This document shows positions 1 through 34,820 of a stretch of DNA of 34,820 nt, piece by piece (position 1 is the stretch's first letter; every line of letters starts with the position of its first letter). Under the pieces are notes generated by a model. The model saw nothing but the letters and a program-made list of their open reading frames with translations, had not been told where the DNA came from and made no database searches. Location of the stretch: assembly GCA_020344955.1 (NCBI GenBank), contig CP070831.1:155056-189875 (forward strand), written 5' to 3'. The stretch comes from Promethearchaeota archaeon. Lineage in GTDB: Archaea > Asgardarchaeota > Lokiarchaeia > Sigyniarchaeales > SOKP01. Made by a program: the position numbers and the translations under genes.

Positions 1-840
1 AAGTTTAGTTCTACTTTAGAAGGAGAAACCTTACTCATGCTATTTGAAAAACCTTCCTTGAGAACAAGGATCTCATTTGAAACTGGGATGCAACAATTAG
101 GTGGTCATGCGATATTTTATTCAATAAAAGATTCTCCCTTAGGTAAAAAAGAGAATATATCAGACACAGCAAAAGTTGCATCTCGATTTGTGAATCTCAT
201 TGCTGCCCGTGTTTTCAAACGACAAGATATTTGGGATCTTGCTAAATATGCTGATGTTCCAGTCATAAACATGCTCGATGATTTTGCTCATCCTTGCCAG
301 ATTCTTGGTGATTTTCAAACGATCAAAGAAAAGAAGAATACATTAGAAAAAATGAAACTCTCCTATTTTGGTGACGCATACAATAATGTTACTTATGATT
401 TAATGCGAATGTGTGCTATATTTGGTTGGAGAATGGATGTAGCATGCCCTAATGCCCCAGAATATTCACCTGAGCAAATTGTACTAGATGAGGCTTCAGA
501 AATATCTAAAAAAACTGGTGCTACTATAAGATTAGTTAATGATGCTATAGAAGCTGCTCAAGATTCTGATGTGGTGTATACTGATAGTTGGATGAGTTAT
601 GGAATACCTCAGGAACAAGAAGAAGAACGAAAAAAAGCTTTTATGCCTTTTCAAGTTACATCGTTAGTTATGAAAGCAGCAAAAACAGATGCTGTCTTTA
701 TGAATTGTCTACCTGCTATGAGAGGATATGAACAAACCGCAGAAGTCATCGATGGTCCTCAATCAATTGTTTTTGATGAGGCTGAAAATAGATTACATAT
801 TCAAAAAGCTATTATGCTCTTTTTAAGAGATAAATTTTAG
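1..840 (+). CDS. Ornithine carbamoyltransferase-like protein, 5' end cut by window edge
   Basis: Transfers a carbamoyl group between carbamoyl phosphate and an amine, most likely ornithine/citrulline. The reading frame is open to base 1 and the codons before the internal ATG at 37 fit the family (LEGETLLMLFEKPS), so the true start lies upstream and 279 residues are visible. Family marks are FEKPSLRTR (carbamoyl-phosphate loop), HPCQILGD in the middle, and the C-terminal FDEAENRLHIQKAI. Two amine-binding motifs are unusual: SYGIP stands where ornithine enzymes have SMG, and NCLP replaces HCLP. The substrate is therefore less certain than the family. A carbamate kinase and an ornithine aminotransferase further right favour catabolic citrulline cleavage. 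Putrescine or another carbamoyl acceptor remains possible. Confidence 0.85.
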   Translation, partial: KFSSTLEGETLLMLFEKPSLRTRISFETGMQQLGGHAIFYSIKDSPLGKKENISDTAKVASRFVNLIAARVFKRQDIWDLAKYADVPVINMLDDFAHPCQILGDFQTIKEKKNTLEKMKLSYFGDAYNNVTYDLMRMCAIFGWRMDVACPNAPEYSPEQIVLDEASEISKKTGATIRLVNDAIEAAQDSDVVYTDSWMSYGIPQEQEEERKKAFMPFQVTSLVMKAAKTDAVFMNCLPAMRGYEQTAEVIDGPQSIVFDEAENRLHIQKAIMLFLRDKF

Positions 841-951
841 ATCTTTGTCTAATTTATCAGATTTATATAGATATTGATAATAATATCTATTATAATTAAA
901 TGAGAAGATATAGGATTTAGAAATCTAGTTAATTTTTTTAGGAAATTCAAA

Positions 952-1128
952 ATGAACGAGCCTGCAATAGAGGAAGAAGATAAACCGGAAGATTTAATAT
1001 TCGCTGAACAACTAATAAAAGAAAATCTTCAATCCATTATGAAATATCTTTTACCTAAGGCTGACTTTTATAAAAAATTAGAAATTTCTTGCATCAATTT
1101 AATGCCCAATGGCATAAAAAAAGAATGA
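952..1128 (+). pseudogene. Eroded C-terminal fragment of a third TPR-TIR paralogue
   Basis: A 58-codon ORF (ATG at 952, stop TGA 1126-1128). Its second half reads LQSIMKYLLPKADFYKKL. This is plainly related to the extreme C-termini of the two downstream TIR proteins, IQAIMKYLMPEDEFYEKI and IQHIKKYLMPESKFYEKL. The remainder of the TIR domain, including the region of the catalytic Glu, is absent, and I see no other TIR remnant between 841 and 951. It ends 16 bases before the next TIR gene. I read it as the residue of a lost third copy from tandem duplication. A translated small protein cannot be excluded. Confidence 0.6.
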
Positions 1129-1144
1129 TATAAATAGGAAGGAT

Positions 1145-3505
1145 ATGTCGAGCACAAATAAAAACTTAAAAAAAGCAGAAGCTCTTATGAATGAAGGTAA
1201 AGATTTTGAAGCTATCCCTATCTTAAACAAACTCGGGGAGGGGGAACAATTGTCTTCATCTGATCAAATATTATTAAGCTCTCTTTTTATTAGACTAGGT
1301 AAGTGGGTAGAAGCTTATAATACTGCTGAACAAGCATATCAGAAGACTCAACATTCTACGGATTACTTACAATCAATAAATGCTGTTCTAAATATGGCAT
1401 CTGCTAAAGCAATGTGTGTTGATTTGGATAAAGCCTCTGATTTAGTAAAAATAAGTGAAGAATTATATAACAGACTTTCTCAACAATCATCAACAAAACT
1501 TGAACAAATAGAAGCTTATATTGCATATATTAAAGGAGTAATTCTCTTCTTTCAAGGTAATTCAAATGAAAGTATGAAATATATTGCTCAGAGTCTTGAA
1601 TTGCGTGAAAAGATAGGGAATAAATATGAGATTGCTGAATCCCTTAATGGACTTGCAACCATATATAATATATCAAAAAGTGATTTTGATCATTATTTAT
1701 TGTATATAAGACGATGTCATGAAATTGCTGAGGAAATTCATTATCAGAGATTAATTGCTTATTCAAATCATAATCTTGGTGTAGCATACTATATAAAGGG
1801 GGATTTTGAAAAATCTTTATCATATTATGGACTAGCTCTGAAATATTTCGAAAAAACAAATGATTTACTTTTTCATACTGGGACTCTGAGTAATATTGCA
1901 TTGGTTTACCGAGAGAAAGGAGAATTAGACAAATCAATAGAATTAATGGAAAAATATTTAGTAATACAGGAAAGTATTGGGAATAATTGGATGGTTGCTA
2001 TTAATTATGCAAATTTAATACAATTATACATTAATAAGGCTGAAATTAAACCTGCTCAAGAGTATTTAGAAAGATTTAAAAAATTAAAAAATGCAGTGGG
2101 AACTCCACAAATTAATAATCATTATCGTTTTAGTGAAGCTCTCATTTTAAAAACTAGCCTAAGAACTCAAAATCGAGCGAAAGCAGAAAAACTGCTGAGG
2201 TTATTAATTCGTGAAGAGAATGCGGGTGCTGAAACAAAAATAGAAGCATTAATTCATTTATGTGATCTATTACTCGATGAGCTTAAAATAACAAGTGAGA
2301 TGGATATAATAGAAGAAATAAAACCATTAATTAATGAATTATTATATTTAACTGAGAAATCGCGCAATTATAAATTTTTTGCAGAAACATATGTTTTACA
2401 AGCTAAATTGGCTTTAATAATACTAGACTTGAAAGAAGCTCGTTACTTATTCTCCAAAGCGCAAGATATTGCAGAAAAATATGGTTATGAACTATTAGGA
2501 CAGAAAATTTCAAGCGAACATGATGATTTACTCAAAAAATTGGACTTATGGGAGAATTTAAAAGAATCTAATGCCCCAATCGAAGATCGATTGGAATTAG
2601 TTAGTTTAAGTGATCAAACATTGCGTATGATTAGAAAAACTACAGGAAAAACTCCTAGCTTGAAAGTTGAAAAACCTGTTTTGCTTGTTATATTAACTAG
2701 TAAGGGTTCTATCTTATTATTTAATCCATTTTCTTCAGAGATGACGATAAATGAAAATAACATTAGTGAATTTTTATCTTCTTTCACAACATTGAGTGAT
2801 AAAGCTTTTTCTGAAAAATTTGATCGTATAAAATTCGGTGATAATACCATTCTCATTAGATTGATTGACCATTTTACTATATGTTATATGTTTCAAGGCC
2901 AGACTTATAGTGCTCGACAGAAATTAATTCACTTTTCTGATTCTATAAAAAAAAATATGAAAATTAAGGAAATATTAGAAAATGCTGAAAATAAAGGTAT
3001 AATTGTAAAAATAAGTGAAACCCCTTCTCTTGAGGAATTAATAATCGAGGGTTTTATGTCTGATCCAAAAGATTTTCAAGTCCCATTTAAAGCATACGTG
3101 GGAGATGAGCCTTATACATTCGTCAGCTATGCTCATACTAACAAACTTCAAGTTTATCCAATATTAGACACTATTAACAATATGGGAATTAATATCTGGT
3201 ATGATGAAGGAATTCCAGTTAGTGAAAATTGGAAAAGATCGATTGTAGAAAATCTAGAACGATGTAGTGCATTTCTCGTATTTATTTCACCCCAAATAAT
3301 TGATTCTGAATATGTAAGAAAAGAAATTAGTTTTGCACTTAAGAAGAAGAAGCCATTTATAGGTGTTTATTTAAAAGAGATGGAATTACCCAGTGAATTA
3401 GAATTTGAAATCGCTGACATTCAGGCTATAATGAAATATCTCATGCCTGAAGATGAGTTTTATGAAAAAATAAATCAAGTACTTTCTGATACTTTATCTT
3501 CTTAA
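1145..3505 (+). CDS. TPR / longin-roadblock-like / TIR domain protein (paralogue 1)
   Basis: A 786-residue cytoplasmic protein. Residues 1-470 are helical tetratricopeptide-type repeats (for example FEKSLSYYGLALKYFEK and LDKSIELMEKYL units). Residues about 510-610 form an alpha/beta unit (LLVILTSKGSILLF, later ICYMFQGQTYSARQKLIHF) that resembles longin/roadblock-like domains of Asgard proteins. Residues 655-786 are a TIR domain: FVSYAH, then IWYDEGIPVSENW, then YVRKEISFAL. Glu727 in KEI aligns with the catalytic Glu region of NAD-cleaving TIRs such as SARM1. By family this suggests a sensor-scaffold joined to an NAD+-consuming or nucleotide-signal-making effector. An AGGAAGG site sits just before the ATG. 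The protein shares its full architecture with the gene at 4256. The TIR call is firm; the middle-domain call is inferred from pattern. Confidence 0.85.
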   Translation: MSSTNKNLKKAEALMNEGKDFEAIPILNKLGEGEQLSSSDQILLSSLFIRLGKWVEAYNTAEQAYQKTQHSTDYLQSINAVLNMASAKAMCVDLDKASDLVKISEELYNRLSQQSSTKLEQIEAYIAYIKGVILFFQGNSNESMKYIAQSLELREKIGNKYEIAESLNGLATIYNISKSDFDHYLLYIRRCHEIAEEIHYQRLIAYSNHNLGVAYYIKGDFEKSLSYYGLALKYFEKTNDLLFHTGTLSNIALVYREKGELDKSIELMEKYLVIQESIGNNWMVAINYANLIQLYINKAEIKPAQEYLERFKKLKNAVGTPQINNHYRFSEALILKTSLRTQNRAKAEKLLRLLIREENAGAETKIEALIHLCDLLLDELKITSEMDIIEEIKPLINELLYLTEKSRNYKFFAETYVLQAKLALIILDLKEARYLFSKAQDIAEKYGYELLGQKISSEHDDLLKKLDLWENLKESNAPIEDRLELVSLSDQTLRMIRKTTGKTPSLKVEKPVLLVILTSKGSILLFNPFSSEMTINENNISEFLSSFTTLSDKAFSEKFDRIKFGDNTILIRLIDHFTICYMFQGQTYSARQKLIHFSDSIKKNMKIKEILENAENKGIIVKISETPSLEELIIEGFMSDPKDFQVPFKAYVGDEPYTFVSYAHTNKLQVYPILDTINNMGINIWYDEGIPVSENWKRSIVENLERCSAFLVFISPQIIDSEYVRKEISFALKKKKPFIGVYLKEMELPSELEFEIADIQAIMKYLMPEDEFYEKINQVLSDTLSS

Positions 3506-3537
3506 AAAACTGATATTATTAATAAAAAGTTAAAAAT

Positions 3538-3577
3538 GATGAAATGTAGTAATTAAATTAATTCAATTAATTTCATC
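3538..3577 (+). promoter_or_regulatory. Imperfect hairpin upstream of the DUF4231 gene
   Basis: GATGAAAT at 3538-3545 is the exact inverse of ATTTCATC at 3570-3577. Inside, TAATT and AATTA can extend the stem after a four-base bulge. It lies between the first TIR gene and the DUF4231 start at 3601. It could be an operator or a transcript-end structure. The surroundings are very AT-rich, so chance is a real possibility. Confidence 0.35.
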
Positions 3578-3600
3578 AATAAAAATTAAAATGACTTAAT

Positions 3601-4053
3601 ATGGATGAATCCGAATTTGAGAAATATCTAAAGGAGAGATATAAAAATCAAATAAGTTGGTATGAAAAGAGATCTAAAAGTTGTAAAAATTGGTTTAGGT
3701 ATCTTGAGATAGTATTAATCATTTGCTCTGCAATGACCCCGATATTAATAGTTATTGATTACATATCTGAAGCATTTACAACTTTGCGATGGATTTCTAT
3801 ACTTACTTCCGTTCTAACTGTAGTTCTAGCTTCGTTGATCCGAACATTTAAGTTCCAGGAGCATTGGATAAATTACAGGACTACCGTTGAATTACTAAAA
3901 AAAGAACAATATTATTTTAAAGCAAATGCTAATGAATATGGAACAGTTCAAGATAAGAAAGCATTATTCGTTAAACGGGTTGAAAATTTGATCTCCCAAG
4001 CACATACTAAATGGATTGATGAATATAAATTACACTTAGAGGCAGAAGAATAA
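3601..4053 (+). CDS. DUF4231 / SLATT-type two-helix membrane protein
   Basis: A 150-residue protein with the DUF4231 layout: an N-terminal amphipathic stretch (YLKERYKNQISWYEKRSK), two membrane helices at about residues 34-54 and 62-80, then a conserved cytoplasmic part (EHWINYRTTVELLKKEQYYF, residues 87-106) and a C-terminal helix with AHTKWIDEY. DUF4231 belongs to the SLATT group of two-TM proteins. These are predicted to form membrane pores and are often coupled to nucleotide-signalling or NAD-processing partners in prokaryotic conflict systems. Here it lies between two TPR-TIR paralogues on the same strand, 95 bases after the first and about 200 before the second. I infer that it is the membrane effector, with TIR activity providing the trigger. 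No SD motif is visible; the ATG gives the family's normal length. Confidence 0.75.
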   Translation: MDESEFEKYLKERYKNQISWYEKRSKSCKNWFRYLEIVLIICSAMTPILIVIDYISEAFTTLRWISILTSVLTVVLASLIRTFKFQEHWINYRTTVELLKKEQYYFKANANEYGTVQDKKALFVKRVENLISQAHTKWIDEYKLHLEAEE

Positions 4054-4255
4054 AGGAACATTATAAATTACTCGTAAAAATTGAGTAAATCCTCTAAATT
4101 TTAAAATTTCTTTTTGAAATCCTATTTTTCCCCTTTAAATAATGATTTTCCAGTTATACCAAACCAGATATAAATTAGGGATAATCTTTATATTAATAGG
4201 AAACAATTAAAAATAGTATAAATCTATTAAACAATAGAAATCGAGTATTTATCTG

Positions 4256-6640
4256 ATGCCAAACTCAGAATCAATGGGATTAATTCAAATAGAGAAACTA
4301 ATTGATAAAGGAGAGCATGAAGAAGCTTTATTGTTAATTAAAGATTTCGAGGAGAAGGGAGAAGAATCTCTTGAAGATATTGTATCTTTCCATCTACTCA
4401 AGTGCAAACTTTTTTTTCAACAGGGTTTATTTAAAAAAGTTGTGAAGTTTGGCCAGGAAACTTACAAAGAGAGTTTAGGTTTAGGAAAAAGTCTTCTTTC
4501 TATTGATGCCTTGATAAGAATAGCTGCTGCTTTAAGTGAACTTCATGAACATGAGAATGAATTTAATACCATTAAACAGGGAGAAGCTCTTTTGAAAACA
4601 TTAAAACGAGATTTACACAAAAACTACGAGAAAAGCGAAGCTTCAATACATTATGCCAAAGCCCAGTATTATGAAAAAATCCGTAATATAGATTTGGCAC
4701 TAGAGCACTCTGAGCGCAGTTTAGTTTTGCGAGAAAAATTTGGTGCGAAACAGGAAGTTGTTAGTTCTCTTTTACAATTTGGTTGGATAATTGGTGTTCA
4801 TAAAGCCGAATTAGACAGTGGTTTAGAATTTATAAAACAGAGTATTACTATCGCCAGGGAAAACAATATAAAATTCTATCTAGGTAAGGGACTTGACTTT
4901 ATCGGTTGTTTATATGGTTTTAAAGGGGAAATAGATCTTGCTATTTCAAATTTTGAACAAAGTATAAAGATTTTCAAAGAGTTAAACAATAAAAGCCGTA
5001 TGGCTGGTGTTCTTAATAATGTAGGTGAAAATTATAGAAAGAGAGGTGAACTAGATCGTGCATTAGATTGCTTAAAACAAAGCTTAACACTATATGATGA
5101 AGTAGGAGACTTGAAACGTTATGCAGGAATATATGATTTCTTAATTCAAGTTTTAATTGAAAAGGGTGATTTTGAACATGCACATCAAAGACTTAAAAAA
5201 TTAGAGGAACTAAAGAATCTAATAGAAGATAAAGGTATTGATTATAGTTATCTCTTAAACAAAGCTATGCTATTAAAAACAAGTCTTCGAGCCCATAATC
5301 GAGTTAAAGCTGAAGAAATATTAAAATTACTCCTTGAGGATTATGAAATTGATAAATATTCAACGAATAAAGTTTTATTTAACTTATGTGAACTGCTTCT
5401 AATTGAATTACAAATAACCAAAGATTTAGAAGTTTTAGAAGAGTTGGAATCCTATATTGCTCAACTGATTGAAAGTGCTGAAAAATCAAATTCATTTTGG
5501 ATATTAGGAGAAACTTATCTATTGCAAGCGAAATTAGCTTTGATATCTTTGGATTTGAAAAAGGCGAGACAATTATTAACACAAGGTCAACAGATTGCTG
5601 AAAAAAATGGACTCAAATTACTAGCTATGAAAATTTCGAACGAACATGATATCGTAATTAGACAATTAAATATATGGGAAAATTTGAAGAATTCAGATAG
5701 TTCTTTAGAAGAACGTATAGAACTCGCCAGATTAGACGAAGAAATAAATTTAATAGCCAAAAAAAAAATAACCACACAAGATGAATTTGAAATTGAGCAA
5801 TCAATTTTACTTGCTATCGTTTCTAAGAAAGGGAATATATTATTTTCTAATCCTTTCACTGCAGATATGACATTCGATGTTAATCGCATTGCAGAACTTC
5901 TTTCCTCTTTTAATATCTTAAGCGATGAAATTTTTTCAGAAGCTCTCGATCGTGTAAAATTTCTAGATTTTACATTGCTTATGAAAGAAGTAAAAACGTT
6001 AATTATCTGTTATATGTTTAAGGGGCGAACATATGGTGCACTTCAGAAATTATCTCATTTCTGTGAAACACTAAAAAATAATGTTGAAATATTAGAAACT
6101 CTTAATTCTGGAGTTAAAAAGACACAAGTTATGACATTGAACGATATTCCTAAAATTGAGGAGTTAATTTCCGAGAGTTTTCTTTCTGATCCTCAAAAAT
6201 TTCAAGTCCCATTTAAAGCCTATGAAGGAGAAGAACCATACTTATTCGTAAGTTATGCTCATGTAGATAAACTTCATGTCTATCCAATAATAGATTATCT
6301 AAATAAGGCAAACATAAAAATTTGGTATGATGAAGGAATTCCTATAAGTGAAAATTGGAGAAAAATTATCGTAGAAAATATTGAAAAATGTAATGCTTTT
6401 CTTGTTTTTATCACACCACATATATTAGATTCCGATTATGTTCAAAAAGAAATTAATTTTGCGTTAATTCGACATAAAGCATTCTTTGCTGTTTACTTAA
6501 AAGAAACAAAATTACCAAGTGAATTGGAATTTGAAATCAGCAGCATTCAACACATAAAAAAGTATCTTATGCCAGAATCTAAATTCTATGAGAAGTTAAC
6601 AACAAAATTATCTTTCTTATTAATTTCGAAATGTGAATGA
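4256..6640 (+). CDS. TPR / longin-roadblock-like / TIR domain protein (paralogue 2)
   Basis: 794 residues with the same three-part layout as the protein starting at 1145. Helical TPR repeats fill residues 1-475 (LDRALDCLKQSLTLYDE is a clear unit). A longin/roadblock-like unit follows at about 514-615 (ILLAIVSKKGNILFSNPF, ICYMFKGRTYGALQKLSHF), then the linker FLSDPQKFQVPFKAYEG and a TIR domain from about 660 to the end. TIR marks are FVSYAH, IWYDEGIPISENW and YVQKEINFAL with Glu732 at the presumed catalytic position. The TIR half and linker are the best conserved between the paralogues, while the TPR halves differ more, which suits different recognition partners sharing one output. A TATA-like box (TATAAATC near 4217-4224) lies about 35 bases before the ATG, so it may have its own promoter. 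Confidence 0.85.
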   Translation: MPNSESMGLIQIEKLIDKGEHEEALLLIKDFEEKGEESLEDIVSFHLLKCKLFFQQGLFKKVVKFGQETYKESLGLGKSLLSIDALIRIAAALSELHEHENEFNTIKQGEALLKTLKRDLHKNYEKSEASIHYAKAQYYEKIRNIDLALEHSERSLVLREKFGAKQEVVSSLLQFGWIIGVHKAELDSGLEFIKQSITIARENNIKFYLGKGLDFIGCLYGFKGEIDLAISNFEQSIKIFKELNNKSRMAGVLNNVGENYRKRGELDRALDCLKQSLTLYDEVGDLKRYAGIYDFLIQVLIEKGDFEHAHQRLKKLEELKNLIEDKGIDYSYLLNKAMLLKTSLRAHNRVKAEEILKLLLEDYEIDKYSTNKVLFNLCELLLIELQITKDLEVLEELESYIAQLIESAEKSNSFWILGETYLLQAKLALISLDLKKARQLLTQGQQIAEKNGLKLLAMKISNEHDIVIRQLNIWENLKNSDSSLEERIELARLDEEINLIAKKKITTQDEFEIEQSILLAIVSKKGNILFSNPFTADMTFDVNRIAELLSSFNILSDEIFSEALDRVKFLDFTLLMKEVKTLIICYMFKGRTYGALQKLSHFCETLKNNVEILETLNSGVKKTQVMTLNDIPKIEELISESFLSDPQKFQVPFKAYEGEEPYLFVSYAHVDKLHVYPIIDYLNKANIKIWYDEGIPISENWRKIIVENIEKCNAFLVFITPHILDSDYVQKEINFALIRHKAFFAVYLKETKLPSELEFEISSIQHIKKYLMPESKFYEKLTTKLSFLLISKCE

Positions 6641-6644
6641 ATTT

Positions 6645-6680
6645 GAGAAATCACATTAAATTTATCAAATTTAAATTCTC
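6645..6680 (+). terminator. Weak AT-rich inverted repeat after the second TIR gene
   Basis: GAGAA at 6645-6649 pairs with TTCTC at 6676-6680. Inside, AAATTT pairs with a second AAATTT across a three-base loop. It starts only five bases after the TIR stop codon. The stem is discontinuous and has no strong T tail, so a role in ending transcription is a guess. Confidence 0.25.
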
Positions 6681-6806
6681 TATAACTTGGCTCTTTTAAA
6701 ACTATATAAGTAAGAAATTAACTGACTATATTCATTTTTCTTAGAAAAATTTTAAATAAAAAGTAAAATAATCTTATTTTTCTATTGAAAGTGTGATTAT
6801 TATTAT

Positions 6807-7724
6807 ATGAAAACGATAATTGTTGCTCTTGGCGGAAATGCCCTAATCAAGCCAGGCGATGAAGGTACTATTGAGGAAATGATGGAAAATTTAAAAGCTC
6901 CAATTAAGCAAATTGCAGAGCTTTCTAAGAACTATAATCTCGTAATCTCGCATGGAAATGGGCCACAAGTTGGACTATTGTTGCTTCAACAAGAAGCAAC
7001 CGAGTTTGTAAGAAAAAGGCCACTGCAAATTTTAGTAGCAGAGACTCAAGGTCAGATTGGTTTTATGATCGAAAGTACTTTAGATGAAGAGCTTATGAAA
7101 ATAGGTTTAGATGAAGAAAAACTTTTCTTAACAATTCTTACTTATGTGAAAGTTGATGCTAACGACCCAGCATTTAAAAATCCCACAAAACCAATCGGTC
7201 CGGCTTATCCTGTTCGTACTCAACCTGGACAAGTGAAAACAGCCAAAGGCTGGAGACGAGTCGTACCATCACCTAAGCCGATAAAAATATATCAGTGGCG
7301 AGAAATAAAAAAATTGATGGAACTTGGAAGCTGGATAGTTATAGCTTGTGGAGGAGGCGGTATCCCTGTTATAAAAGAAGAAAAGAAGTTATATGGGGTA
7401 GAAGCTGTTATAGATAAAGATCTTGCGAGTTCAAAATTAGCTGAGCAAATAGGAGCAGATATACTTCTTATTGCTACAGATGTTGAAAAAGTTGCTCTTA
7501 ATTATGGAACTCCTGAACAGGAGGATTTGGAAAAACTCTCTGTATCTGAAGCAAAGCAGTATTTGGAAGAAGGTCAATTTCCTGTTGGAAGTATGGGCCC
7601 CAAAATCCAAGCTATTATTAATTTTTTGGAAGCGGGAGGAGAGAAAGCAATAATAACCTCAATAGAAAAAATAAAAGAATCTTTAGAAGGAAAAGCTGGA
7701 ACTTATATTTATATGGATAACTAA
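6807..7724 (+). CDS. arcC: Carbamate kinase
   Basis: Makes ATP from carbamoyl phosphate and ADP, releasing carbamate, which decays to ammonia and CO2; cytoplasmic. The 305-residue length is normal for the family. It opens with IIVALGGNALIKPGDEG, has SHGNGPQVG near residue 50, the central ACGGGGIPV glycine loop, the DKDLASSKLA segment and the terminal GSMGPKIQA motif, all typical of carbamate kinases in the amino-acid-kinase fold. It is separated from the carbamoyltransferase at 1-840 by the TIR island, and it converges with the ornithine aminotransferase gene three bases away. Together these indicate energy-yielding citrulline/arginine breakdown. No arginine deiminase is in the window. Confidence 0.93.
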   Translation: MKTIIVALGGNALIKPGDEGTIEEMMENLKAPIKQIAELSKNYNLVISHGNGPQVGLLLLQQEATEFVRKRPLQILVAETQGQIGFMIESTLDEELMKIGLDEEKLFLTILTYVKVDANDPAFKNPTKPIGPAYPVRTQPGQVKTAKGWRRVVPSPKPIKIYQWREIKKLMELGSWIVIACGGGGIPVIKEEKKLYGVEAVIDKDLASSKLAEQIGADILLIATDVEKVALNYGTPEQEDLEKLSVSEAKQYLEEGQFPVGSMGPKIQAIINFLEAGGEKAIITSIEKIKESLEGKAGTYIYMDN

Positions 7725-7727
7725 TTC

Positions 7728-8990
7728 TTATTGCTTCACAAATACTTTTTCAATTATTTGAACAGCCCAGTCGATATCATCCTTGGTAATAACTAAAGGT
7801 GGTGCAAACCTAATGGTTGTAGAATGGGTGTCTTTTGCTAAAATTCCATTATCCTTTAGTTCTTCTACAATTTGTCTAGCATCTTCAGTGAATTCAACCG
7901 CTATTAACAATCCTTTTCCTCTAACTTCTCTAATAGGAATTCTAGTCTTTTTTTCAGCGATTTCCTTCAATCTCTTTATAAAATAATCACCCATTTCTTT
8001 AGCTCTCTCAGCGAGGTTCTCACGTAAATGAATATCAATTGATTTCATTCCAATAGCTGCTGCTAAAGGATTACCACCAAATGTGCTTCCATGAGTACCC
8101 GGAGTTATTACATCTGGACCTATGATTTCTTTTGTGGTCACACATGCAGAAACAGGATACACTCCACCTCCAAGAGCCTTTCCTAATAATAACATATCCG
8201 GCTTTACATCTTCATGATCACAAGCAAAAAATGCACCAGTTCTTCCAAAACCAGTTTGAATTTCATCTAAAACCATTAAAACATTATGTTTTGTGCAAAT
8301 TTCTCTCACTTTTTTTAGATATCCTTCGGGAGGAACTTTTACTCCTGCTTCTCCTTGGATTGGTTCAACTAGAAATGCTGCTACTTTTTCTGGACCTATT
8401 TCGAGTATTGTATTTTCTAATTCTTCAGCATCACCATAAGGGATAATCACAAAACCAGGAGTGTAAGGTCCAAAATTGCCATAGTAACGACTGGCTGATA
8501 TATCAGAACTAAAGCCAACAATTGTAATAGTTCTTCCGTGGAAATTATCTCTGCAAACGATTATTTTAGCTTCATTTTTAGGAATTTTTTTCTTTATATA
8601 ACCCCATGCTCTTGCTACTTTTAGACCGGTTGAAACAGCTTCTGTTCCTGTGTTCATAGGAAGAGACATTATACCTGAATTAGTAGGATCATTAATATGT
8701 GGTCCAACAACCTCAGCTAGCATTTTAAGAAACGGTCCCATCATATTATTATGAAATGCACGGGATGTGAGAGTAACAATATTCGCTTGTTCTTTTAAGG
8801 TTGCAACGATTTCTGGATGACAGTGGCCTGCATTTTGACTTGAGTAAGCAGATAAGCAATCTAAATATTTTTTACCTTCGGGATCATACATCCAAACACC
8901 CTCAGCCCGAGCAACTACAACTGGGATAGGGTGGTAATTATGAGCAGCATATTTATTATCCATTTCAATATATTCTTTTGAAGATGGCAA
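7728..8990 (-). CDS. rocD: Ornithine aminotransferase (ornithine--oxo-acid transaminase)
   Basis: A PLP enzyme that moves the delta-amino group of ornithine to 2-oxoglutarate, giving glutamate semialdehyde and glutamate. It has 420 residues and a class III aminotransferase fold. The N-terminus (AAHNYHPIPVVV, then YLDCLSAYSSQNAGHCHP) and middle (CRDNFHGRTITIVGFSSD) are specific for ornithine aminotransferases. LDEIQTGFGRTG carries the PLP-ring Asp242, and LLGKALGGGVYPVSA carries the Schiff-base Lys271. The start is TTG at 8990: an in-frame stop lies three codons upstream, and homology to RocD N-termini supports the residues before the first ATG (8963). It continues the carbamoyltransferase/carbamate kinase route by consuming ornithine. 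Confidence 0.9.
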   Translation of the reverse strand: MPSSKEYIEMDNKYAAHNYHPIPVVVARAEGVWMYDPEGKKYLDCLSAYSSQNAGHCHPEIVATLKEQANIVTLTSRAFHNNMMGPFLKMLAEVVGPHINDPTNSGIMSLPMNTGTEAVSTGLKVARAWGYIKKKIPKNEAKIIVCRDNFHGRTITIVGFSSDISASRYYGNFGPYTPGFVIIPYGDAEELENTILEIGPEKVAAFLVEPIQGEAGVKVPPEGYLKKVREICTKHNVLMVLDEIQTGFGRTGAFFACDHEDVKPDMLLLGKALGGGVYPVSACVTTKEIIGPDVITPGTHGSTFGGNPLAAAIGMKSIDIHLRENLAERAKEMGDYFIKRLKEIAEKKTRIPIREVRGKGLLIAVEFTEDARQIVEELKDNGILAKDTHSTTIRFAPPLVITKDDIDWAVQIIEKVFVKQ

Positions 8991-9130
8991 ATTTTTTCAC
9001 ATTTCTCTCTTTATATATGATACTAATTAATTATATGAACAGATTCATTAAAAGTTTAGATGTTCTCTTTATTATGTTGGGAAGAAAATGGGAAATTCTA
9101 TAAAGGATTCTAATATTTTATAAAAATAAT

Positions 9131-9138
9131 TATAAAAT
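9131..9138 (+). promoter_or_regulatory. Candidate TATA box for the hydrolase-membrane gene
   Basis: TATAAAAT lies about 35 bases before the ATG at 9170, in the 179-base divergent spacer between the ornithine aminotransferase and this gene. The position would give a leader of about ten bases. The spacer is so AT-rich that the match is weak evidence. Confidence 0.3.
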
Positions 9139-9169
9139 TAAATAAGATTAAACCCAAATAAGAATAAGA

Positions 9170-11131
9170 ATGGAAAAAAAAGATATTTTATTCCTTAGAA
9201 AAATTGGGATTCTTATATTATGTCTTACATTTTCACTTACATTTCTATTTTTAAACAAAACAGCAAGCTATTCAAGATACGAACGTGTCCAATTCCAATC
9301 TGCTGGAGCGACTCTTTATGCAAATCTATATTATCCGTCAAAAACACTTGATTTTCAGAATAATAGGCCATTAATTATTTATTGTCATGGTATTGGAAGC
9401 CAGAGAGATTTTGATCTTAGAATTCCTATTGAACTTACTAAACGTGGTTTTTATTTAGCAGCATTAGATTATCAAGGACATGGAGAAAGTGGTGGTAGCA
9501 TTAATAATATGGTCCCAATTCTAAATATCCCAGCAATAGCCCAAGACTGTTCAATGTTGTTAGATAAATTGGAGACTATGCCATTTTATTCGAATGTAAA
9601 TACCTCTCAGATTGGTTTAATTGGTCATTCACTTGGAGGTATGGTTGTTTTAATGAATCAAGCTTTAGATGATCGATTTACAGCAACAGTTGCTTGGGCT
9701 CCCTTAGTTGATTTCGATCCAGCACTCTTAGGGATAACTAATCCTGATTTTATTGACTATATTCCTGCTAATATATTAGATATGAATAATTCAGATAATC
9801 TTTTGATAATCATGCATGTCAACGATGAAGTATTAGATTTTACTGAAAATGCTCTACAAGCTCAATCATTAACAAATTGTACTGTTATTCCAGTAACAGG
9901 TGCTTTATTAGGCGGTGGTCACCAATTGTTTTCAGATGGAGTAATTATTGAATCTATAAATTGGTTTGAAGCTCATTTTTTTAACTCTGAGACAATTAAT
10001 GGCCCGATTTTTATATCTTTTATGGTGAATTATATCTTTCTATTTTTATCTCTAGGGATATTAATTGCGATAGTATTAACTTTAACATCATATTCCTCAA
10101 AATATTTTTCTTTAGAGGAAAAAGAAGAAAAGCCAACTAAATTAGAAAAGAAGAGATCATTTAAAAAAGTGAAACAAGGTATAAAACTAATTAAGATTGG
10201 GATTTATTCTGGAGCATTTGTGATTAATTGGGTCTTATTTGAATATTTCTTTGGTTTACAAGGTATTTTCATAGCTTCACTGTTAATTACCCTTATCTAT
10301 TTAGCTGCGATTTTAGGTAGACGCTATAGAAACCTTAAGAAGAGAGAAGAAATATCTACGATTAAAGAGTTTATAATATCCAAACTCCAAATAAAACATT
10401 TCTTTTATTCCATGTTTTTTACAATTTATTTTATAGCTATTTTAATACTATTTTCAATTTCTTATCCATCAAATGCATTACCGCCATCACCTTTCTTAGA
10501 TGTAGCGTTTATCGTTATAATCATATTTTTGATAGCGAGTATTGCCCTATCATGTTTCTTTGGATATATATTATTCTACATTCATAAGAAACAACATATT
10601 CAGTTGGAATTTAAATTGAATTTAAGAAATATTAAGATTCAAAATAAACGTTTCGTGAGAGTATTTCTTTATTCTCTTGCTTGTTCTTGTTATTTTATCA
10701 TAATATATCTAGTATTTTCAATTTCTTATCCGTTTGCATTTATGTGGCCTTCAAATTATATTAATCTTGTATTAACTGTAATTGCTTTCCCCATCCTATT
10801 ATCAATGGAGCTTCTTTACAGGAAACTAATTTACCCTAACTTATCATTTCTCAATGAACGAGCTAAACGAAGAGTTATTATTGTAATTGCAGTGATTATT
10901 CAAATTAGTCTTATGATATTAACTCAGACTTGGTCTTTTTTCCCATCAGTTTTATTTACTTATTTTATGTTTTTGTTTGTAATTATTCAAAATACCCTTA
11001 TTTATGAGCATACCCATAATTTTGCCGCAGTTGTGTTAAGTTCTTTTAATATTATACAACTTTTTTTCGCTGCGGTTATATCTAATGCTTTGGGGATTGG
11101 ATCTGCCTTACAATCTTTTGTTAGCCTATAA
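9170..11131 (+). CDS. Alpha/beta hydrolase fused to a multi-pass membrane domain
   Basis: 653 residues. Residues 10-28 form a signal anchor. Residues about 40-275 are an alpha/beta hydrolase: oxyanion YCHGIGS, nucleophile GHSLGG with Ser154, likely Asp219 in HVNDEVLDF, and His251 in GGGHQLF, so the triad is intact. After residue 280 come about ten hydrophobic helices. Within them a two-helix unit is repeated, each copy carrying FSISYP (in ILFSISYPSNALPP and LVFSISYPFAFMWP). The hydrolase probably lies outside the membrane, next to the anchor, and may act on a lipid or peptide ester. I know of no named family with this exact fusion, and the substrate cannot be told from sequence. It is followed by the EamA transporter gene on the same strand. 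Confidence 0.8.
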   Translation: MEKKDILFLRKIGILILCLTFSLTFLFLNKTASYSRYERVQFQSAGATLYANLYYPSKTLDFQNNRPLIIYCHGIGSQRDFDLRIPIELTKRGFYLAALDYQGHGESGGSINNMVPILNIPAIAQDCSMLLDKLETMPFYSNVNTSQIGLIGHSLGGMVVLMNQALDDRFTATVAWAPLVDFDPALLGITNPDFIDYIPANILDMNNSDNLLIIMHVNDEVLDFTENALQAQSLTNCTVIPVTGALLGGGHQLFSDGVIIESINWFEAHFFNSETINGPIFISFMVNYIFLFLSLGILIAIVLTLTSYSSKYFSLEEKEEKPTKLEKKRSFKKVKQGIKLIKIGIYSGAFVINWVLFEYFFGLQGIFIASLLITLIYLAAILGRRYRNLKKREEISTIKEFIISKLQIKHFFYSMFFTIYFIAILILFSISYPSNALPPSPFLDVAFIVIIIFLIASIALSCFFGYILFYIHKKQHIQLEFKLNLRNIKIQNKRFVRVFLYSLACSCYFIIIYLVFSISYPFAFMWPSNYINLVLTVIAFPILLSMELLYRKLIYPNLSFLNERAKRRVIIVIAVIIQISLMILTQTWSFFPSVLFTYFMFLFVIIQNTLIYEHTHNFAAVVLSSFNIIQLFFAAVISNALGIGSALQSFVSL

Positions 11132-11205
11132 TTTTTTAATCAACTACTCATTCTCTAAGATATACACTATTAAAATGGGATTTTTACCAAAAATAAGCTC
11201 TATCT

Positions 11206-12525
11206 ATGCAAAATAAACTCATCGTTAATATAATTGCAGCGAATTTACTGTGGAGTTTTATTCCAGTAATCGTAGAAGATTTATTTTTAGAAGTTTCAAT
11301 TATAATGGTGATTTTTTTGAGATTTCTTATTTCTGGATTAGTTTTATTAACTCTAGCTCTAATATTTGTGGTGATTAACAATAGAAAATCTATTAAAGCA
11401 CCAATTTCAATTAGATTTCTATTTAAAAACCTATTACATAAAAATAGGCGATTTTTTGATATAAGGAATATCTCATATTATTTTTATTTAGGCTTTTTTG
11501 GTGTAATCCTTAATATTATTTTTTTCTTCTTAACATTAAAAACTACGTCAATTACTTTTACAATGATAGGATTTCTTTTAAGCGTGATTTTAATAGCATT
11601 TTATGAAAAAGGTGTTAATTTTGAAAAATTCGATATTTTCAAAGTGTTATATATAATAATACTATTTTTTTCCATAATTATCCTGATCCTTGTAGGGAGT
11701 ACAGGAGCAGCACTTAAAGGTAGACCCCTGATGTTAAATGGTATAATATATTTACTTGTTTTTAGTATCGCAATTTCCTTTCTGTACATAATTATAAATA
11801 GAGATGCATATTCAACAGAAGAAATCAAAATAGTAAACCAAAATAAGAATTACAAAATACCTCGATTTCTAATCAAAATGTCAATTTCCTTTTTAATGGG
11901 TGTACTTTGTATGATTCCAGTAGTAATAATCATATATTTATTACCAATAGAGACTGATTTAACCAATGAAATAACTACATTTTTTGCCCAGTTTAGAAAT
12001 ATCTTTTTGATTTTAGGGAGATGGGAGTTAATTTTTTTAATAATTTTTTCAACAATTGTTCCATATCTATTAATTTTTACTGCAAATGCTAATTGGAGAT
12101 CCAGAGATTTAACTTATAGCCAATGGAGTAGTATTTTAAATCTTATAGATCCAATGGGGTCTATTATTTTTTCAGTGATTATGGTCAATGAATATTTTCC
12201 ACTTGAATTATTGATTATTATTATTTTTCTTTTAGTTTTTGCATTTGTATTTAGATATTCACATGAAGTAAAGAATTTAGTTCAAGCATTCTTGTTATTG
12301 AGATTGAAAAAAGGTTCAATTGACAAAATTGCATTGCGTATTTTTAAATATTATGGGATAACATCTGTTTATACTTTGGTTGGAACTCATGACTTGTTTT
12401 TAAACGTAAAATTAAGTTCAATAAAAGATTTTTATAATCTAATAAATTTAAGATTAAAACCTTTAAAAGAAATTGAAGATATTGAAATTTTATTTATTAA
12501 CAAAATTGAAAAAATACCAATCTAG
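11206..12525 (+). CDS. EamA/DMT-type transporter with a C-terminal RAM (Lrp/AsnC ligand-binding) domain
   Basis: 439 residues. Residues 1-350 contain about ten hydrophobic helices. The first pair (IIAANLLWSFIPVIVEDLF, then MVIFLRFLISGLVLL) is typical of EamA drug/metabolite transporters, which move amino acids and other small metabolites. Residues about 361-434 are soluble and read like a RAM domain: a strand with FLLLRLKKGS, a helix, then ITSVYTLVGTHDLFLNVKLSS and a closing EIEDIEILFINKIEK. The pattern of Gly-x-x-Asp followed by a hydrophobic strand is the RAM hallmark. RAM domains bind amino acids in Lrp regulators, so this transporter may be gated by its substrate. A separate RAM protein gene starts 22 bases later. 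The transporter call is firm; the RAM fusion is inferred by pattern. Confidence 0.75.
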   Translation: MQNKLIVNIIAANLLWSFIPVIVEDLFLEVSIIMVIFLRFLISGLVLLTLALIFVVINNRKSIKAPISIRFLFKNLLHKNRRFFDIRNISYYFYLGFFGVILNIIFFFLTLKTTSITFTMIGFLLSVILIAFYEKGVNFEKFDIFKVLYIIILFFSIIILILVGSTGAALKGRPLMLNGIIYLLVFSIAISFLYIIINRDAYSTEEIKIVNQNKNYKIPRFLIKMSISFLMGVLCMIPVVIIIYLLPIETDLTNEITTFFAQFRNIFLILGRWELIFLIIFSTIVPYLLIFTANANWRSRDLTYSQWSSILNLIDPMGSIIFSVIMVNEYFPLELLIIIIFLLVFAFVFRYSHEVKNLVQAFLLLRLKKGSIDKIALRIFKYYGITSVYTLVGTHDLFLNVKLSSIKDFYNLINLRLKPLKEIEDIEILFINKIEKIPI

Positions 12526-12547
12526 TGCCTCTGAGAGGATATAATGT

Positions 12548-12793
12548 ATGGCAATTAAAGCTATTATTTTATGTAAATTAGGGATTAGTGTAATAAAACC
12601 TGTAATTGAAGAGTTGAAAAAAATACCTCAAATAACTAAAGTTATGTCATTAACAGGGGATTATGATGCTTTAGCAGAAATTGTAGTAGAAACACCTGAA
12701 GAATTGTATGAAATATTCGCAAATAAAATAGACATGATTGAGGGAATAACAGCTTCTAATACTCATATGGTAATGAAAGAATTTACTAAATAA
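12548..12793 (+). CDS. Stand-alone Lrp/AsnC ligand-binding (RAM) domain protein
   Basis: 81 residues comprising only the RAM fold: an opening strand AIILCKLG, helix VIKPVIEELKKIPQI, strand VMSLTGDYDALAEIVVET, helix ELYEIFANKI and a closing strand. No helix-turn-helix is present, so it should not bind DNA alone. Single-domain RAM proteins in archaea form ring oligomers that bind amino acids and can modulate full-length Lrp regulators. It has a GAGAGG site upstream and is probably co-transcribed with the transporter 22 bases upstream, whose tail looks like the same fold. Its stop codon directly abuts the convergent kamE stop at 12794, so it borders the lysine-fermentation cluster and could sense lysine or a product. 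Confidence 0.85.
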   Translation: MAIKAIILCKLGISVIKPVIEELKKIPQITKVMSLTGDYDALAEIVVETPEELYEIFANKIDMIEGITASNTHMVMKEFTK

Positions 12794-13582
12794 TCATATA
12801 AGCTTTCTTTTAATTATTTCTCGTATAAAAAAGGATGCTACAATTTCAGCATATGTACTAGGTCCAAATCCAGCATCATATCCTAATTCTTTCGCCAACT
12901 CATTATTTATTCTAGCACCACCACAAATAAGAATAACATTATCTCTTATTCCTTCTGCTTCCAGTAGATCGACTAATTGAGTCAGATTTTTTACATGAAT
13001 ATCTTTTTGTGTAACTGTTTGTGAAACAAGCAAAACATCAGCTTTAAGTTCTATAGCTTTTTTTATAAAATCTTCATTTGAAACTTGACTACCTAAATTA
13101 AATGCACTGATCATTTCGTAACTCTCAAGACCATAATGGCCAGCGAAACCTTTCATATTTATAATTGCATCAATTCCTACAGTATGAGCATCTGATCCTG
13201 TAGATGCTCCAAGTACAACTACTTTACGTGTAATATTATTTTTAATATAATTATTGATCTCTTCTTTAGACATAACTTCAACATCTACAGTTTCAACCTG
13301 AATTTTAGTATAATCGATTGTGTGCATTAATTTTCCATAAACTACAAAAAATGTGAATCCTTTGTCTAATTCAGAATGATAGGCTACTTCAGGATCTTTA
13401 AGTCCCATTTTTTCTACAAGAGTTTTAGCTGCTTCAATTGCCTTTTCATTGTGATTGACTGGAAGTGTAAAACTTACTTGTATTTTTCCATCATTCATTG
13501 TATCTCCGTAAGGTTTGATTCTCGTTAAATCAAGGTTTTTGTTAAAAACTTCCTTTTTAGTTGTATAGGGACCTCCCCCCAT
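12794..13582 (-). CDS. kamE: Lysine 5,6-aminomutase beta subunit
   Basis: Small, B12-binding subunit of the PLP- and adenosylcobalamin-dependent enzyme that converts beta-lysine to 3,5-diaminohexanoate. It has 262 residues, the family length. GASTGSDAHTVGIDAI supplies the base-off cobalamin ligand His133, and MKGFAGHYG supplies Lys144, which forms the internal aldimine with PLP. Both fall at the same numbers as in the Clostridium sticklandii protein. The Rossmann B12 domain continues through LLVSQTVTQKDIHV and LICGGARINNELAKELGYDAGFG. It follows kamD with a one-base gap and is the last gene of the kamA-B-D-E run. Confidence 0.96.
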   Translation of the reverse strand: MGGGPYTTKKEVFNKNLDLTRIKPYGDTMNDGKIQVSFTLPVNHNEKAIEAAKTLVEKMGLKDPEVAYHSELDKGFTFFVVYGKLMHTIDYTKIQVETVDVEVMSKEEINNYIKNNITRKVVVLGASTGSDAHTVGIDAIINMKGFAGHYGLESYEMISAFNLGSQVSNEDFIKKAIELKADVLLVSQTVTQKDIHVKNLTQLVDLLEAEGIRDNVILICGGARINNELAKELGYDAGFGPSTYAEIVASFFIREIIKRKLI

Positions 13583-13583
13583 T

Positions 13584-15182
13584 TTAATTCCCTCCTTTTG
13601 TTATTTGTTTAATCATAAGTTCATTAAAAGGATTGAAATAATCTTTTTCTTTCTTGATTACGCCATCTAGTCCTTTACCACCATTAATTGGTCTTTTGAT
13701 ATTTGCGAATATTCCCTTTTCAATGGTCTTAAATAAGCTTAATTTTTCAATTTCTTGTAACAAATTATATGCTTTATTAAGAACTTCATCAACTCGTCTT
13801 TCCATTAATCCCCCTTCTTTAAATACTATTTCATCGCTTATGGATTTCATGTTGTTGAATATATAACGAGCATTTTCAATTGATAATGCTCTATCTGACA
13901 TAAAAGGCGTGTGTATTGCTTCTGTTAACATACCAAGCAGGTGAATCCTTTGATTTGTTATGATAGTTATCATATTAAATAAAGCATCTTGAATATGACC
14001 TTTGAATATATTTCCTGTCATAAATTTAGTTGGGGGCATATATTTTAAAGGAGCTTTAGGAAATATCTCCCGTGTCATTTGAGCTTGAGCTAGTTCATAT
14101 AAGAAGCCATTCTCTAAGTCAGGGTTCATTTCAAATGCATGACCTAATCCCATTTGTTCTTCTTTTAATCCAGCAAGTAAAGCAAATTGTTCATTAATAA
14201 ATTCAGAAGCAAGAACTGTATGTGCGGCTTCATAGGCATCAGCAGTGGTCAAATAGTTGTCTTCTCCTGTATTTATTATTACTCCTGCATAAGCATTAAT
14301 CATTCTTGAAAAATACTGGTCTATAATTGTTCTTTTCATGTTTATATCACGGAATAGAATTCCATATAAAGCGTCATTGAGCATCATATCAAGCCTTTCA
14401 TAAGCGCCCATTGCTGCAATTTCCGGCATACATAAACCTGAGCAATAATTAGTAAGTCTTATATATCTTCCTAATTCTTCACTCACTTCATCTAAGGCTT
14501 TTCTCATTATTCGAAAATTTTCTTGAGTAGCATAAGTTCCTCCAAAACCCTCCGTTGTCGGGCCATATGGCACATAATCTAATAGACTTTGTACTGTGGA
14601 TCTTATTACAGCAATTACATCTGCACCTTGTCTTGCTGCCGCTTTAGCTTGAATAACATCTTCATATATATTTCCTGTAGCCACAATAACATATATTAAT
14701 GGTTCCGTTTTCTCACCATATTTATTGATTAAGTCTTCTCTCTTTTTCTTATTTTGAGATATTTTTGTTAAAGTTTCTTGAGCAATAACATTAATAGTTG
14801 CTTTAATTTCAGAAAAATCCTTAAGCGAAAATTCAGATAAATCCAATTCGTTTTTAGCAATTTTCTCTGCAATTTCTTGAGGTTTAAGATTTGTGTGTAT
14901 TACTGCATTACCAATTAGAATTGAAGCTCCCCTTCCAAGGAGGTTTTTTTTATTTAGATGGTCCACAACAATATTAGGCAGTGGGATATCAAATTCATCC
15001 ACACCATCTATCCCTAGCAATCTACAAACTGTCCTTTCTATAGTTGTAGTAGTATGGAGATCAATAAATCTCTGAGTCTCATTTGCAATTTTTTTTGCTG
15101 TTTCTCTCGCTTTACTAACAATAGAAAAATTTAAATTCAATTTACTCTTCAAATGGGTTTCTTTCTCGTTCATTTTTTCCAC
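13584..15182 (-). CDS. kamD: Lysine 5,6-aminomutase alpha subunit
   Basis: Large subunit, which with KamE moves the terminal amino group of beta-lysine by a radical mechanism. 532 residues, close to the family norm. Recognisable stretches are the N-terminal RFIDLHTTTTIERTVCRLLG, the barrel segment YVIVATGNIYEDVIQAKAAA, YVPYGPTTEGFGGTYAT, RLTNYCSGLCMPEIAAMGA and DNYLTTADAYEAAHTVLAS. Two start Mets sit close together (residues 1 and 4) and either is acceptable. It lies 43 bases after kamB and one base before kamE, in one transcription unit. A late kamD stretch carries the ribosome-binding site for kamE. Confidence 0.96.
   Translation of the reverse strand: MEKMNEKETHLKSKLNLNFSIVSKARETAKKIANETQRFIDLHTTTTIERTVCRLLGIDGVDEFDIPLPNIVVDHLNKKNLLGRGASILIGNAVIHTNLKPQEIAEKIAKNELDLSEFSLKDFSEIKATINVIAQETLTKISQNKKKREDLINKYGEKTEPLIYVIVATGNIYEDVIQAKAAARQGADVIAVIRSTVQSLLDYVPYGPTTEGFGGTYATQENFRIMRKALDEVSEELGRYIRLTNYCSGLCMPEIAAMGAYERLDMMLNDALYGILFRDINMKRTIIDQYFSRMINAYAGVIINTGEDNYLTTADAYEAAHTVLASEFINEQFALLAGLKEEQMGLGHAFEMNPDLENGFLYELAQAQMTREIFPKAPLKYMPPTKFMTGNIFKGHIQDALFNMITIITNQRIHLLGMLTEAIHTPFMSDRALSIENARYIFNNMKSISDEIVFKEGGLMERRVDEVLNKAYNLLQEIEKLSLFKTIEKGIFANIKRPINGGKGLDGVIKKEKDYFNPFNELMIKQITKGGN
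13590..13598 (-). promoter_or_regulatory. Strong ribosome-binding site for kamE inside the kamD tail
   Basis: Read on the minus strand, AAAGGAGGG lies in the last codons of kamD, seven bases before the kamE ATG at 13582. It supports this start and translation from a shared kamD-kamE message in balanced amounts. Confidence 0.8.
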
Positions 15183-15225
15183 AATTTTAAATATTCATTT
15201 AACTTTTTTAATAAATTATTCTATA

Positions 15226-16257
15226 CTAAGTACCTGATCCCAAATCAAAAACTGGTACATTGATATGTTTTTTCATCAAATTTAAAAAGTTAATTTTATC
15301 GAATTGATATCCCAAAGGAGAAGTAGGGTTTATAGTGACAGCTATAACATTTATCGAATGTAATACTTTTATAATTCCACCTTTTTTCTGGAACTTTTCC
15401 ATTACTTTTTGACTTAAAAAAATCTTTGCAGCATCTTCTAATAAAAAAGTAACTCCCTTATATTTCTCTGTGAATTTCATTAAATCTTCTAATAAATTAT
15501 CAGTGATAGCGCCCTTTATTATAACATATCTAGCATTTTCATCTAATTTTTTGGAGATCTCCTTAGCAGCATCTAAAGGAGTGGGCACTTTTAATAACTT
15601 TATATTATTTTGATTATCCAATATTCCAACTTTAGCTTTTTTAAAGATATTTAATGCTAATTCTGAAATTTCTTTTTTTTCTTCACTTTTTAAATTTAAT
15701 AAAGAAATTGTATGGATCGTTAAATTAATGACATTTTGCATATCTTCTGAAACAGACGCTCCTGTAGAAAGGATAGTAGCATCAGATATAACAGGTGTTG
15801 CGTATGATCTTCGATCAAATGCTCCATCAATTAGGATTAAATCGCATCCTAAGTTTTTTAATTCCAAACATAATTTTTTTAGATTTTTATTAGTTGATGG
15901 TCCAGCTAATTCAACTAAACCATCAGTTAATGCTTTTAATATTAAAACCTCACCGATGGGAGTATTAAATTCAGTAGTTTTTAAGAGTTCCATTTCAACT
16001 TCACTAGCTTCATAACTCTGTCTAGCTGTCGCCACAATTGTTCCTTTTTTGATAAGTATTCGAGGTTTTGGTAATTGGGTAATGATATCATATTTCTCCC
16101 CATCTCTTCCAATGGAAGTTAAACCAAGCTTATATCCTTTCAAATTTTTAATAATATAATTTAATGTTGTAGTTTTGCTAACATTTTTGGCGAGCCCAAT
16201 TATTGAGACAACTGAATATTTGGTGATATTATTAAGAAAAGTAGTCATAAAATCCAT
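15226..16257 (-). CDS. kamB: KamB-like lysine aminomutase reactivase subunit
   Basis: 343 residues. It matches the KamB family, found beside kamD/kamE in lysine fermenters and proposed to help reactivate the B12-dependent aminomutase. Motifs include SVVSIIGLAKNVSKTTT near residues 16-31, a P-loop position followed by LGLTSIGRDGE, then PRILIKKGT, a LADGLVELAGPS-like segment, LILIDGAFDRRSYATPV and ATILSTGASV. The P-loop is altered: Ser27 (codon AGC) stands where the family has the glycine of GKT, which could weaken nucleotide binding. The usual partner KamC (MutS-like) is not in the window. Genes on both sides are lysine-pathway genes in the same direction, so the assignment is solid although the biochemistry is poorly known. 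Confidence 0.85.
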   Translation of the reverse strand: MDFMTTFLNNITKYSVVSIIGLAKNVSKTTTLNYIIKNLKGYKLGLTSIGRDGEKYDIITQLPKPRILIKKGTIVATARQSYEASEVEMELLKTTEFNTPIGEVLILKALTDGLVELAGPSTNKNLKKLCLELKNLGCDLILIDGAFDRRSYATPVISDATILSTGASVSEDMQNVINLTIHTISLLNLKSEEKKEISELALNIFKKAKVGILDNQNNIKLLKVPTPLDAAKEISKKLDENARYVIIKGAITDNLLEDLMKFTEKYKGVTFLLEDAAKIFLSQKVMEKFQKKGGIIKVLHSINVIAVTINPTSPLGYQFDKINFLNLMKKHINVPVFDLGSGT

Positions 16258-16328
16258 ATTCTCGCCAAAATTATTAGATTTACAATAATAACTGAAATAA
16301 ATCTTAGTTATTTAAACTTTAGAATTAA

Positions 16329-17576
16329 CTATTGAGAGTTTTTTCTTCTTAATTTTCTCTTTAGATCTACTGGTTCAATAGTCACTTTTTCACCACTCAG
16401 TAACGCACTGACTCCAATTTGTTTTTCACAATCTTCGCAATGGCATTTTGGAACATAATGTTCTGGTTCTTCATAGGTGGTTATAACTCCTTCAAAATTT
16501 CTCAATACAACTCGTTTGTGTCCCTGAGAAATTGTATAATCTGGCATTACAGGAATTTTTCCCCCTCCACCAGGAGCGTCTACTACAAAGGTAGGAACAC
16601 AAAGTCCTGATGTGTGTCCCCTCAAACCTTCAATTATTTCAATGCCTTGCGCGACACTTGTACGAAAATGGCCCAATCCTATAGAAAGATCACATTGATA
16701 AATATAATAAGGTCTAACTCTTATTTTTACTAATTCTTGTACTAATTTTTTCATTACATGAATACAGTCATTTACCCCTCTCAATAAAACTGATTGATTT
16801 CCAAGAGGTACCCCAACATCCGCTAGCATTTCACATGCTCTTGTAGAGTCTTCTGTAACTTCATTAGGATGATTAAAGTGAGTATTGAACCAAATTGGAT
16901 GATATTTTTTTAACATTTCACATAATTCTGGAGTTATTCGGAAAGGATTTGTAACAGGTGTTCTAGATCCTATACGTATTATTTGAACATGAGGAATTTC
17001 TTTTAATTTTATGAGAATATCTTCTAGTTTTTGATTAGACATTAATAAGGCATCTCCACCAGATAATAACACGTCCCTAATTGAGGGTGTTTTTCTAATA
17101 TATTCGATACAATCATCAATTTGTGATAGTGGAGGTGCCCGATCATGATGTCCTGCAAATCTTCTTCTTGTACAATGCCTACAATACATTGAACAGATTT
17201 CAGTAACTAAAAATAGTACTCTATCAGGATAACGATGTGTTAATCCTTCAACAGGAGAATCAACATCTTCGCTTAAAGGGTCTTTAAGGTCACCAATATA
17301 TCTCTCTAATTCATATATTGTAGGAATTGCTTGTTTTCTAATAGGATCATAAGGATCATCAGGATCGATTAAGGATAAGTAATAAGGAGTAATTGCCATC
17401 CTATATTCCTGTAAAATTCTTGGATCATCTTCTTCTTTAGTTAATGTAATATATTTTTTGAGTTCTTCTAAGGTTGTTATCCTATTTTTGACTTGCCATC
17501 GCCAGTCATTCCAATCCTCATCACTTACATGACCAAATAGTTCCTTACGTCTGTTAACTTTCATTCGTAGATTCAC
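16329..17576 (-). CDS. kamA: Lysine 2,3-aminomutase
   Basis: A radical-SAM, PLP-dependent enzyme that converts L-lysine to beta-lysine, the first step of lysine fermentation. 415 residues, like the clostridial enzyme (416). The radical SAM cluster motif is Cys128-Cys132-Cys135 in EICSMYCRHCTRRRFAG. Other marks are LLSGGDALL, RIGSRTPV, WFNTHFNHPNEVTE and VPLGNQSVLLRGVND. The PLP lysine lies in DAPGGGGKIPVMPDY. The tail has zinc-binding cysteines (CHCEDC). The start drawn is GTG at 17576; the ATG four codons later (17564) is equally likely. It heads the kamA-B-D-E run. Confidence 0.96.
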   Translation of the reverse strand: MNLRMKVNRRKELFGHVSDEDWNDWRWQVKNRITTLEELKKYITLTKEEDDPRILQEYRMAITPYYLSLIDPDDPYDPIRKQAIPTIYELERYIGDLKDPLSEDVDSPVEGLTHRYPDRVLFLVTEICSMYCRHCTRRRFAGHHDRAPPLSQIDDCIEYIRKTPSIRDVLLSGGDALLMSNQKLEDILIKLKEIPHVQIIRIGSRTPVTNPFRITPELCEMLKKYHPIWFNTHFNHPNEVTEDSTRACEMLADVGVPLGNQSVLLRGVNDCIHVMKKLVQELVKIRVRPYYIYQCDLSIGLGHFRTSVAQGIEIIEGLRGHTSGLCVPTFVVDAPGGGGKIPVMPDYTISQGHKRVVLRNFEGVITTYEEPEHYVPKCHCEDCEKQIGVSALLSGEKVTIEPVDLKRKLRRKNSQ

Positions 17577-17606
17577 TTATATTATTAGTATTTTATTTAG
17601 CCTATC

Positions 17607-17619
17607 AAGTATTTAAAAG
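17607..17619 (-). promoter_or_regulatory. Candidate TATA box for the kamA operon
   Basis: On the minus strand CTTTTAAATACTT lies 37 bases before the GTG and 49 before the ATG start of kamA, leaving a leader of roughly 12-24 bases. The 176-base divergent spacer between kamA and the 2-hydroxyacid dehydrogenase gene must hold promoters for both. Confidence 0.4.
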
Positions 17620-17722
17620 AGTTTTTCTTCAAATATTTTATGTAATTTTTAAAAGTCTTATTAACTGCCTCCTAATAGATTTTTACAAAATTAAATTCAT
17701 AAATTTACATTATTACAGAGAT

Positions 17723-17732
17723 TTTTATATAA
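17723..17732 (+). promoter_or_regulatory. TATA box at leaderless distance from the 2-hydroxyacid dehydrogenase start
   Basis: TTTTATATAA is centred about 25 bases before the ATG at 17753 and no Shine-Dalgarno sequence intervenes. This is the arrangement of archaeal leaderless transcripts, with the first transcribed base at or next to the A of the start codon. Confidence 0.55.
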
Positions 17733-17752
17733 CCTTAAGATTAATTATTACT

Positions 17753-18760
17753 ATGAAAGTTCTGATAAAGCCAAGATTAGAATTACTTAAATTTTTCGCA
17801 CGAGAAGATGTTAAATCTAAATATAGACAGATTCTAGGCTCAAATACACAAGTTATTTTTTATGATGAGATTAAAAGTGAAGAGAAAATACAAGTGATAC
17901 ATGAGATAGATGTACTTATTGGACCAAAGATTGATGAATCCGAATTTGATTTATACAAAAACCTAAAAATGCATCAAACATTCGCAACTGGCCTAGAAGA
18001 ATTTAATTTCAATTTTTATAAGAATAACAATATTATTTTGTGTAATTCTCATACTCATTCTAAAATTATCGCTGAATATGGATTTGCTCTTTTATTTTCT
18101 ATAGCTAAAGAATTAATAACAAATGACCAACTTTTAAGGGAAGGAAACTGGGATTATACTTTACATCCAGCAATTACACTTTTCGGAAAGACCATTTTAT
18201 TTCTGGGCTATGGGAATATAGCTAGAATGTTTAAAGAATTGTGTGAACCCTTAGGAATGAATTTTATTGCTGTGAAAAGGACCAGACAATGTGATGATTC
18301 TGATGTTAAAATTTTTACTTCTGAAGAAAAGTTAGTGGCAATCAGACAAGCGAATATAATTATTAATTGTCTTCCTCTAACTAAGAAGACCATCAATTTC
18401 ATTAATGTTGATGAATTTGATGCTATGAAACCAACAGTAATTATAATAAATGTAGGTCGCGGTGTTACTATAAATGAAGAAGCACTATTTAATGCCCTAA
18501 AAAATAAGAAAATTAGAGGTGCCGCGATTGATGTTTGGTATAATTATCCAGAAGTTAGGGGGGGTGAAAAACAGGAACCTTATCCATGTTACCCTTCTAA
18601 ATTTCCCTTTCATAAGTTAAAAAATGTGATTATGACAGCACATAGAGCTTGGCAATCAGATGCGTTAATGACAGATCTTAAACCTTTTCTTAACAATGTT
18701 AATAGATTTATCCGGGGTGAAAAGCCTGTTAATATAGTTAATCTTGATGAACAGTACTAG
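17753..18760 (+). CDS. D-isomer-specific 2-hydroxyacid dehydrogenase family protein
   Basis: 335 residues. An NAD-dependent oxidoreductase interconverting a 2-oxoacid and a D-2-hydroxyacid. The dinucleotide loop is LGYGNIARMF (Gly152 onward). Arg236 in INVGRGVTINE and His297 in MTAHRAWQSD fit the catalytic Arg and His. The usual catalytic Glu before Pro in the DVF-x-x-EP motif is Tyr265 here (AAIDVWYNYP), which marks a divergent clade, so substrate and activity are open. It is the only plus-strand gene between kdd and kamA, ends 16 bases from the kdd stop, and has its own leaderless-type promoter. It could reduce a 2-oxoacid formed by amino-acid transamination, which would recycle NADH. Confidence 0.8.
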   Translation: MKVLIKPRLELLKFFAREDVKSKYRQILGSNTQVIFYDEIKSEEKIQVIHEIDVLIGPKIDESEFDLYKNLKMHQTFATGLEEFNFNFYKNNNIILCNSHTHSKIIAEYGFALLFSIAKELITNDQLLREGNWDYTLHPAITLFGKTILFLGYGNIARMFKELCEPLGMNFIAVKRTRQCDDSDVKIFTSEEKLVAIRQANIIINCLPLTKKTINFINVDEFDAMKPTVIIINVGRGVTINEEALFNALKNKKIRGAAIDVWYNYPEVRGGEKQEPYPCYPSKFPFHKLKNVIMTAHRAWQSDALMTDLKPFLNNVNRFIRGEKPVNIVNLDEQY

Positions 18761-18776
18761 CTAATTCTATTAAGAG

Positions 18777-19817
18777 TCATCTGATATATTTTTCTTCAAA
18801 AATTTTTCTTAAGACTGGTGATTCTTGTATCAGATCTAACGTAATCTGAGCATGATTTTTAGTATATCCATTACCGATAATCATTGTTACATCTTTTCCT
18901 ACACCTTCAGCACCTAAAGCCGCTTTAGTAAAACTAGTTGCCATTGAAAAAAAGTAAACTACACCATCATCTCGTACTGGAAGAATACTTGCCATCTCTG
19001 TGTTAGGTATGCTTAAACAATTAATTGAAATATCAACCTCCCTCCCTTCATTTACATTTAAAGTCTCTTCCAAAATGTTTATCGGTTTTAAAACATCACC
19101 TATAATGACATCATGACAGAAATTTGTATTTCTAAGAAATTCTGCACGAGATTCATTTCTAGCTTGACCAATAACTTTTCCCTTCGTTCCAACCTTTTTT
19201 TTTGCCATATAGGAACACATTAAACCTGATTTTCCCGTAGCACCAAGAATTAGTACTACATCTCCTTCATTTACAAGCTTTTTTACTTGTGCAGGTGCTC
19301 CTGCAACATCAAGAGCGGCTAATGCTAGAGTATCTTCCATACTTCTAGGAAGTTTAGCATAAATTCCACTTTCAAAAAGAATTGCCTTTCCTTGGATTTC
19401 TACTCTGTCAATATTTGGTTGAATATTAATTATTTTATCAATTCTTAGTGGTGTAAGGGAGAGTGAAACAAGAGTAGCAATTTTATCACCAACTTCTAAA
19501 TCGATTTTACCAACTAGATCATCCCCAATTTGTTCAATACTTCCTATTAGCATTCCGCCAGAGCCAGTAACTGGATTCTGCATTTTTCCCTTTTGATTTA
19601 CAATATCCAGTATCCTATTTTTCACTTTTTCCATATCATCCTGTGCTTCTTCTCTAAGTTGAGTAAAGCTAGCAGAATCAATGTTTAAATAATTCACATC
19701 AATTAAGATTTCGTTATTATAAATATCCATATCATTTGAAATCTTTGTTGCTGGTTGAGGTAACGCACCTTTTGGTTCAATAACTCTATGCGTTCCATAT
19801 TTATTTCCTTTTTTCAT
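18777..19817 (-). CDS. kdd: L-erythro-3,5-diaminohexanoate dehydrogenase
   Basis: Oxidatively deaminates 3,5-diaminohexanoate to 5-amino-3-oxohexanoate with NAD(P)+, the third step of lysine fermentation. 346 residues, as in characterised enzymes. The N-terminus GTHRVIEPKGALPQPA and the middle NPVTGSGGMLIGSIEQIG are characteristic. The nucleotide loop is LILGATGKSGLM near residue 190. The C-terminus ends with FFSMATSFTKAALGAEGVG and MIIGNGYT. AGGTGATC lies just before the ATG. It is last in the kat-kce-methyltransferase-kdd run, with about 30-base gaps. Confidence 0.95.
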   Translation of the reverse strand: MKKGNKYGTHRVIEPKGALPQPATKISNDMDIYNNEILIDVNYLNIDSASFTQLREEAQDDMEKVKNRILDIVNQKGKMQNPVTGSGGMLIGSIEQIGDDLVGKIDLEVGDKIATLVSLSLTPLRIDKIINIQPNIDRVEIQGKAILFESGIYAKLPRSMEDTLALAALDVAGAPAQVKKLVNEGDVVLILGATGKSGLMCSYMAKKKVGTKGKVIGQARNESRAEFLRNTNFCHDVIIGDVLKPINILEETLNVNEGREVDISINCLSIPNTEMASILPVRDDGVVYFFSMATSFTKAALGAEGVGKDVTMIIGNGYTKNHAQITLDLIQESPVLRKIFEEKYIR

Positions 19818-19847
19818 ATGATCACCTAGATATGTATAATTAATTTT

Positions 19848-20555
19848 CTAGTTTTTAATACCTATATAAAGACCTCTTCCTCCCATTAAACCATCTTTTA
19901 AATATTCAGCTTTTAATCCTACTTTATTCATCAATTCTAAAAATTTATCAATCTCAAATAGTCCTAATTCATGTTTTTCAATAAAATATTCAATATCCTT
20001 ATCTCTTTCAGCAATTAAATAATACATCTCCAGAATTGATATGTCATTATCTATTTTTGTAGTATTTAATCTAGCAATTTTAATATCCTCTGCATCATAA
20101 GTGGTCATTCCAGGACGTCCCGCATCATAAACTGATTTTGTAAGCCATGGTTCAATAATTACAACGCCACCTTTTTTTAAATGGTTAGAAAAGTTTAGTA
20201 TTGTTTTTTCTAAATTATCATAAGTTTTTACATGCCCAATACCACTAAATAAACATAAAATAATATCAAATTCTCTTTTGAGATTCATAGTTATCATATC
20301 TGCTTGAGTAAAGCTTACACCTTTAACATTTCTTTTTGCTATATCTAGCATTTCAATGTTAAGATCGCAACCAGTACAAAAGAATTTATCTTTGAGATAT
20401 TCTAAATGTTTTCCTGTACCACAACCGACGTCAAGTAATTCATTTCCTTCAGAATTTTTATATTTACCAATTAATTTCTTAATCTTTTTGATTTCTCCCT
20501 TATAATCTTTAAAAGAATAAATTAAATCATAATATTTAGCTAATTTTTTATACAT
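19848..20555 (-). CDS. Class I SAM-dependent methyltransferase in the lysine operon
   Basis: 235 residues. SAM-binding motif I is LLDVGCGTGKHLEYL near residue 40, followed by TGCDLNIEMLDIAKRN, FTQADMITM and IILCLFSGIGHV, the order of a class I Rossmann methyltransferase. No substrate-specific feature is recognised. It sits between kce and kdd with about 30 bases on each side and a GAGAGG ribosome-binding site, so it is likely co-expressed with the lysine pathway. No known lysine-fermentation step needs a methyltransferase. It may modify a pathway intermediate or enzyme, or simply be a passenger. Confidence 0.85.
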   Translation of the reverse strand: MYKKLAKYYDLIYSFKDYKGEIKKIKKLIGKYKNSEGNELLDVGCGTGKHLEYLKDKFFCTGCDLNIEMLDIAKRNVKGVSFTQADMITMNLKREFDIILCLFSGIGHVKTYDNLEKTILNFSNHLKKGGVVIIEPWLTKSVYDAGRPGMTTYDAEDIKIARLNTTKIDNDISILEMYYLIAERDKDIEYFIEKHELGLFEIDKFLELMNKVGLKAEYLKDGLMGGRGLYIGIKN

Positions 20556-20585
20556 AATTCTTATCCTCTCTATTTAAATATATCA

Positions 20586-21410
20586 TTATAAGGCTAAAAT
20601 CTTGCGAGCATCATCCGGAGTAGCAATATATCTTCCCAAATCTTTAGAAATTCTAACAACTTTTTCAACAAGCTCTCCATTAGATTTTGCCAATACTCCT
20701 TTAGATAAATAAATATTATCTTCAAATCCAACTCTTGCATGGCCCCCCATTATTATAGATTGCGTAACCATTGGAAATTCATATCTCCCAATAGCACAGA
20801 CTGTAAAAGTAGATTCTTCAGGGATGCTGCCCCTAAGGAATTCTAAATCCCTTTTAGAAGCAGTAATTCCACCGATAACCCCTAATACAAAATTGAAGTG
20901 CAAAGGTTCCTTAATATATCCTTTTTGATTTAATCTTAATGCTGTATCAATCATGGCTTTATCAAAGCATTCAAGTTCATATTTAATCCCTCTCTTATTC
21001 ATTTCTTCAGCAAAATAAATTATAGTATTTTCTGTATTAACGAAAATTTCATCTCCACCGCCATAATTCATTGTTCCGCAATCAAGAGTAGCAATTTCAG
21101 GAGGAGGTTCTAAATAAATCGGTTGAAGCCTTTCTTCATTAGTCATTCCTACTGCTCCTCCAGTGGAGGGCATGATAATAACGTCTGGACATCTTCTTTT
21201 AATTTCTTCAATACATAATCTAAATCTTTCTTTATCTTGTGTAGGAGTCCCATCATCTTCTCTAACATGTAAATGAATTATGCTCGCTCCTGCATTATAA
21301 GCAGATTCTGCTTCATTTCCTATTTCTTCTACAGAATAGGGCACATTTGGGTTATGTTCCTTTGTAACTTCTGCTCCACATATAGCAGCTGTTATTATCA
21401 ATTTTTCCAT
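20586..21410 (-). CDS. kce: 3-keto-5-aminohexanoate cleavage enzyme (BKACE family)
   Basis: A zinc-dependent enzyme that condenses and cleaves 5-amino-3-oxohexanoate with acetyl-CoA, giving 3-aminobutyryl-CoA and acetoacetate. From the ATG at 21410 it has 274 residues, and key residues fall at the numbers described for the Cloacamonas enzyme: Glu14, zinc ligands His46 and His48 (IIHLHVRED), Arg226, Glu230 and Asp231 (HARVGFEDN). This supports ATG over the GTG three codons upstream (21419). It belongs to the DUF849/BKACE fold. It lies second in the minus-strand run, after the class III aminotransferase. Confidence 0.93.
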   Translation of the reverse strand: MEKLIITAAICGAEVTKEHNPNVPYSVEEIGNEAESAYNAGASIIHLHVREDDGTPTQDKERFRLCIEEIKRRCPDVIIMPSTGGAVGMTNEERLQPIYLEPPPEIATLDCGTMNYGGGDEIFVNTENTIIYFAEEMNKRGIKYELECFDKAMIDTALRLNQKGYIKEPLHFNFVLGVIGGITASKRDLEFLRGSIPEESTFTVCAIGRYEFPMVTQSIIMGGHARVGFEDNIYLSKGVLAKSNGELVEKVVRISKDLGRYIATPDDARKILAL

Positions 21411-21427
21411 TATTTTCACTTTATATT

Positions 21428-21437
21428 AAAAAAAAAA
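21428..21437 (-). terminator. T10 run between kat and kce
   Basis: Ten As on the plus strand read as TTTTTTTTTT on the minus strand, in the 42-base gap after the aminotransferase stop and just before kce. Oligo-T tracts stop archaeal RNA polymerase, so this may lower kce output or mark a processing/termination point. Confidence 0.35.
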
Positions 21438-21452
21438 TAAACAATTATAGAT

Positions 21453-22727
21453 TCATAATAATTTTTTAGCTTCTTGCAAAGCTTCATCTATCATATTAGC
21501 AGCAAACTCAATATCCATGGCTGTATGACGGTAACAAATATAACCATGATGAAAAGGTTGAAGGAACACTCTTCGTCGAATTAATTGTCTATAGAATTCC
21601 TCTCTGAGTTTCCTGTAAAGATAATCATTATCAGGAGTAAAAGTTATATAAGGCATCCACGGTTCTCCAGAATATATACATGGAATACGATTATCTTGAA
21701 TGCTTTCTTTAATTTGCTTAGCAAATTGATTTCCCTTTTGTCGAATATCACTTAGAATTTTTTCACGTTCTAATATTTCAATTGTTTTAAGGGATGCAAT
21801 TTGAGCAAGACTGTTAGGGAAAAAAGTTGAGCTCAAAAATACCTTTTCTACTAAAACATCCATAAATTCCTTTTTACCAACAAGTGTGCTTATTGGATAT
21901 CCATTTCCCATTGCTTTACCAAAAGCTGCAAGATCTGGAATGACTCCGAATAATTTTTGAGCACCACCCATGTCAACTCGAAATCCCGTTCTTATTTCGT
22001 CATAAATTAATAAGGCATTATGTTCATTTGCTAATTCACGAAGACCCTCTAGAAATCCTGGTTTTGGCATCTCAACTTCACGACCACCTGGTGTATGTAT
22101 GGGATTTACCATTATACCCGCAATCTCATCTTTATTTTGCTTAAATAACTTCTCAACTTCCTCAAGATTATTAAATTCGAATTCATAAAAATCTTCAAAT
22201 AACTTTTTTGGAATTCCCGCTTCAATGCCATGAACCTCACTAAAGGCATCATACCAACCATGGTACCCACAACTTATAATCTTTGATCTTTTAGTATAAG
22301 CTCGTGCTACTCTAACTGCTGCTGTTGTCGCATCAGTTCCCATTTTCATTAACACCAATTTTTCACAGCAAGGTATTAATTCTCTTAATTTTTTTGCCAG
22401 TTTGTTTTGTACTTGTTGAGTTAGCGACATACAGAATCCTTTATTACGTATTTGTTCAATAACAACATTATCGATTTCTTCTTCCCTATGACCTATAATT
22501 ATCGGCCCATAAGCACAGAGCATATCGATATATTCATTACCATCAACATCAATTACTTTTCCCCCTTTTGCAGATTCAAAGAAGATTGGATATTCTCCTT
22601 CAATGAAGTTATAAGGACGTCGAATGCCTAGAATAGCACCTGGAATTAGGTTCAATGCCTCTTCATATAATTTGAATGAATTATTAAGATTTAGTTTTTC
22701 AGACAATTTTTTTCTCCATATTTTCAT
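21453..22727 (-). CDS. kat: Class III aminotransferase, likely 3-aminobutyryl-CoA aminotransferase
   Basis: 424 residues with the glutamate-1-semialdehyde aminomutase-like fold. Marks are KMGTDATTAAVRVARAYT, CGYHGWYDAF, LIYDEIRTGFR with PLP-ring Asp243, and AAFGKAMGNGYPIS with Schiff-base Lys271. Glutamate semialdehyde aminomutase itself belongs to tetrapyrrole synthesis, but here the gene is directly upstream of kce in the lysine cluster. In Candidatus Cloacamonas an enzyme of this type transaminates 3-aminobutyryl-CoA to acetoacetyl-CoA and replaces the ammonia-lyase Kal, which is absent here. The fold is certain; the substrate is inferred from position. ATG at 22727 is used. Confidence 0.75.
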   Translation of the reverse strand: MKIWRKKLSEKLNLNNSFKLYEEALNLIPGAILGIRRPYNFIEGEYPIFFESAKGGKVIDVDGNEYIDMLCAYGPIIIGHREEEIDNVVIEQIRNKGFCMSLTQQVQNKLAKKLRELIPCCEKLVLMKMGTDATTAAVRVARAYTKRSKIISCGYHGWYDAFSEVHGIEAGIPKKLFEDFYEFEFNNLEEVEKLFKQNKDEIAGIMVNPIHTPGGREVEMPKPGFLEGLRELANEHNALLIYDEIRTGFRVDMGGAQKLFGVIPDLAAFGKAMGNGYPISTLVGKKEFMDVLVEKVFLSSTFFPNSLAQIASLKTIEILEREKILSDIRQKGNQFAKQIKESIQDNRIPCIYSGEPWMPYITFTPDNDYLYRKLREEFYRQLIRRRVFLQPFHHGYICYRHTAMDIEFAANMIDEALQEAKKLL

Positions 22728-22936
22728 TTATTATAGCAATATATTATTTGCCATGATTATTGAAGATTTCTAAACAGAATTGAGTTAGGATATTATGTTT
22801 CACAACATTAAATTAATATTTACCTTATCTGTGTAAACAGAAATTTGGCTCTGATTATATTCTATAAGAGAAGAATTTTTGTTTTGATAATATTTTGGTG
22901 TATTTAGAAAGAGTTATTCAGGTGGTGTTGAAAAAA

Positions 22937-23110
22937 ATGTCAAGCAAATTAGTATGTAGTATCTGTGGCTCTGAAAAATCGATTCCGGTATGTTGTGAAA
23001 AATCGATGATGGTGAAGGATGGCTTTTTACTTTGTTGTTGTTCAGATGAATGTGGATATCAGCCCATTCCTGAATGTTGTGGAAAAAAGATGGAATATAT
23101 TTATCATTGA
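22937..23110 (+). CDS. Small Cys-rich putative metal-binding protein
   Basis: 57 residues with ten cysteines: Cys7-x-x-Cys10, a CC pair at 19-20, CCC at 33-35, Cys39 and CC at 47-48. A short unit occurs twice: IPVCCEKSMM (residues 16-25) and IPECCGKKME (residues 44-53). Such spacing suggests zinc or iron binding, like short zinc-ribbon or rubredoxin-like proteins, but I recognise no exact family. The ATG at 22937 is chosen over one 14 codons upstream because the added residues are not Cys-rich and a GGTGGTG stretch precedes it. It is transcribed away from kat; the spacer of about 209 bases holds no other gene. Confidence 0.65.
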   Translation: MSSKLVCSICGSEKSIPVCCEKSMMVKDGFLLCCCSDECGYQPIPECCGKKMEYIYH

Positions 23111-23137
23111 TTAAAAAAATAGGATATAAAAAAATAT

Positions 23138-24718
23138 TTACCAAACTAGGTTTGCAATAATTTCTTTTGCTGTTTCAGCTTGTTTTTTACTTAAAATCTT
23201 ACGTATCCTTAAATCATTAATAGCATCCTCAAGACGAGTATCTAAATTCTTTGTTTCCATTAAATTATTCTCATCTGATTTTGTTTCAACTAATTCAATC
23301 ATCGCGTTATCTTTATTCATTAAATCTCTTAATTTTCCTCTGAAAGCTGCTTTAACTTTTGTTTCTACTTTTTTACCGCTATCAATCAATATAGGTAATA
23401 CAGGAGCTCTTTCAGTAGTCCTGTTTGTATTTGGATCAGTAAAAAAGAATATATAAATTGGAATACCTACTACGACATTTTGAGATTTAATTTCAAGAGT
23501 ATAACTATTAAAAAAGTTTTGAACATCAGTCATCTCTTTATCTTTAATAGTTTCAATATTATATAACGAAGATTGTTTTTCTGTTTTTATTTGAGCTATT
23601 GTCCCCTCTGCTGAAGTTAAATCTTTACTAAGTCCACTATGTTTTGATTCAATTTGTTTCTCAACTTCTGATTTTTTACGCTCTAATTCTCTAATTTTCT
23701 GCTGCTTTGTTTTTTCAAGATCATTTATTTCTCGCTGAACATTTTTTCGCAATTGAGCAATTTCATTATTATATCTATTTATAGAATCACCTAATTCTTT
23801 ATATTTCACGTTTATGTCTTTCAAACCCTCTTCTACTAAGAATAGATCACGGTTATTAATTGCATTTTTCAAACCATCAATACTATTTTTAATTGAGGTA
23901 AGATTATTATTCAGTTCTCCTGTCTTATCATTTATTTTATATTTTCCTAATTTTACCAATTCTTCTGGAGATTTTTCTATTTTTCGCTCTTTTTCAGCTT
24001 GAATTTCTTTATTGAGTATTGCAAGTTGTTTTTCTTCTTCACCTGTGTCTACTTTAGTATCCCTAATTTTATCAACTTCTTTCCCTCCTCTTTCTATCCA
24101 TCTTTCACATAGTTTTATAATAGCATCTTGATATGTATCAAGCATTTTAACATCTTTTTGCGAGACATAAACAGGTATCTCTGGTGCTATTTTTATTTGA
24201 TTAACACTTTTTGTAATAGGACCTCCCTCTAGCAAGAAATAAGGAGTTGAGTGTGAACTTAAACTGTATTGGGAAAGGAAAAAATTCTGGAAATACCCTA
24301 CTTCGTTTGTATTAAATAAAGCTTCTTGAATAACAGTCCCCCGTTTAAAGTTTTTAGAGCGTTTTAGATATGTATTATTATAAGTTTGTAATGAATTTAA
24401 AAAAGATTCGGGATCTGCTCCTTTAATAACATTTTCTGGTCTTGGTGGTATTTGGGCAAACTCACCTACACTTAACTTCTCTTGCTTATTCAAGAGATAA
24501 CTACAGACACAAGCTCTTGTATCGCTTAGCGGGATTAAACGAACTGGCCAGAATGCCGTTGAAATTTTTGAAATCTTTCCTAATTTTTTAAGATTTTTAC
24601 CATAGATACTAATACAGTCAATTAATCCCATAGCTAATTCATTTAATAGAGCAGCTTGACTTCGTGCGGGAGTCACTTCACCCATATTAATTAAATAAGG
24701 TACTACTTTATCAACCAT
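23138..24718 (-). CDS. Large coiled-coil protein of unknown function
   Basis: 526 residues from the ATG at 24718; the frame opens 28 codons further up at a TTG (24802), so a 554-residue form is possible. The N-terminal half (about 210 residues) is globular, with PVRLIPLSDTRACVCSYLL and PARSQAALLNELAMGL. The middle is a long charged coiled coil (INDLEKTKQQKIRELERKKS and neighbours). The last 150 residues are again mixed alpha/beta, with GIPIYIFFFTD and APVLPILIDSGKKV. No membrane segment or enzyme motif is seen. I do not recognise the family. The layout recalls proteins that bridge or scaffold complexes. It converges with the small Cys-rich gene and diverges from the SDR gene. Confidence 0.7.
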   Translation of the reverse strand: MVDKVVPYLINMGEVTPARSQAALLNELAMGLIDCISIYGKNLKKLGKISKISTAFWPVRLIPLSDTRACVCSYLLNKQEKLSVGEFAQIPPRPENVIKGADPESFLNSLQTYNNTYLKRSKNFKRGTVIQEALFNTNEVGYFQNFFLSQYSLSSHSTPYFLLEGGPITKSVNQIKIAPEIPVYVSQKDVKMLDTYQDAIIKLCERWIERGGKEVDKIRDTKVDTGEEEKQLAILNKEIQAEKERKIEKSPEELVKLGKYKINDKTGELNNNLTSIKNSIDGLKNAINNRDLFLVEEGLKDINVKYKELGDSINRYNNEIAQLRKNVQREINDLEKTKQQKIRELERKKSEVEKQIESKHSGLSKDLTSAEGTIAQIKTEKQSSLYNIETIKDKEMTDVQNFFNSYTLEIKSQNVVVGIPIYIFFFTDPNTNRTTERAPVLPILIDSGKKVETKVKAAFRGKLRDLMNKDNAMIELVETKSDENNLMETKNLDTRLEDAINDLRIRKILSKKQAETAKEIIANLVW

Positions 24719-24885
24719 ATTTAAATCACTTGATATTTCTATATTATTTTTTAATACCAATAGAATAATTAAATTTTTGGTTTTAGGACTTTTCAAAATC
24801 AAACTTTAAAGATTTAAATAAAGTCAAGGAAAACTAATATCATTAAAAGGATCTTTTGTTAAAATTTAATGGTGAAATTTTCACT

Positions 24886-25695
24886 ATGGAAAGATTTCTA
24901 GAAGGAAAAGGTGCTCTTATTACAGGAGGAGCTTCTGGTTTTGGTAAGGGAGTAGCTTTTGAATATGCAAAAAGAGGCGCAGATTTAGTCTTAGTTGATA
25001 TAAATGAAAATATGTTGGAAGAAACATCAAAATTGATTGAAACTGAAACAAAACAGAAGGTGATCCCTATTACATGTGATGTATCTCAAGCAAACCAAGT
25101 AAAAAAAATGTCAAAACAAGCTTTTGAAGAACTTGATAATATATTTATTCTATTTAATAATGCAGGAATAGGTCCAGGTTATGGAAAGGATATTTTAAAA
25201 GTTGATGAAAAAATTTGGAATTCTACTATCGATGTAAATCTTAAAGGTCAATGGTTAGTTTCCAAATTCATTTGTAGAAACATGAGAAAGCAATCATTTG
25301 AACCTTTAGCTGGAAAAGTAATTCATACCTCATCTGACATGGGGATGGTAGTTGATATAACCGTACCTGTATATTGCATAAGTAAAGCTGGGATAATCAC
25401 TCTAATGCAATTGCTTGCAAAAACCTTAGCGCCAAAAATAGCAGTTAATGCTATTTCTCCAGGATATCATGTCACAGGAATTTATGCAAATTCTGAGGAG
25501 ACAATGGTTAAAACTATGAAGATTGGAAATGTTAAGACTCCATTAAATCGAGTTGGAACTGTTGAAGATATTGTAAATATAGCATTATTCTTAGCTTCAT
25601 CAGCATCAAATTTCATAACTGGCCATAATTTCGTTATAGATGGGGGTATTGTTGAAGTTGGAGTACCTGCAAATTATTTGAAAACAGATTTTTAA
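24886..25695 (+). CDS. Short-chain dehydrogenase/reductase (SDR)
   Basis: 269 residues. A classical NAD(P)-dependent SDR: cofactor loop ITGGASGFGKG, acidic DINENM after the second strand (suggests NAD(H)), FNNAGIG, and active site Ser-Tyr163-x-x-x-Lys167 in VYCISKAG. The C-terminus has FITGHNFVIDGGI. The ATG at 24886 gives a standard SDR N-terminus and has GGTGA about ten bases upstream; a TTG at 24856 would add ten unlikely residues. The substrate is unknown. It is followed by a small membrane-protein gene and a thiamine-diphosphate enzyme gene on the same strand, though spacers over 100 bases argue against a tight operon. Confidence 0.9.
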   Translation: MERFLEGKGALITGGASGFGKGVAFEYAKRGADLVLVDINENMLEETSKLIETETKQKVIPITCDVSQANQVKKMSKQAFEELDNIFILFNNAGIGPGYGKDILKVDEKIWNSTIDVNLKGQWLVSKFICRNMRKQSFEPLAGKVIHTSSDMGMVVDITVPVYCISKAGIITLMQLLAKTLAPKIAVNAISPGYHVTGIYANSEETMVKTMKIGNVKTPLNRVGTVEDIVNIALFLASSASNFITGHNFVIDGGIVEVGVPANYLKTDF

Positions 25696-25806
25696 ATCGA
25701 TTTTTTTAATATTAAAAAGTTTAATTTTAGTAAAACTGAAATTTTATATATCTAAAAGAATCTTCTTTTAATTTAATAAAAAAATGTTTCTAATAAGGTG
25801 AAAAAG

Positions 25807-26205
25807 ATGATTGATATCTTTGTAGCAATTACTCAAATAATATGGGGATTCGGTATTATTGCTTTTTGGATATATTTTTTTCTTGTTGAGAACAAAAATC
25901 CAGAAAGAACAGAAGTATATCTCGTATTTGAAAAATCTTTTGTAATACCTGATATATGTTGGATAACAGTTTGTTATTTTATATCTGGTATTAGTTTAAT
26001 CATGAATCAACCTATTTGGGTCTTTTTTTCAATAGCAGGTGGTAGCGCAATGTTATTCCTGTTTCTCATGGATTTATCTTTTAATATACAGCAAGGTAAT
26101 TATAAAAAAGATAAGAGAAAAGAGAATTTGGGAGAGATAGTGATTAATATATTGTGTTTAATATTCGGCCCTTTATACATGATATTAGGCTTTTTAAGTC
26201 TCTAA
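25807..26205 (+). CDS. Small four-helix membrane protein, unknown function
   Basis: 132 residues with hydrophobic segments around residues 5-25 (FVAITQIIWGFGIIAFWIYF), 50-65, 70-90 (WVFFSIAGGSAMLFLFLM) and 108-130 (IVINILCLIFGPLYMILGFL), joined by short charged loops (NYKKDKRKEN). No family is recognised and no catalytic or transport motif is seen. The ATG at 25807 is preferred to the GTG three codons upstream because AAGGTG lies six bases before it. An 11-base T run follows the stop codon directly. Confidence 0.65.
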   Translation: MIDIFVAITQIIWGFGIIAFWIYFFLVENKNPERTEVYLVFEKSFVIPDICWITVCYFISGISLIMNQPIWVFFSIAGGSAMLFLFLMDLSFNIQQGNYKKDKRKENLGEIVINILCLIFGPLYMILGFLSL

Positions 26206-26216
26206 TTTTTTTTTTT
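26206..26216 (+). terminator. Oligo-T terminator
   Basis: Eleven consecutive Ts begin right after the stop codon of the small membrane protein. Archaeal RNA polymerase stops at such tracts without needing a hairpin. It separates this gene from the thiamine-diphosphate enzyme gene at 26323. Confidence 0.6.
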
Positions 26217-26322
26217 AATTTCTATTTTTCAGGAAATAATAAAGCTAGTCTTTATAAAAAGGGACATCTAAATTTATATTTATAATCCTAAAAATAAATC
26301 AAATAAATAGGAGGTTAGATTA

Positions 26323-28116
26323 ATGGTTAAAGTAAATGGAGCTCAATTAGTCGTTCGTGCCCTAGATAATCAAGGAGTAAGAGTTATTTTTACTCTTTGT
26401 GGAGACAATCGTATGATTTATCATTATTGTCAGGATCCTTCATGTACAGAAATGGGGATAGATATCATTGACTTTCGTCATGAACAAGCAACAGGTCATG
26501 CTGCAATGGGTTATTTTTTAGCTACTGGTGAAGTAGGAGTATGTTCCGTTCAATCTGGGCCAGGCATTACAGATCTTTTTCCTTCAATTCCTATTGCTTA
26601 TGACACGAGTATTCCACTCGTAGCTATCTGTTCAAGTACAGCTCTTATGGATTTTGAAAAATTAGCTCAAAATGAAATTGATGTTGTTCCTTCTTTTCGC
26701 CCTGTGACAAAATGGAGCGGATATTGTTATGAAACAGCTAGAATACCAGAATATATAAATATGGCTTTTAGAATTGCAACTACTGGTCGACCTGGTCCTG
26801 TTCTTTTACTCATTCCTTTTGATGTGTTAATAAAAGAATGTGATGACGAATTAGATATTGTCCAAAGATCTTTCAGACCAGTAGAAAAATTAAGAGCATT
26901 TTATGGTCCTTTTGGTAATATTGATGCTGTCAATAAAGGATTTGAATTGCTTCTGAACGCAAAAAATCCGTTAATTATTGCAGGAACCGGAACTGCTTTT
27001 TCTGATGCTTCATTAGAATTAAGAAAATTAGCTGAAATACTACAAATACCTGTAGGATTGTGGGGTTATGGATTAGGAGAGTTTCCACCAGATCATCCTT
27101 TATATTTTGGATTAGCTAACCCATTGGAAGGCCCTGGCACAGCATTACTTCAAACAGTAGATGTTGCTTTAATTTTAGGTTCAAGAATTACTGAATTAAT
27201 GAATTATGGTTATATGCCTTATTTTTCCGATGAAGCAAAATTAATCCAAGTAGATATTAAAGCTGAAGAAATAGGAAGAAATAGAGCAATTGATATTCCA
27301 ATTGTAGGAGATGTAAAAGGTGTTCTTACTCAAATGTTGAATATCTCTGAAGAAAAAGTGAAAAATCCAAGGCAACCAACTATTTGGGTCAAAGAAGTTC
27401 AAGAGTATCTTAAAAAATTCGAGGAACGTCTTGAAAAAGAAGGATCTATTGATAAAATTCCAATAAATCCACAACGATTAGTAAAGGAAATACGTGATTT
27501 TATGCCGAAGGATGGAATTATTATTTTGGATGGTGGAGATACAACAATATGGGGGTTGACCTATTTAAGATCTCATTTTCCTAAATCACTCTACTTCTCA
27601 GGTGGTCTAGGAATTCAGCATCTTGGTGGTGGTGTTCCCATGGCTGTTGCTACAAAATATGTCTATCCTGAAAAAAAAGTGCTTGTCCTAACTGGTGATG
27701 GTTCATTTCTGTTTAATGGAAAAGAAATTGAGACAGCTCGTAGATTTAATTTACCATTTGTTGTAGTTATAAGTAATGATAGACTCTGGGGCATGGTTGC
27801 AAGAGGACAAAAGATGTCTCATGGAAAGAGATTTTTTGGTTTAGGAAGTTCATTAAGCAATGAGACCCGTTATGATAAATATGCAGAAGCATTTCAATGT
27901 TATGGCGAATTAGTAACAGATCCTAATGAAATTCGTCCTGCCTTACAACGAGCTTTTGATTCTAACCTGCCATCTGTAATTGATGTACGCATTAATCCAA
28001 AAATAAATTCTATATTCAATTATCTTGCCAGAGAAGGTTATAATCCAGACAGTTGGGAACGAAAAGTCAAGAAAAAAGCGGAGATTGTACTTGAAGTACC
28101 ACAGACGAAGAATTAA
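26323..28116 (+). CDS. Thiamine-diphosphate-dependent enzyme, acetolactate synthase-like
   Basis: 597 residues in the three-domain layout of acetolactate synthase, oxalyl-CoA decarboxylase and related enzymes. Catalytic Glu54 lies in DFRHEQATGHAA. The central domain starts near PLIIAGTGTAF. The C-terminal cofactor motif is GDGSFLFNGKEIETARRF followed by VISND (GDG to N). AGGAGGTT precedes the ATG. No regulatory small subunit (ilvN) is adjacent and no other branched-chain gene is seen, so a catabolic or specialised 2-oxoacid decarboxylase/ligase is as likely as a biosynthetic enzyme. The start of the conserved N-terminus (VNGAQLVVRALDNQGV) confirms the start codon. Confidence 0.85.
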   Translation: MVKVNGAQLVVRALDNQGVRVIFTLCGDNRMIYHYCQDPSCTEMGIDIIDFRHEQATGHAAMGYFLATGEVGVCSVQSGPGITDLFPSIPIAYDTSIPLVAICSSTALMDFEKLAQNEIDVVPSFRPVTKWSGYCYETARIPEYINMAFRIATTGRPGPVLLLIPFDVLIKECDDELDIVQRSFRPVEKLRAFYGPFGNIDAVNKGFELLLNAKNPLIIAGTGTAFSDASLELRKLAEILQIPVGLWGYGLGEFPPDHPLYFGLANPLEGPGTALLQTVDVALILGSRITELMNYGYMPYFSDEAKLIQVDIKAEEIGRNRAIDIPIVGDVKGVLTQMLNISEEKVKNPRQPTIWVKEVQEYLKKFEERLEKEGSIDKIPINPQRLVKEIRDFMPKDGIIILDGGDTTIWGLTYLRSHFPKSLYFSGGLGIQHLGGGVPMAVATKYVYPEKKVLVLTGDGSFLFNGKEIETARRFNLPFVVVISNDRLWGMVARGQKMSHGKRFFGLGSSLSNETRYDKYAEAFQCYGELVTDPNEIRPALQRAFDSNLPSVIDVRINPKINSIFNYLAREGYNPDSWERKVKKKAEIVLEVPQTKN

Positions 28117-28168
28117 ATTATTGATATAAATATTCAAATTAATTTAATATAATTATAAACAAGATTTC

Positions 28169-28786
28169 CTACTTTTGTAGAAAAATGTATCTTAATCTAT
28201 GAGTATGCAACCCACCATGACTCTCAGTTTCTTCGATAATACCTGTTTCAATTACAGAAAAGGTTTTGAAATGGTCTAACAAATCTCGTTCTGTAAAATA
28301 ATGAGTAGGTCGGTAAAGTTTACTTTCAAAGGTGTTTTCCTCTATTTTAGCCCCTCTTCCAAAACTACTCTCTTGCTCAGAAAAAACAGTGAAAAATGCT
28401 AATCCCCCCTCTCTAAGTTGGTTATAACATTTTTCTATAAATAAGCCCCTTTCGTTTCTAAGTAATAAGTGTAGAAAACTATGGCAAAATATTGCATCAT
28501 ATCTTTCATCATTAAATGGCATATTTAGAACAGAACCTAGGATTAATTTGGAATCCGAATCAAATCCTTTAGCTATATTCATTGCTGTTTCAGAAATTTC
28601 AATACCAGTAACTTCATACTCATTTTTCGAAAAAAACTTTGTATGTCGTCCATAGCCTGATCCAGGGATTAGAATTTTAATAATATCATATTTTTTAAAC
28701 AGCTTAAGAGCGTAAAGTGCTGTTTTACTAGGCTCAGTTCCCCAAATTTTTCCATTATCTAGGTATCTATTATTCCAATATTCCAT
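28169..28786 (-). CDS. Class I SAM-dependent methyltransferase
   Basis: 205 residues: N-terminal EYWNNRYLDNGKIWGTEPS, motif I ILIPGSGYGRHTKFF, then VTGIEISETAMNIAK, LGSVLNMPF and IFCHSFLHLL. The C-terminus has HGGLHTHRLRYIF. This resembles small TehB-like or thiopurine-type methyltransferases; the acceptor is unknown. Its promoter looks leaderless, with a TATA-like box about 23 bases before the ATG. It diverges from the AcoX-like gene. Confidence 0.85.
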   Translation of the reverse strand: MEYWNNRYLDNGKIWGTEPSKTALYALKLFKKYDIIKILIPGSGYGRHTKFFSKNEYEVTGIEISETAMNIAKGFDSDSKLILGSVLNMPFNDERYDAIFCHSFLHLLLRNERGLFIEKCYNQLREGGLAFFTVFSEQESSFGRGAKIEENTFESKLYRPTHYFTERDLLDHFKTFSVIETGIIEETESHGGLHTHRLRYIFLQK

Positions 28787-28803
28787 AAATGTTTAAAATT
28801 AGT

Positions 28804-28814
28804 TAAATTAAAAG
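28804..28814 (-). promoter_or_regulatory. TATA box at leaderless distance from the methyltransferase start
   Basis: On the minus strand CTTTTAATTTA is centred about 23 bases before the ATG at 28786, with no ribosome-binding site between. It lies in the 115-base divergent spacer shared with the AcoX-like gene. Confidence 0.45.
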
Positions 28815-28901
28815 ATTTAATTGTTTAAAAAAATATATTTTAATGAATATTTAAAATTCATTTAAAGGATTAAAGGTAAAAATAAGGATTAATTTAAAAT
28901 T

Positions 28902-30026
28902 GTGAAAGAACACAAGAACATTTTAACAAAAATTGGTTTAATTGTTAACCCAATTGCAGGAATGGGTGGTAGTGTAGGATTAAAAGGAACAGACGGGGAT
29001 ATATATCAAGAAGCTGTAAAAAGGGGTGCCACACCTGTAACACCTAAAAGAGTAAGGGAATTTTTCTCTCAAATTAAAAAAAAAGAAGATATATTTTTCC
29101 TTGTAGCACCAAGCATAATGGGCGCGAGTTATATTAAAGATATGGGATTCCAATTCGAAATTATTGGAGAAATAAGTGAATCTACAACTCCTGAGGATAC
29201 TATAAGAATTGTAAAAAAGATGATTGAAAAAACAATTGAATTATTAGTATTCTGTGGAGGAGATGGAACCGCTAGAGATATATATGATGCAATCGGATTA
29301 AATAAACCAGTTGTTGCAATTCCAGCCGGAGTAAAAATGTTTAGTTCTGTTTTTTCTCTTAATCCTAGAGCAGCAGCTCAGATTATAGATAAATTTATAG
29401 AAGGCGTTATTGAAACACAAGAACAAGAGGTATTGGATATTAATGAAGAACTTGTAAGAGATGATATATTGGAATCGCGTTTATATGGATATCTAAAAGT
29501 ACCAAAAATCCTAAATCTTATCCAATCGAGTAAAGCAGGGTCACAAATGGGAAGAACGATTGAGGAAAACAAACAAGAAATTGCTCAATTTATAATAGAA
29601 ACAATGAGTTCTGATATTTTATATTTATTAGGCCCTGGAACAACAATTAAAACTATCATGGATAATTTAAAGCTGCCTAAAACACTCCTAGGAATAGATG
29701 CCACGTATAATAAAAAAATGGTTGGAAAAGACATAAATGAAGAAGATATTCTTAAACTTTTAGAGAGATATAATAATGCTCAAATTGTTATATCACCCAT
29801 CGGAGGCCAAGGGTTTGTTTTTGGCAGAGGAAATAAACAATTCACTTCAAAAATTCTTCAGATAATAGGGAAAAATAATGTGAAAATTATTGCAACCCAA
29901 CAAAAAATGAAAGATTTAGATTGTTTAAGGGTTGATACAGGAGATATTGAGATAGACAATATGTTTAAAGGTTTTGCTAAAGTAATTACTGGATATAAAG
30001 AAGAACTAATAGTTAAAATAGAATAA
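28902..30026 (+). CDS. ATP-NAD kinase-fold protein, AcoX-like
   Basis: 374 residues from a GTG start. The N-terminus IGLIVNPIAGMGGSVGLKGTDG and the phosphate-binding loop FCGGDGTARDIYDAIG identify the NAD-kinase superfamily, in the branch annotated as ATP-NAD kinase/AcoX. AcoX proteins occur in bacterial acetoin-degradation operons, but their reaction is not settled. Later motifs LYLLGPGTTIKTIMD and ISPIGGQGFVFGRGNKQ are usual for this branch. The gene stands between a methyltransferase and a 3-hydroxyacyl-CoA dehydrogenase with no acetoin dehydrogenase genes nearby, so a nucleotide- or sugar-phosphorylating role is as plausible as acetoin metabolism. The GTG is used because the conserved core starts only 11 residues later. 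Confidence 0.83.
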   Translation: MKEHKNILTKIGLIVNPIAGMGGSVGLKGTDGDIYQEAVKRGATPVTPKRVREFFSQIKKKEDIFFLVAPSIMGASYIKDMGFQFEIIGEISESTTPEDTIRIVKKMIEKTIELLVFCGGDGTARDIYDAIGLNKPVVAIPAGVKMFSSVFSLNPRAAAQIIDKFIEGVIETQEQEVLDINEELVRDDILESRLYGYLKVPKILNLIQSSKAGSQMGRTIEENKQEIAQFIIETMSSDILYLLGPGTTIKTIMDNLKLPKTLLGIDATYNKKMVGKDINEEDILKLLERYNNAQIVISPIGGQGFVFGRGNKQFTSKILQIIGKNNVKIIATQQKMKDLDCLRVDTGDIEIDNMFKGFAKVITGYKEELIVKIE

Positions 30027-30048
30027 TCTATTATAGATATTTTTTACT

Positions 30049-30996
30049 TTATAAAGGTTCAAAAGCATTAATTTTTTCAAGAAGATCTAATACTTTAATA
30101 CAATTTTTATCTCTTTTTTTAAAAAGTTCTAATTCATCACGATTGTGATAATCATAAAAACCTTTACCTGTCCTGACACCAAGATGTCCTTGTTTTACCA
30201 AGTTTTCAACTTGAGGATATCTTTTATTCATTTTGTATTCTTTTTGTTTGTCTAAAATTAATTCAAGTCCAGTAAAATCTTGAGACTGTACAACTCCTTG
30301 TACGGGAAATCTTACACCAATGATCGTTTTTACAGCAAAATCAATTTGTTCTGGAGTAGCCCACCCTTTTTGAAGCATTTCATAGACCTGAACAAAAATA
30401 ACTCTCTGAATTCGATTAATTATAAAACTTTCTACATACTCCTTCATAACAAGTGGTTTTTTCCCAAGCTTTTCCATTAATCCAACTGACACATCAATAA
30501 CTTCTTTAGACGTTTTTGATCCAGGAACTATTTCAACTAAAGGTAATATATAAGCTGGACAGAACCAGTGATGTATAATTAATCGTTCAGGGTTTTGTAC
30601 ATCCACAATTTCAAATATATTTAATCCAGATGTATTACTTGCTAAAATTGTATCTTCTCTACAATTCTGATTTAATTCTTCAAAAAGTTCCTCTTTTATA
30701 TTAGCTACTTCATTGACGGCTTCAACTACAAGATCAGCTTTTTGAGCAGAACTTTCTAGATCAGATGTAAAATTAATTTTATTTAAAATAGGTGGAAGAT
30801 CCTTGCTTGTTATCTTTTCTAACTCTATTAACAGACTTAAATTAGATTTTATTAACTTATTAGCACGTTCTAGTGCCTTTAGATTTTTATCGACTAAGTC
30901 AACCCTGAATCCATGTTGGGCGTAAACTTGTGCTATAGCGTGACCCATAGTACCTGCCCCCACAACTACAATATGCTCTATTTCATCTAAATTCAT
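30049..30996 (-). CDS. 3-hydroxyacyl-CoA dehydrogenase family protein
   Basis: 315 residues from the ATG at 30996 (a TTG three codons upstream is possible). NAD-binding loop VVVGAGTMGHAIAQVYAQHG at residues 10-29 followed by VDLVDKN, then VVEAVNE, ASNTSGL, the catalytic-His region IIHHWFCPAYILPLVEIVPG, and the C-terminal GKGFYDYHN. It oxidises a 3-hydroxyacyl-CoA or a related 3-hydroxyacid. In this organism it could act on the acetoacetyl-CoA that the lysine route would produce, converting it to 3-hydroxybutyryl-CoA. WFCP where butyryl-type enzymes have FFNP suggests another acyl or hydroxyacid substrate. It converges with the AcoX-like gene, 22 bases apart. Confidence 0.85.
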   Translation of the reverse strand: MNLDEIEHIVVVGAGTMGHAIAQVYAQHGFRVDLVDKNLKALERANKLIKSNLSLLIELEKITSKDLPPILNKINFTSDLESSAQKADLVVEAVNEVANIKEELFEELNQNCREDTILASNTSGLNIFEIVDVQNPERLIIHHWFCPAYILPLVEIVPGSKTSKEVIDVSVGLMEKLGKKPLVMKEYVESFIINRIQRVIFVQVYEMLQKGWATPEQIDFAVKTIIGVRFPVQGVVQSQDFTGLELILDKQKEYKMNKRYPQVENLVKQGHLGVRTGKGFYDYHNRDELELFKKRDKNCIKVLDLLEKINAFEPL

Positions 30997-31106
30997 AAAC
31001 ACCAAATTTGAATTTATAATTGAATATATTCATTTTTAAGTAATTATAAAAAAGTATGTCCAAATTTTAAATTTTAAGAAGAGGGAGATTAAATTCAATT
31101 AAAGAA

Positions 31107-32990
31107 TTATTTGATTATATTTAATTCTCTTAATTTATCTTCGGAAGGATTCCCAGTTTCCCAATCCCAGTCTCTAAGTTTATAATAAGTTTTCAAATTT
31201 TCTTCTAAGTCTAATTTCACATGAACAGTTTTACCTGATTTTAATTCCTGTTTCAAGATTCCTGGTAACCTATCATCTTCTCTTGTAATTCCTAATTTGC
31301 AGTTGATTAATCGTTTAATGTTATTAATTCTTTCTCCCATTTTCAAAATTGATTTATTATCATAATTAAAACCTGTAGAAGCGTTTATATGTCCAACTAT
31401 ATGTTCTAAACTAAGAACAATAAAATCACAATCAACAGCTGAGTCATCTATGGCTCTTATATCTTGTAAGGCTATAACACCTTTTTCTCTACCTTTAATT
31501 AAAGGCCTACTCTTACCAATTTTCACACGTAAATCAGGGTAGGAAACAGTAGTTATTTCTACACTATACCAATCACATTTTTGGTTATTTGCACCAACAC
31601 AAGAGGTGATATAACTTAAAGCCTGTCCTGCAAAAGCTCTAGGATCATGCATAGGAATTTCTAAACCTTTAACATGGGCAGCTAATTCTGGATCTACTCC
31701 AAGCTTTTTAGCCATTAACCTTACTCCCTCAGATAATAAAGTTCCAATTCCCTCTTTTTTTGCAATTTTCTCAATAAATTTTAATATTAAATCACCATTA
31801 CCCCATCTTATCTCTTCGAGATTGATATCTTGAGATAACGTTGCTATTTTATCAGTATTAATATTATTTTCAACTAAATATATCAAAAAGGCTATACACA
31901 CTCCACTTGAAATCGTGTCTATACCATAGATATTACAAGAATGGTTTGCTAATATTACACTCTTCGAATCAAATACACCGCATAAAGGTCCTAAAGCAGC
32001 AACTGATTCATATTCAGGACCATCAACTCTTATTTCTTCACCGTTATTCTCAATAATCGTTTGTTTGCCACATCTCATAGTACAGCCAGCACATCCATAA
32101 TCTAAAACAGGATATAACTCTCTTAGAGTTTTTCCTGTTAATTTTTCAGCTGGGAATTCAGTTTCAGTGAAATAATATGCCGGAGTATCTCCAAGAGCCA
32201 TTCCAATATCAAGATAACAATTGGTACCATATAAACTATATAGAAGTGGTGTTGTTGATTTAAGAAGATTTCCTCTTTTTGAATTCTTATCTTGCTTTAT
32301 TAACTCTTTACCCACATTTGGATTAGCTAATTCAACTTTCTCAGTCCCGTGAATAGCAATTGCTTTCAAATTCTTTGACCCCATCAAAGCCCCTAAACCA
32401 CATCGCCCAATTGCTCTTCCTTCATCGTTAATAATCCCTGCGTATTTTACTAGATTTTCTCCACCTATTCCAATAACAGCAACTCTAATTTTATCAATGT
32501 TTAACTCAGACTTAATTAATGACTGAGTTTCGTAGGTATTCTTCCCCCATAAATTATTTGCATCTTTAAATTCAAATGTTTGGTCATGAATGTAGAGATA
32601 TATTGGATCTTTAGATTTTCCGGTGATAACTATTGCATCATATCCACAATTCCTAAGAGAAATACAAAAGAATCCTCCTGATGTTCCTTCTCCCCAAATT
32701 CCAGTAAGTGGTGATATACCAGTTACAGAATATCTACCTGAGGAGGGTCTTATTGTCCCTGTTATGGGTCCAGTAGCAAAAATTAGTGGATTTTTTTCTG
32801 AGAATGGATCATTTTTCAAAACATCATAATCTTCTTCGAGTAATAAATCATATGTTAGCTTAGCGCTTAATCCTGTACCACCAAGATATTCTTTTGCAAT
32901 CTGTATTTCTAAATCTTTTATTTCAACTTTTTGATTATTTAAATTAACATAAGCAATTTTTCCATTATATCCATATTGTGGTTTTTCCAT
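31107..32990 (-). CDS. Aldehyde:ferredoxin oxidoreductase family protein
   Basis: 627 residues, the usual AOR length. A tungsten-pterin enzyme that oxidises an aldehyde to the acid and reduces ferredoxin, or runs in reverse. The N-terminal domain shows KIAYVNLNNQKVEI and YLGGTGLSAKL. The pterin region has TGPITGTIRPSSGRYSVTG and WGEGTSGGFF. The [4Fe-4S] ligands are in DYGCAGCTMRCGKQ, with a later Cys in the SCVGANNQKCDWY stretch. A GAGGAGC site lies just before the ATG, and the gene follows the iron alcohol dehydrogenase by 21 bases, so the two are one operon. In amino-acid fermenters AORs oxidise aldehydes derived from 2-oxoacids. Confidence 0.93.
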   Translation of the reverse strand: MEKPQYGYNGKIAYVNLNNQKVEIKDLEIQIAKEYLGGTGLSAKLTYDLLLEEDYDVLKNDPFSEKNPLIFATGPITGTIRPSSGRYSVTGISPLTGIWGEGTSGGFFCISLRNCGYDAIVITGKSKDPIYLYIHDQTFEFKDANNLWGKNTYETQSLIKSELNIDKIRVAVIGIGGENLVKYAGIINDEGRAIGRCGLGALMGSKNLKAIAIHGTEKVELANPNVGKELIKQDKNSKRGNLLKSTTPLLYSLYGTNCYLDIGMALGDTPAYYFTETEFPAEKLTGKTLRELYPVLDYGCAGCTMRCGKQTIIENNGEEIRVDGPEYESVAALGPLCGVFDSKSVILANHSCNIYGIDTISSGVCIAFLIYLVENNINTDKIATLSQDINLEEIRWGNGDLILKFIEKIAKKEGIGTLLSEGVRLMAKKLGVDPELAAHVKGLEIPMHDPRAFAGQALSYITSCVGANNQKCDWYSVEITTVSYPDLRVKIGKSRPLIKGREKGVIALQDIRAIDDSAVDCDFIVLSLEHIVGHINASTGFNYDNKSILKMGERINNIKRLINCKLGITREDDRLPGILKQELKSGKTVHVKLDLEENLKTYYKLRDWDWETGNPSEDKLRELNIIK

Positions 32991-33011
32991 ATTTTGCTCC
33001 TCGTATTTCTA

Positions 33012-34298
33012 TTAGAAATCTATAAAGCTACCATCCCAAGCATATTCAAATATTTTCTTATATAATTCTTCATTGATTGGACGGTATGTTGTTAGCGTAA
33101 CTGCATCATTCATAGCATAATTTGCTAAATTATCAATGTTTTTAAAATAATTTTTTTTTTCTATTTTTGGTCCTATAATATTCTTAACACATGTAGGTCC
33201 ATCAACTGAATGTATAAAATTCTTAATCGATTGAATCAATTCAATTAATAAACTTTCTCTCTTTTTATTTTCAGTTTCAATTCCAAAGATAGGACATAAT
33301 TGCATCCATTTATCAGTAACTTTTGCCTTAAAAGCAATTCCATATGGCAAAAACAAACTGACAGCAATACCATGATGGATATTAAAAATTTTTCCAAAAC
33401 TATGCCCTAATGCATGATTTATTCCAGGAGCTTGGTTTCCATATGAACCAAAGGCTGCTAATGTCGAAGCTGCTTGCATATGACTTCGAGCCTCTAAATC
33501 TTTTCCACCGTATTTATAAGATCTAGGAAGATATTTCACAATTTCCTCAATACACGCTTTATTCATTGCGTCAAAATAAGGATTACCCCAATTTGTTGTG
33601 AAAGATCCTATCGCGTGTGCTAATGCGTCCAATCCTGTAGCCTTTGTTAAAAAGGGTGGTAAGTCTTTTACAAAGTCTGAATCTAATATAGTGATATCAG
33701 CTAGCAATTCCTCATGTACGACCTCTATCTTTTTTGGGGGATCTCTTGAATTATCAGTTATTAAAGCAGCTGTAGCAACTTCGGATCCAGTTCCTGTTGT
33801 AGTTGGAATAGCAATTAAATATTTAATTTTTTTCCGTAAACCTAGGGCTGCTCCAATACTCGGTAAAATCATAAAAAGATTTTGATCAGGTCTTTCGTAC
33901 CTTACTAAAATCATCTTAGCTGTATCCATTACACTCCCTCCTCCAATAGCAATTATAATTTTTGGTTTAAATCCTTCACATACTTTTGCTCCTTCATCGA
34001 TAGTTGATATAGGAACTTCTGGCAAAACACCAGACCAAATTTTATATTCCATATTAATTAATTGAAGGTAATCATCTATATATTTCACAAATCTCTCAGT
34101 AAATGAATCAGTAATGATTAAAGCTCTTCTCTCCTCTTTTTCTAAAACTGCTTCTAAGTATCGTGTAACTTTTAATAGTGCTGATTTACCAGTATATATT
34201 CTTGATAAAAAAAAATTAGTCTCCAATCCTCTTACAGCTCTAGCTCCCAAAATTGGCATCAGATCTTTAATAATTTGAGACTCATACCAAGTAGGCAT
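33012..34298 (-). CDS. Iron-containing alcohol dehydrogenase
   Basis: 428 residues of the group III Fe-dependent alcohol dehydrogenase family; it interconverts an alcohol and an aldehyde with NAD(P)H. The nucleotide loop is AIGGGSVMDTAKMI. Metal ligands are in the segments DALAHAIGSF and INHALGHSFGKIFNIHHG (Asp and three His, spaced as in the family). AAATTTGTGSE-like phosphate contacts appear as IPTTTGTGSEVATAA. A GAAAGGGG ribosome-binding site precedes the ATG. It is co-transcribed with the AOR gene 21 bases downstream. Together they can shuttle acid, aldehyde and alcohol, disposing of or recovering reducing power. Confidence 0.93.
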   Translation of the reverse strand: MPTWYESQIIKDLMPILGARAVRGLETNFFLSRIYTGKSALLKVTRYLEAVLEKEERRALIITDSFTERFVKYIDDYLQLINMEYKIWSGVLPEVPISTIDEGAKVCEGFKPKIIIAIGGGSVMDTAKMILVRYERPDQNLFMILPSIGAALGLRKKIKYLIAIPTTTGTGSEVATAALITDNSRDPPKKIEVVHEELLADITILDSDFVKDLPPFLTKATGLDALAHAIGSFTTNWGNPYFDAMNKACIEEIVKYLPRSYKYGGKDLEARSHMQAASTLAAFGSYGNQAPGINHALGHSFGKIFNIHHGIAVSLFLPYGIAFKAKVTDKWMQLCPIFGIETENKKRESLLIELIQSIKNFIHSVDGPTCVKNIIGPKIEKKNYFKNIDNLANYAMNDAVTLTTYRPINEELYKKIFEYAWDGSFIDF

Positions 34299-34476
34299 CT
34301 TATATTATCCCCTTTCTAATTTGTAAATTAAATATTTCTAGATCAATAGATATTAAAGGCAGATTCAATAAAAAAACATTTTTAATTCATTTTCTAATAG
34401 TATCCTAAATACAAAAAACATAAATAAAAAATCCTACCTATACAATTGAATGAAAAATTACGTTGTGAGAGGAAAA

Positions 34477-34820
34477 ATGAAGATAAAATTAAACATGAAT
34501 GAAATGTATAAAGCTCCCCCAAAAGAAATAATTCATCCCGTAAAAGAGAGTATAGATCAGATTAATAGATATACTCCACAAAATGACGTTGATACATTGA
34601 TGGAACATTTATCCAATTATACAAATGTTCCTCAAGAGTCAATTGTTTTAAGTTCAGGATCAGATCTTTTAATCAAGGAATTTATATTTCTTTTTTCAAA
34701 TAATAGACAAATAATAATTGTTGAGCCAACTTTTATTGTTATTAATAACTCAGCTCAAAATGCTGACTCCCCTTTAATAAAAATTAGGTTAAATGAACCA
34801 GATTTTAGACTATCTATAGA
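34477..34820 (+). CDS. HisC-like class I/II aminotransferase, 3' end cut by window edge
   Basis: The first 114 residues of a PLP aminotransferase of the histidinol-phosphate/CobD-like branch: KLNMNEMYKAPPKEII, INRYTPQNDVDTLMEHL, VLSSGSDLLIKEFI and VEPTFIVI match the N-terminal half of HisC. The catalytic lysine lies beyond the edge. The ATG at 34477 has GAGAGGA five bases before it; an in-frame ATG at 34450 would add nine residues. The 150-180 base spacer before it holds nothing recognised besides AT-rich sequence. Which substrate it uses (histidinol-phosphate or another amine) cannot be told from this part. Confidence 0.8.
   Translation, partial: MKIKLNMNEMYKAPPKEIIHPVKESIDQINRYTPQNDVDTLMEHLSNYTNVPQESIVLSSGSDLLIKEFIFLFSNNRQIIIVEPTFIVINNSAQNADSPLIKIRLNEPDFRLSI

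What the first reader, a model, noticed from the sequence alone, without database searches (positions are those of the whole stretch)
1145..6640. Paired TPR-longin-TIR proteins flanking a DUF4231 membrane protein: candidate NAD-signalling defence island
Two full-length paralogues with identical three-part architecture and intact catalytic-type TIR glutamates (Glu727, Glu732) bracket a SLATT-type two-TM protein on one strand. TIR domains are known to cleave NAD+ or make cyclic nucleotide signals, and SLATT proteins are predicted pore effectors. I infer that the TPR arms sense a partner, the TIR makes a signal or depletes NAD+, and DUF4231 acts at the membrane. I know of no named system with this exact three-gene layout.
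Basis: partly seen in the sequence, partly recalled or inferred. Interest (0 to 1): 0.85.

Follow-up and report, generated by a model that had tools for sequence, protein, structure and literature searches.

The report
Asgard TIR immune locus, swappable partners
A Lokiarchaeon locus carries two probable immune signalling proteins (a sensor arm, a small-GTPase-type platform and a TIR enzyme domain) around a small membrane protein of a kind often found beside TIR genes in phages and plasmids; sister genomes pair the same signalling proteins with an alarmone-synthetase-like partner instead.

Summary
TIR1 (1145-3505) and TIR2 (4256-6640) are paralogues (41% identical): TPR arm, longin-like domain, TIR domain with the putative catalytic Glu (E727/E732). 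They flank a two-TM DUF4231/SLATT gene (3601-4053).

I found the exact layout nowhere else: none of 8 other Lokiarchaeal loci with this TIR protein shows DUF4231, which exceeds Pfam's cut-off in only 3 of 227 Asgard genomes. Yet TIR-DUF4231 pairing recurs: a ThsB-type TIR gene follows DUF4231 in 11 of 11 phage loci and 3 of 4 plasmids opened, and such phage pairs are in print (PMC9503650). In 5 of the 8 loci the next gene is instead RelA/SpoT-TPR-S-SLOG (TRPM-type); from the RelA side, 9 of 14 genomes with a strong match have a TIR gene next door.

The cassette fills a variable slot (ornithine carbamoyltransferase / carbamate kinase), empty in 3 of 14 same-genus genomes and holding VapBC in 3. 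TPR arms diverge more than TIR domains; TIR2 is a domain chimera. Nine of 26 TIR-less family loci adjoin a Ras-like GTPase; none of 9 TIR-bearing loci does.

Best reading: a TIR nucleotide-signalling conflict module with variable sensors and exchangeable effectors. Function is inferred; no activity was measured.

The parts
1..840 (+). ornithine carbamoyltransferase (cut by the window start); left border of the variable slot
   Evidence: Pfam OTCace 183.1 bits and OTCace_N 125.2 bits (ornithine rather than aspartate is read from sequence); homologue before CK in all 14 same-genus intervals examined
952..1128 (+). 58-aa remnant ORF: N-terminus plus C-terminus of a third TPR-longin-TIR gene with the middle missing
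   Evidence: 25 aa align with the first 25 aa of L127's protein, the rest with its C-terminus; 0 of 2,000 shuffles reach either score
1145..3505 (+). TIR1: TPR arm, longin-like domain, TIR domain (786 aa)
3323..3325 (+). codon of putative catalytic Glu727 of TIR1
   Evidence: residue numbering; codon position computed from it
3601..4053 (+). DUF4231/SLATT_1 two-TM protein (150 aa), putative membrane effector
   Evidence: relatives paired with TIR:
4256..6640 (+). TIR2 (794 aa): chimera of a TPR arm from a mostly RelA-linked clade with longin+TIR of the OTC-slot clade
4274..5689 (+). TIR2 TPR arm (residues 7-478)
5798..6121 (+). TIR2 longin-like domain (residues 515-622)
6239..6625 (+). TIR2 TIR domain (about residues 662-790)
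6449..6451 (+). codon of putative catalytic Glu732 of TIR2
6807..7724 (+). carbamate kinase; right border of the variable slot
   Evidence: Pfam AA_kinase 91.7 bits (carbamate kinase is read from sequence)
22728..23137 (.). second slot, without a recognised gene here; in sister genomes (G001, G015) it holds a TIR protein plus RelA/SpoT-TPR-S-SLOG

Best explanation
A TIR-based nucleotide-signalling conflict (probably anti-virus) module. The variable TPR arms sense a trigger. The longin-like domain, inherited from a family of probable small-GTPase partners, serves as a regulatory or dimerisation platform. The TIR domain then turns NAD+ into a signal, or simply depletes it. Here the likely responder is the DUF4231/SLATT membrane protein; in sister loci it is a RelA/SpoT-type synthetase with a TRPM-type SLOG sensor. 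SHOWN: genes, domains, conserved Glu, variable slot, TIR-DUF4231 and TIR-RelA-SLOG neighbourhoods, domain shuffling, Ras adjacency of some TIR-less paralogues. INFERRED: NAD+ chemistry, identity of the signal, effector action, defence role.
For: TIR Glu invariant in 12 of 12 aligned sequences and aligned with AbTIR. DUF4231 relatives are followed by a ThsB_TIR gene above Pfam's cut-off in 11 of 11 phage loci opened (of 33 matching records, many near-identical) and in 3 of 4 plasmids opened (of 5 matching); DUF4231 lies near HEAT-TIR in G041. RelA/SpoT-TPR-S-SLOG starts 47-63 nt downstream in 5 of 8 TIR loci (one copy cut by a contig end before its SLOG part). From the RelA side, 9 of 14 genomes with a match at E 1e-90 or better have a TIR gene adjacent and 2 more within about 6 kb. 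RelA synthetase motifs are kept (motifs recalled); SLOG: LSDAT_prok in 10 of 12 members at E up to 1, best 3.4e-8. The slot is variable: 3 of 14 empty, 2 of 14 TIR, 3 of 14 VapBC. Tandem pairs: first two thirds of the TPR arm 23-35% vs TIR 65-95% identical; TIR2 chimera supported by trees: 100/99 for TPR, 100/98 for longin, 100/99 for TIR.
Against: No activity data. DUF4231 beside this TIR protein occurs once (0 of 8 other loci), so a passenger gene is possible; no ligand-binding domain was matched in it. Borders are metabolic. PADLOC models give only partial, weak hits. Tyr (Met in one) stands where the aligned PDB TIR sequences have Trp, four residues before the Glu. The last third of the TPR arm is 48-59% identical, and TIR-less paralogues also diverge more in TPR than in longin, so TPR divergence is not special to TIR genes. 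4 of the 9 loci known here (the window, L125, L127, L131) lack RelA in the DNA seen. In the longin tree both window rows are long branches. The RelA model is poor (pLDDT 63.7).
Confidence: 0.6

Rival explanations
1. The TIR proteins are self-contained NAD+-depleting abortive-infection proteins (sensor plus effector in one chain, as in TIR-STAND-TPR proteins). DUF4231 is a separate or accidental neighbour.
For: DUF4231 absent in 8 of 8 other loci; two loci have the TIR gene with no recognised partner (L125, L131); a single-gene TIR-STAND-TPR system protects E. coli (PMC9122126, passages read).
Against: DUF4231 relatives elsewhere sit directly upstream of TIR, and 5 of 8 relatives carry a RelA-type gene just downstream.
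Confidence: 0.22
2. The TIR domain is a non-enzymatic scaffold in small-GTPase signalling; the protein is a housekeeping GTPase regulator that gained a TIR domain.
For: Parent family partly lies beside Ras-like genes: 9 of 26 TIR-less loci; own genome 4 of 15 genes within 300 bp, 4 of 20,000 circular shifts as high.
Against: 0 of 9 TIR-bearing loci, the window included, show a Ras-like gene in the DNA held, with flanks up to 8 kb; the Glu is invariant in 12 of 12; patchy, slot-based distribution.
Confidence: 0.1
3. The locus regulates arginine/ornithine catabolism, being placed between ornithine carbamoyltransferase and carbamate kinase.
For: Same slot in two genomes (window, L127).
Against: 12 of 14 OTC-CK intervals show no TIR gene (phmmer; no listed TIR_2 profile hit falls in them), and 3 are empty; the same TIR family lies elsewhere in other genomes.
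Confidence: 0.04

Closest known systems
TIR-SLATT pairs of Firmicute phages (described in PMC9503650, passages read)
   Same: TIR gene next to a two-TM DUF4231/SLATT gene; window DUF4231 is 29-34% identical to these, 40% in two partial matches
   Different: there DUF4231 precedes a short ThsB-type TIR protein of 132-197 aa; here two TPR-longin-TIR proteins of about 790 aa bracket it
Thoeris (ThsB TIR makes a signal nucleotide that a SLOG-bearing ThsA senses; PMC11204291, start of abstract seen)
   Same: sister loci pair TIR with a SLOG-bearing protein
   Different: SLOG is the TRPM/LSDAT type fused to RelA/SpoT and TPR-S, not SIR2; no homologue of it in the window genome
TIR-STAND-TPR (NLR-like) proteins (PMC9122126, passages read)
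   Same: TIR plus TPR arm
   Different: no STAND NTPase match in TIR1 or TIR2; longin-like domain in the middle; domain order reversed
Asgard longin/roadblock proteins and small GTPases (PMC10933270, passages read)
   Same: longin-like fold; Ras-like neighbours of some TIR-less paralogues
   Different: fused to TPR and TIR; that paper reports that MK-D1 small GTPase genes are generally not in operons with longin genes

Membership tests
DUF4231/SLATT | profile match above cut-off | tested here: met
   PF14015 83.9 bits (cut-off 24.7), PF18181 47.8 (26.3)
DUF4231/SLATT | two membrane segments | tested here: met
   residues 37-55 and 62-80 by hydropathy
enzymatic TIR | TIR domain with active-site Glu | tested here: met
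   TIR_2 above cut-off; E727/E732 invariant in 12 of 12 and aligned with AbTIR
enzymatic TIR | NAD+ cleavage or cyclisation | not testable with these tools
   needs a biochemical assay
TIR-SLATT pair | TIR and SLATT genes adjacent on one strand | tested here: met
   gaps of 95 and 202 bp in the window
TIR-SLATT pair | pairing recurs independently | tested here: met
   phages, staphylococcal and haloarchaeal plasmids; but 0 of 8 loci with this TIR protein, and not on the Halocatena plasmid
Thoeris | SLOG-bearing ThsA partner encoded beside the TIR gene | tested here: not met
   only DUF4231 lies beside the TIR genes; no RelA-SLOG homologue in the genome; other SLOG or SIR2 genes elsewhere in the genome were not searched
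Thoeris | ThsB-type TIR protein | tested here: inconclusive
   ThsB_TIR above cut-off in TIR1 (28.6 vs 21.2), below in TIR2 (16.4)
NLR-like TIR-STAND | STAND/NB-ARC NTPase | tested here: not met
   no NTPase family among Pfam matches
longin | longin fold or profile | tested here: inconclusive
   topology fits; Fuz_longin_1 in 4 of 43 members, best E 0.0029, with unrelated families close behind; no longin from the PDB profile search
defence island | neighbouring known defence genes | tested here: inconclusive
   window borders are metabolic (other window genes read by eye); the slot holds VapBC in 3 of 14 sister genomes

The most novel reading that the evidence does not exclude
Lokiarchaea built an immune receptor by grafting a TIR enzyme onto a Ras-GTPase partner scaffold (TPR plus longin of the MON1/FUZ kind). 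Sensor arms are reshuffled against a near-constant TIR, and the TIR signal is read by exchangeable effectors: a SLATT membrane protein here, and elsewhere a RelA/SpoT synthetase gated by a TRPM-type SLOG, i.e. an apparently unreported TIR-to-alarmone pathway.
Probability: 0.3. Interest if true: 0.85.

Novelty: new variant of a known kind. Interest (0 to 1): 0.64.

Why it matters
[quoted passage not shown] A TIR enzyme fused to a eukaryote-type GTPase platform, with exchangeable membrane or RelA-SLOG partners, would tie two eukaryote-like toolkits together in one archaeal immune protein. It gives concrete testable pairs: TIR with DUF4231, and TIR with RelA-TPR-S-SLOG. The TIR/RelA-SLOG pairing recurs with quite different TIR architectures, which makes a shared nucleotide signal plausible.

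Tried and rejected
Conserved three-gene system: rejected; DUF4231 is absent in 8 of 8 other loci and rare in Asgard. Simple metabolic role: disfavoured by the slot comparison. First gene of each tandem pair orthologous to TIR1: an early idea, not supported by identities or trees. Profile searches of the PDB for the longin-like domain and for the SLOG domain found no relevant structure; Foldseek on the TIR2 model returned TPR or helical-repeat hits in the 50 of 1,386 rows shown. The RelA-TPR-S-SLOG model is too weak to use. phmmer with the window TIR domain proved insensitive: it missed TIR domains that Pfam found (against 111), so absences were checked against the TIR_2 profile search or Pfam where available. 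Literature searches listed no paper that I recognised as describing a TIR/RelA-SLOG pair or a TPR-longin-TIR protein; I saw listings only, not every paper, and the library misses most subscription journals. The 2015 Burroughs et al. paper that I recall as defining SLATT and SLOG families was not found under the id I tried, so prior description there cannot be excluded.

Full report
WHAT IS THERE. Three ORFs on one strand at 1145-3505, 3601-4053 and 4256-6640. The outer two are paralogues, 41% identical over 789 positions, each with TPR matches and a TIR_2 domain above the Pfam cut-off; the middle one is DUF4231 and SLATT_1, with two hydrophobic segments. The putative catalytic Glu (E727 in TIR1, E732 in TIR2) is invariant in the 12 TIR-bearing sequences aligned and aligns with AbTIR (8g83). 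An AlphaFold2 model of TIR2 (pLDDT 80.9) has a long TPR superhelix (7-478), a longin-like b-b-a-b-b-b-a unit (515-608) and the TIR. The longin call is tentative: 4 of 43 family members hit Fuz_longin_1 (best E 0.0029) with unrelated families close behind, and the PDB profile search found none.

A THIRD COPY. A 58-aa ORF at 952-1128 joins the N-terminal 25 aa and the C-terminal end of a TPR-longin-TIR protein like that of L127 (0 of 2,000 shuffles reach either score). It reads as the scar of an internal deletion.

THE PARENT FAMILY. The first ~645 residues belong to a large family, mostly without TIR: 57 of 58 genomes (the window's own included) match the whole protein, in part through TPR or TIR alone, and the window genome has 19 matches to the TIR-less part, TIR1 and TIR2 included, some weak and partial. 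Among 30 fetched loci, 9 of 26 TIR-less ones have a Ras-like GTPase gene within the 1.5-kb flanks (some flanks cut by contig ends), against 0 of 4 TIR-bearing ones; with longer flanks it is 0 of 9 TIR-bearing loci. In the window genome 4 of 15 family genes (the four weakest matches were left out) have a Ras gene starting within 300 bp downstream; 4 of 20,000 circular shifts reach this, mean 0.06 (positions). The family is therefore a likely GTPase partner to which TIR was added.

RELATIVES WITH TIR. A scan of 84,980 species genomes found 213 relatives and kept the best 80, 79 distinct loci; 8 of these encode the protein, one cut by a contig start (L124-L131), all titled Lokiarchaeota or Lokiarchaeia, with 10 such genes. 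None shows a DUF4231 relative in the DNA fetched, by phmmer with the window protein; flanks were up to 8 kb, shorter at contig ends. The DUF4231 profile also has no match in their genomes (genomes identified by contig positions for seven loci, by the same chromosome match for L131). In 5 of 8 (L124, L126, L128, L129, L130) the next gene, 47-63 nt downstream, encodes a RelA/SpoT nucleotidyltransferase, a TPR-S sensor (above or near its cut-off) and a C-terminal domain (L126's copy is cut by the contig end). Ten of 12 such C-terminal domains match LSDAT_prok, the TRPM-type SLOG, at E up to 1 (best 3.4e-8). Residues I recall as the synthetase active site are conserved.

TIR AND RELA-SLOG FROM THE OTHER SIDE. 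The RelA protein matches 30 of 227 Asgard genomes, 14 of them at E 1e-90 or better, a few cut by contig ends. Of these 14, nine have a TIR protein as the adjacent gene (G149, G152, G141, G018, G154, G138, G001, G015, G157; convergent in G138), two have TIR genes within about 6 kb (G017, G045), two show none (G118: Pfam on four neighbours; G028: no TIR_2 profile hit on that contig) and one lies at a contig end (G009). Five of the nine are the loci above, so four adjacent cases are new. Their TIR proteins differ: three have an N-terminal hydrophobic segment, a beta-helix (NosD-type) ectodomain, one further membrane segment and a C-terminal TIR. The window genome has no such RelA match (genome 90.6% complete).

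DUF4231 ELSEWHERE. Four of 227 Asgard genomes match, 3 above cut-off: the window; G041, where DUF4231 lies divergently about 0.7 kb from a HEAT-TIR gene with a second, weak DUF4231 hit between; and G179, on a 3.1-kb contig with QueF, TGT and Ogg-type genes and no TIR. The fourth, G042, is below cut-off and lies in a transporter ORF. The window protein matches 33 phage records (E up to 0.01) and 5 plasmids (E up to 0.001). I opened 11 of the 33 and 4 of the 5. In 11 of 11 phage loci the next gene is a ThsB_TIR protein above cut-off (in S-CoN_Ph20 the DUF4231 match is partial). In 3 of 4 plasmids a ThsB_TIR gene lies directly downstream; Halocatena has SAVED and type III-A CRISPR genes instead. 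Many phage records are near-identical, so the independent number is smaller. PMC9503650 (passages read) already reports TIR beside SLATT in Firmicute phages, naming SN10 and Javan281, with a predicted ADPr-regulated membrane effector role.

THE SLOT. Fourteen of 19 same-genus genomes have the carbamate kinase (two 65-66% identical second copies and one fragment set aside), and all 14 have ornithine carbamoyltransferase upstream. Three intervals are empty (64-65 nt; G007, G014, G011). Eleven hold cargo: TIR genes in 2 (window, G018), VapB plus PIN in 3 (G001, G012, G015; Pfam check on G001 only), a VapB-like gene with a membrane protein in G017, and membrane-protein, LRR or other genes in the rest. 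A second slot of the same cluster, at 22728-23137 in the window and without a recognised gene there, holds TIR plus RelA-TPR-S-SLOG in G001 and G015.

SENSOR SHUFFLING. In the three tandem pairs (window, L126, L129) the first two thirds of the TPR arm are 23-35% identical, the last third 48-59%, the longin domains 43, 82 and 78% and the TIR domains 65, 95 and 71%. Trees place TIR2's TPR arm in a six-row clade (100/99) in which 4 of the 5 others are RelA-linked, but its longin and TIR domains with L127 (100/98 and 100/99; both window rows are long in the longin tree). TIR2 and L127 are 89% identical in TIR and 33% in TPR. L126a and L130 look like similar chimeras, with weaker support. TIR-less pairs also diverge more in the TPR arm than in the longin domain in the adjacent pairs compared, less so in one non-adjacent pair, so this is a family trait, sharpened by exchange.

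MECHANISM. Most likely: TPR arm senses, longin platform gates, TIR makes an NAD-derived signal or depletes NAD+, and a partner responds: DUF4231 here, RelA-SLOG in sister loci. All steps after the anatomy are inference. P about 0.6 for this reading overall; lower for any one step.

NOVELTY. TIR-SLATT and TIR-SLOG logic is known. The TPR-longin-TIR protein and the RelA-SLOG partner are new as far as the listings of my literature searches show, within an open-licence library only.

Noticed in passing
L226 832-6531, L287 2474-7540, L288 2622-5249: Toll-receptor-like layout in Asgard genomes: N-terminal hydrophobic segment, beta-helix (NosD-type) ectodomain, one further membrane segment, C-terminal TIR; each next to RelA-TPR-S-SLOG.
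   Followed up: partly
L073, L074 and loci L008, L011, L014, L016-L020, L026: TPR-longin genes lie beside Ras-like GTPase genes; PMC10933270 says MK-D1 small GTPase genes are generally not in operons with longin genes.
   Followed up: partly
window 22728-23137: Second slot of the same gene cluster, without a recognised gene here, filled with TIR plus RelA-TPR-S-SLOG in G001 and G015.
   Followed up: partly
L253 3-2610 (G179): DUF4231 between a QueF-like and a TGT-like gene, with an Ogg-type glycosylase, on a short Asgard contig; recalls 7-deazaguanine DNA modification loci.
   Followed up: no
L254 5989-12396: Halocatena marina plasmid: DUF4231 next to a SAVED gene and a type III-A CRISPR system.
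   Followed up: no
L225 4025-5875: A protein with four TIR-like repeats in an Asgard genome (contig length fits a Sigynarchaeota record), near two RelA-SLOG genes, one of them broken by a stop.
   Followed up: no

What the first reader, a model, noticed from the sequence alone, without database searches (positions are those of the whole stretch)
11206..12793. Transporter with a built-in RAM amino-acid sensor, followed by a free RAM protein
The last 75 residues of the EamA-type transporter have the RAM strand-helix order and Gly-x-x-Asp turn (TLVGTHDLFLNV), matching the next gene's TLTGDYDALAEI-like core. A transporter tail and a soluble partner sharing a fold known to oligomerise suggests that the free RAM protein could dock on the transporter and gate it by amino-acid level.
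Basis: partly seen in the sequence, partly recalled or inferred. Interest (0 to 1): 0.7.

Follow-up and report, generated by a model that had tools for sequence, protein, structure and literature searches.

The report
Asgard transporter-plus-sensor gene pair
In a Lokiarchaeon and in 133 of the other 226 Asgard archaeal genomes searched, an amino-acid-type membrane transporter ends in the sensing fold of a well-known family of gene regulators and, in nearly every locus examined, sits next to a gene for a free copy of that fold, which suggests that the free protein reads a metabolite level and switches the transporter directly.

Summary
Confirmed and much broader than the finding. ORF 11206-12525 is a 439-aa EamA/DMT transporter whose last ~75 residues are a real RAM (Lrp/AsnC ligand-binding) domain: Pfam 27.9 bits (cut-off 25), AlphaFold β-α-β-β-α-β, DM1 crystal structure matched at TM 0.89. 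The next gene (12548-12793) is a stand-alone RAM protein. All 42 full-length orthologues keep the tail; 38 have a free RAM gene directly beside them. A second, sequence-distinct DMT-RAM family in other Asgard lineages (85 genomes) shows the same pairing in 55/56 loci, although the free gene lies upstream in some groups and downstream in others. Together 134/227 genomes carry one or the other, none both. Six ordinary EamA genes in the same genome have neither tail nor RAM neighbour.

The parts are asymmetric. Free RAMs keep the effector-contacting Thr-x-Thr pair (86/100); tails never do (0/98). So the tail is more likely a docking platform and the free RAM the sensor, rather than a "built-in sensor". 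Docking has precedent but is not shown: the two-domain AlphaFold model was inconclusive and there was no tail-specific co-evolution. Lysine/β-lysine specificity is unsupported: neighbours vary (lysine fermentation, trp genes, aspartate racemase).

The parts
11206..12525 (+). EamA/DMT-type transporter of 439 aa with C-terminal RAM domain (family A)
   Evidence: Pfam EamA 32.2 bits and AsnC_trans_reg 27.9 bits; orthologues in 49 of 227 Asgard genomes
11206..12252 (+). Membrane part, about 10 predicted TM helices (residues 1-349), N-in/C-in by the positive-inside rule, so the tail should face the cytoplasm
   Evidence: Averaged hydropathy profile over 42 orthologues and charge of loops 56-88 and 198-222; topology is inferred
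12253..12267 (+). Conserved juxtamembrane motif RYxHE (residues 350-354; Glu354 invariant in 42 of 42), possible coupling element between TM10 and the RAM tail
   Evidence: Alignment of 42 orthologues
12280..12501 (+). RAM tail (residues 359-432), beta-alpha-beta-beta-alpha-beta
   Evidence: Pfam, AlphaFold, Foldseek to DM1 2e1a, STS042 2zbc, TTHA0845 2djw
12382..12393 (+). G-x-x-D turn of the tail (Gly393, Asp396)
   Evidence: Gly 42/42, Asp 39/42
12533..12538 (+). Shine-Dalgarno-like GAGAGG in the 22-nt gap before the free RAM gene (bicistronic arrangement)
   Evidence: Sequence read directly; assignment inferred
12548..12793 (+). Stand-alone RAM protein, 81 aa, no DNA-binding domain
   Evidence: Pfam AsnC_trans_reg 56.9 bits; PDB relatives 2cyy, 2djw; adjacent to the transporter in 38 of 42 family A loci
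12656..12667 (+). G-D-Y-D motif of the free RAM (residues 37-40)
   Evidence: Gly 41/42, Asp 39/42 in family A free RAMs
12755..12766 (+). S-N-T-H motif of the free RAM (residues 70-73), equivalent to Thr132-Ser133-Thr134-Gln135 of ST1022
   Evidence: Alignment to 2efn/2efo and conservation

Best explanation
The two genes form a two-part, protein-level switch for a metabolite (probably amino-acid) transporter. The EamA/DMT protein moves its substrate across the membrane and carries a cytoplasmic RAM domain that has kept its fold but lost the full effector pocket. The adjacent gene makes a canonical stand-alone RAM protein that binds a cytosolic amino acid or related metabolite at RAM-RAM interfaces. 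Ligand binding changes how the free RAM assembles, alone or with the tail (mixed dimer or octamer, as in the FL11-DM1 hetero-octamer), and through the conserved RYxHE linker after TM10 this opens or closes the transporter. Shown here: both domains, the operon-like pairing, its conservation in two transporter families, and the loss of the effector pair in tails but not in free partners. Inferred: direct binding, ligand gating, cytoplasmic orientation, that the substrate or ligand is an amino acid, and the direction of transport.
For: RAM tail by profile, predicted fold and structural match. Tail kept in 42 of 42 full-length orthologues; Pfam RAM hit in 24 of 26 and EamA in 19 of 26 diverse members. 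Adjacent same-strand free RAM in 38 of 42 family A loci; three of the other four, all one family (f4), have a free RAM 2-5 kb downstream. In the Lokiarchaeal family, 35 of 65 genomes have both genes, 28 neither, and 2 one only (inputs). Family B: 85 of 227 genomes; 56 of 56 sampled have a RAM tail and 55 of 56 an adjacent free RAM, upstream in 35 and downstream in 23, both in 3. The membrane cores of A and B are not demonstrably related (hhalign 7.9%), so the pairing recurs with distinct or extremely divergent carriers. Effector Thr pair in 37/42 and 49/58 free RAMs but 0/42 and 0/56 tails, mapped to ST1022 Thr132/Thr134. Negative control: other EamA genes of the genome lack tails and RAM neighbours. 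Precedents for RAM hetero-oligomers: PMC2995911, PMC4145669.
Against: No interface was shown: the read-through model of tail plus free RAM had pTM 0.52, and its whole-chain matches were poor. Tail-free co-evolution beyond the shared history is weak (partial correlation 0.15-0.24) and smaller than TM-free (0.44-0.49). One genome (G104, locus L118) keeps the free RAM without a detectable transporter, so the free protein may have another role. The membrane region was modelled poorly. Substrate, ligand and direction are unknown.
Confidence: 0.52

Rival explanations
1. The tail only dimerises the transporter with itself; the free RAM instead controls transcription of the operon and other genes by forming mixed oligomers with full-length Lrp/AsnC regulators.
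For: Archaeal stand-alone RAM DM1 assembles with the regulator FL11 in vitro (PMC2995911). The genome has many HTH-RAM regulators. L118 keeps a free RAM without the transporter.
Against: It does not explain why a free RAM is paired with a RAM-tailed carrier in two unrelated-looking transporter families while ordinary EamA genes have none, nor the retention of the tail in every orthologue.
Confidence: 0.2
2. The tail is itself the sensor, and the free RAM adds a second or modulating input.
For: G-x-x-D kept in tails; second Thr/Ser kept in 53 of 56 family B tails.
Against: All 98 tails lack the complete Thr/Ser pair and all 42 family A tails lack the second one, while free partners keep it.
Confidence: 0.1
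3. The RAM parts are assembly or stability modules: the free RAM is an obligate small subunit that caps the tail, without ligand sensing.
For: Obligate pairing and tail degeneration would fit; RAM-fold heterodimers with no sensing role exist (AhbA/AhbB, PMC4145669).
Against: Effector-contact residues are conserved in the free RAMs (86 of 100 with both), which a pure cap would not need.
Confidence: 0.12
4. The pair is a dedicated lysine, beta-lysine or ornithine transporter of the neighbouring fermentation clusters, gated by those compounds.
For: In the window it lies between ornithine aminotransferase/carbamate kinase and the kam lysine-fermentation cluster; the same setting occurs in a subset of Lokiarchaeal relatives.
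Against: The kam genes are convergent, not co-directional, and absent from the neighbourhood of many orthologues; divergent copies sit beside trp genes (L113) or aspartate racemase (L046, L062).
Confidence: 0.15
5. The adjacency or the fusion is an annotation or assembly accident.
For: None found.
Against: Recurs in dozens of independently assembled genomes in two families.
Confidence: 0.01

Closest known systems
Stand-alone RAM proteins of archaea (DM1, STS042, TvDM) and Lrp/AsnC ligand-binding domains
   Same: Same fold and Pfam family; the free RAM keeps TGxYD and the Thr-x-Thr pair
   Different: No DNA-binding domain; here a RAM is fused to a membrane carrier and the free RAM is genetically tied to that carrier. 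The review states that the role of stand-alone RAM proteins is unclear (PMC2995911)
EamA / 10-TM Drug/Metabolite Exporter proteins (DMT superfamily, TC 2.A.7.3)
   Same: Membrane half matches EamA; DMT is a large superfamily in Asgard archaea (PMC7997004)
   Different: Ordinary members, including six in this genome, are 309-337 aa and lack a C-terminal regulatory domain; PMC7997004 contains no mention of AsnC or RAM in this connection
MetNI methionine importer with C-terminal C2 regulatory domain (trans-inhibition)
   Same: Transporter with a C-terminal cytoplasmic domain that controls activity according to an amino acid (PMC10710835)
   Different: ABC importer, domain on the ATPase subunit, not a RAM domain, no separate partner protein
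AmtB-GlnK and SbtA-SbtB
   Same: Transporter gene linked to a small soluble ligand-binding protein that docks and gates it (PMC10710835)
   Different: PII proteins bind the channel directly; here transporter and partner share one fold, which suggests docking by fold pairing
Sirohaem decarboxylase AhbA/AhbB
   Same: Two different Lrp/AsnC-fold chains form a heterodimer (PMC4145669)
   Different: Soluble enzyme, not a transporter

Membership tests
RAM / AsnC_trans_reg (PF01037), tail | Profile score above curated cut-off and beta-alpha-beta-beta-alpha-beta fold | tested here: met
   27.9 bits against 25; fold and DM1 match TMt 0.89
RAM / AsnC_trans_reg (PF01037), tail | Effector-contact Thr pair (ST1022 Thr132/Thr134 equivalents) | tested here: not met
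   Complete pair in 0 of 42 family A and 0 of 56 family B tails
Stand-alone RAM protein, 81-aa product | Short protein consisting of a RAM domain only, no HTH, effector residues kept | tested here: met
   81 aa, 56.9 bits; S-N-T-H and GDYD present
Stand-alone RAM protein, 81-aa product | Binds an amino acid and changes oligomeric state | not testable with these tools
   Needs binding assays
EamA / DMT transporter | EamA repeat and about 10 TM helices | tested here: met
   First EamA repeat 32.2 bits; about 10 hydrophobic segments. The second repeat is not matched by Pfam
EamA / DMT transporter | Transports a small metabolite | not testable with these tools
   No assay; no solved structure matched the membrane profile
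Lrp/AsnC transcription factor | N-terminal helix-turn-helix | tested here: not met
   Neither protein has one
Two-part transporter-regulator pair (works like AmtB-GlnK) | Conserved genetic linkage of transporter and soluble regulator | tested here: met
   38 of 42 and 55 of 56 loci
Two-part transporter-regulator pair (works like AmtB-GlnK) | Physical docking of the regulator on the transporter | tested here: inconclusive
   Two-domain model pTM 0.52; weak co-evolution

The most novel reading that the evidence does not exclude
Asgard archaea have a general protein-level switch in which a stand-alone RAM protein senses a cytosolic amino acid and docks on a degenerate RAM tail of a DMT carrier. 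It would have arisen or been transferred at least twice, onto carriers of different sequence families, and would be a working role for stand-alone RAM proteins outside transcription.
Probability: 0.45. Interest if true: 0.78.

Novelty: new variant of a known kind. Interest (0 to 1): 0.64.

Why it matters
The role of stand-alone RAM proteins, common in archaea, is described as unclear (PMC2995911). Here one is tied, gene by gene, to a transporter that carries the same fold, in 134 of 227 Asgard genomes counting both families. If the docking model holds, RAM domains would be shown to control transport directly and not only transcription, a fast feedback on amino-acid flux in the archaea closest to eukaryotes. 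The parts are small and soluble enough (an 81-aa protein and a ~75-aa tail) for the idea to be tested by simple binding experiments.

Tried and rejected
Lysine-specific reading: rejected as the default because neighbours vary and kam genes are convergent. Tail as complete sensor: made unlikely by loss of the Thr pair. Mirrortree test for tail-specific co-evolution: weak, not used as support. AlphaFold of tail plus free RAM as one chain, using the in-frame gap of relative L040 with its TAA read as Gln: both domains fold, mutual placement uncertain. AlphaFold of the full transporter: membrane part below useful confidence with 7 sequences. PDB search with the membrane profile: no match. Profile comparison of the two transporter families: membrane parts 7.9% probability, so common origin of the cores is undecided. 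Literature: no paper in the library holds both AsnC_trans_reg and EamA.

Full report
OBSERVATION. The window (position 155056-189875 of a 3.34-Mb single-contig genome; nearest named relatives are Lokiarchaeota MAGs) encodes on the + strand a 439-aa protein (11206-12525) and, 22 nt later, an 81-aa protein (12548-12793). Pfam gives EamA at residues 6-161 (32.2 bits, cut-off 28.2) and AsnC_trans_reg, the RAM domain, at 365-431 (27.9 bits, cut-off 25); the 81-aa protein is a RAM domain at 56.9 bits. Tail and free RAM share about 22% identity. AlphaFold with seven sequences models the membrane part poorly (mean pLDDT 50.5) but the tail at 68-81 in most blocks, with strands and helices in the RAM order. 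Foldseek's best matches are Lrp/AsnC or stand-alone RAM structures, for example DM1 (2e1a) TMt 0.89, rmsd 1.4 Å over about 73 columns.

CONSERVATION, FAMILY A. Orthologues occur in 49 of 227 Asgard genomes, almost all Lokiarchaeal families. All 42 full-length copies keep the tail; Gly393 and Glu354 are invariant. Of 26 diverse members, 24 match the Pfam RAM model and 19 match EamA. A free RAM gene lies beside the transporter on the same strand in 38 of 42 loci, usually with a gap between -8 and +60 nt. In three of the remaining four, all from one family (f4), a free RAM lies 2-5 kb downstream; the fourth contig ends about 2 kb downstream. In the Lokiarchaeal family of 65 genomes, 35 have both genes, 28 neither, one has the transporter only (a fragment at a contig end) and one the free RAM only. 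The last case (G104, locus L118) keeps the free RAM next to a mutase-like gene and the lysine-fermentation gene kdd, with no transporter detected.

FAMILY B. A profile search turned up RAM tails on proteins of about 420 aa whose membrane part did not match family A. These form a second DMT-RAM family in 85 of 227 Asgard genomes, none of which carries family A, so 134 of 227 have one or the other. Of 20 diverse members, 20 match Pfam RAM and 13 EamA. In 56 loci examined, 56 have the RAM tail and 55 have an adjacent same-strand free RAM: upstream in 35, downstream in 23, both sides in 3. The gene order changes between lineages while the pairing persists. Comparing the membrane parts alone, A against B gives 7.9% probability; the high score of the full-length comparison comes largely from the RAM tail. 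Either the fusion arose twice or the carriers have diverged beyond recognition.

CONTROLS. The same genome has six other EamA proteins, 309-337 aa without tails. No RAM coding sequence lies within about 1.5 kb of any of them.

ASYMMETRY OF THE TWO RAM COPIES. An alignment through a Lokiarchaeal Lrp protein to ST1022 structures places the free RAM's S-N-T-H motif on Thr132-Ser133-Thr134-Gln135 of ST1022. Depositors made Thr132Ala and Thr134Ala mutants of ST1022, the latter solved with glutamine (titles); that these residues contact the effector is inferred from this. Both Thr/Ser are present in 37 of 42 family A and 49 of 58 family B free RAMs, but in 0 of 42 and 0 of 56 tails; family B tails keep the second (53 of 56), family A tails neither. 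So the tails retain the fold and the G-x-x-D turn but not the full effector site, whereas the free partners retain both.

MECHANISM. The best-supported reading is a docking pair: a canonical soluble RAM sensor and a degenerate RAM platform on the carrier. A review states that RAM dimers pack through β strands, that effectors bind at interfaces between dimers and shift oligomeric state, that the stand-alone RAM DM1 and the regulator FL11 form a hetero-octamer in vitro, and that the significance of stand-alone RAM proteins is unclear (PMC2995911). AhbA/AhbB shows that two different Lrp-fold chains can form a heterodimer (PMC4145669). Hydropathy and positive loops suggest 10 helices with both ends inside, which would place the tail in the cytoplasm. 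These steps are inferred; no binding, gating or transport was measured. Computation did not prove docking: the read-through model of tail plus free RAM gave two good domains but pTM 0.52, and co-evolution between tail and free RAM, after removing the shared history, is weak.

SUBSTRATE. In the window the pair is flanked by ornithine aminotransferase and carbamate kinase and by the convergent kam lysine-fermentation cluster, and this setting recurs in some relatives. Other orthologues lie in unrelated settings; divergent copies sit beside trp biosynthesis genes (L113; genes named by eye) or aspartate racemase (L046, L062). Amino-acid-related metabolism is a plausible theme; lysine in particular is not established.

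COMPARISON. The pair works like AmtB-GlnK or SbtA-SbtB (soluble sensor docks on a carrier) and like MetNI (C-terminal domain senses an amino acid) as summarised in PMC10710835, but uses the RAM fold on both sides. A survey of Asgard transporters reports DMT proteins as a large superfamily with uncharacterised families and contains no mention of AsnC or RAM in this connection (PMC7997004). No paper in the library holds both Pfam names. Whether the architecture exists outside Asgard archaea was not testable here.

Noticed in passing
window 1145-6640: Two similar TPR-TIR proteins (786 and 794 aa, TIR_2 matches) flank a 150-aa DUF4231/SLATT_1 membrane protein: a candidate NAD-linked or defence-like cassette in a Lokiarchaeon.
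   Followed up: partly
L092 2550-5150 (genome C1:138549-141149, minus strand): A single frame of 866 aa begins with a complete Lrp-type HTH plus RAM region, then a run of withheld bases, then a large repeat protein ending in a membrane anchor; the masked stretch may hide a stop.
   Followed up: no
L113 3457-9877: A divergent family A transporter with an upstream free RAM lies next to what look like trp biosynthesis genes (trpG, trpE, trpA, trpB, trpF by eye) in G084; withheld bases interrupt the tail.
   Followed up: partly
L118 1347-1592: Orphan free RAM (56% identical to the window's) between a mutase-like gene and kdd, with the transporter missing although neighbouring gene order resembles that of L085.
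   Followed up: partly
L047, L048, L052, L058; L160, L161, L169: Some loci carry two free RAM genes beside one transporter, suggesting two inputs or a mixed regulator.
   Followed up: no
window 9170-11131: 653-aa protein with an alpha/beta hydrolase domain followed by several membrane helices, just upstream of the pair and also found upstream in L041/L066.
   Followed up: no
genome C1:2661679-2661873 (L094 6653-6886): A second stand-alone RAM protein of 77 aa with no transporter beside it, near a BKACE-like and a hydroxyacyl-CoA dehydrogenase-like gene (by eye).
   Followed up: no
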